The notes under the pieces were generated by a model, which saw only the letters and a list, made by a program, of their open reading frames with translations, was not told the origin of the DNA and ran no database searches. A DNA stretch of 64,000 nucleotides from Flavobacteriaceae bacterium. Its GTDB lineage: Bacteria; Bacteroidota; Bacteroidia; Flavobacteriales; Flavobacteriaceae. Location: positions 1 to 64,000 of the forward strand of contig JANSXF010000022.1 of the NCBI GenBank assembly GCA_024743095.1, given 5' to 3'. A program made the position numbers and the translations under genes. Shown in pieces: positions 1-64,000 of the stretch (positions are counted from its first letter, which is position 1; every line of letters starts with the position of its first letter).

Positions 1-60
1 AAATCCTTGAAAACCGACGCATCTTCGTTCAAAAGCACCAATAGCACTACATATAAATGA
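1..60 (+). CDS. 3' end of an upstream gene (partial)
   Basis: Frame 1 is open from the first base to a TGA at 58-60 and would encode the last 19 residues of a protein ending in a Ser/Thr/Lys-rich tail. A strong hairpin starts at the next bases, which fits a gene end. The fragment is too short to identify a family; it could also be non-coding. Confidence 0.45.
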   Translation, partial: KSLKTDASSFKSTNSTTYK

Positions 61-110
61 AAAATGCCCCTGAAACCAATCTGGTTCAGTGGCATTTAGT
101 TTAATATTTT
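61..110. terminator. Bidirectional terminator hairpin
   Basis: AAATGCC (62-68) pairs with GGCATTT (91-97), and CTGAA (70-74) with TTCAG (85-89), giving a long interrupted stem. T-rich sequence follows on the plus strand and a short T run follows on the minus strand. It lies between the partial upstream gene and the convergent acetyltransferase gene. Confidence 0.75.
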
Positions 111-146
111 TTAAAAAGCAGGCTTACTCCTGAATGTCCCTTTTTA

Positions 147-674
147 TTACAAGGCTACAAGGTGCCATTCCTTTCCATCTAAGGGGTATATGGTCATGGT
201 TTTAAATCCAATCGCCGTATGCGCCGCCAAAGACCTTTTATTTTTGTCATCCACTTCTGTGATTATGGTATCAAAACCCTTGGGCAGTTTCTCTTGCATG
301 GTTTGATACAGCTTTCGGAAAATGCCTTGTCCTCTATGAGTTTTCGCTATACAAATCTGCCCCATGGCCATATAGTTGACCTTTCTCTCAAGTACTTTAT
401 CGATTTCACGAAACATAGGGCGTAGTACTTCTATATCCTCTGCAAACTTTGGGTGCATGCACAAGGCGTAGCCTACCACCTGATCATCATCCACCGCAAT
501 AATGTGTCCACATACCTCATTCATGGCTTGCAGTACATCCAAGGTGTGTTCCACGGTCACAAAACCTTCTTTTGCGGTTTGTTCTGCGCTTATGTTTTTG
601 GGTAAATTACGTTGCTGGAGGTCCAGAATCTGTTCCAGTTCCTTCAAAGATTCCGCTTGTTTGTAAACGACCAT
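147..674 (-). CDS. GNAT family N-acetyltransferase
   Basis: A 175-residue protein of the GCN5-related N-acetyltransferase fold, expected to move an acetyl group from acetyl-CoA to an amine. The acetyl-CoA loop is visible as RGQGIFR (about residues 114-120), preceded by the usual beta-strand QICIA and followed by a helix. The C-terminal part has the TEVDDKN...A..IGF pattern often seen in this fold. The substrate cannot be told from sequence. Its ATG directly abuts the TAG stop of the M61 peptidase gene upstream on the same strand, so the two are almost certainly co-transcribed. Confidence 0.85.
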   Translation of the reverse strand: MVVYKQAESLKELEQILDLQQRNLPKNISAEQTAKEGFVTVEHTLDVLQAMNEVCGHIIAVDDDQVVGYALCMHPKFAEDIEVLRPMFREIDKVLERKVNYMAMGQICIAKTHRGQGIFRKLYQTMQEKLPKGFDTIITEVDDKNKRSLAAHTAIGFKTMTIYPLDGKEWHLVAL

Positions 675-2471
675 CTATTCCACTTTGAGCCATCCTTTGC
701 GCTGCTCCAGCATTTTTTTGGACGGTTTTTCTTCCTTATCCTCTATCAAACTGAACGTATAATCCGGACTTGGGGTCAAAACCATTTCCGTTGATTTTTC
801 AATTCCGTATCTAGAAAATTTAACCTCTATAGGTTCCCCTAAATTAAATTGTGCGAGATAATCTTCAAAAGATTGACCTGCCGTAAGAGGTTTGTTATTT
901 ATACTTAGAACGACGTCCCCGTTGTCAAGACCGGCCACATATGCAGGACTGCCGATAGAAGTGTTTCTACGTATCGTATACCCGGAATTGTCAGGTCCCA
1001 TGGAGACGTAAGCCCCAAAATAAGGTGCTGCTTCCGGTTGTTCCAGGATAACCCCTACCGAATCCATAAGCGATTTATAATCGGGCATATGGCTCTGGTA
1101 GATGTAGTTGTTGAAAAAATTGTCCCCAAATGTATTTCCGGCGTATTGGTTCAATGCATCATGCAGGTTCTCAATGGTATATGGAATTTCCGGTTTACCA
1201 TATTTTTCCCATACGAGCTTCATATAATCATCCAGGTTCAATCCTTTTTCCCGGAGGGACAGATCCAAGGCAAGACCCAATACACTTCCGTAGGAATAGT
1301 AAGAGATAAACATATTTTCTCGGTTCACTGGGTCAACAGAAGTAGCAGCATCCACAAAGGGTGCTTGGAAACTCATTTCAATCGGATTGAAGAATTGTCT
1401 AGCAGGAGAGTTCCAAACGTAATTAAAGGTTCCCGCCAATCCTTCAACGTAGTCTTTGGGAGAGGAAAGTCCCGCTCTACATAAAATCAAACCGGTGTAG
1501 TAGCTTGTAAAGCCTTCGGCAAACCATAGTGCCCCGCTCATGTTGGCTTCTTCAAAATTAAAAGGCTCCAATGTTTTAGGGCGGATGCGTTCTACATTCC
1601 AAGCGTGGAAAAACTCGTGCGATACAGTCCCGATATTACGCTCCATTCCGCCATCGGCCAAGCTACGGGTACTGGTCAATATGGTAGAATTACGGTGTTC
1701 CATACCATCACCAGATGCATTGGGAATATAGCAGGCCAAGAAGGTGTAATTGCCATGGTCAAACTCGGGAAGTTCACCATAAACCTCTTTTTCGGCAAGT
1801 ACCACCTTTTTTACTTTTTCAAAATATTCATCGGCCTCTGCTTCGGTTCCATTATGATGGAGTGCAAGATTGATGGTCTTTCCGTCCACCCCAAAAGAAC
1901 GAAGCATGTAGTTGCTGATTTCAGTTGGGCTGTCCATAAAATAATAAAGATTGGGTGCCGAATAGGTGTTGCCGGAAACCTTTGGAAGCTGTGTGGCCAC
2001 TTTCCAGTCCAAATCTTGGCGAACATTGAATGTCACTTCGATTTTACGATCGGTCAAATCAGGAGCAAACATGAAGGTTGCGGGAATATTTAGGTGTGCG
2101 TGTGTTTCGTCCACTTGGGAGTAGGTTCCCCCACCACGATTGGCAAACAAAATATATTTAATGTTGATGGTGCCCTCATGTCCGCTTACCTCCCAGGCAT
2201 ATGGGTTGGGCCTGGTAACCGTCAAAGCGTTCCCTTTACTGTCCGTAGCTTGAAAACCATAAACATTTTTGGCAAATTCGTGGATGGCATATCTCCCAGG
2301 AGAGGTTCTGCTCATTCGGAATTCAACGGTATCATCGGTCAAATCAGGAAAGGTGGCTTCAACTACCGCTTCGTGATGAACGGCATTATCAAAAGAAATC
2401 TGATAAGTATTGGTCTGGGCAGTACTGAGCAACCCTGTGAATAGTGCTAAAAAGGAAAAGATAAATTTCAT
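675..2471 (-). CDS. M61 family metallopeptidase with PDZ domain
   Basis: A 598-residue exported peptidase of MEROPS family M61 (glycyl aminopeptidase type). An N-terminal signal peptide (about residues 1-18) is followed by an all-beta domain, then the gluzincin catalytic domain with the zinc motif HEFFH (about 285-289). The GMEHRNS segment about 30 residues before it matches the exopeptidase-type GxMEN region. A PDZ-like domain (about 490-570, containing GLDNGDVVLSINNKPL) closes the protein. Location is probably periplasmic or outer-membrane associated. It precedes the acetyltransferase gene with no spacer. Confidence 0.92.
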   Translation of the reverse strand: MKFIFSFLALFTGLLSTAQTNTYQISFDNAVHHEAVVEATFPDLTDDTVEFRMSRTSPGRYAIHEFAKNVYGFQATDSKGNALTVTRPNPYAWEVSGHEGTINIKYILFANRGGGTYSQVDETHAHLNIPATFMFAPDLTDRKIEVTFNVRQDLDWKVATQLPKVSGNTYSAPNLYYFMDSPTEISNYMLRSFGVDGKTINLALHHNGTEAEADEYFEKVKKVVLAEKEVYGELPEFDHGNYTFLACYIPNASGDGMEHRNSTILTSTRSLADGGMERNIGTVSHEFFHAWNVERIRPKTLEPFNFEEANMSGALWFAEGFTSYYTGLILCRAGLSSPKDYVEGLAGTFNYVWNSPARQFFNPIEMSFQAPFVDAATSVDPVNRENMFISYYSYGSVLGLALDLSLREKGLNLDDYMKLVWEKYGKPEIPYTIENLHDALNQYAGNTFGDNFFNNYIYQSHMPDYKSLMDSVGVILEQPEAAPYFGAYVSMGPDNSGYTIRRNTSIGSPAYVAGLDNGDVVLSINNKPLTAGQSFEDYLAQFNLGEPIEVKFSRYGIEKSTEMVLTPSPDYTFSLIEDKEEKPSKKMLEQRKGWLKVE

Positions 2472-2519
2472 TTTTGGAATAGGTTTAACAACGACTAAGA
2501 TACTGTTTAATCGGCGTAA

Positions 2520-2678
2520 GTGCTACATTTGCGTTTAGGAGAAATTTTTCAGCAACTATTTGAAAATATCGACTATTTTAACAAGAAATTGAGCGATTGC
2601 GGTTTTGTTTGCACCATTGATACAACGGAGAAAATTTCAAGCGTTTTGCAAGCGATCAAAAAAAATTTGGAAGGATGA
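2520..2678 (+). CDS. Probable small ORF coupled to the DUF2007 gene
   Basis: A 52-codon reading frame starts at GTG 2520 (or TTG 2529) and ends at TGA 2676-2678. The stop overlaps the ATG of the next gene as ATGA, the classic arrangement for translational coupling. The product is hydrophilic, with an amphipathic helix look (EIFQQLFENIDYF, KISSVLQAIKKNLEG) and two cysteines. I do not recognise a family. A TACATTTG at 2524-2531 resembles a -7 element; if it is the promoter, the GTG start would lie upstream of the transcript, so either the promoter or the start is misread. Confidence 0.45.
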   Translation: MLHLRLGEIFQQLFENIDYFNKKLSDCGFVCTIDTTEKISSVLQAIKKNLEG

Positions 2679-3061
2679 AAACCGAATTTCATACGTTGGG
2701 GACATTTGAATTTCCTGCCGATGCAGTGGTCATCAAAGGCAAATTGGAAGCTGAGGGCATTCCTGTCTTTCTAAGGGACGAAGCCACTATTAATTCAGAC
2801 CCCTTGATAAGTGCAGCTTTAGGAGGTGTTAAGCTTCAAGTCTACTCGACTGACAAGGAACGGGCCAAAGAAATTTTTGATGAAGTCCGCAATTACGCAA
2901 CCGATGATTTTGGCGACCCAGTGGTTTGTCCAAATTGTAAGGCAACCAAATCGGAGATTTACTATTCGCGAAGCACTATTTTTTACAAACTGTTTCCGTT
3001 CTTTGAACCCAGAAAGTACCAATGCATGCAATGCAATTTTATCACAAGACCGGCCAAATGA
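2675..3061 (+). CDS. DUF2007 domain protein with zinc ribbon
   Basis: A 128-residue cytoplasmic protein. Residues about 5-75 match the DUF2007 (putative signal-transducing protein) pattern, with FEFPADAVVIKGKLEAEGIPVFL and a DPLISAALGGVKLQV segment. The C-terminus carries two cysteine pairs, CPNC (85-88) and CMQC (117-120), consistent with a zinc ribbon. The function of the family is not established. Its start overlaps the stop of a small upstream ORF. It is convergent with the glycosyltransferase gene, with only two bases between the stops. Confidence 0.8.
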   Translation: MKTEFHTLGTFEFPADAVVIKGKLEAEGIPVFLRDEATINSDPLISAALGGVKLQVYSTDKERAKEIFDEVRNYATDDFGDPVVCPNCKATKSEIYYSRSTIFYKLFPFFEPRKYQCMQCNFITRPAK

Positions 3062-3063
3062 AA

Positions 3064-4554
3064 TTATTTGTAACTGGAATTATCCGATCGTTGGTAAATA
3101 AGGCCTCTGCCCACGGTAGCCTTTAATTGGTAATGATTTTCTAGGTACCCATCGATATAGTTGTTGTAATCCAGTAATTTTTTGTCAAAGATTTTCTTGC
3201 CCTTTCGGGCCACCACTATGGTTGGTTGAACTTCCTCCATTATATATTTTAACTCCTCCATTCCCGTATTCCTTGGGTTGTCCAAGTCCGAAAATAGTTC
3301 GTCACGGGTAATGTTGCTGGGATGAATGGATACTTTTGTGGGTGGCGTTTCTCCCAAAACCCAATAGCCGATGTGGTATTCCGTGAAAAAAATATTTTTG
3401 GTCTCAAGGTTGTTTTCCATGATGTACTTGGGCACATCAATACCCTCACCGTTGTAAAAAGAGCCCTTTTTTATTTTGTTGGAAACAATGTTCACATACT
3501 CTAAATAGGATTCCATGGGAATCAATAAGAGAAGGGCCAATACCAGAGGTTTGTAGTGTTTCTTCAACTTGGGAAGCTTACTGAAGGCCACACCAATGGG
3601 AATCAAAATAAAGGGATAGAGTTGAATCAAATAGTGCCCGTTGACCTTTCCTGTTTGCATAAAGGAAAGTAAAATACCAACAATGACCACCGTTAGCAAT
3701 TGCGACTCTCGAGACTTAAAATCGATGACTTTGTATACAAAACCGGTGATCAATAGGCCAAGAACAATAAAAACAAAGGGCAATGTTCTTATCGGAGAAT
3801 GGTACTTGCCACCAGAATAGGCCAGAGGTGCTTCAAAAATGGACTCCCACCAAACGTAAAGGTTGTCTTGAAGGTAGTAGGGCAGTGCGGTAAGGAAAAC
3901 GGTCAATGCAATGCCGACACCCATAGCAAACAAGCTTTGGATGTTCTTGGGTAACTGTTGCTTGGCAAATCCCTCGGACAAAAAGTAGATGCCCAATGTC
4001 AAAACTGGATAGGCCATGTTCAATTTGGACATAATAGAGAGTCCAAAAAGTAATCCGGCCCATAGAAACCAGTGCCACTTTTGTTTATAAACCACAATAT
4101 AAATACCTGTAACAAAAAATAGGGTGCAGATATGCTCGGACATTACGCCCTGTAAGCTACCGAACAGACTTTGGAAAAATACGCAGAAGATGGCGACCCA
4201 AAAGGCAATCTTTTTGGATATGGCCTTGCGGGTAATGCCATAAGTGAACAAACCGGTAAGTGCCACCATAATGGCCCCAAAAAAACGTATGGCAAAAAAA
4301 CTCTTCCCGAACAGTTTGATGATAACTGCAAAATATAAAAACGTGATGGGCGGTTTTAAATCCCAAAGTTGGGTATAGGGCAAATGTCCGTTGGCCCAAG
4401 ATTGTCCCATCAATATAAAAGTGCTCTCATCACGATCTATATAATCCCTAAAAAAGAACGGAAAGCGAATAAATACCGAGACCACGACCAAAACGAACAG
4501 GACGCTTTTCCAGTCCAAATCTTGGTACCTCAGAGAACGTAATTTTTTAAGCAC
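3064..4554 (-). CDS. GT39-like membrane glycosyltransferase
   Basis: A 496-residue polytopic inner-membrane protein. The N-terminal region has a hydrophobic segment followed by RDYIDRDESTFILMGQSWANGHLPYTQ, the acidic luminal loop typical of GT39/GT83 (ArnT/PMT-like) transferases, with DLKPPITF after it. About ten more membrane segments and a soluble C-terminal domain follow. Such enzymes move a sugar from a polyprenyl-phosphate donor to lipid or protein. The start codon is GTG. No sugar-nucleotide genes are nearby, so the acceptor is unknown. Confidence 0.82.
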   Translation of the reverse strand: MLKKLRSLRYQDLDWKSVLFVLVVVSVFIRFPFFFRDYIDRDESTFILMGQSWANGHLPYTQLWDLKPPITFLYFAVIIKLFGKSFFAIRFFGAIMVALTGLFTYGITRKAISKKIAFWVAIFCVFFQSLFGSLQGVMSEHICTLFFVTGIYIVVYKQKWHWFLWAGLLFGLSIMSKLNMAYPVLTLGIYFLSEGFAKQQLPKNIQSLFAMGVGIALTVFLTALPYYLQDNLYVWWESIFEAPLAYSGGKYHSPIRTLPFVFIVLGLLITGFVYKVIDFKSRESQLLTVVIVGILLSFMQTGKVNGHYLIQLYPFILIPIGVAFSKLPKLKKHYKPLVLALLLLIPMESYLEYVNIVSNKIKKGSFYNGEGIDVPKYIMENNLETKNIFFTEYHIGYWVLGETPPTKVSIHPSNITRDELFSDLDNPRNTGMEELKYIMEEVQPTIVVARKGKKIFDKKLLDYNNYIDGYLENHYQLKATVGRGLIYQRSDNSSYK

Positions 4555-4615
4555 GGCGGTGTTCAGGTTTTTGGTCGTTGGTTATCATATTTGCAATATA
4601 GATAAATTTGAATGT

Positions 4616-6112
4616 TTAAACAGCTGCCAACTGTAGGTACGCTAGTTTTAACTTTTCAATTATGATTTTAAGTTCCTCCTCGGTTAAATGCCCATAACCA
4701 AAACGTATGGCGCAGGTGTTTTTATCTTGATAGAGAATGGTCTTTGGCATGAACAAATCCAATTTTTCAGTTTCTTCGGCCAGTTTTACCAACGATATCG
4801 GGTTTTTAAATCGCAACCACAAGTCAAGCCCACCAGAAGGTATTTGCCAATCGAGAATGTCGTCAAAATATTCTTTTAAAAAAGTGCATAAAGTATCCCT
4901 ACGTTGTTTGTAGGTTACTATATTTTTTTTCTTGAGCCGGTATATTTCGCCTTCGGATATCAGTTCAGAAAGCATTTGCTCTTGTATGAGGTCTCCTTGG
5001 GCATCCAATAATTGCAAGTAGTTATTGGCTTCGGTAATTACCTGTTCTGGTGCCACGACAAACCCTGTATGAAAACTTGGAAATAAAGACTGCCCCAGTT
5101 TGCCCAAGTAAATCATATTCCCATTGGCATCTGCGCTTGCCATAGGCAACATGGAAGACCCTTCAAACTGAAAATCATGGTCAAAATCGTCTTCAATTAT
5201 AGCAAAGCCATGGATCTTGGCCAATTCCAATAATTGCAATCTTCTTTTGGTGCTTAATGTTGTGGTCGTAGGATAGTCCCTATTGGAGCAAACATAGATA
5301 CAACGAATGGGCTCATGTATAAAATGTTTTTTTATATACCCAATATCCAATCCCCCATCATCTACAGGTACTGTTTTTATCCTTGCCCCTGCTTGTTGAA
5401 ATATCATGTTGGCCACATAATTGCTTAGTTGTCCGACCAGCACCAAATCGCCTGGGCTTATCAATACTTGCGAGACAATATAGAGGCTCATTTCCGTACT
5501 TCGGGTATTCAATAAATTGGTTGGTTTTATATGGAAGCCCCTGGTGACATTTAAGTAGTTGCAAAGTTGCGTGCTAAAAACCGAAGGAATCAAGGCACTG
5601 GTTTTGTTCCATTTGTTGATTAATGGCTTTCGTTTCATTGCAGCGCTGTACCACCTAGAAAATTGGTGTACGGGATGTAACCTTAAATCGGGCCTACCAT
5701 CATTTATGGAATACTTGGCCGTGCTCCCCTCTTTGGTAGATGCCAGATTAAAGGATTGTTGGAACGGGAACCCTGGAGTTTTTGGATACTCGTAGACTTG
5801 GTTGATATGCTGTGTGGTCGCTTTGATCTTTGCTTTGGAATCTTCTGGGACCACCACAAAAGTTCCCTTGTTGGGTATGATGTCTACCCACCCTTGCGAG
5901 GCCAATTCATCGTAGATGGCCACAGCTGTATTGCGATGAACCTTCAACAACTTACTTAAAGCCCGTGTTCCGGGCAGTTTACTGCCTTTTTCCAAATAAC
6001 CACGTTGAATGGCGTTCATGATTTGTTGTGCTACCTGTACATATGCGGGTTGCACAATAGACTTGTCTATAGATGTTAGCTGGACCAACAAATCAAAAAC
6101 CGGACTATTCAT
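4616..6112 (-). CDS. MocR-like regulator lacking the PLP lysine
   Basis: A 498-residue protein with a GntR-type winged helix (about residues 20-88, with GSKLPGTRALSKLLKVHRNTA) joined to a class I aminotransferase-like domain. In MocR proteins the pattern G-T-F-S-K-x-L-x-P-x-x-R-x-G carries the PLP-binding lysine. Here the aligned stretch starts at Gly357, and Gln361 replaces the lysine while His368 replaces the arginine. The IIEDDFDHDF segment that normally holds the pyridine-contacting Asp is kept. It may therefore be a ligand-sensing or PLP-independent regulator. It is divergent from a TonB receptor gene, with a possible operator between them. Confidence 0.85.
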   Translation of the reverse strand: MNSPVFDLLVQLTSIDKSIVQPAYVQVAQQIMNAIQRGYLEKGSKLPGTRALSKLLKVHRNTAVAIYDELASQGWVDIIPNKGTFVVVPEDSKAKIKATTQHINQVYEYPKTPGFPFQQSFNLASTKEGSTAKYSINDGRPDLRLHPVHQFSRWYSAAMKRKPLINKWNKTSALIPSVFSTQLCNYLNVTRGFHIKPTNLLNTRSTEMSLYIVSQVLISPGDLVLVGQLSNYVANMIFQQAGARIKTVPVDDGGLDIGYIKKHFIHEPIRCIYVCSNRDYPTTTTLSTKRRLQLLELAKIHGFAIIEDDFDHDFQFEGSSMLPMASADANGNMIYLGKLGQSLFPSFHTGFVVAPEQVITEANNYLQLLDAQGDLIQEQMLSELISEGEIYRLKKKNIVTYKQRRDTLCTFLKEYFDDILDWQIPSGGLDLWLRFKNPISLVKLAEETEKLDLFMPKTILYQDKNTCAIRFGYGHLTEEELKIIIEKLKLAYLQLAAV

Positions 6113-6122
6113 TGTTTTAAAA

Positions 6123-6144
6123 CTGGACTAGTGTAATCGTCCGG
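6123..6144. promoter_or_regulatory. Candidate operator between MocR-like and receptor genes
   Basis: CTGGAC (6123-6128) and GTCCGG (6139-6144) form an imperfect inverted repeat with a 10-base spacer, 11 bases upstream of the MocR-like start. The left half, with its flanks AAACTGGACTA, resembles half-sites described for PLP-dependent GntR/MocR regulators. That it is an operator is an inference. Confidence 0.4.
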
Positions 6145-6206
6145 AAAGTTAGGATTTTTGCGACATAAAATTAACTGACTTAAAAACTTACCTAAGAATT
6201 TTTACA

Positions 6207-8039
6207 ATGAAGAAGTCAATTTTATTTATTACGATGTTACTGGTGGGCGCTTTTCAGGTAAAGGCGCAACAGGACGATGCTGATGTAAAGGTAGATTCGT
6301 TGAGCGAAGTTGTGGTGACCGCAAACCGGATTGACCTTCCTTTCAAGGAAAATTCAAGAACCATTAATATCATCACTTCCAATGATATTAAAAATAGTGC
6401 CGCTGTAAATGTCGCAGATTTGCTGCAGCAAGTTGCGGGTGTGGATATAAGAAGACGTGGTACCGGTGGTAGCCAAGCGGATTTGTACATAAGAGGTGGG
6501 GGTTTTGACCAAACCTTATTGTTAATAGATGGCGTTAAAATGGACGATGCGCAAACGGGTCACCATACCATGAACGCAGCTTTGCCATTGGAGGTTATAG
6601 AAAGAATAGAAATTATAAAAGGTCCGGCAGCGCGGGTTTTTGGACAGAATGCATTTGCTGGGGCCATTAATATCATTACCAAGAAGAATTTGGATAATAC
6701 TGTTTCCTTAAATGTGGAGGCGGGTTCCTTTGGGCAATTGAACGGCAGTGCAACTGCTGGTGTCGATACCGAAAACTCGACTCATATAATACATGTGGGA
6801 AGGATGACATCCGAGGGGTACAGGAATAATTCAGATTACGATAATGGCAGTTACTATTTAAAGAGCATTTTCAATAAAAATGCACAGCCTATAGAAATGA
6901 CGGCTACTTTCTTGGAGCGCAACTTTGGGGCTGAGAATTTTTATACCACTAACCCTACGTTCAATGAGTACGAAGAAACACAAAACAGCCTATTGGCGTT
7001 GTCTACCACCTTTAAGAAAAACAAGCTAAAAATACAGCCAAGGATCTATTGGAAGCGTAATCAAGACCTGTTTCTCTTGAGGAGAAATGAGCCCGGTTTT
7101 TACAGGAACATGCATATTTCCAACAAGATTGGGGTGGAAACCAATGCCTCTTATGCCTCTAAGTTGGGAATTACGGGATTTGGAGTAGAGTTTTCTAAGA
7201 TTTATCTAAGAAGCAATAACCTAGGTAACCGAGACCGTTTTATGTCCAATATGTTTTTAGAGCACCGTTTTGGTATAGCGGACAACAAGTTGGATATTAC
7301 CCCAGGGGTGGCGCTAACCTACTTTTCTGACTTTAAGCTTAGAGCATTTCCGGGATTGGATATAGGTTATGACCTTACCAATACTTTTAAAGTATATGGT
7401 AATATTGGTTATACCTACCGCGTACCAACCTATACGGATTTGTTCTATAACGACCCAGTTACCAGTGGAAACGCAGATTTGGAGCCAGAAGAAGCTTTTG
7501 CACAAGAATTGGGCTTAAAGTATACCTCTCTTAAATTTAATGCCAGCCTTGCCGTTTTTAATAGGGATGCGGACAATCTAATAGATTTTATTAGAAACGA
7601 TGTTTCTGAAGATGTATTTGTAGCCACGAACATTACGGAAGTAAACACCAAAGGCCTTGAATTGGATGCTGCTTATAATTTTAAGTTCAAAGACTTTACC
7701 CAAACCTTAGCTGTGGGCTATGCGTTTTTAGATGACAATATTTTAGACCAAAACGAAGAATTGTCCCGTTACTCTTTAAATACGCTGAAACACCAATATA
7801 CCACGCGCTTAAGTACGCAATTGTTCAAAAATGTACGTCAGAACATAATTTATAAGTATGCAGAACGAACCACGGGACAAACATATAACGTTTGGGATGC
7901 ATCATGTGCCGTCAAAGTAAAGCGGGCGGAGTTTACCGTTACTGCAAGTAATATTTTCGATGCAGATTACATAGAATCCGGTTTTATACCTATGCCGCCG
8001 AGCAATGTGCTATTTGGTTTACGATATAGTTTTAGATAG
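6207..8039 (+). CDS. TonB-dependent receptor, BtuB-like size
   Basis: A 610-residue outer-membrane receptor. A signal peptide (about 1-20) is followed by a TonB-box-like SLSEVVVTANR (about 32-42), a plug domain with VADLLQQVAGVDIRRRG and the conserved RGGGFDQTLLLIDGVKMDD, then a 22-strand-type beta barrel ending in an aromatic residue pattern (LRYSFR). It has no CarboxypepD_reg domain and no SusD partner, so it resembles receptors for cobalamin, metals or other small cofactors more than glycans. The ligand is unknown. The divergent MocR-like gene is a possible regulator. Confidence 0.88.
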   Translation: MKKSILFITMLLVGAFQVKAQQDDADVKVDSLSEVVVTANRIDLPFKENSRTINIITSNDIKNSAAVNVADLLQQVAGVDIRRRGTGGSQADLYIRGGGFDQTLLLIDGVKMDDAQTGHHTMNAALPLEVIERIEIIKGPAARVFGQNAFAGAINIITKKNLDNTVSLNVEAGSFGQLNGSATAGVDTENSTHIIHVGRMTSEGYRNNSDYDNGSYYLKSIFNKNAQPIEMTATFLERNFGAENFYTTNPTFNEYEETQNSLLALSTTFKKNKLKIQPRIYWKRNQDLFLLRRNEPGFYRNMHISNKIGVETNASYASKLGITGFGVEFSKIYLRSNNLGNRDRFMSNMFLEHRFGIADNKLDITPGVALTYFSDFKLRAFPGLDIGYDLTNTFKVYGNIGYTYRVPTYTDLFYNDPVTSGNADLEPEEAFAQELGLKYTSLKFNASLAVFNRDADNLIDFIRNDVSEDVFVATNITEVNTKGLELDAAYNFKFKDFTQTLAVGYAFLDDNILDQNEELSRYSLNTLKHQYTTRLSTQLFKNVRQNIIYKYAERTTGQTYNVWDASCAVKVKRAEFTVTASNIFDADYIESGFIPMPPSNVLFGLRYSFR

Positions 8040-8051
8040 AGACAATAGCCC

Positions 8052-8219
8052 ATGGAGGGCCAAAAACCAGTTGGCGCGGATAAACCCCAATTTGCACCAC
8101 AAGCTGAAAAACCAAAATGGTCTCGCCCAGGAGACACTATCGAAAGAAATGAAGTTGCGAAAACGAAAGGCAATTGGCTTGCACAAAATAGATTTAGTAA
8201 ACATTTAAAAACGTTTTAG
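8052..8219 (+). CDS. Small hydrophilic protein, 55 residues
   Basis: An ATG frame at 8052 runs 55 codons to TAG 8217-8219, starting 12 bases after the receptor stop. The product is rich in Lys, Pro, Gln and Asn, with KPQFAPQAEKPKWSRPGDT in the middle and GNWLAQNRFSKHLKTF at the end. It has no signal peptide or membrane segment. The codon use looks like its neighbours. I do not recognise a named family; the tidy position in the tandem of receptor, small ORF and oxygenase supports a real gene. Confidence 0.6.
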   Translation: MEGQKPVGADKPQFAPQAEKPKWSRPGDTIERNEVAKTKGNWLAQNRFSKHLKTF

Positions 8220-8249
8220 TACTTTAGCTATTTCAAATTCCTTGAAATT

Positions 8250-9119
8250 TTGAAGCTGAACCTTGAACAGATACCTCGGGAGAAAACCCTTTCGAAGAAA
8301 GAGTTTGTCCAAAAATATTTCAAGCCCCAAAAGCCTGTTGTAATCGAACGCTTTATTGAGGATTGGCCTGCTTATTCCAAGTGGAACCTGGACTATGTAA
8401 AGGAAGTTGCCGGGGATAAGGAGGTTCCCTTGTATGATGATCGTCCGGTAAAGCACGATGAAGGCTTTAACGAGCCACACGCCAAAATGAAGATGGCGGA
8501 CTATGTGGACCTTCTAAAAAGCGGACCTACAAAATACCGTATTTTTCTTTGGAACATTTTAAGGGAAGTCCCTGAACTTCAAAAGGATTTTTCGTATCCG
8601 GATTTTGGGTTACGGCTAATGAAGGGATTGCCCATGCTCTTTTTTGGAGGTGAGGACTCTCACACCTTTATGCATTACGATATTGATCTTGCCAACATAT
8701 TCCACTTTCATTTTGAGGGAAAAAAACAGTGCATTCTATTTAGTCAGGACGAAACCAAATTTTTGTACAAGATTCCGCACTCCTTGATTACACGAGAAGA
8801 TATCGATTTTGCCGACCCTGATTTGGAAAAATGGCCGGCATTGCAACATGCAAAAGGCCATATCACCCACTTGGAGCATGGAAACATTCTATATATCCCC
8901 GAAGGATATTGGCACCATATGAAGTATATTACACCTGGTTTCTCCATGAGTTTAAGGGCAATTGCTCGCAAACCAAAAAACCTGAGCAAGGCCCTGTACA
9001 ACATTTTTATAATGCGACATTTTGATAACCTGATGCGCAGAATAAAAGGGCAACAATGGATTGATTGGAAAAATGAAAGGGCCGTTGAACGTACCCGGGA
9101 ACTGTTGCCTGAAGAATAG
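8250..9119 (+). CDS. Cupin-like (JmjC/FIH-type) Fe(II)/2-oxoglutarate oxygenase
   Basis: A 289-residue cytoplasmic protein of the cupin_8/JmjC-like fold. The N-terminus FKPQKPVVIERFIEDWPA is the usual start of this family. The iron triad is visible as His142-x-Asp144 (MHYDID) and a distal histidine in GYWHH (222 or 223); a lysine in EGKKQ (about 158-159) could hold 2-oxoglutarate. Family members hydroxylate amino-acid side chains or tRNA bases, but no substrate can be named here. The start is TTG; no ATG is available between the upstream in-frame TAG and the conserved N-terminus. Confidence 0.85.
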   Translation: MKLNLEQIPREKTLSKKEFVQKYFKPQKPVVIERFIEDWPAYSKWNLDYVKEVAGDKEVPLYDDRPVKHDEGFNEPHAKMKMADYVDLLKSGPTKYRIFLWNILREVPELQKDFSYPDFGLRLMKGLPMLFFGGEDSHTFMHYDIDLANIFHFHFEGKKQCILFSQDETKFLYKIPHSLITREDIDFADPDLEKWPALQHAKGHITHLEHGNILYIPEGYWHHMKYITPGFSMSLRAIARKPKNLSKALYNIFIMRHFDNLMRRIKGQQWIDWKNERAVERTRELLPEE

Positions 9120-9122
9120 GGG

Positions 9123-9596
9123 TTACCTTATAAGCTCATTTGCTTTTTCATATACCAAATGACTTTCCCAGCCACGGTAAAGAAGATAATCCGCTAGTTT
9201 CTTTTTTTTCTTGAAAGGGTTCTTTTCCGTTATTTGGCCCAATCGTTTTTTGGCGAGTTCATCAAAGGTTTTTAAATAATCTTCATTCTGTATTTCTGCC
9301 AATGCACTTTTGATGTTGTACAAGGAAATATCCCTGAACTTCAATTCCCTTACGATTCTGTTGGCTCCCCATTTTTTGATGTTGAACTTGCCTCTGGCGA
9401 AGGCCTTGGCAAAACGCTCTTCGTTGAGGTAGTTTTCTTGGATCAAATGGCCCATTATATGGTCTATGGCCAACGGGATCATGTTCATGCCCTTTAATTT
9501 TTCCATAACCTCTTTATGGCAGCGCTCTTGGTAAGCACAGTAGCTTTCCATCTTTTTGGTAGCTTCGTCCAAGGTGTAGGTTTTGGTATGGTTCAT
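9123..9596 (-). CDS. recX: RecX, regulator of RecA
   Basis: A 157-residue cytoplasmic protein of the RecX family, which binds RecA filaments and limits their activity. Three-helix repeats are visible: YCAYQERCHKEVMEKL, then LIQENYLNEERFAKAFARGK (the most conserved RecX segment), then WGANRIVRELKFRDI and a final YLLYRGWESHLVYEKANEL. Length is normal. It is not next to recA; it lies downstream of rng but is separated by a terminator and has its own promoter very close to the ATG. Its stop is three bases from the convergent oxygenase gene. Confidence 0.92.
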   Translation of the reverse strand: MNHTKTYTLDEATKKMESYCAYQERCHKEVMEKLKGMNMIPLAIDHIMGHLIQENYLNEERFAKAFARGKFNIKKWGANRIVRELKFRDISLYNIKSALAEIQNEDYLKTFDELAKKRLGQITEKNPFKKKKKLADYLLYRGWESHLVYEKANELIR

Positions 9597-9600
9597 ATTT

Positions 9601-9608
9601 CAAAAGTA
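9601..9608 (-). promoter_or_regulatory. -7 element for recX
   Basis: On the minus strand the bases read TACTTTTG, a perfect TAnnTTTG element. Only four bases separate it from the recX ATG, so transcription would start at or within a base or two of the start codon. Confidence 0.55.
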
Positions 9609-9616
9609 CATAAAAC

Positions 9617-9647
9617 AAAAAAAGCGACCCCATTTCTGGAGTCGCTT
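9617..9647 (-). terminator. Terminator of rng
   Basis: On the minus strand AAGCGAC and GTCGCTT form a 7-bp stem, extended by CC/GG, followed by a run of seven T. It directly follows the rng stop and separates rng from recX. Confidence 0.8.
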
Positions 9648-9651
9648 CTGA

Positions 9652-11202
9652 TTATATTTGGATTTTCTTGCCGTCTTTGTCCTTAAAGCTATATTCAAGG
9701 TACTTGTAAGCATCCCTGGGTTGGATTTTAACCCATTTTTTATGGGTTTTGAACCACTTGGAACGAATGGAAGGAAATCCTTTGGTAAGGTAGGCCGCAA
9801 TAAACGGGTGTATGTTCAATACAATTCCGTTGTTTTTGTGGTTTCGCTTAAGGATACGCTCGAGATCCACTTGGATCTTGTCTATAAGGACAATGGGAGC
9901 TTCCACTTCGGCACCAGAAAGGTTCGGGTTTTCCTCGCTGGTTTTGATATTCATTTCTGGACGTACCCGCTGTCTTGTAATTTGCACAAGTCCAAATTTA
10001 CTGGGCGGCAAAATCTTGTGCTTTGCCCTGTCGTCCTTCATTTCGTCCCTTAGGTGGTCAAACAATTTGCGCCTGTGGTCACCTTTGGTCATATCAATAA
10101 AATCTACCACGATGATTCCCCCCATATCGCGCAAACGTAATTGTCTTGCAATTTCGGTTGCGGCCAATAGATTGACTTCAAGTGCAGTATCTTCCTGGTT
10201 TTTTGCCTTATTGGAACGGTTACCGCTGTTTACATCAATAACATGCAAAGCTTCGGTATGCTCGATCACTAGGTAGGCCCCACGGCTCATGGATGCTGTT
10301 CGGCCAAACGAGGTCTTAATTTGACGCTCTATCCCGAATTTCTCAAAAATGGGGGCCGGACCGCTGTACAACTTAACAATGGATTCTTTTTCTGGTGCAA
10401 TCTCGTGCAAATAATCCTTGATTTGGTTGTAGAGTGTTTCTTCATCAACATGAATCCCTGTAAAGGAATCGTTGAACACATCCCTAAGGATGGATGATGC
10501 CCTATTTAGTTCCACCAATACTTTTGATGGATGGGGCGCTTTGTGCAATTTTTTGCACATGTTTGTCCATTTGGAAAACAAGTTCTGTAGATCTTTGTCC
10601 AGTTCAGCAACTTTTTTGCCTTCTGCAACGGTACGGATGATTACACCAAATCCTTTGGGCTTAATGCTCTTTACGAGCCTAATAAGTCTGTCCTTTTCCT
10701 CTTTGCTCGCTATTTTTTGGGATACCGAGACCCTGTCGGAAAAAGGAACCATTACCAAGTAACGTCCTGCTATGGAAAGCTCGGAGCTGATTCTTGGTCC
10801 CTTTGTTGATATGGGTTCTTTTACAATTTGTACCAGTAATGACTGATTGGCCTTCAACACATCGTTGATGCTGCCATTCTTGTCAATGTCTTTTTCAAAT
10901 GGAAAATTTCTTAGGGAATAATCTTTAAGTTTCCCTGTTCTAGCTTTTTTTATGAATTTCAACATGGAAGACAGTTGCGGGCCCAGGTCGTGGTAGTGCA
11001 GGAACGCATCTTTTTCATAACCTACATTGACAAATGCTGCATTTAGGCCTGTAACGGGTTTTCTGATCTTGGCTAGGAAGATATCCCCTACGGAAAAGTT
11101 GTTGTTGTCTTCTTCTTTGTGTAATTCTACTAATTTTCCATCCTTTAGTAAGGCAAAATCGACTGCTTCTGGCGTAGATCTTACGATTAATTCTCTATTC
11201 AC
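9652..11202 (-). CDS. rng: Ribonuclease G/E family endoribonuclease
   Basis: A 516-residue RNase E/G catalytic region without an RNase E-like C-terminal scaffold. An S1 domain (about 38-125) is followed by the RNase H-like and DNase I-like parts. The two catalytic aspartates are seen in VIDVNSGNR (Asp323) and VVDFIDM (Asp367). The zinc-link CPxCxG that joins subunits in the Escherichia coli enzymes should follow the QRVRP segment (411-415), but here the sequence is TSEENPNLSG with no cysteine. The expected role is RNA maturation and mRNA decay. The mS38-like and HU genes lie upstream on the same strand. Confidence 0.93.
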   Translation of the reverse strand: MNRELIVRSTPEAVDFALLKDGKLVELHKEEDNNNFSVGDIFLAKIRKPVTGLNAAFVNVGYEKDAFLHYHDLGPQLSSMLKFIKKARTGKLKDYSLRNFPFEKDIDKNGSINDVLKANQSLLVQIVKEPISTKGPRISSELSIAGRYLVMVPFSDRVSVSQKIASKEEKDRLIRLVKSIKPKGFGVIIRTVAEGKKVAELDKDLQNLFSKWTNMCKKLHKAPHPSKVLVELNRASSILRDVFNDSFTGIHVDEETLYNQIKDYLHEIAPEKESIVKLYSGPAPIFEKFGIERQIKTSFGRTASMSRGAYLVIEHTEALHVIDVNSGNRSNKAKNQEDTALEVNLLAATEIARQLRLRDMGGIIVVDFIDMTKGDHRRKLFDHLRDEMKDDRAKHKILPPSKFGLVQITRQRVRPEMNIKTSEENPNLSGAEVEAPIVLIDKIQVDLERILKRNHKNNGIVLNIHPFIAAYLTKGFPSIRSKWFKTHKKWVKIQPRDAYKYLEYSFKDKDGKKIQI

Positions 11203-11335
11203 CTGAATCGATTTTTATTTATCCCACATGAATTTTGGGATAAATGATTAAACAATATATGGAATCGGCCATTTTTCGGACCGATTGAAATTCGTTTCTT
11301 GAATCTCTATGTCAAAGAACGTGGTAGGGTAAAAC

Positions 11336-11364
11336 GAAAAAGTAGTTGAAACAACTACTTTTTC
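11336..11364. terminator. Perfect 13-bp hairpin at the end of the mS38-like gene
   Basis: GAAAAAGTAGTTG (11336-11348) and its exact complement at 11352-11364 flank a 3-base loop. On the minus strand the 5' arm includes the last lysine codons and the TAG of the small basic protein gene, and GTTTTAC follows. It is probably an intrinsic terminator that shares bases with the coding end. Confidence 0.7.
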
Positions 11365-11444
11365 TTGTGTCGGTTAGCTCTTCTACGCTTCTTACGCTTG
11401 TGCGTGGCTACCTTATGTCTTTTTCTTTTCTTTCCACTCGGCAT
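11355..11444 (-). CDS. AURKAIP1/COX24 (mS38-like) small basic protein
   Basis: A 29-residue protein made almost wholly of Lys, Arg and His, beginning MPSGKKRKRHKVATHKRKKR. This matches the short bacterial proteins assigned to the AURKAIP1/COX24 domain, related to the mitochondrial small-subunit protein mS38, so it is probably a ribosome-associated protein. It lies 29 bases downstream of the HU gene on the same strand and may be co-transcribed with it. Its last codons form one arm of a terminator hairpin. Function in this phylum is inferred from the family. Confidence 0.82.
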   Translation of the reverse strand: MPSGKKRKRHKVATHKRKKRRRANRHKKK

Positions 11445-11473
11445 ATGCTCTTGCTTTAGTGTTGTTAATTATA

Positions 11474-11764
11474 TTATTTTACTTGTACATTGGTCTTTAC
11501 GCCTTCCACAAAAACTTTGGCCGGCTTGAATGCAGGAATATTGTGTGCAGGAATTTTGATGGTAGTGTTCTTAGAGATGTTTCTACCTGTTTTTTCCGCT
11601 CTGGTCTTGATGATAAAGCTACCAAAACCTCTTAAATAAACATTATCACCATTCTCCAAGGATGATTTTACTTCTTCCATAAAGGATTCCACTGTCGCTT
11701 GCACATCTCCTTTTTCAATACCTAGTTTCTCCGAGATCCTAGTTACAATATCTGCTTTCGTCAT
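11474..11764 (-). CDS. HU/IHF family DNA-binding protein
   Basis: A 96-residue histone-like protein. The N-terminal helical pair MTKADIVTRISEKLGIEKGDV and the DNA-binding arm region (GSFIIKTRAEKTGRNISKNTTIKIPAHNIPAFKPAK) are clear. The arm signature is the usual G-F-G-S-F...R...G-R-N family pattern, with I/P at the tip that intercalates into DNA. Such proteins bend and compact DNA. A TATATTTG promoter element lies 36 bases upstream. The gene is followed by the small mS38-like protein gene. Confidence 0.95.
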   Translation of the reverse strand: MTKADIVTRISEKLGIEKGDVQATVESFMEEVKSSLENGDNVYLRGFGSFIIKTRAEKTGRNISKNTTIKIPAHNIPAFKPAKVFVEGVKTNVQVK

Positions 11765-11799
11765 TTTGTATTATTAATTTTCTAATTTTTTTCGGCTTG

Positions 11800-11807
11800 C
11801 AAATATA
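11800..11807 (-). promoter_or_regulatory. -7 element for the HU gene
   Basis: The minus strand reads TATATTTG, a perfect TAnnTTTG, 35 bases before the HU ATG. No clear -33 TTG was found at the usual distance. Confidence 0.6.
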
Positions 11808-11861
11808 AACATTATAATTAATCTTTCCCTTTAACCCTTTAATTTTAAGTATATAAACTGA

Positions 11862-11869
11862 TACATTTG
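11862..11869 (+). promoter_or_regulatory. -7 element for mutY
   Basis: TACATTTG matches TAnnTTTG and lies 19 bases before the mutY ATG, giving a short leader. Confidence 0.55.
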
Positions 11870-11888
11870 GGCTTTATTACTTTCTTGC

Positions 11889-12926
11889 ATGAGTTTTGCC
11901 CCAAAAATACTGAATTGGTACTATAAACACCAACGTGATCTTCCATGGAGGGAAACACGTGAACCTTACAAAGTTTGGCTGTCCGAAATTATTCTCCAAC
12001 AAACCCGTGTAGCTCAAGGAATGCCCTATTATTACAGGTTTGTAAAGGCTTTTCCTGCCGTTGACGATCTTGCCAGGGCACCGGAAGAAGAGGTGTTGAA
12101 ACTTTGGCAGGGGCTCGGATACTATTCACGGGCACGTAATTTGCACGCCACGGCAAAGATAGTGGCGGAAGATTTTGATGGGAAGTTTCCCGAGACGTAC
12201 AAAGGGCTAAAATCGTTAAAAGGTGTCGGTGATTATACGGCAAGTGCGATAGCATCCTTCTGTTTTGACGTTCCAGAACCCGTGGTGGACGGCAATGTGT
12301 ACCGTGTTTTGTCACGATACTTTGGGGTCGGCACGCCAATCAATAGCACGCAGGGCGTCAAATATTTTAAGGAACTTGCCCGTGAAGTGATGGATGCGGA
12401 TAACATAAGGGATTACAATCAGGGAATAATGGAGTTCGGTGCAATACAATGTGCGCCCAAAAAGCCGTACTGTTTGCTGTGTCCGCTCCAAGATAGTTGT
12501 GTTGCGCTGAAAGAGAACAAAGTGGACCAGCTTCCCGTAAAGTTGGGCAAAACCAAAGTTAGGAGCCGTTATTTTAATTATTTGGTGTTGCTGGATGATC
12601 ATGGCAAGACCATTTTGGAGCAACGGACAGGAAAAGGTATCTGGCAGAATTTATATCAATTTCCATTGATCGAGTCCGAGAAAATGCTCCAGGTCGAAGA
12701 ATTGAGGCCCATGATCGATAAAAAAAATACCGTGCCCAAAATAGAATCCATATCGTTATATAACAATGAACCGGTGGTGCACAAACTGTCCCACCAACAT
12801 TTGCACACACAATTTTGGATCCTGAAAACTTTCGATATATTGGAAGAGGGAACACCGTGGAACGAGATCGGTAGTTTTCCCGTACCAGTTTTGATAGCAG
12901 AGTTTATCAGGACATTGAAAATTTAG
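11889..12926 (+). CDS. mutY: A/G-specific adenine glycosylase MutY
   Basis: A 345-residue base-excision repair enzyme that removes adenine mispaired with 8-oxoguanine. The N-terminal domain has LSEIILQQTRV with catalytic Glu33, the helix-hairpin-helix LKGVGDYTA, and the catalytic Asp134 in VDGNV. The 4Fe-4S ligands follow as Cys188-x6-Cys195-x2-Cys198-x5-Cys204. The C-terminal NUDIX-like domain that reads 8-oxoG is present (about 225-345). Length is normal. It starts a block with ssb, gldE and gldD, an arrangement I recall from other flavobacteria. Confidence 0.96.
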   Translation: MSFAPKILNWYYKHQRDLPWRETREPYKVWLSEIILQQTRVAQGMPYYYRFVKAFPAVDDLARAPEEEVLKLWQGLGYYSRARNLHATAKIVAEDFDGKFPETYKGLKSLKGVGDYTASAIASFCFDVPEPVVDGNVYRVLSRYFGVGTPINSTQGVKYFKELAREVMDADNIRDYNQGIMEFGAIQCAPKKPYCLLCPLQDSCVALKENKVDQLPVKLGKTKVRSRYFNYLVLLDDHGKTILEQRTGKGIWQNLYQFPLIESEKMLQVEELRPMIDKKNTVPKIESISLYNNEPVVHKLSHQHLHTQFWILKTFDILEEGTPWNEIGSFPVPVLIAEFIRTLKI

Positions 12927-12934
12927 TACTTTTG
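12927..12934 (+). promoter_or_regulatory. -7 element for ssb
   Basis: TACTTTTG matches TAnnTTTG, overlaps the end of mutY, and lies 16 bases before the ssb ATG. It would let ssb be expressed apart from mutY. Confidence 0.5.
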
Positions 12935-12950
12935 ATTAATTAAGAGAGAT

Positions 12951-13418
12951 ATGAGCGGAACATTGAACAAAGTAATGCTGATCGGGCATTTGGGAGACGA
13001 AGTTAAAATGCACTATTTTGAGGGTGGAAACTGTATCGGCAGGTTCCCTTTGGCCACCAATGAGACCTATACCAATAGGCAAACTGGCGAAAGGGTGACC
13101 AATACGGATTGGCACAATATTGTAGTGCGAAACAAAGGAGCGGAAATATGTGAAAAATATCTCAGCAAAGGGGACAAAGTTTACGTAGAGGGCCGCTTAA
13201 AAAACAGGCAATGGCAAGGTGAGGACGGTAATATGAGATATACCACCGAGGTACATGTGCAGGACTTTACCTTTTTAACGACCAAGAAGGAAAGTATGGC
13301 CAATGCACAATCATCGGGTTCAGGTTCGTCCCCTTCCAATTATCAGGAGCCTGGCAGCAATCAAGGTTCGGCCGCACCAATCGATAATACGGAAGAGGAG
13401 GATGACCTACCATTCTAA
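12951..13418 (+). CDS. ssb: Single-stranded DNA-binding protein
   Basis: A 155-residue SSB. The OB fold occupies about residues 1-110, starting SGTLNKVMLIGHLGDEVKM and containing the conserved TDWHNIVVRNKGAEICEKYLSKGDKVYVEGRL. A Ser/Gly/Gln-rich linker follows, then the acidic protein-docking tip EEDDLPF. It coats ssDNA in replication and repair and recruits partners through the tip. It lies 24 bases after mutY and 26 bases before gldE. Confidence 0.97.
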   Translation: MSGTLNKVMLIGHLGDEVKMHYFEGGNCIGRFPLATNETYTNRQTGERVTNTDWHNIVVRNKGAEICEKYLSKGDKVYVEGRLKNRQWQGEDGNMRYTTEVHVQDFTFLTTKKESMANAQSSGSGSSPSNYQEPGSNQGSAAPIDNTEEEDDLPF

Positions 13419-13444
13419 AATAAAAAGACTAAAGCAATACTAAA

Positions 13445-14755
13445 TTGGATCCCGAGCCCCATAGTTTGGCATTTTATCTGTCCACTTCCAGTGGAATATT
13501 CACTTTAAAGATAGTTGTACTCGTACTTCTTTTGGCCTGCTCTGCATTGATTTCGGCTGCTGAAGTAGCCCTTTTTGGTCTTTCGCAGACCGATTTGAAC
13601 GAAATGGAGGAGAGCAGCTCTTCCCGCGGAAAAATGATCGTGGAGTTATTGGAAAAGCCAAAAAAGCTGTTGGCTACCATTTTAATTACCAATAATGCCA
13701 TTAATATCGGAATTGTGCTGCTGTTCAGTTCCATTGGAAACACCATTTTTGCAGGGATTGATGGGACCCTCCGCTTTTTGCTGGAGGTGGTTATGGCAAC
13801 CTTCCTAATTTTGATGTTCGGGGAAATCCTTCCCAAGATATACGCCAATCGTAACCGAGTACAGTTCTCCCAGTTCGTAGCCGTGCCCTTAAAAGCACTT
13901 AGCTATATTTTTACACCCTTAAGTTCACCGATGCGCTCCGTTACGTTGTTTATGGAGGATAAATTGGGGAAGAAAAAGTCCAATCTGAGCATTAACCATC
14001 TTTCTCAGGCCTTGGAGCTGGCCTCCGAGGGCGATACGACCAAAGAAGAACAGAAAATTTTGGAGGGCATCGTAACCTTTGGAAATACCGATACCAAACA
14101 AGTGATGCGACCCCGAATAGATATTTTTGCGGTCAACGAGAAAATGAAGTTCCCCGAAGTGATACAGGAGATAAAGAAGAACGGTTATTCCAGAATTCCC
14201 GTTTTTTCGGAAAATATGGACAACGTTCTGGGCGTTCTTTATGTGAAGGACCTCTTACCTTATATCGATAGGAAAACCTTTAATTGGATGTCCCTCATCC
14301 GTGAACCCTATTTTGTTCCTGAGAACAAAAAGCTGGATGACCTGTTGCTGGAGTTTCAGGACAAGAAGAATCACTTGGCCGTTGTGGTGGATGAATACGG
14401 AGGAACATCCGGAATTGTAACATTGGAAGACATTATTGAAGAAATCGTTGGGGATATCAGTGATGAATTTGATGATGAGGACCTGGTGTTTTCCAAATTG
14501 GACGACCACAACTATGTATTTGATGGCAAAACGGCATTAAAGGATTTTTACCGTGTGGTAAAGATTGAAGAGGAAGATGAGTTCGAGAGCAAAAAAGGAG
14601 AATCAGAGACCATCGCAGGATTTGTGCTGGAAATTTCCGGAAGCTTTCCCAAAATAGGGGAGAAAGTGCTTTTCAACAAGTACACTTTTGTGGTGGAAAG
14701 CATGGATAAAAAGAGATTGAAACGAATAAAGGTAACCTTGCCCCATGAAGCATAA
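13445..14755 (+). CDS. gldE: Gliding motility-associated protein GldE
   Basis: A 436-residue inner-membrane protein. The N-terminal DUF21/CNNM domain has four membrane segments (about 20-190, with SAAEVALFGLSQTDLNEME). Two CBS domains (about 205-330, with MRPRIDIFAV and HLAVVVDEYGGTSGIVTLEDIIEEIVGDI) and a C-terminal CorC_HlyC domain follow. In Flavobacterium johnsoniae GldE is linked to gliding; the molecular role is not clear. The start is TTG. It overlaps gldD by 11 bases, so the two are translated from one message. Confidence 0.92.
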   Translation: MDPEPHSLAFYLSTSSGIFTLKIVVLVLLLACSALISAAEVALFGLSQTDLNEMEESSSSRGKMIVELLEKPKKLLATILITNNAINIGIVLLFSSIGNTIFAGIDGTLRFLLEVVMATFLILMFGEILPKIYANRNRVQFSQFVAVPLKALSYIFTPLSSPMRSVTLFMEDKLGKKKSNLSINHLSQALELASEGDTTKEEQKILEGIVTFGNTDTKQVMRPRIDIFAVNEKMKFPEVIQEIKKNGYSRIPVFSENMDNVLGVLYVKDLLPYIDRKTFNWMSLIREPYFVPENKKLDDLLLEFQDKKNHLAVVVDEYGGTSGIVTLEDIIEEIVGDISDEFDDEDLVFSKLDDHNYVFDGKTALKDFYRVVKIEEEDEFESKKGESETIAGFVLEISGSFPKIGEKVLFNKYTFVVESMDKKRLKRIKVTLPHEA

Positions 14756-15302
14756 GATTTTATTTTTCGTAGCCGTAACCATGCTTTTTATAAGCTGTAA
14801 AGAAGAAGTCTTGCCAAAACCTAAGGCCATGTTGCGGTTGGATTACCCTGCGGCCGAGTATAACCTGTCCGATCCTGATTGTGTCTATACTTTTGAAAGG
14901 AATATACTATCCAATATTAATGAAAACAAGGATTGTTCATTGGTGTTGGATTATCCTATGATGAAAGGCTCTATATTTTTGACGTATAAAAAAGTTGACG
15001 GAAATATTAGGGAGTTATTGATCGATGCTCAAAAACTTACTTATGAACATGTTGTGAAGGCTGATAATATTGCTCCACAGGAATATATAAACCCAAGTGA
15101 AAATGTGTACGGAATGTTCTACGAGGTAAGTGGAAATGCAGCTTCGCAATCACAGTTTTATGTAACGGATAGCATCAATCATTTTGTGACCGGTTCCTTG
15201 TACTTTTACGCCAAACCTAATTACGACTCCATTCTTCCCGCTGCTATGTACCTACAGAACGACATCAGAAGAATTATGGAAAGCCTGCGTTGGAAAAAAT
15301 AA
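14745..15302 (+). CDS. gldD: Gliding motility lipoprotein GldD
   Basis: A 185-residue lipoprotein with a type II signal peptide ending in FISC (Cys17). The mature part begins KEEVLPKPKAMLRLDYP, a recognisable GldD start, and ends with MYLQNDIRRIMESLRWKK. In F. johnsoniae GldD is needed for gliding, and gldD mutants are non-motile. The gene overlaps the end of gldE. The downstream lipoprotein gene is convergent, with two bases between stops. Confidence 0.92.
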   Translation: MKHKILFFVAVTMLFISCKEEVLPKPKAMLRLDYPAAEYNLSDPDCVYTFERNILSNINENKDCSLVLDYPMMKGSIFLTYKKVDGNIRELLIDAQKLTYEHVVKADNIAPQEYINPSENVYGMFYEVSGNAASQSQFYVTDSINHFVTGSLYFYAKPNYDSILPAAMYLQNDIRRIMESLRWKK

Positions 15303-15304
15303 AA

Positions 15305-15739
15305 TTATTGGACGGTATCCTTGGCCAATAGGGCTTGGGCACGTTCAATGCTACCGTTGATTTTTTCTTTCACGACCTTTACCTTTTCTTCTTCCTGGTC
15401 AAGCCATTGTTGCTTTTCTTCGGTGAGTTCCTTACCGTTCAAGATTTCCTCATGGTTGAAGCGATCGCCAAAATCTTTCATCCAATCCATCATTGCGGTA
15501 TTGGCATCCTGAAGGTCCTTCATGGCCACTTCATATTTTTGGCCCATTTCGGTGGAATCTACTTTTGGCTTAAGTTCTCCGACCAATTTGCCTATCGTGC
15601 CCATTTTAGGCATCACCTCGTCGTGGATGGCCATAACCTCTTTCATTTGGGTTTGTTCTTCAGTGGCTTTTTTCTCTTGCTTGCAGGAAAAGCTCAAAAG
15701 TAAAACGGTGCATATCAGGAAAGAAAATACGTTTCTCAT
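15305..15739 (-). CDS. Helical lipoprotein of unknown function
   Basis: A 144-residue lipoprotein with a type II signal peptide (lipobox LSFSC, Cys19). The mature part is strongly charged and predicted helical, probably coiled coil (KQQWLDQEEEKVKVVKEKINGSIERAQALL). No catalytic motif is visible. Similar small helical lipoproteins are common in flavobacteria and are usually left as hypothetical. It is monocistronic as far as can be seen. Confidence 0.75.
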   Translation of the reverse strand: MRNVFSFLICTVLLLSFSCKQEKKATEEQTQMKEVMAIHDEVMPKMGTIGKLVGELKPKVDSTEMGQKYEVAMKDLQDANTAMMDWMKDFGDRFNHEEILNGKELTEEKQQWLDQEEEKVKVVKEKINGSIERAQALLAKDTVQ

Positions 15740-15840
15740 GGTTTATTGTTTGGTTACAAAAATAACGATATGTCGAATATCATCATATAATAAATGTTTA
15801 ATAAGTGTTAACCGATAATTATTGGGAGTGGGCACAAATA

Positions 15841-15867
15841 AAAAAGGCGCCCAAAATGAGCGCCCTT
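15841..15867 (-). terminator. Terminator of the M16 operon
   Basis: On the minus strand AAGGGCGC and GGGCGCCTT pair with one bulge, followed by T-rich sequence. It lies 21 bases downstream of the M16 non-catalytic subunit stop. Confidence 0.7.
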
Positions 15868-15887
15868 AAATTATTGATTTAGGCTTT

Positions 15888-17960
15888 TTACTTAAAATCC
15901 GAGGCATCTACACCCTCATTGACCTTGATTTCCTTAACTATGAACTCCATGTTCTGTGGTCCCATGCTCTGCATCAACTTAAATGGGAACTTGATCCCGG
16001 AAACTTCTTGGTAGTCCCCGTAACCGATGGTACTTGTCATCTGCTGACCTTGCACTTCTTGGGTAACTATTTCTTGTACCTTAAGTCCTGTTTCCATGTC
16101 ATAAAAAGCGGTTTTTCCATCGCTGATTTTGAGCTTATAGGCTTTCTTGCCATCAACTTGTTCTACTCCTTCCAGGGTAACATCGCCGGCTGCCAAATAG
16201 TTCAACTCAGGGAAAGCAGCTGATTCTTCTTTGATTTTTGCAACCTCATCAGCGGAAAGGTCTTTGCGTTGGCCCTGCATTACCATATATCCGGAGTCGC
16301 CATCCAAAACCTGCTTTTGCATGGAATTGCCCTGCACTTTTATGTTTTGCATGAATTGGTCTTGGGTTGTTTTCTTCATTTCAAGCTCCAATTTCATGCC
16401 TTGCATTTCGGCCTCTGCCATCATTGAGTATGAATCCACGCCATCCAATTTGGTTTTTCCACCGATGGCCTCGATATAATTTTCCAAAACAGTATTGGCA
16501 TCGATTCCTTCGGGAATTGCAGCGCCATATTCGGGTTTGTCCGTTTTGTTGGCATATTTGTCATAGTAAAGAACAGGAACGGCTTTACCATTAAAATTCA
16601 CCTTCTCCAAATTTTCCAGCACATCCGTACCTTTTCCGGTAACCACAACACGGGCATTGGAGGTTGAGAAATATTTTTTTGAAGCATTGAGCACATCTTC
16701 TTTGGAGATGGCCTCCAAACGCTCCAAATACGTTTGGTAAAAATCTTTGGGAAGGTCTTCTGTTTCAATATTCAAGGCGTATTCTGCAACCGTTTCAGGT
16801 TTTTCCAAAGCCATTACAAAACTACCGGCATATTTGGCCTTGGCATTGGCCAATTCCTCTTCGGATACCTGCTCAGAGGACATTTTATCAATTTCTTTCA
16901 AAATTTCGACCACCGAGCTGTCGGTTACGGCATTTCTAACCTGGGCATAGGCATTGAATCGCATAGGGCTGAATTTGTTGGCCCGAATACCGGAATAGGA
17001 ACCATAGGTATATCCTTTGTCCTCCCTTAAATTTTTGAACAAACGGGCTTGTGATCCACCACCTAATATCCTGTTGGCCAAAAGAGCATCCAAATAATCC
17101 TCGTCCTTCATTTTTAGGTTGGTGATGTTTTCCACGGCAACTTCGGATTGAACGGCGTTGGGAACATCGACAAAGTTGATCTGTGTGTACTGCACGTCCT
17201 TGGGGTCCGAATAACTGAACGATGGTGGTACGGCCTTGGACCATGGGGTAAAGGCTTCGGTAACCAGCTCTTCAACTTTATCAAACTCCACATCGCCGAT
17301 AACCACTAAATAGGCATTGGCGGGAACAAAATAAGAGCGGTAGAACTGCTCCACATCCACTAGGGAAACATTGTTTACGGTTTCTTCGGTCATAAATTCG
17401 CCATACGGGTGGTTTTTGCCATACGCCAACGCTGCTTGAACCCTGTCCGCAATCGCCGAAACATCCTTTTCTTCCGATTTGATTCCGGTAATCAATTTTT
17501 CCTTTTCCTTTTCAAACTCCTCTTTCAGAAAGTCCGGATTTATGGCGGCATCGGCCATTAATTCCAGGACCCTTGGGAAATATTTTGATAAGGAGCTGGC
17601 AAAGGCGCTCTGTTCACCTATATAAATATTGGCTCCCAAAAAATCCACTTCTTCATAAAAATCATCCTTTGGAACATTTTTAGATCCTTTGCCGAGCATG
17701 CTTCCCGTTAGGGCGGAGACCCCAGCTTTGTCCCCTTCCAAAATAGGTGGATTGTCGATGGAAAGCTCAATGCGGACCCTCGGTAATTTGTGGTTCTCCA
17801 CGACAAGGACCTTCAAACCGTTTTTGAGTTCAAAACGGGCGGGCTCTTTTAAATTGATTTTGGGAGCAGGCCCTGGTTTTGGGGGCGTGCTTCTGTCTAT
17901 TTGTGCATATGAAGCCGTCATGAACAATGACAGCGCTGCTAAAACTAAATACTTTTTCAT
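15888..17960 (-). CDS. M16 peptidase, non-catalytic subunit with LolA-like tail
   Basis: A 690-residue exported protein; the start is placed at the ATG giving MKKYLVLAALSLFMTASYAQ, one base after the upstream stop. Two M16 lobes fill about residues 35-460. The site that would hold HxxEH reads VSALTGSMLGKG, so it cannot bind catalytic zinc. The Arg/Tyr pair of partner subunits is present (NLREDKGYTYG). Residues about 490-690 are an extra domain rich in beta strands (IEAIGGKTKLDGVDSY...KLKISDGKTAFYDMETGL) like LolA-fold outer-membrane lipoprotein-sorting proteins. It probably pairs with the upstream catalytic subunit. Confidence 0.9.
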   Translation of the reverse strand: MKKYLVLAALSLFMTASYAQIDRSTPPKPGPAPKINLKEPARFELKNGLKVLVVENHKLPRVRIELSIDNPPILEGDKAGVSALTGSMLGKGSKNVPKDDFYEEVDFLGANIYIGEQSAFASSLSKYFPRVLELMADAAINPDFLKEEFEKEKEKLITGIKSEEKDVSAIADRVQAALAYGKNHPYGEFMTEETVNNVSLVDVEQFYRSYFVPANAYLVVIGDVEFDKVEELVTEAFTPWSKAVPPSFSYSDPKDVQYTQINFVDVPNAVQSEVAVENITNLKMKDEDYLDALLANRILGGGSQARLFKNLREDKGYTYGSYSGIRANKFSPMRFNAYAQVRNAVTDSSVVEILKEIDKMSSEQVSEEELANAKAKYAGSFVMALEKPETVAEYALNIETEDLPKDFYQTYLERLEAISKEDVLNASKKYFSTSNARVVVTGKGTDVLENLEKVNFNGKAVPVLYYDKYANKTDKPEYGAAIPEGIDANTVLENYIEAIGGKTKLDGVDSYSMMAEAEMQGMKLELEMKKTTQDQFMQNIKVQGNSMQKQVLDGDSGYMVMQGQRKDLSADEVAKIKEESAAFPELNYLAAGDVTLEGVEQVDGKKAYKLKISDGKTAFYDMETGLKVQEIVTQEVQGQQMTSTIGYGDYQEVSGIKFPFKLMQSMGPQNMEFIVKEIKVNEGVDASDFK

Positions 17961-17961
17961 C

Positions 17962-19284
17962 TTAATTAGCGTCTTTTTGTTCTGGCAAATATTCCAACTC
18001 AACACGTTGGTTCACCTTCAAATATTTTTTGGCCACTTCCATGATTTCTTCACGGGTGATGGAGCGGTAAATGTCTATTTCTGTATTGATCAGGTTCGTG
18101 TCATCCTTTAGCATATAGTTTTCGGCCAAGGAATTTGCAATGCCTTCAACGCTACTGTTGGCATTCACGAATTGATTTTCGAACTTGTTCTGAAGTTTTT
18201 GATAGTCCTTTTCGGAAATCAGCTCCATTTGAAGCTTTAGAATTTCTTGATCAATTTCCTTCTTGATATCCTGAATGGAATTCTCGCCAACAGGAAGTCC
18301 CCCAACGATGTACGAGCTGTAATCTTCGGCATCGATTGGGACGGATAATATTTGAAGTGCCATTTTTTTCTCGTCCACCAACTTCTTGTACAGTTTGGAG
18401 CTTTCACCATCGCTGAGATAGGTGGAGATCATGTTGATCACATAGGCATCCCGCTGACCTTGCCCTGGCGTTCTGTATGCTAACAATATCGCTGGGATCT
18501 GGATGTTGGGGTCGTGATATTTGGCGAATTTGGTTTCAGTGATGGGGGCTTCCTGTACGTCTGGACGCTTTATTTGGGCACCCCTTGGAATTGGACCAAA
18601 ATAGTCCTCTATCATTTTTTTGGTCTTACCTGTTTCAAAATCGCCGGCCACTACCAAAACGCCATTATTTGGTACGTAATAAGTTTGGTTGAATTTTTTA
18701 AAGTCTTCCAAAGTGGCGCTGGCCAAATGATCTAGGGACCCAATAACTCCCCATCTGTAAGGGTGTTCGGTATAGAGGTTCTTCAAGATCTGCTCAAAAA
18801 ATGCGCCATATGGTGCATTGTCGGTTCTGAGCCTCCTTTCCTCTTGTACCACTTCTTTTTGGGTATCCACGCCAACTTGGCCAATTATGGGGTGCATCAA
18901 ACGTTCAGACTCCAACCAAAGCCCTACTTCCAAACTATTGGAAGGGAAAACTTCGTAGTAATAGGTGCGGTCCAGAAAGGTGTTGGCATTGTTCCTCCCA
19001 CCGTTTGCGGCCGTTATTTGGTCCCACTCGCCACGTTCAATGTTTTTGGTGCCCTCGAACAAAAGATGTTCAAAAAAGTGGGCAAAACCCGTTTTGTCCG
19101 GGTCTTCGTCCTTGGATCCCACGTGGTACATTACCGATGTGGTCACTACCGGCGCACTGTTGTCTTGGTGTAAGATCACATGGAGCCCATTGTCCAGGTC
19201 ATACTCTTGAAAAACCACCTCCTGCGCAAAAAGGCTGGTTGCTGCAAGGAGCATGGCAGATGCAGTAAACAAATGTTTTTTCAT
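17962..19284 (-). CDS. M16 peptidase, catalytic subunit
   Basis: A 440-residue exported zinc peptidase (pitrilysin family, processing-peptidase type). A signal peptide (about 1-21) is followed by the inverted zinc motif HFFEH (69-73) with the third ligand Glu about 76 residues on (VVQEERR, near 149). The second lobe lacks the Arg/Tyr pair and therefore needs the partner encoded downstream. Heterodimers of this type are known from Sphingomonas (SPH2681/SPH2682). Likely acts on peptides in the periplasm. Confidence 0.93.
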   Translation of the reverse strand: MKKHLFTASAMLLAATSLFAQEVVFQEYDLDNGLHVILHQDNSAPVVTTSVMYHVGSKDEDPDKTGFAHFFEHLLFEGTKNIERGEWDQITAANGGRNNANTFLDRTYYYEVFPSNSLEVGLWLESERLMHPIIGQVGVDTQKEVVQEERRLRTDNAPYGAFFEQILKNLYTEHPYRWGVIGSLDHLASATLEDFKKFNQTYYVPNNGVLVVAGDFETGKTKKMIEDYFGPIPRGAQIKRPDVQEAPITETKFAKYHDPNIQIPAILLAYRTPGQGQRDAYVINMISTYLSDGESSKLYKKLVDEKKMALQILSVPIDAEDYSSYIVGGLPVGENSIQDIKKEIDQEILKLQMELISEKDYQKLQNKFENQFVNANSSVEGIANSLAENYMLKDDTNLINTEIDIYRSITREEIMEVAKKYLKVNQRVELEYLPEQKDAN

Positions 19285-19469
19285 TTTAATAGTCAGTATT
19301 TAAAAAATTGATGTTGCTAAGAGGTTGGTATCGATTTACGAATCGATGTTACGCTAAATATAAAATATTTTCGGTCAGCAGGTAAATTTTAAACAAGTCT
19401 TTGGAATCAAAATATGGGATAATTCGCAAACATTCAGTAAATTATACAATGAATTCAAAAAAATACAAT

Positions 19470-19925
19470 ATGAAAAATTTAACTCTCCCGATTCGTTTTG
19501 GCATAGTCACCAGTGCTGTGCTGATTGCGTATTTTTTGATTTTGGCCTTGATGGGCAAGCACACCAATGTTTTTTATAGCCTGTTCAATGGTGTGATCAC
19601 GGGTTTTGGAATCTATGAGACCATTAAGTATACCAAGATAAAACAGGGCAAGGATTTTAGCTACGGCAATGGATTTACGGCGGGCATAACCACTGGCTTT
19701 ATCGCAACATTGTTGTTCACCATTTTCTTTGCCTTTTATGCAACGGAATTGGACAGCGCTTTTCTGGACAAACTTTCGGTTGCCTGGTCCAATGATTATA
19801 GGAATTTCCAGGGAATCGTCTTTTTTACCGTGGCCATAATGGGGTTCGCCACCACCTTGGTTTTGACACTTTCGTTCATGCAACTTTTTAAAACGAGCAA
19901 CAATTCCAAAAAAATAATGGGCTAA
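19470..19925 (+). CDS. DUF4199 membrane protein
   Basis: A membrane protein of about 151 residues with four hydrophobic segments. The N-terminus MKNLTLPIRFGIVTSAVLIAYF and the following GITTGFIATLLFTIFFAFY are typical of DUF4199. The function is unknown. Two earlier in-frame ATGs (19401, 19449) would add a charged N-terminal tail; I chose the one that begins at the family consensus. Confidence 0.78.
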   Translation: MKNLTLPIRFGIVTSAVLIAYFLILALMGKHTNVFYSLFNGVITGFGIYETIKYTKIKQGKDFSYGNGFTAGITTGFIATLLFTIFFAFYATELDSAFLDKLSVAWSNDYRNFQGIVFFTVAIMGFATTLVLTLSFMQLFKTSNNSKKIMG

Positions 19926-19940
19926 ATCCTTGAGGAATAC

Positions 19941-19970
19941 TTGTGGATTAAGGATTTAGCAGTATATTTG
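19941..19970 (+). promoter_or_regulatory. Promoter of rplU-rpmA
   Basis: TTG at 19941-19943 and TATATTTG at 19963-19970 are separated by 19 bases, the consensus spacing of Bacteroidota sigma-ABfr promoters. The rplU ATG follows 49 bases later. Confidence 0.8.
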
Positions 19971-20019
19971 CACCCGCTAATTTTGATAAAGCGCAATATT
20001 TTAATCTAATTAACGCATT

Positions 20020-20559
20020 ATGTACGCAATTGTAGAGATGGCAGGGCAGCAATTTAAAGTTGCTAAAGACCAAAAAGTGTACGTTCACCGTTTGCAAGGG
20101 GAAGAAGGTGATAAGGTCACTTTCGATAAAGTTCTTCTTTTGGAAGATGGTGATAACGTAACCATTGGCGCCCCGGTCATAGATGGTGCGGCCGTTGAGG
20201 CCAAAGTTGTAAAGCACCTAAAAGGAGACAAGGTAATCGTCTTTAAAAAGAAAAGACGTAAAGGTTACCAGAAAAAGAACGGTCACAGACAATATTTGAC
20301 AGAGATCGTTGTTGAAGGTATAGTGACAAAAGGTGCCAAAAAAGCGGCCCCTGCCAAAACCAAGGCTGAAGCGAAACCAGCAGCAGAACCTAAAAAGGCC
20401 GAGAAAAAGGCGGAAGCTCCCAAGAAAGAAGCTCCAAAAGCATCCGAGGACTTAAGCTCCAAAACTGTTGCTGAATTGAAGGAGATGGCAAAAGCCAAGG
20501 AAATTACCGGTTACTCTTCCATGAAGAAAGCCGAGTTGATCGAAGCGTTAAGCAAATAA
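20020..20559 (+). CDS. rplU: Ribosomal protein L21 with C-terminal HeH/Rho-N-like extension
   Basis: A 179-residue protein. Residues about 1-103 are normal L21 (MYAIVEMAGQQFKV...KKRRKGYQKKNGHRQYLTEIVV). An Ala/Lys/Glu/Pro-rich linker (about 105-145) leads to a 33-residue module, SSKTVAELKEMAKAKEITG followed by YSSMKKAELIEALSK, of the HeH/Rho N-terminal type. That module often binds nucleic acid. Bacterial L21 is usually just over 100 residues, so the tail adds about 75. It is followed by rpmA, as in most bacteria. Confidence 0.96.
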   Translation: MYAIVEMAGQQFKVAKDQKVYVHRLQGEEGDKVTFDKVLLLEDGDNVTIGAPVIDGAAVEAKVVKHLKGDKVIVFKKKRRKGYQKKNGHRQYLTEIVVEGIVTKGAKKAAPAKTKAEAKPAAEPKKAEKKAEAPKKEAPKASEDLSSKTVAELKEMAKAKEITGYSSMKKAELIEALSK

Positions 20560-20584
20560 AGAACAGAACTAAAATTTTTATATC

Positions 20585-20845
20585 ATGGCTCACAAGAAAG
20601 GTGTAGGTAGTTCAAAAAACGGTAGAGAATCAGAATCGAAACGCTTAGGTGTTAAGATTTTTGGTGGTCAGGCAGCAGTTGCCGGTAACATTATTGTAAG
20701 ACAACGTGGTACCAAGCACAACCCTGGCGATAACGTATACGCCGGTAAAGACCATACTTTGCATGCCAAGGTAGATGGTCTGGTTAAGTTTGAGAAAAAA
20801 GCAGGTGGAAAATCTTTTGTGTCCATCGAGCCTTTCCAAGCTTAG
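20585..20845 (+). CDS. rpmA: Ribosomal protein L27
   Basis: An 86-residue L27 starting [20 protein letters not shown], whose N-terminal tail reaches the peptidyl-transferase centre. The [20 protein letters not shown] core is intact. It begins with Ala after Met and has no cleaved N-terminal extension of the Firmicutes type. It ends 31 bases before the left end of an insertion sequence, whose end hairpin may now serve as its terminator. Confidence 0.97.
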
Positions 20846-20875
20846 GCACAAATAACATATCAGTTTAAGTTAAAG

Positions 20876-20911
20876 GAGGCCGTCTAAAAACATTTAGGCG
20901 GTCTTTTTATT
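20876..20911 (+). repeat. Left IS end and terminator-like hairpin
   Basis: GGCCGTCTAAA (20878-20888) pairs with TTTAGGCGGTC (20893-20903), an 11-bp stem with two G-U pairs and a 4-base loop, followed by CTTTTTATTT-like sequence. It would stop transcripts entering from rpmA. Confidence 0.7.
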
Positions 20912-20992
20912 TAGGGATGATTTGTGGGTGGCTGCCTTAATGTTGCGTTTTTTCGATTTATTCCCCTCGGTCAAGATCGGGCCGGAGGGCCC

Positions 20993-22534
20993 CTATGCCG
21001 TTAAAGTTGCCTTTTTAAGGTTGTGTGCCATGGCAATGAGCCCTATTTCGGTCTCGACCTTGTCGATGCCCCTTAACAGGAACCGTTTGAAGCCCATGTT
21101 CTGTTTGATGTTGCCGAAAACGGCCTCGACGTCCCAGCACCTTCGCTTGCGATGGGCGATCCCCTCTTCGCCCAGCAGTCTTTCCCTGGCCGTGTCCCTT
21201 AGCCTTGCCAGGTTGTGGTTGCGCTCAACGGTCCTGTTGCCTTTTCCTTGATGGCACGCCCCGCGCATGGGGCATCCCGAACAGTTCCGTGCCCGGTAGC
21301 GGTCGATGGTCTGCAGGTATCCCGTTTTGGTTTCCCGTTGGTAACTGTCCACGTGCTCCATGGCCTGCCCCATGGGGCAGAAGTACCGGTCCCCCTGGCT
21401 GTCGTAATATAGTTTGTCGGCCGCAAACGGGCTTTTACAGGTCCCCCTTTTTTCGTCCAGTCGTTCCTTGTGGAAGTGGCCGTACTTCACGAAGGCCTCG
21501 ATGCCCTTGCTTTCCAGATGGGCGTAGTTCTCCTCGCTGCCATAACCGGCATCGGCGGTAAGTTTTTCGGGCGCCCGGCCGTAACCCTCGATGAACCCCT
21601 CCACATGGCCGATCAGGGCGGTGGTGTCCGAGGTGGTCCGGGCAAGGCTGTAATTGACGATGAACTGGTTGTTGGTGCCGGCCTGTAGGTTGTACCCCGG
21701 TTTTAACTGCCCGTTCTGCATGTGGTCCTCCTTCATGCGCATGAAGGTGGCATCGGGATCGGTCCTGCTCATACTGTTCCTGCCGCCCATTTGCCCCTCT
21801 TGACGGTCGTACCTCTCCAGGTTCTTGGGCCAGTTCTTTTTGGCGTAGTTCAGCTTTTGCCTTACTTTTTTGTCGATCGGCCTGTCCTCCAAAGCTTGGT
21901 TGATCTGGTCTATCGTCTCGGATACCTTCTTCGGGTCTATCGCCCCAAAGTCGGGCATATTGGGGGTCTGTTCCTCATCTTGGTACACTTTCTCCACATA
22001 GCCCCAGAGTTCCTTTAACTGCTTTTGGATACGCTCACGTGAGGTCTTTATGCCCTTTGCCCACACAAAGGTATACCTGTTGGCGTTGGCCTCGATCTTG
22101 GTGCCATCCAGGTAAATGTCCTTCAAGCTCAAGTGGCCCTGTTCGGCCAACAGTACCACCACTTGATTGAATATTTTTTTAAAGTGCCCCTTTAACCTTC
22201 CCGATCGAAAGTTGCTGATGGTATTGTGGTCGGGCCTGGCCGTGCCGGCCAACCACATAAAATGGAGGTTCTCCCCAAGGGCCTCCTCTATCTTGCGGGA
22301 GGAATACAGGTTGCGCAGATAGGCATAGACCAATATCTTGAGCAATACCTTCGGGTGATAGCTGGAGGTGCCCCCTCCCTTATAGGTCCTTTCCAATATC
22401 CCCAGATCTATGCCATCCAAAATTGAATTCACGATCCGGACAGGATGGTTCTTGGGTACCAGGTCATCATAACTGGGCGGAAGAAGGCTCAACTGGTCCT
22501 GGTCATTGGTCTTCCATACTACTTTTCGGCTCAT
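20993..22534 (-). CDS. IS1182 family transposase
   Basis: A 513-residue DDE transposase. The N-terminal part has LVPKNHPVRIVNSILDGID and PKVLLKILVYAYLRNLYSSRKIEEAL, typical of IS1182/IS5-like proteins. The catalytic core follows, with YLDGTKIEANANRYTFVWAK (first Asp), KLTADAGYGSEENYAHL (second Asp), a cysteine cluster CSGCPMRGAC, and WDVEAVFGNIKQNMGFKRF (Glu). The reading frame is intact, so the element may be active. A TAACTTTA at 22538-22545, one mismatch from the -7 consensus, lies just upstream of the ATG. Confidence 0.95.
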   Translation of the reverse strand: MSRKVVWKTNDQDQLSLLPPSYDDLVPKNHPVRIVNSILDGIDLGILERTYKGGGTSSYHPKVLLKILVYAYLRNLYSSRKIEEALGENLHFMWLAGTARPDHNTISNFRSGRLKGHFKKIFNQVVVLLAEQGHLSLKDIYLDGTKIEANANRYTFVWAKGIKTSRERIQKQLKELWGYVEKVYQDEEQTPNMPDFGAIDPKKVSETIDQINQALEDRPIDKKVRQKLNYAKKNWPKNLERYDRQEGQMGGRNSMSRTDPDATFMRMKEDHMQNGQLKPGYNLQAGTNNQFIVNYSLARTTSDTTALIGHVEGFIEGYGRAPEKLTADAGYGSEENYAHLESKGIEAFVKYGHFHKERLDEKRGTCKSPFAADKLYYDSQGDRYFCPMGQAMEHVDSYQRETKTGYLQTIDRYRARNCSGCPMRGACHQGKGNRTVERNHNLARLRDTARERLLGEEGIAHRKRRCWDVEAVFGNIKQNMGFKRFLLRGIDKVETEIGLIAMAHNLKKATLTA

Positions 22535-22566
22535 AACTAAAGTTACGATCCATTACTGTTTTAAAC

Positions 22567-22598
22567 AAAAAAAAGAGACTGCCTTTTTAGACAGCCTC
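22567..22598 (-). repeat. Right IS end and terminator hairpin
   Basis: On the minus strand GAGGCTGTCT and GGCAGTCTC pair (two G-U pairs) around an A-rich loop, and eight T follow. It faces the transposase gene and would stop read-in from outside. On the plus strand it is also followed by T5, so it may work both ways. Confidence 0.7.
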
Positions 22599-22700
22599 TT
22601 TTTATTGCCTGATTTTTTAATGGTTTGTTAACCCAATGGTGATGTTGGAGTGAGAATCAAAAGCGTACTTGAACTTTTGCTTTTTTCAATAGTACACACC

Positions 22701-24290
22701 ATGAAATGGGGTTTTGTTTTTCTTTTTTTGACAAGTCTTTTAATACCGTTCGGCGCGGTAGGCCAACAAAGCACGGTTACCCTGACCAATAGGGAAACCA
22801 CCGAGACCTACCATGCGCTTCAAAGTCAATTGGAGACCGCAAAAAAGCATCCGGTAAATTCATCCCAAATTGCCCAAGCCTATCTTCAGTTGGGTGAGTA
22901 TTACCACATACTTGGCCTGTATACCGAAGCCATAGCGCAATACAATTCTGCTTTGGAGCAGTTGGGCCCCAATTTTGGGGAACCCCTGTATATCGTACTC
23001 AACAATAATATTGGCAAAGTATATCTTTCGTTGAACAACTTTGAGTTGGCCGAAAAATATTTTGAGCAAACCAAGCAAGCATCGGAACAGCTCAAAGTTG
23101 ACAAGGGTTTGGCCACTTCACTTGGTTTATTGGGAGCGAGCCACGAAAAACAAGCCGAATATGAAGATGCACTTCAAGATCAAAGACGAAGTCTTGAACT
23201 TTTCCAAAAATTGGGGGATAACCAAGGTATTGCCATTACCAATGAAAACATTGGAAGTGTTTATGAGGACTTGGAGAAATTTGAGCTGGCGTACGAATAC
23301 TTCAAAAAAGCCTACGACCATTTCCAAGGTTCACGAACAATAGAAGAAATCAATGTGCTGAACAACCTTGGTGATTCGTTCCGCAAACGAGGTGACTATC
23401 AACAGGGATTGGCGTATACTGCAAAAGCTTTGGACCTTGCCAAGGAGTTGAACGACCTTCATCAATTGGAGAGTGCACATAAGGACCTTTCCAAGAACTA
23501 CGCCCTTATGGGCAATTTTGAAAAGGCGCACGAGCATCTGCTTGTTGCTGAGGAATATAACAGTGAAATGCTACGGTCACAAAACTATGACCAATTGAAC
23601 GTGCTCCAGACCATTTACGAAACCAATAAGAAAGAAGCGGAAATTCAACTGTTGAAGGAACAGAACAAAGTAAGCATTGCCAATCAGAATTTGCTTTGGG
23701 TTGCACTATTTGCCATAGCCGTTATTTTTATCATTCTCTATTACTATATGGGCAGAAAGCGGAAGGCTACGTTGAAGATTCAGCAATACAAACATCGTAT
23801 GCTCAAGGCAGAGTTGGATAAAAAAGCCATTGAGGAACAAAACTTACAGCGCGAAGTGCAGTTAAAAGCAGCGTCTTTATCTCGATATAGTCTGCACCTC
23901 TCCCAAAAGAACAAGATTTTGCTCGATATGTCGAACACACTTCGTAATATGGTCTCCCGAAAACATATGAACACTTCGGACAAAATAAAGGAATTGGTCA
24001 AGGAAATAGATTTTAACCTAAAACAGGAAGGGGAATGGGACGAGTTTATGACCTTCTTCAAGGAAATCCATCCAGAGTTTATCAAAAAACTTTCAGCACT
24101 ATCCGAAAACCCACTTTCTCCGGCGGAACTGCGTTTGGGTATGTTATTGCGATTGAATCTTTCCTCCAAGGAAATAGCATCTATTTTACGTGTTACACCG
24201 GATAGCGTTAGAGTGGCGCGTTATCGCCTTAGAAAAAAATTGCCCATAGATCAAAAAGACGAGCTGGTAAACTTTATGATTGAACTTTAG
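22701..24290 (+). CDS. Membrane-anchored TPR protein with C-terminal HTH
   Basis: A 529-residue protein; the start ATG gives a clean signal peptide MKWGFVFLFLTSLLIPF, while an earlier GTG at 22650 would add 17 residues. Tetratricopeptide repeats span about residues 60-310. A membrane segment (LLWVALFAIAVIFIILYYYMG, about 332-352) and a coiled coil follow. The C-terminus is a LuxR-like helix-turn-helix (LRLNLSSKEIASILRVTPDS). This layout is a common Bacteroidota type of envelope-sensing regulator. It probably controls the downstream receptor and phytase genes. An IS lies immediately upstream and may have replaced its promoter region. Confidence 0.86.
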   Translation: MKWGFVFLFLTSLLIPFGAVGQQSTVTLTNRETTETYHALQSQLETAKKHPVNSSQIAQAYLQLGEYYHILGLYTEAIAQYNSALEQLGPNFGEPLYIVLNNNIGKVYLSLNNFELAEKYFEQTKQASEQLKVDKGLATSLGLLGASHEKQAEYEDALQDQRRSLELFQKLGDNQGIAITNENIGSVYEDLEKFELAYEYFKKAYDHFQGSRTIEEINVLNNLGDSFRKRGDYQQGLAYTAKALDLAKELNDLHQLESAHKDLSKNYALMGNFEKAHEHLLVAEEYNSEMLRSQNYDQLNVLQTIYETNKKEAEIQLLKEQNKVSIANQNLLWVALFAIAVIFIILYYYMGRKRKATLKIQQYKHRMLKAELDKKAIEEQNLQREVQLKAASLSRYSLHLSQKNKILLDMSNTLRNMVSRKHMNTSDKIKELVKEIDFNLKQEGEWDEFMTFFKEIHPEFIKKLSALSENPLSPAELRLGMLLRLNLSSKEIASILRVTPDSVRVARYRLRKKLPIDQKDELVNFMIEL

Positions 24291-24376
24291 CTCCTTACAG
24301 GACTTCTTTTTCAGAAAAGGTTATCCCAATGTAAAATAACTGTAATTGTTGCCCTCTTGTTTCTATCGATTTTCAC

Positions 24377-24397
24377 TTTTGTTTCCTTTTTGTTTCC
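24377..24397 (+). repeat. Tandem TTTTGTTTCC repeat upstream of the receptor gene
   Basis: Two copies of TTTTGTTTCC start at 24377 and 24388, a period of 11 bases or about one helical turn. They end 32 bases before a -7 element, where an activator would sit. A binding site for the adjacent TPR/HTH regulator is an inference. Confidence 0.4.
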
Positions 24398-24429
24398 TTT
24401 TAATTTAAATCATAACGGGTTGATATACA

Positions 24430-24437
24430 TAGTTTTG
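24430..24437 (+). promoter_or_regulatory. -7 element for the phytate-locus receptor
   Basis: TAGTTTTG matches TAnnTTTG and lies 33 bases before the receptor ATG. No -33 TTG is evident, as expected of an activated promoter. Confidence 0.5.
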
Positions 24438-24470
24438 GAGTGCATTCTAACGTAAACCAAAATTAAATTG

Positions 24471-27365
24471 ATGAATCTTAAAAAACTACTTTTTGTAACG
24501 CTGTTCCTGGTGCTTGGAACGGCAATCGGCCAAGCACAATCAGGGAATATTCAGGGTACTATTACCGATGAGAACGGTATTTATGTTCCCGGCGCCAATG
24601 TCTATGTCGAATCCTTGGTAAAGGGTGCCATTTCCAATTTTGATGGAAAATTTACTTTAGTGGGCATCCCCGAGGGGAGCTATACCTTAAGGGTGACCTA
24701 TATGGGGTATTCCGATGTGGAACAACAAGTTAGTGTGACCTCAGGTGAAACAACTGCGGTAAACATTGTACTAACCTCTTCCAATATGGAATTGGATGAG
24801 GTCCAGGTGAGTGCCTATGGACTTAGTGGACAATCCAAGGCATTGAACACACAGAGAAACAACATGAACATCACCAACGTGGTCTCTACCGACCAGATAG
24901 GAAAATTTCCCGATGCCAATATTGGTGATGCCGTTAAGCGTATTCCCGGTATCACGATGCAGGTAGATCAAGGTGAGGCACGTAATATTATTGTTCGTGG
25001 CCTTTCCCCACAATTGAACTCCGTTACTTTGAACGGAAGCAGGATTCCTTCCGCAGAATCCGATAACAGAAATATTCAGATGGACCTTATCCCTTCCGAT
25101 ATGATCCAGACCATTGAAGTCAACAAGGCCGTGACCCCGGATATGGACGGTGATGCACTGGGTGGTTCGGTAAACTTGGTGACCAGAACGGCGCCACAGG
25201 GTTTCAGGCTTTCTGCCACAGCTGGTTCCGGGGTGAACTTCATTACCGACAAGCGGATTTGGAACGGGTCCATTTTGGTGGGTGACCGTACCAACGATGG
25301 AAAATTCGGGTACATGTTCTCGGCAACGATCAACGATAACGACTTTGGTTCCGATAATATCGAAGCGGAGTGGGACAACGAGTTTGAATACAATACGGGA
25401 GTCGAAGATGAAGAGGGCGAGCCTATTCTTGAAGAAATGGATGTTAATCCGTATACCAATGTTACGGAGCAACGTACCTACTTGGTGCAAAGGGTAAGAA
25501 GAAGTTTTTCTGCCAATTTTGATTATCAGATCAATGCCGCCAACAACATCTATTTAAAGACGATGTACAACTGGAGGGACGACCGGGAGAACAGATTTGC
25601 ATTTGCCCAAGAGATATTGGACGGCGAGGATATAGAAGAAGGGGATTTTACCATAACCAATGGGGTTCCAACGCGTTTCCCGATTGAGGCCGTACGAGAG
25701 TCCAAAGGTGGAATTGCAGGGGGAAGAAACAAAAACCGTAGGTTGGAGGACCAGCGTATGCAGAACTATACCTTGGGAGGCGATCATCTTTTTGGAAACC
25801 TAAAGTTTGATTGGATGGGAGCTTATGCCAAAGCATCCGAAGAGCGTTTGAACGAGCGTTACGCCGCCTATGCAGCGGAATACATCATCAACAACGACAA
25901 CAGCTATCCAAAGTACCCCATAATGAGGGCCGCTGACCCCGGCGACTTTAATAATTTGGATAACTTTGAGTTTGATGAGATTACCAATGAGAATCAATAC
26001 ACCGAGGAAGAGGATATCAACTTCTTTGCAAATTTTGAGTTGCCTGCCAATATTTTTGGCCAAGGTGATGGCTCCATCAAATTTGGTGCAAGAGGTCGTT
26101 TTAAGACCAAATTGAGAAACAACGATTTCTTCGAATATGACTTGGAGGATTTGTACCCGACCTTGGGCACTGTTCCCGTAAAAAATTACACGGACCCGGA
26201 TTACTTGGCGGGAGAGAAGTTCCAAGCCGGGAACTTTGCCAGTGAAGAATGGCTGGGAACACTTGATTTGAACAGTACAAATGGCGAGGCTTTACCGGAT
26301 GAGTTCCTTCCTGGGAATTTCGAGGTAAAGGAGAACGTTTTGGCGGCCTATCTGATGTTCAACCAAAAACTTTCAGACAAATTGAGCGTACTTGCAGGTG
26401 TTAGGGTGGAGAACACCAAACTTGACTCCAAAGGAAACAGAGTGGTTTATATAGAGGAAGACGAAGATGCGGGAATCGAAGAGAGCATTGAGGTCGAAGG
26501 CGTTTCGGACGAAAACTCGTATACCAATGTATTGCCGGGCATTCACTTTAAATATGACTTGGACAACAGCACTGTTTTAAGATTTGCTTGGACAAATACC
26601 TTGGCACGTCCAAATTATGCGGACCTTATTCCAAGATCGGAAATCGTGAACGAAGATAGGGAGGTCATCGTGGGTAATCCAGAATTGGACCCAACTACCT
26701 CAATGAACTTTGATCTAAATGCAGAGCACTATTTTGAAAGTGTCGGTATTCTATCCGGGGGACTGTTCTACAAAAGGATAAATGATTTTATCTATACCTA
26801 CATTACAGAAGCAGATGATGATTCATTTGGTTCCGGAACTACGGGTTATGATGTGTTCCAGCCACTCAACGGGGATTCGGCTTCCATTTTTGGTGCTGAG
26901 GTATCGTTCCAAAGGCAATTGGACTTCTTGCCCGGCTTGGCCAGAAATTTTAGCATTTACTTGAACTATACCTACTTGTCTTCCAGCGCTGATGGCATCC
27001 GTAATGAGGACGGCGATGAGCGTACCGATCTGGATTTGCCAAACACCTCCCCAAATATGTTCAATGGGTCATTGGGATATGCGGATAAAAGGTTCAGCGC
27101 CAGGTTATCCGCTAACTTCTCCGATTCCTATATTGATGAAATAGGGGGCAGCGCCTTTGAAGACAGATATTACGATACGCAGTTCTTCTTGGATTTTAAT
27201 GCCAGCTACGCCATCAACAGCAACTTAAGACTGTATGCCGATGTGAACAACATTACCAATCAGCCGCTGCGTTATTTTCAAGGTGTGAAGGAAAGAACAC
27301 AGCAAGCAGAATTTTATAGCGTGCGGTTCACCTTTGGTCTGAAGTACGATTTGTTCAGAAAATAA
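24471..27365 (+). CDS. TonB-dependent receptor with CarboxypepD_reg domain
   Basis: A 964-residue outer-membrane receptor. A signal peptide (about 1-22) precedes a CarboxypepD_reg-like domain (GNIQGTITDENGIYVPGANV onward), a plug domain with IGDAVKRIPGITMQ and RGLSPQLNSVTLNGSRIPS, then a large barrel rich in Asp and Glu, closing with RFTFGLKYDLFRK. The domain order matches OAR/TonB receptors such as CirA-like ones. No SusD lipoprotein follows. The next gene is a phytase lipoprotein, so the cargo is probably phytate or its lower phosphates. I used the ATG rather than the TTG one codon before it. Confidence 0.9.
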   Translation: MNLKKLLFVTLFLVLGTAIGQAQSGNIQGTITDENGIYVPGANVYVESLVKGAISNFDGKFTLVGIPEGSYTLRVTYMGYSDVEQQVSVTSGETTAVNIVLTSSNMELDEVQVSAYGLSGQSKALNTQRNNMNITNVVSTDQIGKFPDANIGDAVKRIPGITMQVDQGEARNIIVRGLSPQLNSVTLNGSRIPSAESDNRNIQMDLIPSDMIQTIEVNKAVTPDMDGDALGGSVNLVTRTAPQGFRLSATAGSGVNFITDKRIWNGSILVGDRTNDGKFGYMFSATINDNDFGSDNIEAEWDNEFEYNTGVEDEEGEPILEEMDVNPYTNVTEQRTYLVQRVRRSFSANFDYQINAANNIYLKTMYNWRDDRENRFAFAQEILDGEDIEEGDFTITNGVPTRFPIEAVRESKGGIAGGRNKNRRLEDQRMQNYTLGGDHLFGNLKFDWMGAYAKASEERLNERYAAYAAEYIINNDNSYPKYPIMRAADPGDFNNLDNFEFDEITNENQYTEEEDINFFANFELPANIFGQGDGSIKFGARGRFKTKLRNNDFFEYDLEDLYPTLGTVPVKNYTDPDYLAGEKFQAGNFASEEWLGTLDLNSTNGEALPDEFLPGNFEVKENVLAAYLMFNQKLSDKLSVLAGVRVENTKLDSKGNRVVYIEEDEDAGIEESIEVEGVSDENSYTNVLPGIHFKYDLDNSTVLRFAWTNTLARPNYADLIPRSEIVNEDREVIVGNPELDPTTSMNFDLNAEHYFESVGILSGGLFYKRINDFIYTYITEADDDSFGSGTTGYDVFQPLNGDSASIFGAEVSFQRQLDFLPGLARNFSIYLNYTYLSSSADGIRNEDGDERTDLDLPNTSPNMFNGSLGYADKRFSARLSANFSDSYIDEIGGSAFEDRYYDTQFFLDFNASYAINSNLRLYADVNNITNQPLRYFQGVKERTQQAEFYSVRFTFGLKYDLFRK

Positions 27366-27380
27366 TTCATAGTATCCAAT

Positions 27381-27421
27381 GTCACATCGGGCGGAGTCGA
27401 TTCTTTCTCGACTGCGCTCGA
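27381..27421. repeat. REP-like dispersed palindrome
   Basis: TCGGGCGGAGTCGA (27387-27400) and TCGACTGCGCTCGA (27408-27421) form a 14-base inverted repeat with two mismatches and a 7-base loop, preceded by GTCACA. This matches a short palindrome I recall as scattered between genes in many flavobacterial genomes. No second copy was seen in this window. Confidence 0.6.
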
Positions 27422-27450
27422 ACAGATATTTTTTATAGAAATTTATCAAA

Positions 27451-28473
27451 ATGATTAAAAAAATTATTCCAGTTTTATCCGCTATCGCCATGGTTTCCTG
27501 TAATCAAGCAAGCAAATTGCCGGCCATAGCACCGGACATTATTACAGAGAAAACCCCCAACGATACCGATGACCCTGCCATTTGGATCAATCCGGACGAT
27601 GCATCGAAAAGTATTGTTTTTGGAACCGATAAGGAAACCAACGGCGGTGTTTACGCCTTTGATCTTGAGGGGAAGATCATTGAGGGGAAATCCATCAAAA
27701 ATATCCAAAGACCCAACAATGTGGATTTGGAGTATGGCTTTCAGCTGAACGATTCCGTTGCAGTTGATGTACTTGCTTTTACAGAAAGGGAAAAACAACA
27801 GGTCAGATTGTTCTCCGTGCCCGAGATGCAACCTCTTGACGGCGGTGGTTTTCCCGTATTTGAAGATGAAACCGACGTGGAACAACGCTTGGCCATGGGA
27901 ATCAGTTTGTACAAATCCCCAAAGGATTCATCCCTATACGCCGTCGTGGGTAGAAAGATAGGCCCAACAGGCTCTTATTTATACCAATACAAATTGGAAT
28001 CGGACAGCACAGGTATATCGTCCACTTTGGTTCGTAAATTCGGCAGTTTTACAGGCGGTAAGGAAATCGAGGCCATAGCCGTGGACAACGAAATGGGCTA
28101 CGTCTATTATTCCGACGAAGGGGAATGCGTTAAAAAATACTACGCGGAACCAAGCATGGGCGACGAGGAGTTGGCCTGTTTTGGCGGTGAACTATTTTTG
28201 GATGATATTGAAGGCATTGCCATTGCCAGGTATGCCAATGGGGAGGGATACATCATTGTTTCCGATCAACAACGCGGCCAGTTCAATATATTCTCCAGAA
28301 AGGACAATAGTTTTATAAAAGCTGTAAACCTGTCAACCTTGGAGACGGATGGTTGTGATGTGGTTACCGTACCACTGAACGATACCTTTCCAAATGGTCT
28401 TTTTGCCGCCATGAACGATGAAAAAAACTTTTATTTCTATGACCTGAAAAAGGCGCTGGACTTAAAACCTTAG
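27451..28473 (+). CDS. Beta-propeller phytase, lipoprotein
   Basis: A 340-residue lipoprotein (type II signal ending AMVSC, Cys17) of the beta-propeller phytase family, which removes phosphates from myo-inositol hexakisphosphate in a calcium-dependent way. The diagnostic N-terminal motif is present as NDTDDPAIWINPDD. Further propeller segments include GGVYAFDLEGK, RPNNVDLEYGF and GGKEIEAIAVDNEMGYVYYSDEG. It lies 85 bases after the TonB receptor gene and is probably co-expressed; together they would release and import phosphate esters at the outer membrane. Its 3' end overlaps a convergent gene by 12 bases. Confidence 0.93.
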   Translation: MIKKIIPVLSAIAMVSCNQASKLPAIAPDIITEKTPNDTDDPAIWINPDDASKSIVFGTDKETNGGVYAFDLEGKIIEGKSIKNIQRPNNVDLEYGFQLNDSVAVDVLAFTEREKQQVRLFSVPEMQPLDGGGFPVFEDETDVEQRLAMGISLYKSPKDSSLYAVVGRKIGPTGSYLYQYKLESDSTGISSTLVRKFGSFTGGKEIEAIAVDNEMGYVYYSDEGECVKKYYAEPSMGDEELACFGGELFLDDIEGIAIARYANGEGYIIVSDQQRGQFNIFSRKDNSFIKAVNLSTLETDGCDVVTVPLNDTFPNGLFAAMNDEKNFYFYDLKKALDLKP

Positions 28474-29574
28474 TTTTCGTTTACGGGCGGTAATTTCCCA
28501 GGTATCCACTTTTTTGCCGTTCTCGATAACCGAAACTTCATCATGAAGATTGATACTGGGGCAAATATGATACGGAATGCCATAGAGTACATCGCCAACT
28601 TTGTATTTGTCCCAATCCTTTACCTTGACCACCCCGTGCTCCTCACTTTGTGAAAGCAGTTCATAGCCCTCAAGGTTTAGGAATTTCACGCGCTTGTCAA
28701 TAGGGTTTTCGGCCGCTACCGATTTATGTCCCAAGTCTACGGTTATAATCCCTTCGGTGGGTTTGGAAATTACCCGTGTGACCAAGATCGCGGCATGTTT
28801 GAAATTTTGTTCCGTCAATTTTTCACCATATCCCCAATCCCAAAGTACACAGGTGCCCGGGCTGGTGATTCTATTTTCTTGGAGCAAATGAGATGTAAAG
28901 GAAGGCGTTCCCCCACATATCAATTGAGCTTGGGGATAATCTATCCTTAGCGCATCAAAATAAACCACCACATCCATAATTCCTTGTTCTATCTTTTGGT
29001 TGCGGACCTCAAAATCAGAATCCCTTAGGTGGCCATCGTACGCATGCAGCCCTTTAAAATTAAGTGATTTACATATTTTTAAATAATCGATGAGCTCGTC
29101 CAGCCCCGGACCAATTTGGATTCCGGAGCGGTCCATTCCATTGTTGATATCAATATAAATGTTGGCCGTGAGCTCCTTTTCCTTGGCTTTTTGGTCTAGA
29201 AGTTCCGCACTGTCCAAATTGTCCACTAAAGTTGAAAACCCTGTATTTGGATAGTGCTCCATCAAACGTAAAAAACGGTCCAACTTGGGCCCTACCAATT
29301 GATGGGCAATAAGAACGGCCTCGGCACCTGCCTCTGCGGCAATCTCAGCTTCAGAAATAGTGGAAGCCTTGAATTTTGAGATTCCCAAGCCCAACAAAAG
29401 TTCCATTACCCTGGGCATTTTGTTGGTCTTTATGTGTGGCATCAACTTTTCGGTTTGGCCATCTACCAAGGAAACCATCTCTTTTATATTGAATTTAAGA
29501 TGTTCCAAGTATAATGAGATGGATGGGGAATCAACCGTTTCAATATTTTCAATTTCGTACCAATGGTCATTCAT
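28462..29574 (-). CDS. D-threonine aldolase/D-serine dehydratase-like PLP enzyme
   Basis: A 370-residue fold-type III PLP enzyme with an alanine-racemase-like N-terminal barrel. The PLP lysine lies in LMPHIKTNKM (about residue 48). The C-terminal domain shows the metal ligands His and Cys in YHICPSINLHDE, typical of D-threonine aldolase and D-serine dehydratase. These enzymes cleave beta-hydroxy-D-amino acids or D-serine; which applies is not decided by sequence alone. The ATG at 29574 is preferred over one seven codons earlier. Its tail overlaps the phytase gene by 12 bases. Confidence 0.87.
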   Translation of the reverse strand: MNDHWYEIENIETVDSPSISLYLEHLKFNIKEMVSLVDGQTEKLMPHIKTNKMPRVMELLLGLGISKFKASTISEAEIAAEAGAEAVLIAHQLVGPKLDRFLRLMEHYPNTGFSTLVDNLDSAELLDQKAKEKELTANIYIDINNGMDRSGIQIGPGLDELIDYLKICKSLNFKGLHAYDGHLRDSDFEVRNQKIEQGIMDVVVYFDALRIDYPQAQLICGGTPSFTSHLLQENRITSPGTCVLWDWGYGEKLTEQNFKHAAILVTRVISKPTEGIITVDLGHKSVAAENPIDKRVKFLNLEGYELLSQSEEHGVVKVKDWDKYKVGDVLYGIPYHICPSINLHDEVSVIENGKKVDTWEITARKRKLRF

Positions 29575-29732
29575 AACGTTCCTCTTTTGAACCAATAAAG
29601 GTACTAATCAAGATTTGATGCTTTAGTATTTTTTTGCCCGTGGCTTCAAAAAACAGGTTGAAACCCGATTCGGGAAAAGCTGCAATCAAAATCTTTTGTA
29701 CCTTCAATAGCATTAACTATAAATCTTATATC

Positions 29733-30311
29733 ATGAAAAAAGCAATCATTTCTTCACTATTGGCCTGTTCCATTTTGTTTACCAGCTGTTTGGGATCTTT
29801 TAGGGCCTTCAATAATTTGAAAGATTGGAACCAAGGATTAACGGATAGTAAATTTTTGGACAACCTTATTTTTTGGGGATTGAACATTGTCCCTGTTTAT
29901 GGTCTATTTTTTCTTGGAGATGCCATTATCTTCAACGTTATCGAGTTTTGGTCCGGATCAAACCCGATAGCCATGAAAGATGGGGAATCGGAAACACAAA
30001 TGGTGGAGCACGATGGCAACACTTTTGAAATGATCGCCACCAAGAACAGAATTCAGGTGACCGTGGTGGAAGGCCCGAAAAAAGGAAAGAAAGTCGATTT
30101 GGTGTACAAACCGGACGAAAAATCTTGGAATGCCGTTCGTCCCAATGGTGAGATCATTAAACTTTCCTCTTTTGAAGAAGGTTTCTATATAGTGTACATG
30201 CCAAATGGCGAAGAAATAAAAATCGACCCTATCAGCACAAGGGAAGAAGGTTTGGCCTTGTTGGAAGAAAGCAAGACTTGCTACTATGGCGAGACCCTAT
30301 TGGCAGATTAA
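29733..30311 (+). CDS. DUF3332 lipoprotein
   Basis: A 192-residue protein with a type II signal peptide (LFTSC, Cys18), then a hydrophobic region about residues 45-75 (NLIFWGLNIVPVYGLFFLGDAIIFNVIEFWSGSNP), matching DUF3332. The C-terminal half is soluble and rich in beta strands. The function is unknown. The chosen ATG gives the signal peptide; an upstream ATG at 29634 would bury it behind 33 residues. It ends in a strong shared terminator. Confidence 0.8.
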   Translation: MKKAIISSLLACSILFTSCLGSFRAFNNLKDWNQGLTDSKFLDNLIFWGLNIVPVYGLFFLGDAIIFNVIEFWSGSNPIAMKDGESETQMVEHDGNTFEMIATKNRIQVTVVEGPKKGKKVDLVYKPDEKSWNAVRPNGEIIKLSSFEEGFYIVYMPNGEEIKIDPISTREEGLALLEESKTCYYGETLLAD

Positions 30312-30327
30312 TAAAATTTTCCCCAAT

Positions 30328-30359
30328 AAAAAACCCATGGTGCTTGCCATGGGTTTTTT
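30328..30359. terminator. Bidirectional terminator
   Basis: AAAAAACCCATGG (30328-30340) and CCATGGGTTTTTT (30347-30359) are exact complements around a 6-base loop. It lies between the convergent DUF3332 and ahcY genes and carries T6 on both strands. Confidence 0.9.
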
Positions 30360-30379
30360 GTCTTTTAATCCTTTGGTGT

Positions 30380-31696
30380 TTAGTAACGGTAGTATTCAGG
30401 TTTAAAAGGACCTTCTACGGTTACACCGATATATTGAGCTTGTTCCTCATTGAGATGCGTTAATTCGGCACCCAAACGGGACAAGTGCAGTTTGGCCACT
30501 TTTTCGTCCAAATGTTTGGGTAGCATATACACCTTGTTGGCATACTTGTCATTATGGTTCCAAAGCTCGATTTGTGCCAAGGTCTGGTTGGTGAACGAGT
30601 TGCTCATTACAAAACTTGGATGCCCAGTGGCGCAACCAAGGTTTACCAATCTACCTTCTGCCAAAATCACTACGTCTTTGCCGTCAATGGTGTATTTGTC
30701 CACTTGTGGCTTAATTTCGTCCTTGGTGTCACCATAGTTTCCATTCAACCAGGCCATGTCTATTTCATTGTCAAAATGTCCAATATTGCAAACAATGGCC
30801 TTGTCCTTTAGAGCTCTAAAATGCTGTTCACGGATAATATCCTTGTTGCCCGTGGTGGTGATCACAATATCGGCATTGGATATCACAGTTTCCAATTTCT
30901 TCACTTCAAAACCGTCCATACAGGCTTGTAGGGCACAGATCGGGTCTATTTCGGTAACGGTCACAATAGATCCGGCACCACGGAAAGATGCAGCGGTACC
31001 TTTTCCAACATCGCCATAACCTGCAACCACTATGCGTTTCCCGGCCAACATGGTATCGGTGGCCCTTCTAATGGCGTCCACGGCACTTTCGCGACATCCG
31101 TATTTATTGTCAAACTTGGATTTGGTCACCGAATCGTTCACATTGATCGCGGGCATGGGGAGGGTACCCTTTTTCATTCTTTCGTACAAACGGTGGACCC
31201 CTGTGGTGGTTTCTTCAGACAATCCCTTTACACCTCCGGCAAGTTCCGGGTATTGGTCCAAAACCATATTGGTAAGGTCGCCGCCATCGTCCAAGATCAT
31301 GTTCAAAGGTTTTCTTTCCTGGCCAAAAAACAAGGTTTGCTCTATACACCAATCAAATTCCTCTTCGCTCATCCCTTTCCAAGCATATACGGGAATGCCG
31401 GCAGCGGCAATTGCTGCGGCAGCATGGTCTTGGGTAGAGAAAATGTTACAGGAACTCCAAGTAACCTCTGCTCCAAGAGCCACCAAGGTTTCAATCAAAA
31501 CAGCGGTCTGAATGGTCATGTGCAGGCAACCTGCTATCCGGGCACCTTTCAAAGGTTGTTGTTTCCCGTATTCTTCACGCAAGGCCATAAGGCCGGGCAT
31601 TTCCGCTTCGGCAAGCTCAATTTCTTTCCTTCCCCAATCGGCAAGAGAGATATCCTTCACTTTATAAGGAACATACGGAATTGTCTTTGTGCTCAT
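30380..31696 (-). CDS. ahcY: Adenosylhomocysteinase
   Basis: A 438-residue enzyme that splits S-adenosylhomocysteine into adenosine and homocysteine, keeping the methyl cycle running. NAD-binding and substrate residues are clear: [17 protein letters not shown] near the N-terminus, [13 protein letters not shown] with the catalytic Lys/Asp, [13 protein letters not shown] as the Rossmann glycine loop, and the C-terminal [19 protein letters not shown] ending in KPEYYRY. Length and motifs are normal. It is divergent from the phosphopantetheinyl transferase gene. Confidence 0.97.
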
Positions 31697-31740
31697 ACTT
31701 TATATAAATTTACTTTTGTAGCTTCGCTTTTATAGTGCGA

Positions 31741-31748
31741 CAAAGATA
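31741..31748 (-). promoter_or_regulatory. -7 element for ahcY
   Basis: The minus strand reads TATCTTTG, a TAnnTTTG match, 44 bases before the ahcY ATG. Confidence 0.5.
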
Positions 31749-31770
31749 CAAATTCACTTAACTTTAGTTC

Positions 31771-32412
31771 ATGCCTCTTTACAAAACAATAACAGTTTCT
31801 ACAACCACTAAGGCCTACATCTGGAAGGTGACCGAACCAGAAGGTGAACTTTCTAAGGATGTGGAGCTTACCGGACATTGTCAAACTAGGATGGACGGTA
31901 TGAAATCCGAAGCGCACCGGAGGGCTTTTTTGAGTATCCGCCATCTTATGGCAGAGGCGGGTTATGTGGACCATGACCTGTATTATGACGACTTTGGGAA
32001 GCCCCATCTCAAGGATGGCAAGTATATATCCATCACCCATTCGCACAATTTTACCGGAATAATCATCAGCCAGACGGATGAGGTGGGTATAGATATAGAG
32101 ATGCAACGCGATAAAATCTTGAATATAGCCCATAAATTCACACCCATTCAAGAGTATAAAACGTTGGCCAATTCTGAGGCATTGGTCCGGAAATTGACCA
32201 TAGTTTGGGGCGCAAAGGAATCACTCTATAAAATATATGCGCAGCAAGGGCTCAGTTTTTTACGTCATATCAATGTCATTGATTTTTCTTTTGAGGATAC
32301 CCGCACTGTGGCGGAAATCCTGTACAAAGGCAAAAAATCCCATTACGAAATAGAGTTTTTGGAGTTTGAAGGGTTTACATGCGTTTATGCCCTTAAAATG
32401 ATGGGGGGATAA
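31771..32412 (+). CDS. 4'-phosphopantetheinyl transferase superfamily protein
   Basis: A 213-residue enzyme expected to transfer phosphopantetheine from CoA to a serine of a carrier protein. The metal/CoA motif is seen as VGIDIEMQRD (about 108-117) and the second as WGAKESLYKIY (about 150-160); SITHSHNF supplies the conserved histidine before them. The length and the long N-terminal half fit the Sfp-like class rather than AcpS. No polyketide or peptide synthetase genes are in the window, so its carrier is not known. Confidence 0.86.
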   Translation: MPLYKTITVSTTTKAYIWKVTEPEGELSKDVELTGHCQTRMDGMKSEAHRRAFLSIRHLMAEAGYVDHDLYYDDFGKPHLKDGKYISITHSHNFTGIIISQTDEVGIDIEMQRDKILNIAHKFTPIQEYKTLANSEALVRKLTIVWGAKESLYKIYAQQGLSFLRHINVIDFSFEDTRTVAEILYKGKKSHYEIEFLEFEGFTCVYALKMMGG

Positions 32413-32425
32413 TGATTCCTTTTTG

Positions 32426-32433
32426 TAGTTTTG
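32426..32433 (+). promoter_or_regulatory. -7 element for the vitamin-uptake operon
   Basis: TAGTTTTG matches TAnnTTTG and lies 19 bases before the ATG of the thiamine-binding protein gene. The leader is too short for a riboswitch. Confidence 0.5.
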
Positions 32434-32452
32434 CGATGAAACTATTTGCCCC

Positions 32453-32713
32453 ATGAAAATATCCGTTGAACTGACGCTATCCCCGCTACAGGGCGATTTT
32501 GAAGCTCCGATCATTGCTTTTATCAAAAAGTTGCGCGACTCTGGACTTATTATTTTGGAGAATCCTCTGAGCACGCAGGTTTTTGGGGATTATGACACGG
32601 TGATGGCATTGCTGAGTTGCGAAATAAAGGAAAGTTTTGAGCATTTGGAACATGTGGTGCTGACCATGAAAATGGTAAAATCCGACCGAAGCGAGTATGA
32701 ACCCCATTTTTGA
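32453..32713 (+). CDS. Thiamine-binding protein (MTH1187/YkoF-like)
   Basis: An 86-residue protein of the MTH1187/YkoF-like ferredoxin fold. The pattern MKISVELTLSPLQGDFEAPI opens with the family strand, and LENPLSTQVFGDYDTVMALL matches the ligand-binding half; members bind thiamine or its pyrimidine part. The next genes are a PnuC-type permease and a kinase-like P-loop protein, which supports a role in thiamine handling. Its 3' end overlaps the permease gene by 17 bases, so expression is coupled. Confidence 0.78.
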   Translation: MKISVELTLSPLQGDFEAPIIAFIKKLRDSGLIILENPLSTQVFGDYDTVMALLSCEIKESFEHLEHVVLTMKMVKSDRSEYEPHF

Positions 32714-33338
32714 TTTCTTTCTTGGTCCATACGAAGGCCGTGAGCTGTCCCTGATCATTTTGGAGGCCACCGCATTTTTCTTTGGTATTGCCAGTGTTGT
32801 CTATGCCAAAAAGGAAGATATTCTAGTGTATCCCACGGGCTTGGTCGCTACAGTTATTACGACCTATATCTTTTTTGTTGATGATCTTTTCGGGGACATG
32901 ATGATGAACTTCTACTACTCCATAATGAGTATTTATGGATGGTGGAACTGGGCAAGGCGAAGGGATGACAGAAACCCCGTGGTACACATTACACGAACCA
33001 ACTCCAAAGAGAAATTTATCGGGATTGGTTTTTTTCTGTTGACCATGTTGGTCACATACGGGGTTTACAAAGCTTTTGGTGCGGAGATAGGGCCTACAAA
33101 CTACGTGGACATTTTTACATCAGGTATTTTCTTCACGGCAATGTGGTACATGGCCAACAAAAAGCTGGAAAACTGGACCCTTTGGATTTTGGGTGATTTA
33201 ATTACCGTACCTTTGTATGCCTATAGGGGATGGGGTATGTTTTCTTTGCAATACCTCATTTTTACTGTTCTAGCTGTACAGGGATATCTAGCATGGAAGA
33301 AAAACTTGGGCAACAGCCCTCAAACCTCACGAAAATAG
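32697..33338 (+). CDS. pnuC: PnuC-family vitamin permease
   Basis: A 213-residue inner-membrane protein with seven predicted membrane segments. The signature YYSIMSIYGWWNWARRR (about residues 72-88) and the later FFTAMWYMANKKLENWTLWI and YRGWGMFSLQYLIFTVLAVQGYLAWKK are typical of PnuC. PnuC-type carriers take up nicotinamide riboside, and close relatives (PnuT) take up thiamine; intracellular phosphorylation traps the vitamin. The neighbouring thiamine-binding protein favours thiamine, the NadR-like kinase next door leaves nicotinamide riboside open. It overlaps both neighbours. Confidence 0.88.
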   Translation: MNPIFDFFLGPYEGRELSLIILEATAFFFGIASVVYAKKEDILVYPTGLVATVITTYIFFVDDLFGDMMMNFYYSIMSIYGWWNWARRRDDRNPVVHITRTNSKEKFIGIGFFLLTMLVTYGVYKAFGAEIGPTNYVDIFTSGIFFTAMWYMANKKLENWTLWILGDLITVPLYAYRGWGMFSLQYLIFTVLAVQGYLAWKKNLGNSPQTSRK

Positions 33339-33874
33339 TCCTTTTTGGACCTGAATCCACTGGCAAGACAACCCTTGCCAAGCAATTGGCCGAACATTAC
33401 CAAACGGAATGGGTGCCCGAATATGCCCGTGAGTACCTTCAGGATAAATGGGATATGGAACAAAAAACTTGTGAAGCGCACGATTTATTGCCCATTGCTT
33501 ACGGACAAATGCAATTGGAGAACCAATTGGCAAAAAAGGCGGAGAAGGTACTTATCTGCGACACCGATCTTTTGGAGACCAAGGTCTATTCCGAGGCATA
33601 TTACAACAGTACCTGCGACCCGTTTTTGGAAGAATACGCACTTAAAAACAGTTATGACCTCTACTTTTTGACCTACATTGATACGCCTTGGGTCGCCGAT
33701 GACCTTCGGGACAAACCGGATGAAAGAGAACGAATGTTCGCGTATTTCAAGGAGGCTTTGGAGAATAATAACAGGAAATTCGTTATTTTAAGGGGTGACA
33801 AAGCCTCAAGGCTTTCCACAGCAGTAGAACATATAGATAAACTTCTCCAAAAACATGATAGAATTAAGTCCTAA
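33293..33874 (+). CDS. NadR-like ATP-binding kinase
   Basis: A 193-residue P-loop protein resembling the ribosylnicotinamide-kinase part of NadR (AAA_28). The Walker A loop is FGPESTGKTTLAKQLAEHY near the N-terminus, followed by VPEYAREYLQ and a Walker B-like VLICDTDLLETKVYSE. A C-terminal YIDTPWVADDLRDKPDERE segment is the family lid. With the overlapping PnuC gene it probably phosphorylates the incoming vitamin. The ATG at 33293 overlaps the permease gene by 46 bases and starts at the family N-terminus. Confidence 0.85.
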   Translation: MEEKLGQQPSNLTKIVLFGPESTGKTTLAKQLAEHYQTEWVPEYAREYLQDKWDMEQKTCEAHDLLPIAYGQMQLENQLAKKAEKVLICDTDLLETKVYSEAYYNSTCDPFLEEYALKNSYDLYFLTYIDTPWVADDLRDKPDERERMFAYFKEALENNNRKFVILRGDKASRLSTAVEHIDKLLQKHDRIKS

Positions 33875-35393
33875 AGACTTGGAACAATTGGATTCCAAAG
33901 GAATTTCAAAGGAAAAAGTAGCAAATCAAATACAAACATTCAAAGAAGGCATCCCTTTTGTACAACTCTCCCAGGCAGCTGTGGCGGGCAACGGGATACT
34001 CAGGTTCTCGGAAAAGGAGCAGCTCGACCTGCTCCAATATTTTGAGGACAATAGAAAGGAACTGGAACTGTTAAAGTTTGTCCCCGCCTCGGGTGCAGCA
34101 TCGCGGATGTTCAAGGCAATGTTCAATTTTCTGGACAGCTATGATCCATCAAAGGAAAAACTGTCCGAATATATAGAACGTGCAGGGGACAAGGAGGCCA
34201 AAAAATTTACCGAGAATCTTTCGGACCTCCCTTTTTATGATTTGATCATGTCCCGAATTAAGGACAAAGCCTCCAACAAGGATGAGCAGGCCTATCTTTT
34301 TGTAAAGGAAATGTTGATGGAGAATGGTCTCAACTACGGATTTTACCCCAAAGGCCTTTTGCCCTTCCATAAATATGAAACGGGCACGGCAACCCCGTTC
34401 GAAGAGCATTTAAAGGAAGCTGCCCTTTATGCCAAGACCAAGGGCAAGGCCAATCTTCATTTTACCGTATCGGAACAGCACGATGAGATGTTCGCCAAAG
34501 AAGAGGCCTTGGTAGGGCCAAAAGTCTCACAAAGGACAGATACCAATTTCCAAGTTTCCTACTCTAACCAAAAACCCTCCACCGATACCATTGCCGTGGA
34601 TATGGACAACCGTCCCTTTAAAAATAATGATGGTTCTATTTTGTTCCGTCCAGGCGGGCATGGTGCGCTCATAGAGAACCTAAACGACCAGGATGCCGAT
34701 ATTATATTTATCAAGAACATAGACAATGTGGTCATCGATAAAAACTTGGAGACCGTTTCCAACAGCAAAAAAATGTTGGCTGGAGTCCTTAAAAAAGTTC
34801 AGGACAAAGCGTTCGCCTACGCCAAACTTTTGGACAGGGACGATGTTTCCATTGAAAAGGCGGAGGAGATCAAGGCATTTTTGGAAAAGGACCTCAATGT
34901 TCGCATGCCCAAAAATTATGATGATTTTGGAGTAGAGGAACAAAAAACAATGTTGAAGGACAGAATCAATCGTCCCATCCGGATATGTGGTATGGTAAAG
35001 AATGAAGGCGAACCAGGTGGCGGCCCGTTTTGGATAAAAGATGCCCAAGGCAACATATCCCTACAAATAATAGAGTCCGCCCAAATAGATATGGAGGATA
35101 AAGCCCAAGCGGCGATACTACGAAATTCCACACACTTTAATCCGGTAGATCTGGTATGCGGGGTGCGGGACTACAAAGGACAAAAGTTCGATCTTTTGGA
35201 CTTTGTGGATGCCAAGCAAGGTTTTATTACCGGTAAGACCAAAGAGGGAAAAGAACTGAAGGCACTGGAACTTCCCGGATTATGGAACGGCGCCATGGCT
35301 TTTTGGAACACCATTTTTGTAGAGGTGCCACTGGTGACCTTTAATCCGGTTAAAACGGTTAATGATCTTTTAAAACCAACTCATCAGGCATAA
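33855..35393 (+). CDS. DUF4301 family protein
   Basis: A 512-residue cytoplasmic protein of DUF4301, with the family start LSPKDLEQLDSKGISKEKVANQIQTF, a FVPASGAASRMFKAMFNFL segment, GTATPFEEHLKEAALYAKTK, and RPGGHGALIENLNDQDADIIFIKNIDN. The last two resemble nucleotidyl-transferase/UTP-glucose pyrophosphorylase cores, but no activity is known to me. It overlaps the kinase gene by 20 bases and ends the operon. A role linked to vitamin or nucleotide metabolism is only suggested by the position. Confidence 0.85.
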   Translation: MIELSPKDLEQLDSKGISKEKVANQIQTFKEGIPFVQLSQAAVAGNGILRFSEKEQLDLLQYFEDNRKELELLKFVPASGAASRMFKAMFNFLDSYDPSKEKLSEYIERAGDKEAKKFTENLSDLPFYDLIMSRIKDKASNKDEQAYLFVKEMLMENGLNYGFYPKGLLPFHKYETGTATPFEEHLKEAALYAKTKGKANLHFTVSEQHDEMFAKEEALVGPKVSQRTDTNFQVSYSNQKPSTDTIAVDMDNRPFKNNDGSILFRPGGHGALIENLNDQDADIIFIKNIDNVVIDKNLETVSNSKKMLAGVLKKVQDKAFAYAKLLDRDDVSIEKAEEIKAFLEKDLNVRMPKNYDDFGVEEQKTMLKDRINRPIRICGMVKNEGEPGGGPFWIKDAQGNISLQIIESAQIDMEDKAQAAILRNSTHFNPVDLVCGVRDYKGQKFDLLDFVDAKQGFITGKTKEGKELKALELPGLWNGAMAFWNTIFVEVPLVTFNPVKTVNDLLKPTHQA

Positions 35394-35417
35394 TTGCTTA
35401 ATTAACAATGGACTAAT

Positions 35418-35447
35418 CCCGCTGCTGAAAAAGTAGCGGGTTTTTTT
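35418..35447 (+). terminator. Terminator of the vitamin-uptake operon
   Basis: CCCGCT (35418-35423) pairs with AGCGGG (35435-35440), followed by seven T. It lies 24 bases after the DUF4301 stop. Confidence 0.88.
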
Positions 35448-35578
35448 ATGTTCAAATGTGACTTGGTTTTAAAAGATGTGTCTAAAAATATAATCGGGAT
35501 CGTTTCCGGTGACATGATTAAATTTTTGATAATCCTTGCGGGGTTGTCTTAACTAGGTTGGTTGATTTGGTAAGAGGG

Positions 35579-35605
35579 CCGTGCATTACGTACGGCTTTC
35601 TTTTC
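35579..35605 (+). terminator. Terminator-like hairpin in the intergenic region
   Basis: GCCGTGC (35579-35585) pairs with GTACGGC (35591-35597) with one G-U pair, and TTTCTTTT follows. It lies between the operon terminator and a small ORF, so it could end a short RNA or act as a leader hairpin for that ORF. The bases 35448-35578 hold nothing else I can identify. Confidence 0.5.
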
Positions 35606-35641
35606 ATTAATGTTCAAAAAGATAGACAACGGGATATAGAG

Positions 35642-35767
35642 ATGTTTTATAAGATCATATTGTTTTTTAACGTGGTATCGTTGGGCTTGGCCCTTTACAT
35701 ATTGATATCATACCTAAAAAACAGAAATAAGGACAAGAATATCAAAAATCAGGATGATGCTATATAA
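35642..35767 (+). CDS. Small single-pass membrane protein, 41 residues
   Basis: An ATG frame of 41 codons encodes a hydrophobic helix (IILFFNVVSLGLALYILISYL) followed by a short Lys/Asn/Asp-rich tail. A longer frame from 35558 exists but its added part is not membrane-like and crosses a hairpin. A near-perfect terminator 78 bases downstream shows that something is transcribed here. No family is recognised; the alternative is a non-coding transcript. Confidence 0.45.
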   Translation: MFYKIILFFNVVSLGLALYILISYLKNRNKDKNIKNQDDAI

Positions 35768-35844
35768 ACACTATCCATGTATTATCCATTTCTGCCAATC
35801 TGTACCATGGTCTTTTTTCCTTGTGACCATATATTGGCAAATAT

Positions 35845-35870
35845 GAAAGGCTGCTTCGGCAGCCTTTCTT
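35845..35870. terminator. Terminator with UUCG tetraloop
   Basis: GAAAGGCTGC (35845-35854) and GCAGCCTTTC (35859-35868) are exact complements around TTCG, an extra-stable tetraloop, with TTGT after it. It would end the transcript carrying the small membrane protein ORF. Confidence 0.75.
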
Positions 35871-35938
35871 GTATAAAATTTATACACTTTGGATACGGTA
35901 TTACACAATTTTACACAACCATTAAAAATGGCACAAAA

Positions 35939-35982
35939 CATTAAGACTCTGTAAATGAGTGAATTAAATTTGTGTCTTAATG
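35939..35982. repeat. Inverted repeat upstream of the sigma54-like promoter
   Basis: CATTAAGAC (35939-35947) and GTCTTAATG (35974-35982) are exact complements separated by 26 bases. A TAAATTTG (35965-35972) lies within the spacer. The right arm ends 11 bases before the sigma54-like element. It may be an activator or repressor site. Confidence 0.45.
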
Positions 35983-35993
35983 GGGATTTGGAG

Positions 35994-36010
35994 TTGGCAC
36001 TATGTTTTCA
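35994..36010 (+). promoter_or_regulatory. Sigma54-like promoter
   Basis: The bases TTGGCACTATGTTTTCA match the -24/-12 consensus TTGGCACG-N4-TTGCA except that the -12 GC is TC. The GG at 35996-35997 and the TC at 36008-36009 are 10 bases apart, as required. The start site would fall about 25 bases before the next ATG. An NtrC-type gene lies just downstream. Confidence 0.55.
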
Positions 36011-36046
36011 GTTAGATAAGCAAGTTTAACAATAAAATTAAATACC

Positions 36047-36349
36047 ATGAAAAATTTAGCTTTAGCAACAGTACTATCATTTGTAGGAATCACGGCATTT
36101 GCCAATGTTGAAACTCCAGAACTAGAAAACAACAGTGCGATCGAGATCGTAGTAGGGGATTTTGAAGAAATCAGCGTGTCTGACCTTCCTTCTGCGGTAT
36201 CAAGTGCAGTAGAGTCCAATTACCCTACCGCTAAAATCGACAAAGCATATAAAAATGATAAGGACCAATATAAATTGGAACTTACCCTTGAAGACGGTAC
36301 ATCAGGAACTGTATATGCCGATGCTGAAGGGAACTGGATTGACATGTAA
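36047..36349 (+). CDS. Small exported protein, PepSY-like
   Basis: A 100-residue protein with a signal peptide (MKNLALATVLSFVGITAFA, cut near residue 19). The mature part has VSDLPSAVSSAVESNYPTAKIDKAYK and a strand-rich YKLELTLEDGTSGTVYADAEGNWIDM, the pattern of small PepSY-like/BLIP-fold periplasmic proteins of Bacteroidota. No activity is known. The upstream DNA holds a sigma54-like promoter and an inverted repeat, and the next gene encodes a sigma54 activator, so it may be an output or a sensor component of that system. Confidence 0.8.
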   Translation: MKNLALATVLSFVGITAFANVETPELENNSAIEIVVGDFEEISVSDLPSAVSSAVESNYPTAKIDKAYKNDKDQYKLELTLEDGTSGTVYADAEGNWIDM

Positions 36350-36383
36350 TAGATATATCATCCCACAATAGTTAGTTTGGTTG

Positions 36384-36415
36384 AAAGAGGGCTGCGTTTG
36401 CAGTCCTCTTTTTTT
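36384..36415 (+). terminator. Terminator of the PepSY-like gene
   Basis: AAAGAGGGCTGC (36384-36395) pairs with GCAGTCCTCTTT (36400-36411) with one G-U pair, and the T run continues to 36415. It separates the small gene from the response-regulator gene. Confidence 0.88.
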
Positions 36416-36481
36416 GTGATAATTTTATCAATAAGCAATCATCCTTAAAAGGATATGGGCCGTATATTAGGTGACTGAATT

Positions 36482-37828
36482 ATGCCCAAAATCCTAATCA
36501 TTGAAGACGATACTGCCTTCTGTCAAATGCTTCAAAAGTTTTTGACCAAGAATGGCTTTGCGGTTTCCGTAGGGTATTCGATCAAAGAAGCAGAGGAACA
36601 TCTTGCATCGTCCATCTTCGATATAATTTTATCTGATGTAAGATTGCCAAAAGGAAACGGTGTTACTTTGCTCCCGCAGGTCAAGCGCGATTCTCCAAAA
36701 ACACAGGTCATTCTGATGACAGGTTATGCAGAGGTGAAAACCGCGGTGAACGCGATCAAAGAAGGTGCTTTCGACTATATTTCAAAACCGTTTACGCCCG
36801 AAGCAATACTTGCAGTGATCAAGGAGGCCTTAAAAACAGAGGTTGCCGAGGCCAAAACTGTTTCCGACTCCCCTAAGAGGACGGTAATGGAGGAGAAGAA
36901 ACCCGAAGGCTTTTTAAAAGGGCAAGGGGAAAAATCGAAAAAACTTCAACAATATGTGGAGTTGGTGGCCCCCACCAACATGTCCGTTTTGCTAACTGGA
37001 GAAAGCGGTACGGGGAAAGAGGTGACCGCAAACTCCATTCACTTGGCAAGTAAGAGGAGGGACAGGCCCTTTGTGGCCGTAGATTGTGGGGCCATACCAA
37101 AGGAAATAGCCACAAGCGAGTTCTTTGGTCACGTTAAAGGCAGTTTTACCGGGGCCATAGATGATAAAAAAGGACATTTTGAAGCCGCCAATGGCGGCAC
37201 CTTATTTTTGGACGAGGTCGGTAATCTTTCTTACGAACACCAAGTACAATTGCTCAGGGCCATTCAAGAACGCAAAATTAAAAGGGTGGGAAGTACCCAA
37301 GAAATCCTTGTGGATATTCGAATTATCGCTGCTACGAACGAGAATCTTCTTGAAGCTGTCGAAGAAGGTGATTTTCGGGAAGATCTCTACCACCGGCTCA
37401 ATGAGTTTTCCATTGAAGTACCCTCGTTGAGGGACAGAAGGGAAGATATATTGCTTTTTGCAGATTACTTTTTGGCCAGGGCCAATACCGAACTGGACAA
37501 AAATGTTCTGGAATTTTCCGAGGAGACCAAAAATATTCTCCAGAAATACGATTGGCCCGGGAATTTGAGAGAAATGAAGAATGTGATTAAAAGGGCCGTT
37601 CTTTTTTCTGCAACGGATACCATGTTCCCCGATGCTTTGGCAGATGAGGTGGTAGATGGGGCAAATAATGAGCAAGAAGTCAATTTCTCAAAATCCGATT
37701 ATGAAAAGGAAAGGATTTTGAGCGCCTTGAAGCAAACCAATTTTAATAAGAGCAAAGCCGCAAAGCTTTTACAGGTCACCCGCAAGACACTTTACAACAA
37801 AATCAATCAATATCAATTGGATGTTTAG
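36482..37828 (+). CDS. NtrC-type sigma54-dependent response regulator
   Basis: A 448-residue regulator. The receiver domain has ILIIEDD, the phospho-acceptor Asp52 in LSDVRLP, and VILMTGYAEVKTAV. The AAA+ domain carries Walker A GESGTGKE, the sigma54 contact loop GSFTGA and Walker B GGTLFLDEV. The C-terminal Fis-type helix-turn-helix is NKSKAAKLLQVTRKTLYNKI. All key residues are kept, so it should activate sigma54 RNA polymerase. It is convergent with the hybrid kinase gene, overlapping by 26 bases, and its likely partner is that kinase. Confidence 0.95.
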   Translation: MPKILIIEDDTAFCQMLQKFLTKNGFAVSVGYSIKEAEEHLASSIFDIILSDVRLPKGNGVTLLPQVKRDSPKTQVILMTGYAEVKTAVNAIKEGAFDYISKPFTPEAILAVIKEALKTEVAEAKTVSDSPKRTVMEEKKPEGFLKGQGEKSKKLQQYVELVAPTNMSVLLTGESGTGKEVTANSIHLASKRRDRPFVAVDCGAIPKEIATSEFFGHVKGSFTGAIDDKKGHFEAANGGTLFLDEVGNLSYEHQVQLLRAIQERKIKRVGSTQEILVDIRIIAATNENLLEAVEEGDFREDLYHRLNEFSIEVPSLRDRREDILLFADYFLARANTELDKNVLEFSEETKNILQKYDWPGNLREMKNVIKRAVLFSATDTMFPDALADEVVDGANNEQEVNFSKSDYEKERILSALKQTNFNKSKAAKLLQVTRKTLYNKINQYQLDV

Positions 37829-40241
37829 CCAGGTATTTTTGGATTTCAACATCAAGTTTGTTCAATTCAATCCGAAGCTGGGATAAAACTTCAAACACTT
37901 TTTCGCCTTCTACATCATCGGAAATATTTTCCAAAACCTCCAATAATTGAATGGCATCATGCACTTCCAATTGTCTGAACATGGGCAACATTTTGTGGGA
38001 TATCGCCCTAATATCCGTATAATCTTGATTGGCGATCGTTGCAAACAAAAGCTCCATATTTTTGATGGAATTATCCAAAAAGACCTGCAGAACCTCTTTT
38101 ACCGACTCAAAACTGTCTAAAAAGGCGGAAATATTTCGAATGGTGAACATGGAGGAAATTGTGTCCGGGATGTCTTGGTTGGAATGCGTATTGCTGACAA
38201 AGGACAAGGCCTTTAACAAGTTCTTGGCCGAAAATGGTTTTTGTAGCACATCGGTAAAACCAGCATCCAAATATTCAGATTTATTTCCAATCTGTTGTCC
38301 TGTCATAGCTATTACAGGATTTGTGTATCCTGTGCTGTTGGCTTGTTCCAAGATAGAAAAACCATCAATAGTGGGCATTTCAATGTCCGTAATTATAGCG
38401 TCGAACCCATGGAGTTTGGAAATTTGAAAATCATCAAAATTTGTAAAAGTTGTGGTCTTTACATCATTGAGCTTGCAGACTTCCGATATCAGGCCCAAGA
38501 TGTTTTGGTCATCATCAATAACCAAAATGGATAGTTCATCGGGTTTTAAAATGGGAGTTTTGGAGACATCCTCTTTAATTTCAATATTGGAAAACTCAAT
38601 AGGAATTTCGACTGTAAAGATACTCCCCTTGTTCATTTTGCTGCTCAAACGCAAGGTACCTCCCAACAATTCCGTCAGTTTTTTGGAAATGGTCAGGCCA
38701 AGTCCATATCCTACCCTCTTTTTTTGGGTCGATGTGCCTGCTTGGGTAAACTCTTGGAAAATGGCTTCTTGTTTTTCGGCAGGTATTCCAATACCTGTAT
38801 CCTCAACCTCGATCTTTGCCCATTTGCATTTGCTTTTTTCAACTACCGTTGCGGAAACTTTTATATGACCTTCATCGGTGAATTTAAAGGCATTGCCAAT
38901 GATGTTGGATAATATTTGCCGTATTCTAAATGGGTCGTTTATGATGGGGTTTTTTAAGTCCTCGACGATTTCCAATTGCAACGATACCCTTTTTTTGGAT
39001 TGCATCTCCTCAAAATCTATTGCCGTATCCTCTATTAACTGGGAGAGTAAAAAGGGAACCTTGTCCAATTGAATCTTGCCGGCCTCTAATTTTGAAAAGT
39101 CCAACAGGTCATTTACCAGCTTTTCTACATAATCGGAAGAGGACCGAATCTTTTTTATGTAATTCGACTGTTCGGAGTTCAATCCGCTTTGTCCGATTAA
39201 ATCGGAGTAGCCACTAATGGTGTTCAAGGGGGTGCGCAGGTCGTGGCTCACGGTCGATATAAGCTGTTCCCTACTTTTTAAAAGGGATTCGGAGTATTTT
39301 TTGGCCCTTTCCAGTCGTTCCCGATATTCTTGCACTTTCCAATAATCCTTTGAGATCATAAAGGTGAAAACGATTACGATGATCAATCCCAAGATTACCG
39401 CCCCACCTGCCAAACGCGTGCTCTTTTTCAGTGCCTCTTCTTGCTGAAGTGCATCCAGATATGTGTTCTGTGCCATTTCCTGTTCAAAGTCCGATAGAAT
39501 ATCCCTCAATTTTTGAGAAAGCTCTAGGTCGGTCCGATAAATCTCAAGCTCTTTTTGAAGCACGGTCCTTTCGGCCGTGGCGGTCTCCGTAATGGCTTTG
39601 TTTAGAATAGCTTTGGAAACCTCTAAGATGGAATCGATATTGTTGGCGTCCGAGTTCCCATCAGTGTTTGGAATGTTTTTGTTGAGGATGGCCACTGATT
39701 TTCTTATGGATTCTTTTGCTTCCGGTGACAATTTGTCAAAATTCGGCGCAAAAGTTTCTGGAGTGATCCTGCCCATATCCACTTCCATGGCATGAAGGGC
39801 CTTTAAAACCGAATCCAATGAAGTGTTGTTCTCGTTCCTTACTTTTAGTTTGCGCAATTCGGCATTGTTGAACACCTTTTGGCTCAGTAATTCCTGAACA
39901 CTGTCCAATTTGGAGCTTTGACTACTGTAGTTTTTCTGTGCCAAAGGCTTTAGGGAATCAATGAACTGGGTAATGGAGTCCACTTTTTGTGCATAGGATT
40001 TTAGATCTTGAGGTTTTTTGGTCTGAAGGGCCAATTTGGATAGGTTTTCGGCATCGTAAAGCTGTGTGAGCAACCTGTTGGTCTTCAACAGTTTTTCATT
40101 GCTCTGATCTTGGTTCTTGGAAGAAGCGTAGCTTTTGAATTCATTATATATGAAGAATGCGGCCAGGGATGCAAGCATACCCAGTGCAACATAGCTCATG
40201 ATAATTTTTAGGGTAAACCTTTTTTTTGATTTTGGATGCAT
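37803..40241 (-). CDS. Hybrid histidine kinase with receiver and HPt domains
   Basis: An 812-residue inner-membrane sensor. Two membrane segments (about 12-32 and 288-306) flank a helical extracytoplasmic sensor of some 250 residues. HisKA has VSHDLRTPLNT (His333) and the ATPase has NIIGNAFKFTDEGH, DTGIGI and GYGLGLTIS. A receiver (ITDIEMPTIDG) and a C-terminal HPt domain with ISHKMLPMFRQL follow, giving a full His-Asp-His relay. The final Asp is probably that of the neighbouring NtrC-type regulator. The 3' ends of both genes overlap. Confidence 0.93.
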   Translation of the reverse strand: MHPKSKKRFTLKIIMSYVALGMLASLAAFFIYNEFKSYASSKNQDQSNEKLLKTNRLLTQLYDAENLSKLALQTKKPQDLKSYAQKVDSITQFIDSLKPLAQKNYSSQSSKLDSVQELLSQKVFNNAELRKLKVRNENNTSLDSVLKALHAMEVDMGRITPETFAPNFDKLSPEAKESIRKSVAILNKNIPNTDGNSDANNIDSILEVSKAILNKAITETATAERTVLQKELEIYRTDLELSQKLRDILSDFEQEMAQNTYLDALQQEEALKKSTRLAGGAVILGLIIVIVFTFMISKDYWKVQEYRERLERAKKYSESLLKSREQLISTVSHDLRTPLNTISGYSDLIGQSGLNSEQSNYIKKIRSSSDYVEKLVNDLLDFSKLEAGKIQLDKVPFLLSQLIEDTAIDFEEMQSKKRVSLQLEIVEDLKNPIINDPFRIRQILSNIIGNAFKFTDEGHIKVSATVVEKSKCKWAKIEVEDTGIGIPAEKQEAIFQEFTQAGTSTQKKRVGYGLGLTISKKLTELLGGTLRLSSKMNKGSIFTVEIPIEFSNIEIKEDVSKTPILKPDELSILVIDDDQNILGLISEVCKLNDVKTTTFTNFDDFQISKLHGFDAIITDIEMPTIDGFSILEQANSTGYTNPVIAMTGQQIGNKSEYLDAGFTDVLQKPFSAKNLLKALSFVSNTHSNQDIPDTISSMFTIRNISAFLDSFESVKEVLQVFLDNSIKNMELLFATIANQDYTDIRAISHKMLPMFRQLEVHDAIQLLEVLENISDDVEGEKVFEVLSQLRIELNKLDVEIQKYLAKHPIDID

Positions 40242-40331
40242 ACTCTTATATACGCTTGCACTTGGGGGGCATGGTTGTTAGCAAAAGTTAAATTTTTCAG
40301 GTGTTTTTTATGAAAATAAATATGCACATCT

Positions 40332-40339
40332 TACATTTG
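40332..40339 (+). promoter_or_regulatory. -7 element for the riboswitch transcript
   Basis: TACATTTG matches TAnnTTTG and ends 12 bases before the first conserved riboswitch bases. The spacing fits a start site right at the P1 stem. Confidence 0.6.
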
Positions 40340-40350
40340 CGGCATCTCAA

Positions 40351-40497
40351 AGGGGTGCTTTGGTTTAGTTGTAAGTGCTAAATGAAAAGTGATGGGTTGC
40401 AATCCGACAACGTAAAACTTTTAACACAAAACTTAGAACTATTATAAGGCTGAGATTATACCCAATGAACCTGGGCGGGTAATGCCGCCAAGGGAAT
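40351..40497 (+). ncRNA. TPP riboswitch (THI element)
   Basis: Conserved blocks appear in order: GGGGTGC near 40352, GGCTGAGA-type bases at 40448-40455, ACCC at 40460-40463, GAACCTG at 40467-40473, GGTAATGCC at 40478-40486, and AGGGAA at 40491-40496. P1 can form from GCGGCAT upstream and ATGCGC downstream. The P3 arm is long, about 85 bases, and TAGTT...AACTA and GTAAG...CTTAG can extend it. The aptamer binds thiamine pyrophosphate and should repress the receptor gene downstream. Confidence 0.93.
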
Positions 40498-40576
40498 GCG
40501 CTAGTCGCATCTTGGAATTTCTATGTTTCTTTTAGAAACGAAAATCAATTATTAACAAAGAATAATGACCCCTTTT

Positions 40577-40597
40577 ATTCGTAACATTTTTACGAAT
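40577..40597 (+). promoter_or_regulatory. Hairpin over the receptor start codon
   Basis: ATTCGTA (40577-40583) and TACGAAT (40591-40597) are exact complements. The second arm covers the first two bases of the ATG at 40596. It could be part of the riboswitch expression platform acting on translation, if that ATG is the true start. Confidence 0.45.
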
Positions 40598-42854
40598 GAA
40601 ACTCTATTCAATTATTCAATCGAAAACCGCTGGTCTGCAAGGCGGTTCAATGCGACGGTCCAAAAAAAACAAGGGACGTGGCATCAAAACGTTGGTTGCA
40701 GGTATGGCCTTTATGGTCCTGGCGCTCTGCGCGAGTGCCCAAGAGGAAGCTGTTGACAGTCTGGAGGGGACAAAAGTTGTCCTCGATGAGGTCCTTGTAC
40801 AGTCCATAAGGATTACCAAGGATTTCCCCATTACCTTTTCTGATTTGGACAAGGTGGAACTGGCCCCACGAAACCTAGGGCAGGACATCCCTATCCTCAT
40901 GAACTTTATGCCGGCCGTGGTGACCACATCGGATGCCGGGGCGGGTATCGGTTACACCAGTATGCGTGTCCGCGGAAGCGATGCTACCAGAATCAATGTA
41001 ACTATCAATGGTATACCGTACAACGATGCGGAATCGCATGGGAGCTTTTGGGTCAACATGCCCGATTTTGCCTCTTCAACACAAAGTTTGCAGTTGCAGA
41101 GAGGGGTTGGGACATCTACCAATGGTTCCGGTGCCTTTGGGGCAAGTTTGAATGTGCTTACCGACGCTTTTTCGGAGGAGGCATATGCCAAGATCTCATC
41201 CTCTGTGGGAAGTTTCAGTACCCTGCGCAGTAATGTAAAGTTCAGTACGGGACTGATCAACGAGCACTTCGAATTTTCTGGACGTTTATCACGGGTTACC
41301 TCGGATGGCTATGTGGACCGGGCATCCTCTGAATTGGAAAGTTATTTTCTGCAAGGAACGTATAAAGATGATAATACCTTGATCAAGGCGTTGCTTTTTG
41401 GTGGGCACGAGATTACCTATCAGGCGTGGAACGGTATAACGGCAGACCAGTTGGAAGATGATCGTACCTATAACTCGGCAGGGGAATATACCGATGATAA
41501 CGGAGCTGCCCGATACTATGAAAATGAAGTGGATAACTACAAACAAGATCATTTTCAATTGCACTGGTACGAGACCTGGAACCCGGCTTGGAACACTCAT
41601 TTGGCCGTTCACTATACAAGAGGACGTGGCTTTTTTGAGCAATACAGGGATGATGATGATTTTGCTACCTACGGCTTGGAACCTTTCACTGTAAATGGTG
41701 AGCTGGTGGAGAATACCGATTTGATTCGCCGACGTTGGTTGGACAATGATTTTTACGGAACCGTGTTCTCGGCTACCTACACTAGTGAAAATTTTGAATT
41801 CATTATTGGCGGAGGCTACAATGAATACAAAGGAGACCACTTTGGTGAGATCATTTGGGCAGAATATGCACACAACACTGAAATTCGGGATAGGTACTAT
41901 GATGATAATTCCACCAAAACGGATTTGAACTTTTACACAAAGGCCAATTATCAACTTACGGACCAATGGTCCTTGTTCGGAGATGTGCAATATCGTGGTG
42001 TAGGCTATCGGGCCAATGGGGAAGATACTGGTCTGGTGGATGATACGTTCAACTTTTTTAATCCCAAAGCAGGGGTCACCTTCGATTTAAACCGTAACAA
42101 CAACTTTTATTTCTCATATGCGCGAGCCAACAGGGAGCCCAATCGTAACGACTATGAAAGCGGAAGCCCAAAACCTGAGAAGCTCAACGATTTTGAGTTG
42201 GGATGGAGGTACGTTTCACCAAGTTTCCAATTGAATACCAATGTGTACTACATGCGTTACAAAGATCAGTTGGTTTTGACAGGTGGATTGAACGATGTAG
42301 GTGCCCCGTTAAGGTCGAACGTTGGCGACAGTTATCGTTTAGGACTGGAAATCGATGCCAATGTCAACCTGTCCAGTGCGTTTAAATGGAGACCAAACAT
42401 TGCATTGAGCGATAACAGGAACCTTGATTACTTCTTTGAGCGCGACGCAGAGCTTCAAGATTTGGGAAATACAAACATTGCCTTCTCTCCAAAATTGATT
42501 GCGGGCAACATGATCACCTATCAGCCCAACACCAACTTTCAAGTTTCGTTGCTTTCAAAATTTGTGGGCAAACAATACATGGGTAATATTGATTCCGGAA
42601 CATCGGTTTTGGATAGCTATACCCAAACGGATTTCAATATTCAGTACACCATTGAGATGAACTCTTTTATAAAGAGTATTGAACTTTCCGGTCTGGTGAA
42701 CAATATTTTTGATGCCGATATTGTCTCCAACGGATATTTTTACACTTTTGATGATGACTTTTCCAATCCGGGAACCATCACGACTGTTGAAGAAGCCTTT
42801 TATTACCCGCAGGCAGGGATCAACTTCCTGTTAGGGGCAACAGTAAACTTTTAG
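40596..42854 (+). CDS. Thiamine-regulated TonB-dependent receptor
   Basis: A 752-residue outer-membrane receptor. The start is uncertain: ATG 40596 gives a long basic N-terminus, and ATG 40650 (MRRSKKNKGRGIKTLVAGMAF) gives a more typical signal peptide ending near CASAQ. The plug has LVQSIRITKDFPITFSDL, MRVRGSDATRINVTINGIPYNDAES and QRGVGTSTNGSGAFGASLNV; the barrel ends with AGINFLLGATVNF. The TPP riboswitch in the leader identifies the cargo as thiamine or a precursor, as for the Omr1 receptors of Bacteroidota. The PnuC-type permease for the next step may be the one at 32.7 kb. Confidence 0.9.
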   Translation: MKLYSIIQSKTAGLQGGSMRRSKKNKGRGIKTLVAGMAFMVLALCASAQEEAVDSLEGTKVVLDEVLVQSIRITKDFPITFSDLDKVELAPRNLGQDIPILMNFMPAVVTTSDAGAGIGYTSMRVRGSDATRINVTINGIPYNDAESHGSFWVNMPDFASSTQSLQLQRGVGTSTNGSGAFGASLNVLTDAFSEEAYAKISSSVGSFSTLRSNVKFSTGLINEHFEFSGRLSRVTSDGYVDRASSELESYFLQGTYKDDNTLIKALLFGGHEITYQAWNGITADQLEDDRTYNSAGEYTDDNGAARYYENEVDNYKQDHFQLHWYETWNPAWNTHLAVHYTRGRGFFEQYRDDDDFATYGLEPFTVNGELVENTDLIRRRWLDNDFYGTVFSATYTSENFEFIIGGGYNEYKGDHFGEIIWAEYAHNTEIRDRYYDDNSTKTDLNFYTKANYQLTDQWSLFGDVQYRGVGYRANGEDTGLVDDTFNFFNPKAGVTFDLNRNNNFYFSYARANREPNRNDYESGSPKPEKLNDFELGWRYVSPSFQLNTNVYYMRYKDQLVLTGGLNDVGAPLRSNVGDSYRLGLEIDANVNLSSAFKWRPNIALSDNRNLDYFFERDAELQDLGNTNIAFSPKLIAGNMITYQPNTNFQVSLLSKFVGKQYMGNIDSGTSVLDSYTQTDFNIQYTIEMNSFIKSIELSGLVNNIFDADIVSNGYFYTFDDDFSNPGTITTVEEAFYYPQAGINFLLGATVNF

Positions 42855-42918
42855 CATGCTCAAATACCGGTACAAGCAAGTTTTGTGTCGATAATTGTGT
42901 TTGGTCCGGATATTTTTT

Positions 42919-42960
42919 AACGGGATTCTGTAATTTTATCCATAATGACAGAATCCCGTT
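42919..42960 (+). terminator. Perfect 13-bp hairpin spanning a start codon
   Basis: AACGGGATTCTGT (42919-42931) and ACAGAATCCCGTT (42948-42960) are exact complements with a 16-base loop that ends in the ATG of the next gene. T-rich sequence follows. It looks like the terminator of the thiamine receptor unit, yet its 3' arm is codons 2-5 of the oxidoreductase. Confidence 0.65.
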
Positions 42961-43946
42961 TTAATTTTTCAACAGAAAAACCCCTTCGTTGGGGCGTTAT
43001 CGGTTGTGGTGAGGTAACCGAAATAAAAAGCGTGCCAGCCTATAAAACGACCCCAGGTTTTGAAGTGGCCATGGTAATGCGCAGAAACCCTAAAAAGGTT
43101 GAAGATTATGCCAAAAGACATCATATACCCAATTGGACCATCAATGCCGATGAGCTGATCAACAACCCAAAGATCGATGCCGTATATATTGCCACGCCGC
43201 CCGATACCCATAAATTTTATGCGTTAAAAGTGGCCGCAGCGGGAAAACCCTGTTGTGTGGAAAAGCCCATGGCGCCTACCTACATGGATAGTTTGGCCAT
43301 ATATGAGGCCTTTCAGGATAGGAAAACCCCACTTTTTATAGCTTATTATCGCCGTTCACTTCCCAGGTTTCTAAAAGTAAAACAATGGTTGAATGATGGT
43401 CTTATCGGTGAAGTTCGCCATATCCATTGGCAAAAGACCAAACCGCCCAGTACCCTTGATTTGAGCAGGGAATATAACTGGCGCACCGATGCGGCTATCG
43501 CCCGGGGAGGGTATTTCGATGATCTTGCCAGCCATGGCATGGATTTGTTCACCTTTCTGTTGGGGAATATTGTAGAGGTGAATGGTACCGCGACCAATCA
43601 ACTGGGGCTATATTCTGCCTTTGATGCAGTAGCGGCTCATTGGATGCACCATGGAGGAATAACGGGCACAGGGAATTGGAATTTTGGCACCCACGATCGA
43701 ACGGACAAGGTTGAAATACTAGGCTCCCAAGGCAGCATTCGCTTTGCTGTTTTGGATAAAGCTCCCATTGAAATCGACAATGCATCAGGGCATCAGGTAT
43801 TGGAGATTGCGAATCCTGAGCATATTCAGGAATTCCATGTAGCGAATATTAAACGTCACCTTTTTGACAAATCAGTACATCCATCAACTGGAATAACGGG
43901 ACTGCATACTAGTTGGGTAATGGAGAAAATTTTGAACGGGAATTGA
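42945..43946 (+). CDS. Gfo/Idh/MocA family oxidoreductase
   Basis: A 333-residue NAD(P)-dependent dehydrogenase. The Rossmann loop is WGVIGCGEVTE (about 16-26), and the family motif EKPMAPT with the catalytic-site lysine lies near residue 107. The C-terminal alpha/beta domain has GGYFDDLASHGMDLFTFLLG, with the usual catalytic histidine. Substrates of the family are sugars, inositols and related polyols; none can be assigned. The first codons form one arm of a strong hairpin, which may limit translation. It is convergent and directly adjacent to the Rieske-like lipoprotein gene. Confidence 0.88.
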   Translation: MTESRFNFSTEKPLRWGVIGCGEVTEIKSVPAYKTTPGFEVAMVMRRNPKKVEDYAKRHHIPNWTINADELINNPKIDAVYIATPPDTHKFYALKVAAAGKPCCVEKPMAPTYMDSLAIYEAFQDRKTPLFIAYYRRSLPRFLKVKQWLNDGLIGEVRHIHWQKTKPPSTLDLSREYNWRTDAAIARGGYFDDLASHGMDLFTFLLGNIVEVNGTATNQLGLYSAFDAVAAHWMHHGGITGTGNWNFGTHDRTDKVEILGSQGSIRFAVLDKAPIEIDNASGHQVLEIANPEHIQEFHVANIKRHLFDKSVHPSTGITGLHTSWVMEKILNGN

Positions 43947-44381
43947 TCAGTTGGAAATTACAACGATGTTCCCACTTTGGTCGGCCCTGTAAAAAAGAAG
44001 GTCGTGGTACCGGTTTCCATCATCGGGCCGGTCCAATAATTGTCCCGTAAACAAACTGTAGGTATAACCATCACAACTACAAACGGCATTTTGTCCTTCT
44101 ATGGTCAAGGTGGAACATTCGTTGGGTGCATGGTTGGGGCAACTAGCTTCCCATGCCATAAAACCGGATCCGGAATTTATGACAAGGGCACCACGTGTGC
44201 CCACTCCATTATTGTCCACATGGATTGCGTTTCCAGTAAACTGAAGTTCATTGTAAAGAGGCAGGTTCAAGTTGATTTCAAACCGAAATCGTACTTCTTG
44301 TAAATATGGATTTCTGTTGGAAGTGTCGGAGCTGCAGGATAATACCAGTGCCAATATTGCAATGGCCCAGAGGTGCTTCAT
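43947..44381 (-). CDS. Rieske-like lipoprotein with altered cluster ligands
   Basis: A 144-residue lipoprotein (lipobox LVLSC, Cys16). The second half resembles a Rieske domain: AWEASCPNHAPNECSTL, then AVCSCDGYTYSLFTGQLLDRP. A normal Rieske site has C-x-H and C-x-x-H. Here the first is C-x-x-H and the second C-x-x-D, so a standard 2Fe-2S cluster is doubtful. It may bind another metal, form disulfides, or be a structural relative. It is divergent from greA. Confidence 0.72.
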   Translation of the reverse strand: MKHLWAIAILALVLSCSSDTSNRNPYLQEVRFRFEINLNLPLYNELQFTGNAIHVDNNGVGTRGALVINSGSGFMAWEASCPNHAPNECSTLTIEGQNAVCSCDGYTYSLFTGQLLDRPDDGNRYHDLLFYRADQSGNIVVISN

Positions 44382-44430
44382 GTTCGATGGTTTGAGTGCG
44401 TTACGGCGACAAAGTTGAACAAAAATTCTC

Positions 44431-44438
44431 TATATTTG
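44431..44438 (+). promoter_or_regulatory. -7 element for greA
   Basis: TATATTTG is a perfect TAnnTTTG. The expected start site, a few bases on, falls at the first base of the leader hairpin. Confidence 0.65.
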
Positions 44439-44442
44439 CGTT

Positions 44443-44491
44443 AAATCCTCGCAAAAACCATGCAGGTCATGGGCATAGTAGAGGATTTTTT
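44443..44491 (+). ncRNA. greA leader hairpin, possible attenuator or short RNA
   Basis: AAATCCTC (44443-44450) and GAGGATTT (44481-44488) are exact complements; inside, CCATG (44458-44462) pairs with CATGG (44468-44472). A run of six T ends at 44491. It is 77 bases before the greA ATG and cannot be the end of a neighbouring gene, since the gene to the left points away. It has the form of a terminator within the leader. Confidence 0.6.
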
Positions 44492-44567
44492 GTATTTGTA
44501 GAGGAAGAGTACATTGGGGAAATTTTTTGATTTTCTTCAATGTCTCTTTGCATTAAAAATCAACGAT

Positions 44568-45044
44568 ATGAGCAAAGTATCATACTATACACCCGAAGGA
44601 TTAAAGAAATTGAGGGACGAGTTGAACCAACTCAAGGATGTAGAGCGTCCTAAAGCGTCACAGGCCATTGCTGAAGCAAGAGACAAGGGAGATCTTTCAG
44701 AAAATGCGGAATATGATGCGGCCAAAGAGGCCCAGGGGCTTTTGGAAATGAAGATTTCCAAAATGGAAGAAACCTTGGCCAATGCCCGTTTAATAGATGA
44801 ATCACAATTGGATACTTCCAAGATATTGGTGCTTTCCACCGTGAAGCTTAAAAACCAGGCCAATGGAATGGAAATGAAGTATACCTTGGTGGCCGAGAGC
44901 GAAGCCAACCTTAAAGCTGGCAAAATCTCTGTGACATCTCCTATTGGAAAAGGACTCTTGGGCAAAAAGGTAGGTGATCTTGCCGAGATCAAAGTTCCCA
45001 ACGGAACACTAAAATTTGAGATTTTAGAGATCACTCGGGAGTAG
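44568..45044 (+). CDS. greA: Transcription elongation factor GreA
   Basis: A 158-residue GreA that enters the RNA polymerase secondary channel and stimulates transcript cleavage in backtracked complexes. The coiled-coil tip has the two acidic residues in DLSENAEYDAAKE (about 42-54), and the C-terminal FKBP-like domain has YTLVAESEANLKAGKISVTSPIGKGLLGKKVGD. The start MSKVSYYTPEGLKKLRDEL is the family consensus; an earlier in-frame start would add 18 unrelated residues. The leader carries a terminator-like hairpin. Its own terminator lies 22 bases downstream. Confidence 0.97.
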   Translation: MSKVSYYTPEGLKKLRDELNQLKDVERPKASQAIAEARDKGDLSENAEYDAAKEAQGLLEMKISKMEETLANARLIDESQLDTSKILVLSTVKLKNQANGMEMKYTLVAESEANLKAGKISVTSPIGKGLLGKKVGDLAEIKVPNGTLKFEILEITRE

Positions 45045-45066
45045 GATCAACTAAATTGGTATATTT

Positions 45067-45092
45067 AATCCCGTCGTAGTGCGGGATTTTTT
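45067..45092 (+). terminator. Terminator of greA
   Basis: AATCCCG (45067-45073) and CGGGATT (45082-45088) pair exactly, followed by a T run. Confidence 0.85.
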
Positions 45093-45111
45093 TATTTTAA
45101 ACTGAATTAGA

Positions 45112-45501
45112 ATGGCCAGCATTTTCACCAAGATTATCAATGGGGATATACCTTCTTACAAAATAGCGGAGGACGATGATCACTTTGCTTTTTTGGATAT
45201 CAACCCGAATTCCAAAGGACATACCCTATGTGTCCCAAAAAAGGAAGTGGACAAGATTTTGGACCTTGATGAGGAATCTTACATCAAACTCATGGCTTTC
45301 TCAAGAAAGGTGGGTGTCGCCATTGAAAAGGCAGTAGCTTGCAAAAGAGTGGGCATGGCGGTCATAGGCCTTGAGGTGCCACATGTGCACGTTCATTTAA
45401 TCCCGTTGCAAAGTATGGCCAGCGCCACTTTTCAAAACAAGGAGAACCTTTCCGCCGAAGAGTTTGAAGAGGTGGCAAATCAGATCAGGTCCTACCTTTA
45501 G
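45112..45501 (+). CDS. HIT family protein
   Basis: A 129-residue histidine-triad protein, a nucleotide-binding hydrolase or transferase of the HINT type. It starts SIFTKIINGDIPSYKIAEDDDHFAFLDINP and ends with the triad VPHVHVHLIPL (His-x-His-x-His, about 91-98). HINT-type proteins cleave adenosine phosphoramidates; the physiological substrate is not known. Its stop overlaps the next convergent gene by four bases. Confidence 0.93.
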   Translation: MASIFTKIINGDIPSYKIAEDDDHFAFLDINPNSKGHTLCVPKKEVDKILDLDEESYIKLMAFSRKVGVAIEKAVACKRVGMAVIGLEVPHVHVHLIPLQSMASATFQNKENLSAEEFEEVANQIRSYL

Positions 45502-45842
45502 CCTTCCAGCATAAAATAGACGCCGGCTGCGGCAAGGCACAACATCAGGACCAATACCACAAAAAATAACATGGTGAACCGTACTGCCGGCCTGTCGGGT
45601 TTTACCAATTTGTTGTAATAGTCAAAAACCCGTTCTATATCTGGGGTCCAATCCACGGGATAAATAGTGGAGTTGCATTTTTTGCACTTGATCTCTTTGG
45701 TGACAACCCCGGTCGTTCTGTGATAAAGTGCATTAAAAGTGTGTTTTTGGTAAAACGTAATAGTAAGTTCCTGATTGAAACATTTGGGGCAATTGTTGGT
45801 GATATCAGCTTCTTGTATTACGAGTTGTTTTTCTTTAGACAT
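45498..45842 (-). CDS. Zinc-ribbon protein with C-terminal membrane anchor
   Basis: A 114-residue protein with two cysteine pairs, NNCPKCF (about residue 18) and IKCKKCN (about 53), forming a likely zinc ribbon. After a basic stretch a single membrane helix (FTMLFFVVLVLMLCLAAAGVYFML) closes the protein. No family function is known to me. It lies nine bases downstream of the histidine kinase gene on the same strand, so it is probably in the same operon. Confidence 0.72.
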   Translation of the reverse strand: MSKEKQLVIQEADITNNCPKCFNQELTITFYQKHTFNALYHRTTGVVTKEIKCKKCNSTIYPVDWTPDIERVFDYYNKLVKPDRPAVRFTMLFFVVLVLMLCLAAAGVYFMLEG

Positions 45843-45851
45843 AATTCAAAT

Positions 45852-46997
45852 TTATAGTGCTCGTAGGGTAATTTGCATGATAGTTCCTTCTTTACTGGAC
45901 GAAAATACTTTAATTTTTCCTTTATGGTACTCTTCAACAATTCTTTTTACCAACGAAAGCCCTAATCCCCAGCCCCTTTGCTTGGAAGTTACACCAGGGT
46001 TGAAAATGGTCTGGAAATCGCTTTTTGGAATGCCGTGACCTGTATCAGAGACTAGAATATTGATGTTTTGCCCCTTTTTCTCTATTTGAATGGCAATATT
46101 GCCCTTCCCCTTCATGGCATCGATACCGTTTTTGACCAAATTCTCTATGCTCCAATTGTAAAGGGGCGGGTTCATCAGTAGCTGTGCCTCCTCCACATTG
46201 GAACTAAAAGAAAAATGGACCAGTTTGGAACTGCGTTGTTGTAGATAGTCAAATGCCTTTTTCGTTTCCCCTACAATGTCGTGCTGCTTCAGTTCGGGCA
46301 CCGAACCAATTTTGGAGAATCGTTCGGTAATGGTTTCCAATCGGTCAATGTCCTTTGCTATTTCTTGGGTCACTTCAGGACTTATATCCTCCGATTTCAG
46401 TAATTCGTTCCACCCCAATAACGAAGTTAAGGGAGTACCGATTTGATGGGCCGTTTCCTTGGCCATGCCCGCCCAGAGCTTGTTCTGTTCCGATGCCTTG
46501 TTGGTTCGGAAGAAAAAGAAGATTACGGCACCGAACAGAAAAATAATCAAAAGTAGTGCAAGGGGGTAATATTTGAGCTTGTTCAATACTTCGGAGTTGC
46601 CATAGTACAAAGTTTCGAGCAGCTCCTCTTCCTGAATGATCTCAATGGGCTGGTTTTCGTTTTTGAACTGTGCTATCTTTTGTTGGATATATGTACTGTC
46701 GGCAATTTTGTCCTCGGGAATGTTATGGGTTTTATAGGACCCTTCCTCATTTACAAGAATCATTGGGGTAGAGGTGTTGTTGCCCAAAACCTTAAGGGTA
46801 AGGTTCCCCAGTTCTTGATCTACCGAAGACTGAACCAGCTCCAACTGCGCTGTTGCCCAAATTTCCATTTTAAGGCGCTCCTCTTCCTTGAACTTTCTGA
46901 AAAAGCTATTGGTGTTCCATAGAATAAGACTCACAATGACGAAGGCCGATACCAGCAGTATAATATTGGAGGTTTTCCGTTTGGTACTAAATTTCAT
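45852..46997 (-). CDS. Membrane sensor histidine kinase
   Basis: A 381-residue kinase. A membrane helix (about 11-27), an extracytoplasmic domain of some 110 residues and a second helix (about 144-162) precede HisKA. The H-box is unusual, AKETAHQIGTPLTSLLGW (His184), where most kinases have H-E/D-L-R-T-P. The ATPase has NLVKNGIDAMKGKG, DTGHGIP and GWGLGLSLVKRI. I recall this H-box as typical of one Bacteroidota clade. No response-regulator gene adjoins it, so it is an orphan; the next gene in the operon is the zinc-ribbon protein. Confidence 0.9.
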   Translation of the reverse strand: MKFSTKRKTSNIILLVSAFVIVSLILWNTNSFFRKFKEEERLKMEIWATAQLELVQSSVDQELGNLTLKVLGNNTSTPMILVNEEGSYKTHNIPEDKIADSTYIQQKIAQFKNENQPIEIIQEEELLETLYYGNSEVLNKLKYYPLALLLIIFLFGAVIFFFFRTNKASEQNKLWAGMAKETAHQIGTPLTSLLGWNELLKSEDISPEVTQEIAKDIDRLETITERFSKIGSVPELKQHDIVGETKKAFDYLQQRSSKLVHFSFSSNVEEAQLLMNPPLYNWSIENLVKNGIDAMKGKGNIAIQIEKKGQNINILVSDTGHGIPKSDFQTIFNPGVTSKQRGWGLGLSLVKRIVEEYHKGKIKVFSSSKEGTIMQITLRAL

Positions 46998-47086
46998 TGG
47001 TGGTCAAATTCTTTTTAAAGATAGGTAATTGGAAAACATGTTGATAGTTAGTTAAAATAACGGATGTCATTGGGATTCATTTTATG

Positions 47087-47094
47087 TACTTTTG
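47087..47094 (+). promoter_or_regulatory. -7 element for the DUF3127 gene
   Basis: TACTTTTG matches TAnnTTTG, 25 bases before the ATG. Confidence 0.55.
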
Positions 47095-47119
47095 GATTTT
47101 CAACAAAAATTAACATTGC

Positions 47120-47497
47120 ATGGAAGTTCAGGGAAGAATCAAAATGATAGATGAGACCAAAACATATGGCAACAACGGTTTCAGAAAAAGAGAGGTGGTC
47201 GTGACCACTGAAGAACAATATCCGCAGCATATTTTGGTGGAGTTTGTTCAGGATAAATGTGATTTGCTCAATAATTATTCTGTAGGGCAAATGGTCAAGA
47301 TCAGCATCAACCTAAGAGGAAGAGAGTGGGTGAACCCCCAAGGAGAAACTAAATATTTCAACTCCATCCAAGGATGGCGAATAGAGAACCTTCAATCTGA
47401 GCCAGCTGGCGACAATATGCCCCCGGTACCACCAATGGAAGCCTTTGAGCCTGCCGACGATTACAATGAGGAAGACCACGATGACCTACCCTTTTAA
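47120..47497 (+). CDS. DUF3127 OB-fold protein with SSB-like tail
   Basis: A 125-residue protein. The N-terminal half (MEVQGRIKMIDETKTYG, then KREVVVTTEEQYPQHILVEF) matches DUF3127, which resembles an OB fold. A Pro-rich linker (about 92-110) leads to an acidic tail DHDDLPF. That tip is the same as the end of SSB at 12.95 kb (DDLPF). It may bind single-stranded nucleic acid and dock the same partner proteins as SSB. It is a single-gene unit with its own promoter and terminator. Confidence 0.82.
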   Translation: MEVQGRIKMIDETKTYGNNGFRKREVVVTTEEQYPQHILVEFVQDKCDLLNNYSVGQMVKISINLRGREWVNPQGETKYFNSIQGWRIENLQSEPAGDNMPPVPPMEAFEPADDYNEEDHDDLPF

Positions 47498-47526
47498 TAG
47501 GTAGACTTTCTATAGATAAAATATAA

Positions 47527-47555
47527 AAATCCGGACACTATGTTCGGATTTTTTA
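47527..47555 (+). terminator. Terminator of the DUF3127 gene
   Basis: AAATCCGGAC (47527-47536) pairs with GTTCGGATTT (47542-47551) with one G-U pair, followed by T. Confidence 0.85.
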
Positions 47556-47587
47556 GTTTTTGGCCCGATTTGTATTTTTAGAAAAAA

Positions 47588-48262
47588 TTGTCCTTGGAAA
47601 ATACCCCTTTATATTTTTTGAACAATAGATTGGAATTTCCTCCCGTTGATACCGCCAGTGAAGATGGTTTGCTCGCAGTAGGCGGAGACCTCTCTCCAGA
47701 GAGGTTGTTACTGGCCTATAAAAATGGGATCTTTCCATGGTTCAATGATGATTCCCTGATTTTATGGTGGACACCCGACCCTAGAATGGTGTTGTTTCCG
47801 CAAAAGGTAAAAGTATCCAAAAGCATGCGGAAGGTAATTCGTGATGAGGTATTTGTGCTTACCCAAAATACCTGTTTTGACCAAGTTGTCGATTATTGTG
47901 CCCAAGTTCGGCGCAAGGGTCAAGATGGTACATGGATCACGCCGGAAATGAAGACTGCCTACATGGATTTGTTCAAAAAGGGACATGCGAAATCCTATGA
48001 AGTGTGGGAGAACGGAGATTTGGTGGGCGGACTTTATGGTATTGATCTAGGACATGTGTTCTGTGGCGAGAGTATGTTCAGCTTGCGGGCAAACGCCTCA
48101 AAATTTGCTTTTATAAAAATGGCCCAGGAATTGGGAGAGAGAGGGTATCGGACCATAGATTGCCAAGTACATACCGATCATTTGGAGAGTATGGGTGCCG
48201 AGCTGATTCCCAGAAAGGAATTTGTTGAGCTTTTACAGGGAAATCTGCGCACTGGTCAGTAG
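47588..48262 (+). CDS. aat: Leucyl/phenylalanyl-tRNA-protein transferase
   Basis: A 224-residue enzyme of the N-degron pathway, adding Leu or Phe from tRNA to proteins with N-terminal Lys or Arg. The family start is LEFPPVDTASEDGLLAVGGDLSPERLL, followed by YKNGIFPWF, ILWWTPDPRMVLFP and the GESMFSLRANASKFAF active-site region. Length is normal. The start is TTG. ClpS/ClpA, its usual partners, are not in this window. The 3' end overlaps the convergent DUF2490 gene by 30 bases. Confidence 0.95.
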   Translation: MSLENTPLYFLNNRLEFPPVDTASEDGLLAVGGDLSPERLLLAYKNGIFPWFNDDSLILWWTPDPRMVLFPQKVKVSKSMRKVIRDEVFVLTQNTCFDQVVDYCAQVRRKGQDGTWITPEMKTAYMDLFKKGHAKSYEVWENGDLVGGLYGIDLGHVFCGESMFSLRANASKFAFIKMAQELGERGYRTIDCQVHTDHLESMGAELIPRKEFVELLQGNLRTGQ

Positions 48263-48922
48263 AAAAACAATATGCTGTGGAATACTGGCCGTGTAATCCT
48301 CGATACGATATTCCATTCCTACCTGAAATTTAATGCCTCCGTCCAACTGCCAGCCCACTTGACCGGAAAATCGCGTATCATATTGTGGGGAATTTTGTTT
48401 GGCAACGCTCAGCAGATTTTCAAAACTTCCCACAAAGTAAGGTTCCCCGGGGTCCAATTTTTCCCCGATCAAGGGAAAATCCATGGCAAAACGGTAGCGG
48501 AACCGATGTATGGTGGACGAATGGGTAATGCGTTGCTCGCTCCTTACCCTATGTCCAAAACGCACGGCAAAGGGTTTGTGGGTGATATTGTATTGCTGTG
48601 TTAGTCGAAGCTCATTTCCATTGTCCTCAAAATTTTTCCTGAACCTGTATTGAATTCCCAGGGCAATACTTTGATTGTCCCTCGTTTTTAGGGTAGAAAA
48701 GTGCGCAATGTCCACTTGCCTGACCCTTAGCAAAATTTCTTCGTCATCGAAAATGTAGTTTCGGTTTGCGACTGAAAAATTATGGGAGTATGTCCCCGTA
48801 ATCTTATAGCTGGCCGCAACTTGGGGCTGCCAATAACCGGTCAAGTTCTCTTGGGCACGTATTGTGATAAAGAAAATAAAAAATAGTATAAAGAACAGCC
48901 ACTTAGTAGAGCACATGGTCAT
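48233..48922 (-). CDS. DUF2490 outer-membrane protein
   Basis: A 229-residue exported protein with a signal peptide (about 5-24) and a beta-barrel look: repeated amphipathic strands such as LTGYWQPQVAASYKI, FKNFEDNGNEL-type turns and a C-terminal hydrophobic strand. It matches DUF2490, small barrels of unknown function in Bacteroidota. It overlaps the upstream gene by 20 bases (14 if the second ATG is used), showing coupling, and overlaps aat by 30 bases at the 3' end. Confidence 0.78.
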   Translation of the reverse strand: MTMCSTKWLFFILFFIFFITIRAQENLTGYWQPQVAASYKITGTYSHNFSVANRNYIFDDEEILLRVRQVDIAHFSTLKTRDNQSIALGIQYRFRKNFEDNGNELRLTQQYNITHKPFAVRFGHRVRSEQRITHSSTIHRFRYRFAMDFPLIGEKLDPGEPYFVGSFENLLSVAKQNSPQYDTRFSGQVGWQLDGGIKFQVGMEYRIEDYTASIPQHIVFLLTSAQISL

Positions 48923-49484
48923 AGCTTGGAGGGAAAACTTTTCGTAAACGTATCAAATGTCCTTCAGAATCGAACAGGCCTTCATACTCTTGAAAACCAT
49001 TTTTTTCCTTGGTTGAAAATATAAGTTCGTAGTTTACCTCGGGCAGGATCAAGTTTTGAAATGCATTGTGCAAGGTTTTTTCAACGGATTTTTTATCGGG
49101 CAATGGGTATTGCTGTTGAATTTTTTTCACTCTGTGTTTGCCGTGTTTTTCATCCAGATAAAATTGGATGGTGCCCCACGCATCGTTCGGAATGTCCCTT
49201 TCTTTTATCTTAAATTCCACATCTTCCAGTCTTCCTTGTTCATCGAACTCAACGCTGTAGTGCAATCGCCCTTTTTTAAACTTGGCTTCGTAGCTTTTCT
49301 TAGTGCTGTCCGTTTCCTGATAAAAACGGACGTGCTTTGCATCTTTCAAGTAATCCTCGATCAACAGATAAGCACTGTTCGGAAAATCGGCCTTATCTAT
49401 TTTGGATTCCCGTTCATACTTGTGCTGTGCCGATGCGATCTGAGCGATCCCAAGCATAAAAATGAGGGTGTATTTAAACTTCAT
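48903..49484 (-). CDS. Exported protein of unknown function
   Basis: A 193-residue protein with a signal peptide (MKFKYTLIFMLGIAQIASA). Two repeated units, each strand-rich with a KHVRFYQETD...EAKFKKGRLHYSVEFDEQGRL type pattern, suggest a PepSY-like or BLIP-like fold, as in small periplasmic proteins. No catalytic residues stand out. It overlaps both neighbours (tag by 11 bases, DUF2490 gene by 20), so all three are one operon. Confidence 0.75.
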   Translation of the reverse strand: MKFKYTLIFMLGIAQIASAQHKYERESKIDKADFPNSAYLLIEDYLKDAKHVRFYQETDSTKKSYEAKFKKGRLHYSVEFDEQGRLEDVEFKIKERDIPNDAWGTIQFYLDEKHGKHRVKKIQQQYPLPDKKSVEKTLHNAFQNLILPEVNYELIFSTKEKNGFQEYEGLFDSEGHLIRLRKVFPPSYDHVLY

Positions 49485-50037
49485 GGTATCTAAAACAGTT
49501 TACTTCGTGGTCGTTCACCATGCCCGTGGCCTGCATATGGGCATAAATTACCGTACTACCCACAAACTTGAAGCCGCGCTTTTTTAAATCTTTGCTGATA
49601 GTATCCGATAATTCGGTCGTTGCCGGAGCATTTTTGTAGTTTTTCAACTCGTTTTTAATGGGCTTGTGGTCTGTAAATCCCCAAATGTATTCGCTGAAGC
49701 TGCCAAATTCTTTTTGGACTTCCATGAAGGCAATGGCGTTGGTGACCGTAGCATTCACTTTTAGTTTATTTCTGACGATTCCCGGGTCCTGTAGCAAGGT
49801 ATCAATCCTAGCTTGATTGTATTTTGCAATCTTTTTATAGTCAAAATGGTCAAAGGCCTGTCTAAAATTTTCACGTTTTCTTAATATGGTTATCCAGCTC
49901 AGGCCCGCCTGGAAGGTCTCCAGAATCAAGAATTCGAAAAGGGTTTCGTCGTCTTTTACAGGAACGCCCCATTCCTCGTCATGATAGGCTTCATAAAGGG
50001 TATCCCCTTCGCACCACCCACATCTATGTTTGTCCAT
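49474..50037 (-). CDS. tag: DNA-3-methyladenine glycosylase I
   Basis: A 187-residue repair enzyme that removes 3-methyladenine from DNA. The signature RCGWCEGDTLYEAYHDEEWGVP opens the protein, with the zinc-ligand cysteine; LFEFLILETFQAGLSWITIL and a C-terminal ATGMVNDHEVNCF supply the other ligands and substrate pocket. Length is normal. It is the first gene of a three-gene operon whose other products are exported, an unexpected mix. Confidence 0.96.
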   Translation of the reverse strand: MDKHRCGWCEGDTLYEAYHDEEWGVPVKDDETLFEFLILETFQAGLSWITILRKRENFRQAFDHFDYKKIAKYNQARIDTLLQDPGIVRNKLKVNATVTNAIAFMEVQKEFGSFSEYIWGFTDHKPIKNELKNYKNAPATTELSDTISKDLKKRGFKFVGSTVIYAHMQATGMVNDHEVNCFRYHEV

Positions 50038-50105
50038 AACAGTGATTTTTCAGTAAAAATAAGGAAAATAAGAAATCGTTAAGTGCAAGTTAAAGTGATG
50101 TATGT

Positions 50106-50128
50106 TAATAGTGATGCTATTATTTTTG
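50106..50128 (+). promoter_or_regulatory. -7 element and candidate TetR operator
   Basis: TATTTTTG (50121-50128) matches TAnnTTTG, 28 bases before the tetR ATG. TAATAG (50106-50111) and CTATTA (50117-50122) form an inverted repeat with a 5-base spacer that overlaps the -7 element by two bases, a good place for autorepression. Confidence 0.5.
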
Positions 50129-50156
50129 CGAGACTTTGTTTTAAAAATGGGATAGA

Positions 50157-50843
50157 ATGGACATTTTATTACAATCTGTGAAACTGGAAATGGATGAAAA
50201 ACTTTACGTAAAAGACCCTGAATCTTCGGATTTGGGGAAGAAAATCGTGGAGCAGAGTATATTGTTGGTCGATGAAATAGGTTTCGAATCCTTTACATTT
50301 AAGAAGTTGGGTGTTAGAATACGCTCAAACGAAAGTTCGATTTACCGATATTTTGAAAACAAGCACAAGTTATTGCTTTATCTGGCCTCTTGGTATTGGG
50401 GTTGGGTGGAGTACAAGATGGTTTTTTCTACCAATGCAATTTCCGATCCGGTCAAGAAATTGGCCGTTTCTATTGAGGTGTTGACACGGACCGTTGAGGA
50501 AGATTCTTCATTTTCCCATATTAACGAAGTGGTGCTCAACAAAATCATCATCAACGAATACTCAAAATCCTACCTTGTAAAGGAAATGAACAATGATGGA
50601 ACGGAAGGGAGCTTTATCATTTGTAAAAGATTAGTGGCCCGCCTTAGCAAAATGATTTCGGACGTAGATGGTAATTATGAATTTCCGACCAGTCTTGCAA
50701 GTAATGTGCTTGAAGGGTCGCTACATCAAAATTTTTTAAAATCCCATTTCCCATCCCTTACAAATTGTAGTGAAGAGGTAACCCCCACCGCATTTTTTTC
50801 GGATCTTATTTTCCGTACACTAAACCAAAAAGTACATGGCTAA
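50157..50843 (+). CDS. TetR/AcrR family regulator
   Basis: A 228-residue regulator. The N-terminal HTH is KIVEQSILLVDEIGFESFTFKKLGVRIRS followed by NESSIYRYFENKHKLLLYL, the standard TetR layout, with some 20 residues before it. The C-terminal ligand domain is mainly helical. It leads an operon with an ABC protein (8-base overlap), an HlyD-type adaptor and a TolC-type channel. The likely role is ligand-responsive repression of that operon, acting at the palindrome over its promoter. Confidence 0.88.
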   Translation: MDILLQSVKLEMDEKLYVKDPESSDLGKKIVEQSILLVDEIGFESFTFKKLGVRIRSNESSIYRYFENKHKLLLYLASWYWGWVEYKMVFSTNAISDPVKKLAVSIEVLTRTVEEDSSFSHINEVVLNKIIINEYSKSYLVKEMNNDGTEGSFIICKRLVARLSKMISDVDGNYEFPTSLASNVLEGSLHQNFLKSHFPSLTNCSEEVTPTAFFSDLIFRTLNQKVHG

Positions 50844-52503
50844 AAAAACATTCTCTGCTTGGCAGCGGCTTACCGGTTTGCTTGCCTTGGATAAAAAGGA
50901 CATTGCTCAAATTTTTTACTACGCTATTTTTGCGGGTTTGGTGAATCTCTCCCTCCCTTTGGGAATACAGGCCATTATCAACCTAATTCAGGGGGCAAGG
51001 GTAAGTACCTCTTGGATTGTACTCGTGGTCTTGGTTACCATGGGGGTCGCATTTGTAGGGGTCCTGCAGCTTATGCAGATAAGGATCATAGAGAATTTGC
51101 AGCAGAAAATCTTTACCAGATCGTCTTTTGAGTTTGCCTACCGTTTTCCAAAAATAAAAATGAGCGAACTTCGATATTATTACCCTCCGGAGTTGGCCAA
51201 CCGTTTTTTTGATACCCTTACAGTGCAAAAATCCCTGTCCAAAATATTGATTGATTTTCCTGCAGCACTGCTTCAGATAGTTTTCGGGCTTTTGTTGCTG
51301 TCCTTTTATCATCCCTTTTTTATTATATACGGGCTGTTATTGTTGGTGCTCATTTACATTGTGTTCAAGTTTACCGCACAAAGGGGATTGGACACCAGTT
51401 TGGAAGAGTCAAAAATCAAATACAAAGTGGCACATTGGGTGCAAGAAATTGCCCGTTCCATTATCAGTTTCAAACTCTCTGGAAAGACTTCCCATGCCCT
51501 TGATAAGAACGATACTTTGGTCGATGATTATTTGGATGCAAGGGAAAGCCACTTTAGAGTGTTGGTATTGCAATTCATCCAAATGATCGGTTTCAAGGTT
51601 TTGGTCACCGCAGGATTACTTTTGATAGGAGGGCTCTTGGTGTTGGAACAACAAATGAACATTGGTCAGTTTGTGGCCGCGGAAATCATCATTCTGTTGG
51701 TAATAAGCTCAGTTGAAAAATTGATATTGGGCCTCGAGACGTTTTATGATTTGTTGACTTCATTGGAAAAAATGGGACAGGTAGTGGACAAAGAGCTGGA
51801 ATCCCAAAACGGGGAAACACCCTTCAAAGACAATGAGGGGCTCACCGTGGAACTAGAGGATGTGGTCTACAAAGTTCCCGGACTGGATAAGAAAATCATA
51901 GATCATCTGACACTTGCCATAAAACCGGACACCAAATTGTTGATACAGGGCAAGAGCGGATCGGGAAGGTCAACATTGCTCAGGATGATCGCAGGTATTC
52001 TAGAACCGGACGAGGGGAAGATATACGTGAACAATGTGGCGCTCAAAGGAATCAAATTAAGTAAGTATCGATCATACTTGGGCCATTCGCTAACAGAGGA
52101 ATATCCCTTTGAGGGAACCTTGTTGGACAACATTACTTTCGGGAACAAGGACATTTCCATGGAAGATGTGTACTGGGCCTTGGAGAAAGTAAGTCTTTCG
52201 GAATTTGTGAAAGAGCAGCCGCAGGGGCTCAAAACCATTTTGTATCCCGAAGGGAAAAAGATTCCTGATTTTATTTCCAGAAAGATCGTTCTGGCCCGAA
52301 GCATAGTAACCCGCCCCAAATTAATGGTGCTCAAGGATCCATTGGAGCAATACGATGAGGAGGAAACAGAAAGGATGATGGATTTCTTAACAGATCCGGC
52401 CAACGGATGGGCCTTGGTCGTTGTGAGCGAGAATCCCAAATGGGCAAAACGCTGCAATCAAGTGATCCGTATGGAAAAAGGTAGATTGATCAACGTAAAT
52501 TAA
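50836..52503 (+). CDS. ABC exporter with degenerate ATPase motifs
   Basis: A 555-residue fusion of a six-helix exporter domain (about 20-300) and a nucleotide-binding domain (about 335-555), as in type I secretion and lipid exporters. All ATPase motifs are altered. Walker A is GKSGSGRST with Arg378 for Lys. The Q-loop Gln is missing (YLGHS). IPDFI (476-480) stands where LSGGQ should be. Walker B ends LKDP, with Lys500 for Asp and Asp501 for the catalytic Glu. The H-loop His is Glu532 (VVSENP). The fold and length are intact, so it is a pseudo-ATPase rather than a decayed gene. No C39 peptidase domain is present. Confidence 0.9.
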   Translation: MAKKTFSAWQRLTGLLALDKKDIAQIFYYAIFAGLVNLSLPLGIQAIINLIQGARVSTSWIVLVVLVTMGVAFVGVLQLMQIRIIENLQQKIFTRSSFEFAYRFPKIKMSELRYYYPPELANRFFDTLTVQKSLSKILIDFPAALLQIVFGLLLLSFYHPFFIIYGLLLLVLIYIVFKFTAQRGLDTSLEESKIKYKVAHWVQEIARSIISFKLSGKTSHALDKNDTLVDDYLDARESHFRVLVLQFIQMIGFKVLVTAGLLLIGGLLVLEQQMNIGQFVAAEIIILLVISSVEKLILGLETFYDLLTSLEKMGQVVDKELESQNGETPFKDNEGLTVELEDVVYKVPGLDKKIIDHLTLAIKPDTKLLIQGKSGSGRSTLLRMIAGILEPDEGKIYVNNVALKGIKLSKYRSYLGHSLTEEYPFEGTLLDNITFGNKDISMEDVYWALEKVSLSEFVKEQPQGLKTILYPEGKKIPDFISRKIVLARSIVTRPKLMVLKDPLEQYDEEETERMMDFLTDPANGWALVVVSENPKWAKRCNQVIRMEKGRLINVN

Positions 52504-52508
52504 AGTTC

Positions 52509-53864
52509 ATGCTGAATATTTCTTCAAATAATAAACTGAACGAAAAGGTGGACCTGACCGGCTACGAAGCAGGTAAAAAAGTGTTCCATAAAAGACATTA
52601 CAAGCAGTTTAACCGTTTCTTGGCATCCTTTTCCATTATTGCAGTTTTTATGATGTTTCTGCCTTGGACACAGAATATTTCGGGCAGGGGGTATTTAACC
52701 ACCCTCACTCCAGATCAGCGACCACAAACGGTTCAGTCCCCAATACCCGGCAGGATTGAAAAATGGTATGTCAGAGAAGGCCAGTATGTGGAAAAGGGAG
52801 ATACCATTTTGCATATTTCCGAGGTAAAGAGCGAATACTTTGACCCGGATTTGATAGAACGGACGGGCAAACAGATCAAGGCCAAGTCCATGTCCGTAAC
52901 ATCCTATCAGGAAAAGGTCAAAGCCCTGAACCAACAGATAAGGGCCTTGAACCAAGAACTTGGTCTAAAGTTGGAACAGGCCAGAAATAAATTAATGCAG
53001 TCAAAGTTAAAGGTAAAGAGCGACAGTATTGATCTAGAAGCTGCCAAGACCAATATATCTATTGCCCAGAGACAGTACGATCGGGTGAAAAAACTGCAAG
53101 ATGAAGGGTTAAAAGCTGTTACAGATCTAGAGGAAAAACGGTTAAAATTGCAGGAGACACAGGCCAAACTTATCAGTCAGGAGAATAAATTGTTGGCCAG
53201 CAAAAATGATGTGATCAATGCCCAAGTGGAAATCAATAGGGTACAGGCGGAATACACCGATAAAATATCAAAAGCACAAAGTGATCTTTATACCGCCCAA
53301 TCCAATCAATTTGATTCTGAGGCGCAGGTGACAAAGCTGGAAAACCAGTATACCAATTATGAAATGAGGAACAATATGCTTTTTATAAGAGCACCTCAAA
53401 ACGGATATATCACCAAGGCCATCCAATCAGGAATTGGCGAGACTTTTAAAGAAGGGGCCCAGTTGGTCGGTATAATGCCTTCGGATTATGATATAGCCGT
53501 GGAAACATATGTGGACCCCATCGACCTTCCCTTGATCCATGTGGATGAAAAAGTGAGGATCCAATTCGATGGCTGGCCTGCCATTGTATTCAGTGGTTGG
53601 CCCAATGTTTCGTATGGTACCTTTGGTGGCAAAGTCGTCGCCATAGAGAACTTTATCAGTCCCAATGGGAAGTATCGTGTATTGCTTGCTCCAGACGACG
53701 AAGAGGCTTCATGGCCCAAGGATATCCGTGTAGGTTCGGGAGCAAGTACCATGGCCCTGTTGGAAGATGTTCCCATTTGGTATGAGTTGTGGAGGCAGTT
53801 AAATGGCTTCCCGCCAAATTATTATCAACCTCAAAATACGACTGCAGATGCCGCAAAGAAATAG
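52509..53864 (+). CDS. HlyD-type membrane fusion protein
   Basis: A 451-residue periplasmic adaptor with one N-terminal membrane helix (about 38-57). A split biotinyl-lipoyl-like domain (RPQTVQSPIPGRIEKWYVREGQYVEKGDTIL) brackets a long coiled-coil hairpin (about 125-275). A beta-barrel domain follows (VRIQFDGWPAIVFSGWPN and GGKVVAIENFISPNGKYRVLL). It should bridge the inner-membrane ABC protein and the TolC-type channel. It starts five bases after the ABC gene and overlaps the next gene by 17 bases. Confidence 0.92.
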   Translation: MLNISSNNKLNEKVDLTGYEAGKKVFHKRHYKQFNRFLASFSIIAVFMMFLPWTQNISGRGYLTTLTPDQRPQTVQSPIPGRIEKWYVREGQYVEKGDTILHISEVKSEYFDPDLIERTGKQIKAKSMSVTSYQEKVKALNQQIRALNQELGLKLEQARNKLMQSKLKVKSDSIDLEAAKTNISIAQRQYDRVKKLQDEGLKAVTDLEEKRLKLQETQAKLISQENKLLASKNDVINAQVEINRVQAEYTDKISKAQSDLYTAQSNQFDSEAQVTKLENQYTNYEMRNNMLFIRAPQNGYITKAIQSGIGETFKEGAQLVGIMPSDYDIAVETYVDPIDLPLIHVDEKVRIQFDGWPAIVFSGWPNVSYGTFGGKVVAIENFISPNGKYRVLLAPDDEEASWPKDIRVGSGASTMALLEDVPIWYELWRQLNGFPPNYYQPQNTTADAAKK

Positions 53865-55263
53865 AAGATTACTGTTATACTGTACCCTCTTTTTCTTTAA
53901 CGTCAGCTTTTTTCATGCTCAGCAGGATTCTTTGGTGCTGGGGTTTAAAGAGTATTTGGGTTATGTAAAAAAGTATCATCCTGTGGCAAAACAGGCCCAA
54001 TTGAACATTGCAATAGGGCAGGCCAACCTTATGAAGGCCCGAGGAGGTTTTGATCCCAAGGTCGAGGTGGATTACGATACCAAGGAATTTAGCGGAACCG
54101 AGTATTGGGACAGATTGAATGCCACATTCAAAATACCCACTTGGTTCGGGATAGAGCTCAAAGGGAATTTTCAACAGAATGAGGGGTATTACCTGAATCC
54201 TGATGAAACCTTGCCAGAAGATGGTCTGTACAGTGCCGGGGTATCCATGTCGGTTTTACAAGGGTTTTGGATCAACGAACGTATGGCCACGCTCAGAAAA
54301 GCAAAGCTTTTTAGGGAGCAGACCCAAGCGGACCAAGACCTTCAGGTAAACCAAGTGCTCTACAATGCTTCCCTGGCCTATTTTGATTGGTTAAGATCCT
54401 ACAGGGATGCTGAGGTGTACAAGGATTTTTTGGAGAATGCGGAGATACGTTTTCAAGGGATAAAGGAGAGTGCCTTGGCCGGCGATATTGCAATGATAGA
54501 TACCGTTGAGGCAAAAATTGCCGTCCGAAACCGGGATTTGGGATATCAACAGGCAAAGGTCAACCTCATGAAAAAATCACTGGAGCTCAGCAATTTTTTA
54601 TGGATCGAAGATGTGCCCGTGGAGCTTCAACCCGGTATTGCCCCGAACATGCAACCGGAAATGGATATCAACTCGACCTTGGAGATAGATGGCATACCAT
54701 TGGACAGTTTTAATCTGGAGACGCATCCCAAATTGATTTCATTGGATTATAAAATTGAAGGCTTAAATGTGGACAGACGCCTCAAGGCCAATAAATTGCT
54801 TCCAAAACTCAAGGCCGAATACAATTTTGTGACGGAGACCCCTGAACTGATGAACTCGTTCGTTACCGAAAATTATAAGGCCGGATTGAGCTTTCAGATG
54901 CCGATTTTTCTCAGGAAAGAACGTGGAGATTTAAAATTGGCCAAGTTCAAGCTTCGGGATGCCGAGTATGAAAGGGACAATGCCCAGGTGGAAATACAGA
55001 ACAAGGTCATAGCCATTTACAACGAGCTGGACTCCTTTACCGAACAAAACCAGTTGATAACCGACATTGTAAAAGATTATACGACCATGTTGCGGGCCGA
55101 GGAAAGAAAGTTCAGTTTTGGCGAGAGTTCCTTGTTTTTGATCAATTCACGTGAGAGCAAGCTTATTGACGCCTATCTGAAACAGAATGAGATGCAGAAC
55201 AAGTTTTTCTATACCAAGGCCATGTTGTTCAAGAGTTTGGCCATAAACCCAAAAACATTGTAA
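53848..55263 (+). CDS. TolC-type outer-membrane channel
   Basis: A 471-residue outer-membrane efflux protein; the start MPQRNRRLLLYCTLFFFNVSFFHA gives a signal peptide and overlaps the adaptor gene. Two TolC-like repeats with long helices are seen (LNIAIGQANLMKARGGFDPKVEVDYD in the first, NKVIAIYNELDSFTEQNQLITDIVKDYTTMLRAEERKFSFGESSLFLINSRE in the second). The latter contains the FSFGESSLF family signature. It forms the exit duct of the tripartite system. Confidence 0.9.
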   Translation: MPQRNRRLLLYCTLFFFNVSFFHAQQDSLVLGFKEYLGYVKKYHPVAKQAQLNIAIGQANLMKARGGFDPKVEVDYDTKEFSGTEYWDRLNATFKIPTWFGIELKGNFQQNEGYYLNPDETLPEDGLYSAGVSMSVLQGFWINERMATLRKAKLFREQTQADQDLQVNQVLYNASLAYFDWLRSYRDAEVYKDFLENAEIRFQGIKESALAGDIAMIDTVEAKIAVRNRDLGYQQAKVNLMKKSLELSNFLWIEDVPVELQPGIAPNMQPEMDINSTLEIDGIPLDSFNLETHPKLISLDYKIEGLNVDRRLKANKLLPKLKAEYNFVTETPELMNSFVTENYKAGLSFQMPIFLRKERGDLKLAKFKLRDAEYERDNAQVEIQNKVIAIYNELDSFTEQNQLITDIVKDYTTMLRAEERKFSFGESSLFLINSRESKLIDAYLKQNEMQNKFFYTKAMLFKSLAINPKTL

Positions 55264-55322
55264 GGTTTCGATCCAATGAGCAACCAATGACAAAAGTCAG
55301 CAAACAGCTAAATGCACGGCGC

Positions 55323-55330
55323 TACTTTTG
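55323..55330 (+). promoter_or_regulatory. -7 element for the thioredoxin-like gene
   Basis: TACTTTTG matches TAnnTTTG, 13 bases before the ATG, so the leader is very short. Confidence 0.5.
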
Positions 55331-55343
55331 TAAAAACAGTTTT

Positions 55344-55964
55344 ATGGAAATACTGGAGAAGAATAGATTGGAAATGGTCCAGGAATACATTTCAAAAGCG
55401 ATGGGTTATCCAAGGTATCGTGCGTTGGTCTCCCAATTGGCCTTGGCAGGTGGTTCCACCGGTCCCAATCAATCCGAAATATATGTAAATTACACCAAGT
55501 TGGGGGATAAACGGATGTCGCGCTGGGAAAAGACATTCAAGATTTCCGAAGAGCTCCGGCAAAAACTAAAATCCTACGATAGGGAGTTAGTGTTGCTCGC
55601 ACTTACCGAAAGTTGGTGCGGAGATGCAGCGGCCAGTTTGCCCATTATCGATAAAATTGCCGGGGCGAGCCCGAATATTTCGTTACAGGTGGTATTGCGT
55701 GATGAGAACCTGGATCTTATGGATACTTTCCTTACCAACGGGGCGCGGTCCATTCCCAAAGTCATCATGTTTGATAAGGTCAACAAGGAAATCGTTGGAG
55801 AGTGGGGGCCAAGACCGAGCATTGCGACGCAAATGGTGGAGGACTGCAAAAAAGAGCATGGTAAATTGACCGATGAGTTCAAACAAGAACTGCAACTTTG
55901 GTACAATAAAAATAAGGGACAAAATATTTTGGAAGATATTCTGGAATTACTTGCTCTGGAATAA
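55344..55964 (+). CDS. Thioredoxin-like protein with single active-site cysteine
   Basis: A 206-residue cytoplasmic protein with a thioredoxin fold in its second half. The active-site stretch is LALTESWCGDAAASLPII, so the usual C-x-x-C has become C-G-D-A and the resolving Cys is lost. The TKQ-like cis-proline site appears as GARSIPKVIMFD. I recall this WCGDAA form as common in a Bacteroidota subfamily. A downstream ATG was chosen over 55287, which would add a poor leader. It lies 80 bases after the TolC gene and may have its own promoter. Confidence 0.82.
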   Translation: MEILEKNRLEMVQEYISKAMGYPRYRALVSQLALAGGSTGPNQSEIYVNYTKLGDKRMSRWEKTFKISEELRQKLKSYDRELVLLALTESWCGDAAASLPIIDKIAGASPNISLQVVLRDENLDLMDTFLTNGARSIPKVIMFDKVNKEIVGEWGPRPSIATQMVEDCKKEHGKLTDEFKQELQLWYNKNKGQNILEDILELLALE

Positions 55965-56666
55965 ATAGGTTATCGTTCCGATTTGTGATGCCTTGGAATC
56001 CGGGCTAAAACTGGCCTTTAGTGCATAAGCGATAGCATTGTCCACTAAGCAACCATTACTGGTTCCCGAACTTTTATCGTTGAAGGTGGCCTCGTTGACA
56101 TATCCATTGTCATCCACGGTAATATTGATGACGACCTTACCGCCCTCAATACAAGTATAGATGGGTGGAGGAAGATAATAGGCATTCCGTTCTACCAAGG
56201 AGTAGGAAATCGAGGTGCGTCTATCTTTCAGGTAATTTGTGAACTCTTCTTTCTGGGCATCACGCTCCCCAAGTTTTTCTTTTTTCTCGTCCCGTTGCGC
56301 TTTCAACTGTTTTAGTTGGTCCTCAAAACCTGAGTTATCGGCATATTCCCCAGTCTCGCTGCTCAATGCTCTTTCTTCAATAAGTTCCTCAAGGGTCTTT
56401 AAAGGTTCGGGATTTCCAACACTGGGCTTTGCGGTTTCATTGACCGCCATGTGGCTTTTAATGGGGTCGTTGGCGGCTTGCATTTCTTCCAATCGCTCCT
56501 CCTCCTCTTCCAGAAGCTTCTCGATATCCTCATCGGCCAAGCTCATTTCAATGACGTACTCATCCTCTTGTATGCCCCCTAAGTGAATATTGAACAGCAA
56601 TAATACCACTATGGACATAGCGAAGAAAGTGATCAAAAGTGATAACTGGCTCTTGTTTAAGTTCAT
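55947..56666 (-). CDS. Energy transducer TonB-like protein
   Basis: A 239-residue protein with an N-terminal membrane helix (SLLITFFAMSIVVLLLFNIHL). A long, acidic then coiled-coil middle (EDIEKLLEEEEERLEEM, and DEKKEKLGERDAQKEEF) crosses the periplasm. A C-terminal TonB-like domain follows (CIEGGKVVINITVDDNGYVNEATF, then VDNAIAYALKASFSP). It may power TonB-dependent receptors or play a related envelope role. No ExbB/ExbD genes adjoin it. It overlaps the thioredoxin-like gene by 18 bases at the 3' ends and follows truB on the same strand. Confidence 0.8.
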   Translation of the reverse strand: MNLNKSQLSLLITFFAMSIVVLLLFNIHLGGIQEDEYVIEMSLADEDIEKLLEEEEERLEEMQAANDPIKSHMAVNETAKPSVGNPEPLKTLEELIEERALSSETGEYADNSGFEDQLKQLKAQRDEKKEKLGERDAQKEEFTNYLKDRRTSISYSLVERNAYYLPPPIYTCIEGGKVVINITVDDNGYVNEATFNDKSSGTSNGCLVDNAIAYALKASFSPDSKASQIGTITYLFQSK

Positions 56667-56712
56667 GGTTTAACTATAACCGCTTTTTTGTAAAATTATT
56701 TTATCCCAACAT

Positions 56713-57417
56713 TTAAGGAGAAACGTTTACTTCAAGATTTTCCTTGAAAACATCGGGGCTTGTAGCATTATTTACGTTGAAATCCCCTATTTTGGTTCTT
56801 CGCAACTCTGATAAATAGGCCCCAGAGTCCAAAGCTTTGCCGAAATCGTGCGCCAAGGAACGGATATAGGTCCCTTTGCTACAGACCACCCGAAAATCCA
56901 CTTCGGGGAGTTCAATTCGGGTAATTTCAAACTCGGAAATTTCAACTTTTCGTGATTTTATCTCGACTTGTTTTCCTTTGCGTGCCAATTCGTACAATCG
57001 TTTCCCATCCTTTTTTAAGGCGGAAAAAATAGGTGGCACTTGGTCAATTACGCCCAAAAATTGTGCCGTCGCTGTCTTTATCCGATTTTCGGATAAATGT
57101 TCGGTGGGAAAGGTCTGGTTCACTTGGGTCTCCAGATCGTAGGATGGCGTGCTAGCGCCCAAGGTAAAAGTTCCCGTGTATTCTTTTGCCTGTCCTTGAA
57201 GCTCAGGAATTTTTTTGGTGAATTTCCCCGTGCAGATAATCAGCAGGCCTGTGGCCAAAGGGTCCAAGGTGCCGGCATGTCCGATTTTTATTTTTTTAAG
57301 GCCAAACTTTTTACGAATGGCCCATTTAAGCGCATTCACCGCTTGGAAGGAGCTCCATTCCAATGGTTTATCGATCAAAAGAATCTGACCGTTTAAAAAA
57401 TCTTCTTTGGTGTTCAA
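56713..57417 (-). CDS. truB: tRNA pseudouridine(55) synthase
   Basis: A 234-residue enzyme that makes pseudouridine 55 in the T-loop of tRNAs. Motifs are clear: [23 protein letters not shown] at the start, [23 protein letters not shown] with the catalytic Asp near residue 48, [19 protein letters not shown], and [15 protein letters not shown]. The optional PUA domain is short. A TATATTTG element lies 18 bases upstream, so it can be transcribed on its own as well as with uppP. Confidence 0.95.
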
Positions 57418-57434
57418 AAACTTGGGGTTTTGGG

Positions 57435-57442
57435 CAAATATA
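57435..57442 (-). promoter_or_regulatory. -7 element for truB
   Basis: The minus strand reads TATATTTG, a perfect TAnnTTTG, between the uppP stop and the truB ATG (17 bases away). Confidence 0.6.
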
Positions 57443-57447
57443 CTGAT

Positions 57448-58242
57448 CTATCCCCAAATGCTCCATGCAAGAGCGATAAGGCCTACCACTAAACAGTAAA
57501 TGGCGAAATAAGTAAGCTTGCTCTGGCGCACCAATTTGATCATCCAAGTACATGCTGCAAGTCCGGCGATGAATGCTGCGATAAAACCTGCCCCCATGGC
57601 TACAGCCTGGTCGCCATGAAAGGTAATATCGCCGCCCATCACATCTTTGGCGACTTTACCCAAAATCAACGGAACTACCATCAAAAAGGAGAAGCGGGCC
57701 GATTTGGTCTTGTCAACCCCTAAAAGTACGGCAGCCGAAATAGTTGCACCACTTCTAGAGATGCCTGGTAATATGGCAACTGCCTGAGCCATACCGATGG
57801 CAAAAGCACTGCGGAAGGATACGTTTTTATTCGTGGTCTTGGCCAAATCTGCCAAATAGAGCAAAAATGCCGTGATCACGAGCATGATTCCAACAATCAC
57901 AATGGCACCATCAAAAAATACCTCGATAAAATCATTCAAGAACAGCCCTACCAAAGCGGCAGGAATCATGGAGATGATGATTTTCAAAGAGAATTGGGTT
58001 TCCTCGTTCCATTTAAATTGAAAGAGTCCCTTCAATATCCCAAAAACATCTTTGCGGAATACAACCAAAGTACTTAATGCAGTCGCGAAATGAAGCACTA
58101 CGGTAAACAACAGACTTTCTTCGGGAACGGCCTGCGCTCCCAAAATAGCTTTTCCCAATTCTAAGTGACCGCTGGAGGAAACGGGCAAAAATTCGGTCAA
58201 TCCTTGGATAATCCCAAGGATGATGGCGTCAATTAATTCCAA
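57448..58242 (-). CDS. uppP: Undecaprenyl-diphosphate phosphatase
   Basis: A 264-residue inner-membrane enzyme that recycles undecaprenyl diphosphate, the lipid carrier of cell-wall sugars. Family motifs are seen as GIIQGLTEFLPVSSSGHLELG (near 11-31) and ILPGISRSGATISA (near 158-171). Eight or so membrane helices are present. The start codon is TTG, directly after the TAA of the DUF3098 gene; no ATG lies at the conserved N-terminus. It is in the run ftsX-DUF3098-uppP-truB. Confidence 0.95.
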   Translation of the reverse strand: MELIDAIILGIIQGLTEFLPVSSSGHLELGKAILGAQAVPEESLLFTVVLHFATALSTLVVFRKDVFGILKGLFQFKWNEETQFSLKIIISMIPAALVGLFLNDFIEVFFDGAIVIVGIMLVITAFLLYLADLAKTTNKNVSFRSAFAIGMAQAVAILPGISRSGATISAAVLLGVDKTKSARFSFLMVVPLILGKVAKDVMGGDITFHGDQAVAMGAGFIAAFIAGLAACTWMIKLVRQSKLTYFAIYCLVVGLIALAWSIWG

Positions 58243-58509
58243 TTATTCCTTCTTTTTCTTGTGAGGATTCAACAATATGGCGTAAACCTGAATGCCAAGA
58301 CCAATGAGAATCAAGGTGGGTGCAAGGCGGATTCTTCTAAAATTGTATATCTCGGGATTGAATACTTCGGGGTCGTCGCTGCCGCCACCGCTCATTAAAA
58401 TAAATCCGAGGGCAATAAAGGCAATACCTATAAATAGAAAGAGATAGTTTTTCTTTTGGAAAACAAAATCTTTCGTAGGTTTTTGACCGTTGTTGTTTTT
58501 CTTGCTCAT
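58243..58509 (-). CDS. DUF3098 membrane protein
   Basis: An 88-residue protein with two membrane helices (YLFLFIGIAFIALGFILMSGG and RRIRLAPTLILIGLGIQVYAILL) joined by a short Asp/Pro loop, and Lys-rich ends. It matches DUF3098, small membrane proteins found next to ftsX and uppP in Bacteroidota. The function is unknown; the gene order suggests a role in cell-wall growth. It starts nine bases after ftsX. Confidence 0.88.
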   Translation of the reverse strand: MSKKNNNGQKPTKDFVFQKKNYLFLFIGIAFIALGFILMSGGGSDDPEVFNPEIYNFRRIRLAPTLILIGLGIQVYAILLNPHKKKKE

Positions 58510-58518
58510 GTTGCAAAG

Positions 58519-59397
58519 TTAATAATAAAGATCGTCCGTTCTCAGGTTTAAAAAACGCTGGGTGGCAAAATGGGTGCTGGCCCACGAAATAATAACGCCC
58601 AGACCAAATACACTGACGAACAAAACAATGAGAACGATATAATCTTGCAAAAGATTGAGTTCGGGGAAATTTTTGTCGATATAGTACACCAAAATACCGA
58701 GCCCGACCAAGGCAACCACAGATCCGACCATACCCAGTTTAATGTTCGTCCAAATAAAAGGTCTTCGGATAAAGGTTTTCGTGGCCCCAACCATTTGCAT
58801 GGTTTTGATGATGAATCTTTTGGAATAAATGGACAGTCGGATGGAGCTGTTGATCAATAAAACGGCGATGACCGTAAAAATGGCACTGGCCACCAATATC
58901 CACAAACTGATTTTCCTTGCATTGTTGTTCAATAAAGAAATCAAAGGTTTGTCGTAACTCACCTCGTCCACGTAGGCTTTGGCAGCCAGTTCACCTGCAA
59001 TCTCATCAATTTGTTGGGGAGAGACGAAATCGGCCTTCAAATTCACATCAATGGAATTTTTTAAGGGGTTGTAGCCCAAGAACTCTTCAAAATTTTCACC
59101 AATATCCTCGCTGTATTGTTCCGCTGCATCTTCTTTGGAAATATATTCGGCTGACTTGGTGTATTCTGCAAGGGCCAAACTTTTCTGCAATTGATCTATT
59201 TCCACAGGTTTTGCGCTGTCCTTTAAAAACACCGAAATAGTGATCTGCTCCTTAAAGTGATCCGCCAGTTTTTTGGTGTTGAGCACCAAAAGGCCCAAAA
59301 CACCTAAGAGGAACAGGACCAGGGCAATGCTCAAAGCCACGGAAAAGTAGGAGGAAATCAGTTTTCGACGCTGATATCGTTCAATATATTGGCTCAT
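58519..59397 (-). CDS. ftsX: Cell-division ABC-transporter permease FtsX
   Basis: A 292-residue inner-membrane protein with one N-terminal helix (about 20-40), an extracytoplasmic domain (about 45-165) and three C-terminal helices, the FtsX layout. Features include ITISVFLKDSAKPVEIDQLQ and AEYISKEDAAEQYSEDIGENFEEFL in the outer domain and IKTMQMVGATKTFIRRPFIWTN between helices. With FtsE it is thought to control cell-wall hydrolases during division. No ftsE is in this window. It starts a four-gene run. Confidence 0.93.
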   Translation of the reverse strand: MSQYIERYQRRKLISSYFSVALSIALVLFLLGVLGLLVLNTKKLADHFKEQITISVFLKDSAKPVEIDQLQKSLALAEYTKSAEYISKEDAAEQYSEDIGENFEEFLGYNPLKNSIDVNLKADFVSPQQIDEIAGELAAKAYVDEVSYDKPLISLLNNNARKISLWILVASAIFTVIAVLLINSSIRLSIYSKRFIIKTMQMVGATKTFIRRPFIWTNIKLGMVGSVVALVGLGILVYYIDKNFPELNLLQDYIVLIVLFVSVFGLGVIISWASTHFATQRFLNLRTDDLYY

Positions 59398-59432
59398 ATA
59401 GTAGAATCAGTACGTAAAAATAGAAAAGTAAA

Positions 59433-59461
59433 TTGTATTTAGGGGATTAAACCTATTTTTG
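59433..59461 (+). promoter_or_regulatory. Promoter of leuS
   Basis: TTG at 59433-59435 and TATTTTTG at 59454-59461 are 18 bases apart, close to the consensus 19. The leuS ATG follows 25 bases later. Confidence 0.7.
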
Positions 59462-59486
59462 CACACGAAATTGAACAAGATTAACA

Positions 59487-62315
59487 ATGAATTACGATTT
59501 CCGCGAGATTGAGGCCAAATGGCAGAAGTATTGGGCAGAAAATGAAACTTTTAGGGCATCCAACGATTCCGATAAACCGAAATTTTATGCATTGTCGATG
59601 TTCCCTTACCCATCAGGTGCAGGCCTGCACGTGGGGCACCCGCTGGGTTACATTGCCACGGACATCTATTCGCGTTACAAAAGACATAAAGGATTCAATG
59701 TATTGCATCCCATGGGCTATGATTCCTTCGGGTTGCCTGCGGAGCAATATGCGATTCAAACAGGGCAACATCCAGCGATTACCACGGAAAACAATATCAA
59801 CAGGTACCGTGAGCAGTTGGACCAATTAGGTTTTTCCTTTGATTGGAGCCGCGAAGTGCGTACCTCTAATCCACAATATTACAAATGGACACAATGGATC
59901 TTTATCCAATTGTTCAATGCGTGGTACAACAAGAGATCGGATAAAGCGGAAAACATCTCCACTTTGATCCCCATTTTTGAAAAGGAAGGAAATTCCAATG
60001 TTGAAGCCGCTTGTGATGGTGATACGCCAAGTTTTGATGCAGCCACTTGGAATGGGTATTCCAACACAGAAAAGCAAGAAATTCTCTTAAAATATAGGTT
60101 GACCTATTTGGCCGATACCGAAGTGAACTGGTGCCCTGCTTTGGGAACCGTTTTGGCCAATGATGAAATCGTGAACGGTGTTTCCGAGCGTGGGGGCCAC
60201 CCCGTAGTGCGCAAAAAAATGACGCAATGGAGTATGCGCATTACCGCTTACGCACAGCGTTTGTTGGACGGATTGGATAAAATTGATTGGCCTCAGCCAC
60301 TAAAAGATTCCCAGACCAACTGGATTGGTCGTTCGGTTGGGGCATCGGTTACCTTTAATGTAAAAGGCGAGGGTGCCGCTTCTAGGACAGTCGATAAGCC
60401 TTACGAAATAGAGGTCTTCACCACTCGCCCCGATACCATTTTTGGGGTAAGCTTTATGACCTTGGCACCGGAGCACGAGTTGGTGGCCAAAATTACGGCC
60501 CCTGAACAAAAGGCCGAGGTCGATGCATACGTGGAAGCTACGGCAAAGCGTTCCGAGCGTGACCGTATGGCGGATGTAAAAACCATTTCAGGCGTGTTTA
60601 CGGGAGCTTATGCGGAGCATCCGTTCACCAAAGAGCCCATTCCTATTTGGATTGGCGACTACGTGTTGGCCAGTTATGGGACGGGGGCCGTAATGGCCGT
60701 GCCCTGTGGTGATCAACGCGATTATGATTTTGCCAAATATTACAATATAGATATCCCCAATATTTTTGAAGGGGTGGATATTTCCGAAGAGGCATTTGCC
60801 GATAAGGAAACTACGATAATTGCCAATTCTGACTTTTTGAATGGACTTTCTTATAAGGATGCCATGAAGAAAGCAATTGCAGAATTGGAAAAGATGGGAC
60901 ATGGCGAAGGAAAGGTCAATTACCGTTTGCGCGATGCCGTATTTAGCCGTCAGCGGTACTGGGGAGAGCCGTTCCCTGTATATTATGTGGACGGTATGCC
61001 GCAAATGATCGATTTGGAGCATTTGCCCTTACAATTGCCCGAAGTGGAAAAATACCTCCCCACCGAAACAGGCGAGCCGCCATTGGGAAATGCAACCGAG
61101 TGGGCATGGAGCACGGAAAAAAATGAAGTCGTTTCCAACGATTTGATAGACCATAAGACCGTTTTTCCATTGGAGTTGAACACCATGCCTGGTTGGGCGG
61201 GAAGTTCCCAATACTTTAATAGGTATATGGACCCGTGTAACGATGAGGCTATTTTCTCTCCGCAAGCCATAAACTATTGGCAGGATGTGGATTTATATAT
61301 AGGAGGTAGCGAACATGCTACGGGCCACTTATTGTACTCCCGTTTTTGGCAGAAATTTATGTTTGATATCGGGTATGTGCCCAAAGACGAATTTGCCCAA
61401 AAATTGATCAACCAAGGTATGATTACCGGGACAAGTGCTTTTGTTTATCGTGAGTTAGACTCCAATAAGCTATACTCCAAAGGATTGATTGATGGCAAGA
61501 ATGTTGTTCCTATACATGCCGATGTTTCTTTGGTAAATGCATCGGATGAGTTGGATGTGGATGCTTTTAAAGCATGGCAACCGGAATATAAGGACGCCGA
61601 GTTCATTTTTGAAGATGGAAAATATATTGTAGGTCGGGAAGTAGAAAAAATGTCCAAATCCAAATACAATGTTGTCAATCCTGATGCCATTTGTGAGGAG
61701 TACGGGGCGGATTCGCTTCGTTTGTACGAAATGTTCTTGGGTCCCTTGGAGCAATCCAAGCCTTGGAATACGGCAGGTATCACGGGAGTACACTCCTTCC
61801 TAAAGAAACTATGGAAGCTCTATTCCTCCCTTGAGGGGGGTGTAGAGCCTACCGCTGAAAACTTGAAAACCCTGCACAAGACCATCAAAAAAGTGGAAGA
61901 AGATATCGAGAACTTCTCTTTCAATACATCTGTTTCCACTTTTATGATCTGTGTCAACGAACTGACTGCCCAAAAATGCACCAGCAAAGCCATTTTGGAA
62001 CCATTGGCTGTTTTGGTCTCGCCGTATGCACCCCATATTGCCGAGGAACTTTGGAGTCGTTTGGGTAATCCAGGTTCTATTGCCGAGGCGACATTCCCCA
62101 AGTTTGAGGAAAAGTACTTGGTGGAGAACAGTAAGGAATATCCGATATCCTTTAATGGAAAAATGCGATTCAAGTTGGAGTTGCCATTGGATATGAGCAA
62201 GGATGATATCGAAGCGGCAGTTTTGGCCCACGTGAAAACACAGGAGCAATTACAGGGGCGTTCCCCTAAAAAGGTAATCGTAGTGCCCGGAAAGATTGTG
62301 AATATCGTAGGTTAA
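59487..62315 (+). CDS. leuS: Leucyl-tRNA synthetase
   Basis: A 942-residue class I synthetase that charges tRNA-Leu. HIGH appears as [15 protein letters not shown] (about 33-47), the editing domain has [16 protein letters not shown] (about 309-324), and KMSKS as [14 protein letters not shown] (near residue 720). The zinc-finger region and the C-terminal anticodon domain are present. Length is slightly above the usual 860-880 because of an insertion near residues 150-190 ([21 protein letters not shown]) that resembles those of other Bacteroidota. Own promoter and terminator are visible. Confidence 0.97.
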
Positions 62316-62367
62316 TTGTAAAACTGGATTATTAGCCGAAAATTTTGGCAAAAACATATAATGCCCC

Positions 62368-62397
62368 AAAAAAGCATGCCGATCGGCATGCTTTTTT
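62368..62397. terminator. Palindromic terminator of leuS
   Basis: A perfect 30-base palindrome centred on GATC, with AAAAAAGCATGCC (62368-62380) as the left arm and T6 on the right. It works on either strand. Bases 62316-62367 and 62398-62438 hold nothing identifiable. Confidence 0.9.
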
Positions 62398-62438
62398 ATT
62401 CCAAGGAAATTGAACCCCATAAAAACAAGGGGTGATGC

Positions 62439-62502
62439 GTTAAAAAACATTAAAAAAACATTTATACTCTGTTTTTAATAGGGTATAAATGTTAAAAAAC
62501 AT
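62439..62502 (+). promoter_or_regulatory. Operator-like dyad and direct repeats upstream of ald
   Basis: AACATTTATAC (62457-62467) and GTATAAATGTT (62483-62493) are exact complements with a 15-base spacer. GTTAAAAAACAT occurs at 62439-62450 and again at 62491-62502, 52 bases apart. The region is very rich in A and T. Such an array suits a multimeric regulator; Lrp/AsnC proteins control alanine dehydrogenase genes elsewhere. No clear -7 element was found. Confidence 0.5.
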
Positions 62503-62600
62503 ATATTTTAACTATTTACCCCTATTTTTTATCGAGTATTTGTGTTTTAATCTAATTTTTTTGTCCAACTTTGGCCCCAGAAACAATTAATAGCAACAAA

Positions 62601-63701
62601 ATGACTGTTGGGATACCTAAAGAAATCAAAAACAACGAAAGCCGAGTTGGCATGACGCCAGCTGGAGTATTTGAATTGGTAAAGAACAACCACACCGTTT
62701 ATGTGCAATCTGGTGCAGGTGAGGGAAGTGGTTTTTTTAATCAGGACTACCAGCAGGCAGGAGCTACTATTTTGGACACCATTGGCCAGGTATATGCCAT
62801 GAGCGATATGGTCGTTAAGGTCAAAGAGCCCATTGCAGAGGAGTATAATTTGATTCAAGAAGGACAGATTGTGTTTACCTACTTCCATTTTGCTTCAAGC
62901 GAAGCGTTGACCAAGGCCATGATCAAAAGCAAGGCCATCTGTATTGCGTATGAAACTGTGGAAGATGAAGATGGAACATTGCCTTTGTTGACCCCGATGT
63001 CCGAAGTTGCAGGTAGAATGGCCATTCAACAGGGAGCCAAGTATTTGGAGAAACCTGTGAAGGGCAAAGGAGTGCTTTTGGGAGGAGTTCCCGGTGTGTC
63101 CCCAGGGCGGGTTTTGGTCCTTGGCGCTGGCACGGTAGGTATTCAGGCTGCTAAAATGGCAGCAGGATTGGGTGCCCAAGTAACCATTTTGGATGTCAAT
63201 ATGAAACGTCTTAGATATGTGAACGACATCATGCCCAGTCATGTAGTGACCGGATTTTCGAATGAGTTCAATATCAGAAAACATATAAAAACAAATGATT
63301 TAATTATCGGTGGTGTCCTATTAAAAGGAGCAAAAGCCCCTAATTTGATTACTAGGGACATGCTCAAGGATATGCATCCAGGAACCGTTATTGTGGATGT
63401 AGCGGTAGATCAAGGCGGATGCGTGGAAACCACCAAACCAACAACCCATGAGGACCCTATCTATATTATTGATGATGTGGTCCATTACTGTGTAGCCAAT
63501 ATGCCAGGGGCAGTGCCTTATACTTCTACTGTTGCCTTGACGAATGTAACACTGCCCTATGTGCTAAAATTGGCCAACATGGGATGGCGTAGTGCCTGCA
63601 AGTTGGACAGATCCTTGGAAAAGGGATTAAATATTGTTGAAGGTGAAATAGTCTACAAAGAAATTGCGGAAACCTTTCACTTGGAGCCTGTGTTGGCTTA
63701 A
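62601..63701 (+). CDS. ald: Alanine dehydrogenase
   Basis: A 366-residue enzyme that interconverts L-alanine and pyruvate plus ammonia using NAD. The start MTVGIPKEIKNNESRVGMTPAGV is the family N-terminus; an upstream TTG would add ten residues. VKVKEPIAEEY contains the catalytic lysine region, VLVLGAGTVGIQAAKMAAGLGA is the Rossmann loop, and the C-terminal half has IVDVAVDQGGCVETTKPTTHEDP and NMPGAVPYTSTVALTN. Length is normal. The 285-base upstream gap holds an operator-like array. Confidence 0.96.
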   Translation: MTVGIPKEIKNNESRVGMTPAGVFELVKNNHTVYVQSGAGEGSGFFNQDYQQAGATILDTIGQVYAMSDMVVKVKEPIAEEYNLIQEGQIVFTYFHFASSEALTKAMIKSKAICIAYETVEDEDGTLPLLTPMSEVAGRMAIQQGAKYLEKPVKGKGVLLGGVPGVSPGRVLVLGAGTVGIQAAKMAAGLGAQVTILDVNMKRLRYVNDIMPSHVVTGFSNEFNIRKHIKTNDLIIGGVLLKGAKAPNLITRDMLKDMHPGTVIVDVAVDQGGCVETTKPTTHEDPIYIIDDVVHYCVANMPGAVPYTSTVALTNVTLPYVLKLANMGWRSACKLDRSLEKGLNIVEGEIVYKEIAETFHLEPVLA

Positions 63702-63728
63702 TGACCTAACATTTTGACAGAAAATAGA

Positions 63729-63755
63729 CCCTGCCATTTATTTGGCGGGGTTTTT
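63729..63755 (+). terminator. Terminator of ald
   Basis: CCCTGCCA (63729-63736) pairs with TGGCGGGG (63743-63750) with one G-U pair, followed by five T. Confidence 0.85.
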
Positions 63756-63798
63756 GCTTTAATATGGTATATTTATATCTACGTAAAACGATAAAGTT

Positions 63799-64000
63799 AT
63801 GATGACATATTATATATTGATTGGTGGAATTGCCCTAGTGAGCTGGTTGGTGAGCAATCGATTAAAGAGTAAGTTCAAAAAATATTCCAAGGTCCATTTA
63901 CGAAATGGCATGAGCGGTGCAGAAATTGCCCAGAAAATGCTCGATGATCACGGAATCCGAGATGTTAAGGTCATTTCTACTCCAGGGATGTTGACGGACC
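63799..64000 (+). CDS. Zinc metallopeptidase, YugP-like (partial)
   Basis: The first 67 codons of a gene cut by the window edge. A membrane helix (MMTYYILIGGIALVSWLVSNRL) is followed by KSKFKKYSKVHLRNGMSGAEIAQKMLDDHGI and DVKVISTPGMLTD. This is the start of the YugP/zinc metallopeptidase family, whose HExxH lies further on and is not in view. Two ATGs stand at 63799 and 63802; either may start. Confidence 0.82.
   Translation, partial: MMTYYILIGGIALVSWLVSNRLKSKFKKYSKVHLRNGMSGAEIAQKMLDDHGIRDVKVISTPGMLTD

Follow-up and report, generated by a model that had tools for sequence, protein, structure and literature searches.

A TetR-linked HlyD-TolC operon of the Flavobacteriaceae with a catalytically degenerate ABC-exporter-like protein, and its relatives without an ATPase domain

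What drives an exporter when the ATPase at its base has lost its catalytic residues? The question is raised by an operon in a 64,000-nt stretch of DNA from a Flavobacteriaceae bacterium (contig JANSXF010000022.1, positions 1 to 64,000; hereafter the window), in which the gene for an ABC-exporter-like protein stands between a TetR-type gene and genes for an HlyD-type adaptor and a TolC-family channel (Table 1). An earlier note on this DNA had described the ABC-like protein as altered at every ATPase motif, and a re-reading of the sequence gave the same open reading frame, the same length of 555 aa and each of the altered residues that it named. Our reading, which we regard as an even call, is that the operon encodes a tripartite transporter that descends from an ABC exporter like those of type I secretion and has given up ATP hydrolysis.

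The operon and its ABC-like protein

The TetR gene and the ABC-like gene overlap by 8 bp. The TolC reading frame overlaps the HlyD gene, so that the true TolC start may lie further in. In the AlphaFold2 model (pLDDT 84.7), the ABC-like protein has a six-helix membrane domain (helices at residues 20-52, 58-106, 117-156, 161-207, 220-270 and 276-317) plus the fold of a nucleotide-binding domain (NBD), and its Pfam scores are 35.4 bits for ABC_membrane (cut-off 28) and 54.1 for ABC_tran (cut-off 25). Next to this protein, the operon encodes the HlyD adaptor and TolC channel that a type I secretion system requires. Both partners had been called intact, and this stands: they have Pfam matches and are kept at the loci of relatives, HlyD and TolC being present at 73 of the 74 loci with long flanks (the remaining one, L085, is broken at a contig end).

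Table 1. Features of the operon and of the ABC-like protein, in window coordinates
Feature	Position	Strand	Remarks
TetR-type regulator, 228 aa	50157..50843	+	Pfam TetR_N 24.2 bits (cut-off 24)
ABC-exporter-like protein, ATPase domain catalytically degenerate, 555 aa	50836..52503	+	
Membrane domain, about residues 1-320 (conserved core)	50836..51795	+	AlphaFold2 model
Glu283 in the TM6 motif GQFVAAE	51682..51684	+	Glu in 154/156 rows, NBD-less rows included
Degenerate NBD, residues 330-555	51823..52500	+	
Arg378 for the Walker A Lys (GKSGSGRST, 372-380)	51967..51969	+	
YLGHS, 414-418, Q-loop region without Gln	52075..52089	+	
IPDFI, 476-480, for the LSGGQ signature	52261..52275	+	
Lys500-Asp501 for the Walker B Asp-Glu (LMVLKDP, 496-502)	52333..52338	+	
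Glu532 for the H-loop His (SENPKW, 531-536)	52429..52431	+	
HlyD-type periplasmic adaptor, 451 aa	52509..53864	+	Starts 5 nt past the ABC-like gene
TolC-family outer-membrane channel, ORF of at most 486 aa	53803..55263	+	Pfam OEP 129.1 bits

The window protein does not carry the motif set of an active type IV ABC exporter (Walker A, Q-loop, signature, Walker B and H-loop), nor, going by its sequence motifs, does it pass for the ATP-driven inner-membrane component of type I secretion. The column of the Q-loop Gln, placed by eye against the other exporters of the genome, is occupied by T420. The assembly (94.56% complete) yielded eight ABC_membrane proteins. The motifs of the other seven depart little or not at all from the standard, which makes the window protein an exception among its genome's ABC exporters, more than chance would allow. 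All seven keep the Walker A Lys, the Q-loop Gln, an S-x-G signature, the Walker B Asp and the H-loop His, and six keep the catalytic Glu. The seventh (L254:1450-3204) reads LFDD, with Asp for the catalytic Glu and its remaining motifs standard; it resembles half of a heterodimeric exporter. With motifs such as these, the window protein very probably does not hydrolyse ATP.

Conservation and loss of the ATPase domain across the family

Lost motifs in a single protein could simply be those of a decaying pseudogene, or of an assembly error in one strain, but an orthologue with 67-95% identity is carried by 54 of 59 other genomes of the same genus (it was not found in G011, G028, G037, G040 and G041, and the copy in G029 is broken at a contig end), and the motif losses are common far outside the genus. 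Among close orthologues, dN/dS has a median of 0.018 in the membrane domain (17 of 820 pairs with usable dS) and 0.046 in the NBD (9 of 820). Purifying selection acts on both domains, more weakly on the NBD, and because the NBD is still so selected it must have some role in the window's genus. Carriage within the genus, low dN/dS and family-wide motif loss together rule out strain-specific decay, the reading that the earlier note had left to a comparison of orthologues, and leave the chance of a pseudogene or an assembly error vanishingly small.

Of 295 genomes sampled from the window's class (Bacteroidia), 143 have a match at an E-value of 1e-50 or better, as do 100 of 296 from its order. One genome, G112, carries two family members (L093 and L094). 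A Riemerella "plasmid" record (L259, NZ_CP081938.1) has the operon beside the chromosomal-type genes fabG, murB and rsmI and may be a piece of chromosome wrongly labelled as a plasmid.

The family set comprised 156 rows, to which 8 were added later (164 in all). Motifs were counted in 136 of the original rows, leaving aside 17 relatives from the phylum that were found via their HlyD partner and three from the alphaproteobacteria; this group takes in 38 rows of the same genus, three classed as "same phylum" (L229, L238, L239) and three plasmid records (L258, L259, L262). In the 126 rows that have an NBD (L085, at its contig end, was left out of these counts), the Walker A Lys is kept in 89, an S-x-G signature in 3, the Walker B Asp-Glu in 2 and the H-loop His in 4, and none has the full set. 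A few of these "kept" motifs may be alignment artefacts, since the automatically set motif columns were unreliable in L086, L087, L090 and L262; in L088 and L089, LSGLD lies one column off and was scored as no signature. Arg for the Walker A Lys occurs in some members of the window's genus and sporadically in distant rows; the other losses are family-wide.

The 17 relatives from the phylum are mostly near-intact, with the Lys in all 17, S-x-G in 7, Asp-Glu in 16 and His in 15. In four of them (L210-L213) Walker A is standard, the signature reads LSTGQ or LSTGE, and DE and H are kept; these too lack the Q-loop Gln. In quick trees of the membrane domain, the near-intact rows fall outside the clade of the class's degenerate rows (support 98/97 in two trees, both built without the incomplete L265 and near-duplicates, the second also without the long-branch rows L090, L267, L088 and L089). 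Degenerate copies also occur in Novosphingobium, Croceicoccus and Sphingobium (L260, L261 and L263), on sphingomonad plasmids (records of 57 to 762 kb) and with HlyD and TolC adjoining each. These have neither the Walker A Lys nor Walker B, and the signature of L260 is still LSVGE. Their outside position in the tree, although that of just three rows on long branches, suggests that decay may have been independent in the alphaproteobacteria.

In 15 of the 164 rows there is no NBD at all. Six closed reading frames of 332-339 aa (L080-L084 and L237) contain the membrane-domain match alone, with HlyD and TolC downstream. In nine others, of 732-781 aa, the membrane domain is joined straight to HlyD, and TolC follows; three of these fusions are from the window's class (L091, L092, L264) and six from one genus of its order (L284-L289). 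The fusions match residues 1 to about 303-354 of the window protein and then, consecutively, the adaptor from about residue 35 on, and therefore HlyD occupies the place of the NBD. Their membrane domain is identified by BLAST to the window protein and by the alignment, because Pfam ABC_membrane is above its cut-off in one of five fusions scanned (L264; L091 scores below, and L092, L285 and L287 are unlisted). In the rows that miss the NBD alone, the ICL1 coupling-helix region is aligned without gaps. In the quick trees the six deletions group in a single clade and the nine fusions fall into two, but the AU test rejects a single origin neither for the fusions (p 0.73, the constrained tree scoring even higher) nor for all 15 NBD-less rows (p 0.22). 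Since no single-origin tree is rejected, the NBD was lost one to three times, and we claim no more than one. Together with the lost motifs, the rows without an NBD agree with the earlier suggestion that ATP hydrolysis by this protein is apparently not needed.

Possible sources of energy

Where would the energy then come from? The alignment of 62 NBD-bearing relatives has 114 invariant columns, 97 of them within the membrane domain and 17 within the NBD (the count was confined to NBD-bearing rows, as those without the domain would bias it toward the membrane domain). The TM6 motif reads GQ[FL]VA[AS]E across the family. E86, K132, K136, K195, E283, K295, D305 and K312 are unchanged in all 15 NBD-less rows, in which position 294 is always acidic and position 254 always basic; D140 is lost in four of the 15. 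The charged set is missing at the aligned columns of 12 control ABC exporters (seven from the same genome, five related), where the alignment is less sure. The helix ends of the model would put E283 in TM6's outer half and D140, K254, E294 and K295 nearer the inner side. Among polar changes, V or I has become Q at position 147 in 93 of 101 rows, and three alphaproteobacterial rows have Q there as well.

Because the NBD has been lost in some relatives while the partners and the charged set were kept, the membrane domain, HlyD and TolC are very likely the working unit. What we propose is a TetR-linked tripartite transporter, made up of inner-membrane protein, HlyD adaptor and TolC channel, whose ancestor would have been a type I secretion-like ABC exporter that abandoned ATP hydrolysis. 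The membrane domain would be a homodimer docked onto HlyD and TolC and would move a small or lipid-like substrate outward by alternating access, powered by an ion gradient across the membrane domain. Ion coupling, the least certain of these steps, would be aided by K136 and D140 (TM3), K/R254 (TM5), and E283, E294 and K295 (TM6), and the remnant ATPase domain in the window's lineage would serve as a structural or regulatory cap.

That transport is coupled to ions is a tentative view, which we place slightly on the doubtful side of even; it is favored because there are precedents. SbmA is NBD-less and proton-driven and has the membrane fold of an ABC exporter, and its descent from full-length ABC transporters has been proposed (PMC13316013); without its NBD, the membrane domain of MsbA exports ethidium when driven by a pH gradient (PMC4979069). 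On the other hand, going by the model helix ends, the charged set makes no clear glutamate ladder of the SbmA kind, and E283 could instead serve in docking to HlyD. The same charged set is found in the near-intact relatives and thus predates NBD loss. No acidic residue was found to have been gained along with NBD loss, and re-powering by a gained acidic residue was rejected on that ground. Since the set is older than the loss and nothing acidic was added, there is no sign of re-powering in the sequences.

This lack of any charge gain is also what would be expected if the membrane domain did no more than anchor and open the HlyD-TolC duct, the substrate going down its own gradient or, once another transporter has handed it over, entering from the outer leaflet or the periplasm. 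Among the alternatives to ion coupling, such a passive gate or scaffold is the strongest. The direct joining to HlyD gives the membrane domain the look of an anchor, and in one genus HlyD and TolC occur without an adjoining ABC-like gene (L218 and L222), but conservation along the whole length of the membrane domain, as seen in its dN/dS and its share of the invariant columns, exceeds what an anchor should require, and we consider a passive gate unlikely. It is more improbable that the remnant NBD binds ATP without hydrolysing it, as a sensor that gates the membrane domain wherever Walker A is kept. The number of rows with the Walker A Lys and the purifying selection on the NBD speak for a sensor; against it stand the Arg in the window's own subclade, a Walker A that is unrecognisable in L086, L242, L268, L269 and L281, and the 15 rows in which the domain is missing.

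A last source of energy would be another ATPase, either an active ABC half-transporter in a heterodimer, such as the distant active partner that the earlier note had entertained, or an independent ATPase that docks in trans. The genome has seven other ABC exporters that could supply one, and the gap-free coupling-helix region in the rows that miss the NBD alone would offer it a place to act. No active half-transporter adjoins the window gene among the window's reading frames (Pfam), and a further ABC-type reading frame is found in the flank at just four of the 74 loci (L038, L167, L237 and L238). One of them is a 282-aa ABC ATPase at an NBD-less locus, 1.3 kb past TolC (L237:10019-10867), detected by BLAST. 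A motif scan for a trans-acting NBD at nine NBD-less or fused loci (without L284-L289) gave a single candidate, L081:964-2196, which lies on the opposite strand some 3.3 kb upstream; the scan was crude and missed the L237 ATPase. At L228, where the system itself is near-intact, an ordinary ABC exporter with standard motifs (L228:9664-11415) comes immediately after TolC. The 564-aa ABC-type protein at L038:9968-11662 was rejected as a second family member, its match being weak (42.7 bits). A mixed dimer is nevertheless unlikely, because the loss of Walker B and the signature in one chain leaves neither composite site standard, and because a fused or NBD-less protein offers no NBD for pairing. 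The idea of a partner does not hold up well against this, and a partner ATPase of either kind appears highly improbable.

Relation to known systems and neighboring genes

The ion-coupled transporter that we prefer would work like a tripartite exporter, yet its sequence fails the ATPase test both for an active ABC exporter and for type I secretion. It differs from type I secretion proper (HlyB/HlyD/TolC; TIGR03375, TIGR03796) in its lost ATPase motifs, in having relatives whose NBD is absent or replaced by HlyD, and in showing no recurrent substrate gene next to it at the loci compared. With SbmA/BacA (SLiPT) the family shares the ABC-exporter membrane fold and, in some members, the lack of an NBD. 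In contrast to SLiPTs, which have no coupling-helix region, its TMD-only members keep this region; the family is linked to HlyD and TolC; and instead of a clear glutamate ladder it has, by the helix ends, a single near-invariant Glu within TM6's outer half, its charged set being nearer the inner side. The SbmA/BacA family, which we take to be PF05992 and whose model is assumed to be in the library, was not among the matches listed in Pfam scans at limits of 0.001 to 0.1. SbmA is absent among the 50 matches listed in a fold comparison, which is no evidence of a differing fold.

LmrA without its NBD is reportedly a laboratory truncation, as is the MsbA above; these two were engineered, whereas NBD loss in the present family is natural. 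TmrAB and TM287/288 have the same fold and have lost some catalytic residues. In these heterodimers one composite site stays active (for TmrB, PMC8277102), whereas the present family has lost both half-sites, and further ABC reading frames are scarce at its loci. None of the Pfam or NCBIfam models scanned is specific to the family; those NCBIfam scores that were listed fall far under their cut-offs. Full-text term searches of open-access PMC listed no title or abstract on a HlyD-TolC system whose NBD is dead or missing, and to that extent the operon stays, as in the earlier note, a candidate for an undescribed export system.

Evidence for a natural change of energy source in ABC exporters is, to our knowledge, confined to SbmA and the laboratory truncations of MsbA and LmrA. 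Here, a single homologous operon offers a graded natural series from a near-intact ATPase to none, with its partners unchanged, and this series, whose members occur in nearly half of the class genomes sampled, makes the question of energy source directly testable. It is possible, if still doubtful, that an ABC-derived, ion-coupled exporter feeding HlyD and TolC forms a fourth class of tripartite engine beside ABC, RND and MFS, with all stages from ATP to ions extant. If so, the stages within one orthologous operon would be an intact ATPase, loss of the signature, loss of all but Walker A, an NBD that is gone, and fusion to HlyD. The homologues are annotated as "ABC transporter ATP-binding protein" or "ABC transporter transmembrane domain-containing protein"; the former label is probably misleading for many of them, as many genes that bear it are probably not ATPases.

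Control by the TetR gene, as the earlier note had it, is plausible given the gene overlap, but a TetR homologue was found at just 36 of the 74 related loci. No inverted repeat that could be a TetR operator was found at window positions 50000-50260, and promoter and terminator scans gave results at chance level. Besides HlyD, TolC and TetR, no neighbor recurs at more than 8 of the 74 loci; in one apparent cluster of neighbors from 23 loci, 36 of 37 reading frames overlap operon genes, being read in reverse or in another frame.

Several variants of the locus deserve mention. Eight relatives (L093, L098, L088, L086, L211, L214, L217 and L226) have an extra N-terminal domain of about 140-250 aa ahead of the membrane domain; no Pfam match is listed for this domain in the relatives of 700-830 aa, and it is perhaps a remnant of a C39-like domain, as in the ABC proteins of type I secretion. 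HlyD and TolC homologues for which no adjoining ABC-like gene was found lie at L222:3971-10535 and L218:161-4583, in two genomes of one genus (G690 and G624; g295), preceded by PGA_cap and methylmalonyl-CoA mutase genes in L222 and by a CHASE3 protein gene in L218; this is possibly an adaptor-channel pair without an inner-membrane partner. Directly downstream of TolC in the window, a Thioredoxin_9 protein is encoded at 55287-55964; none was seen in the loci of other genera examined for it, and in the same-genus loci a homologue is near the operon at variable distance. The sphingomonad pump "HlyBD2-OMP2" of Blastomonas fulva, which PMC9505733 treats as an ordinary ABC pump, has a reported match in Novosphingobium aromaticivorans DSM 12444 (PMC9505733), the strain of L260, and may be an alphaproteobacterial member of the family.
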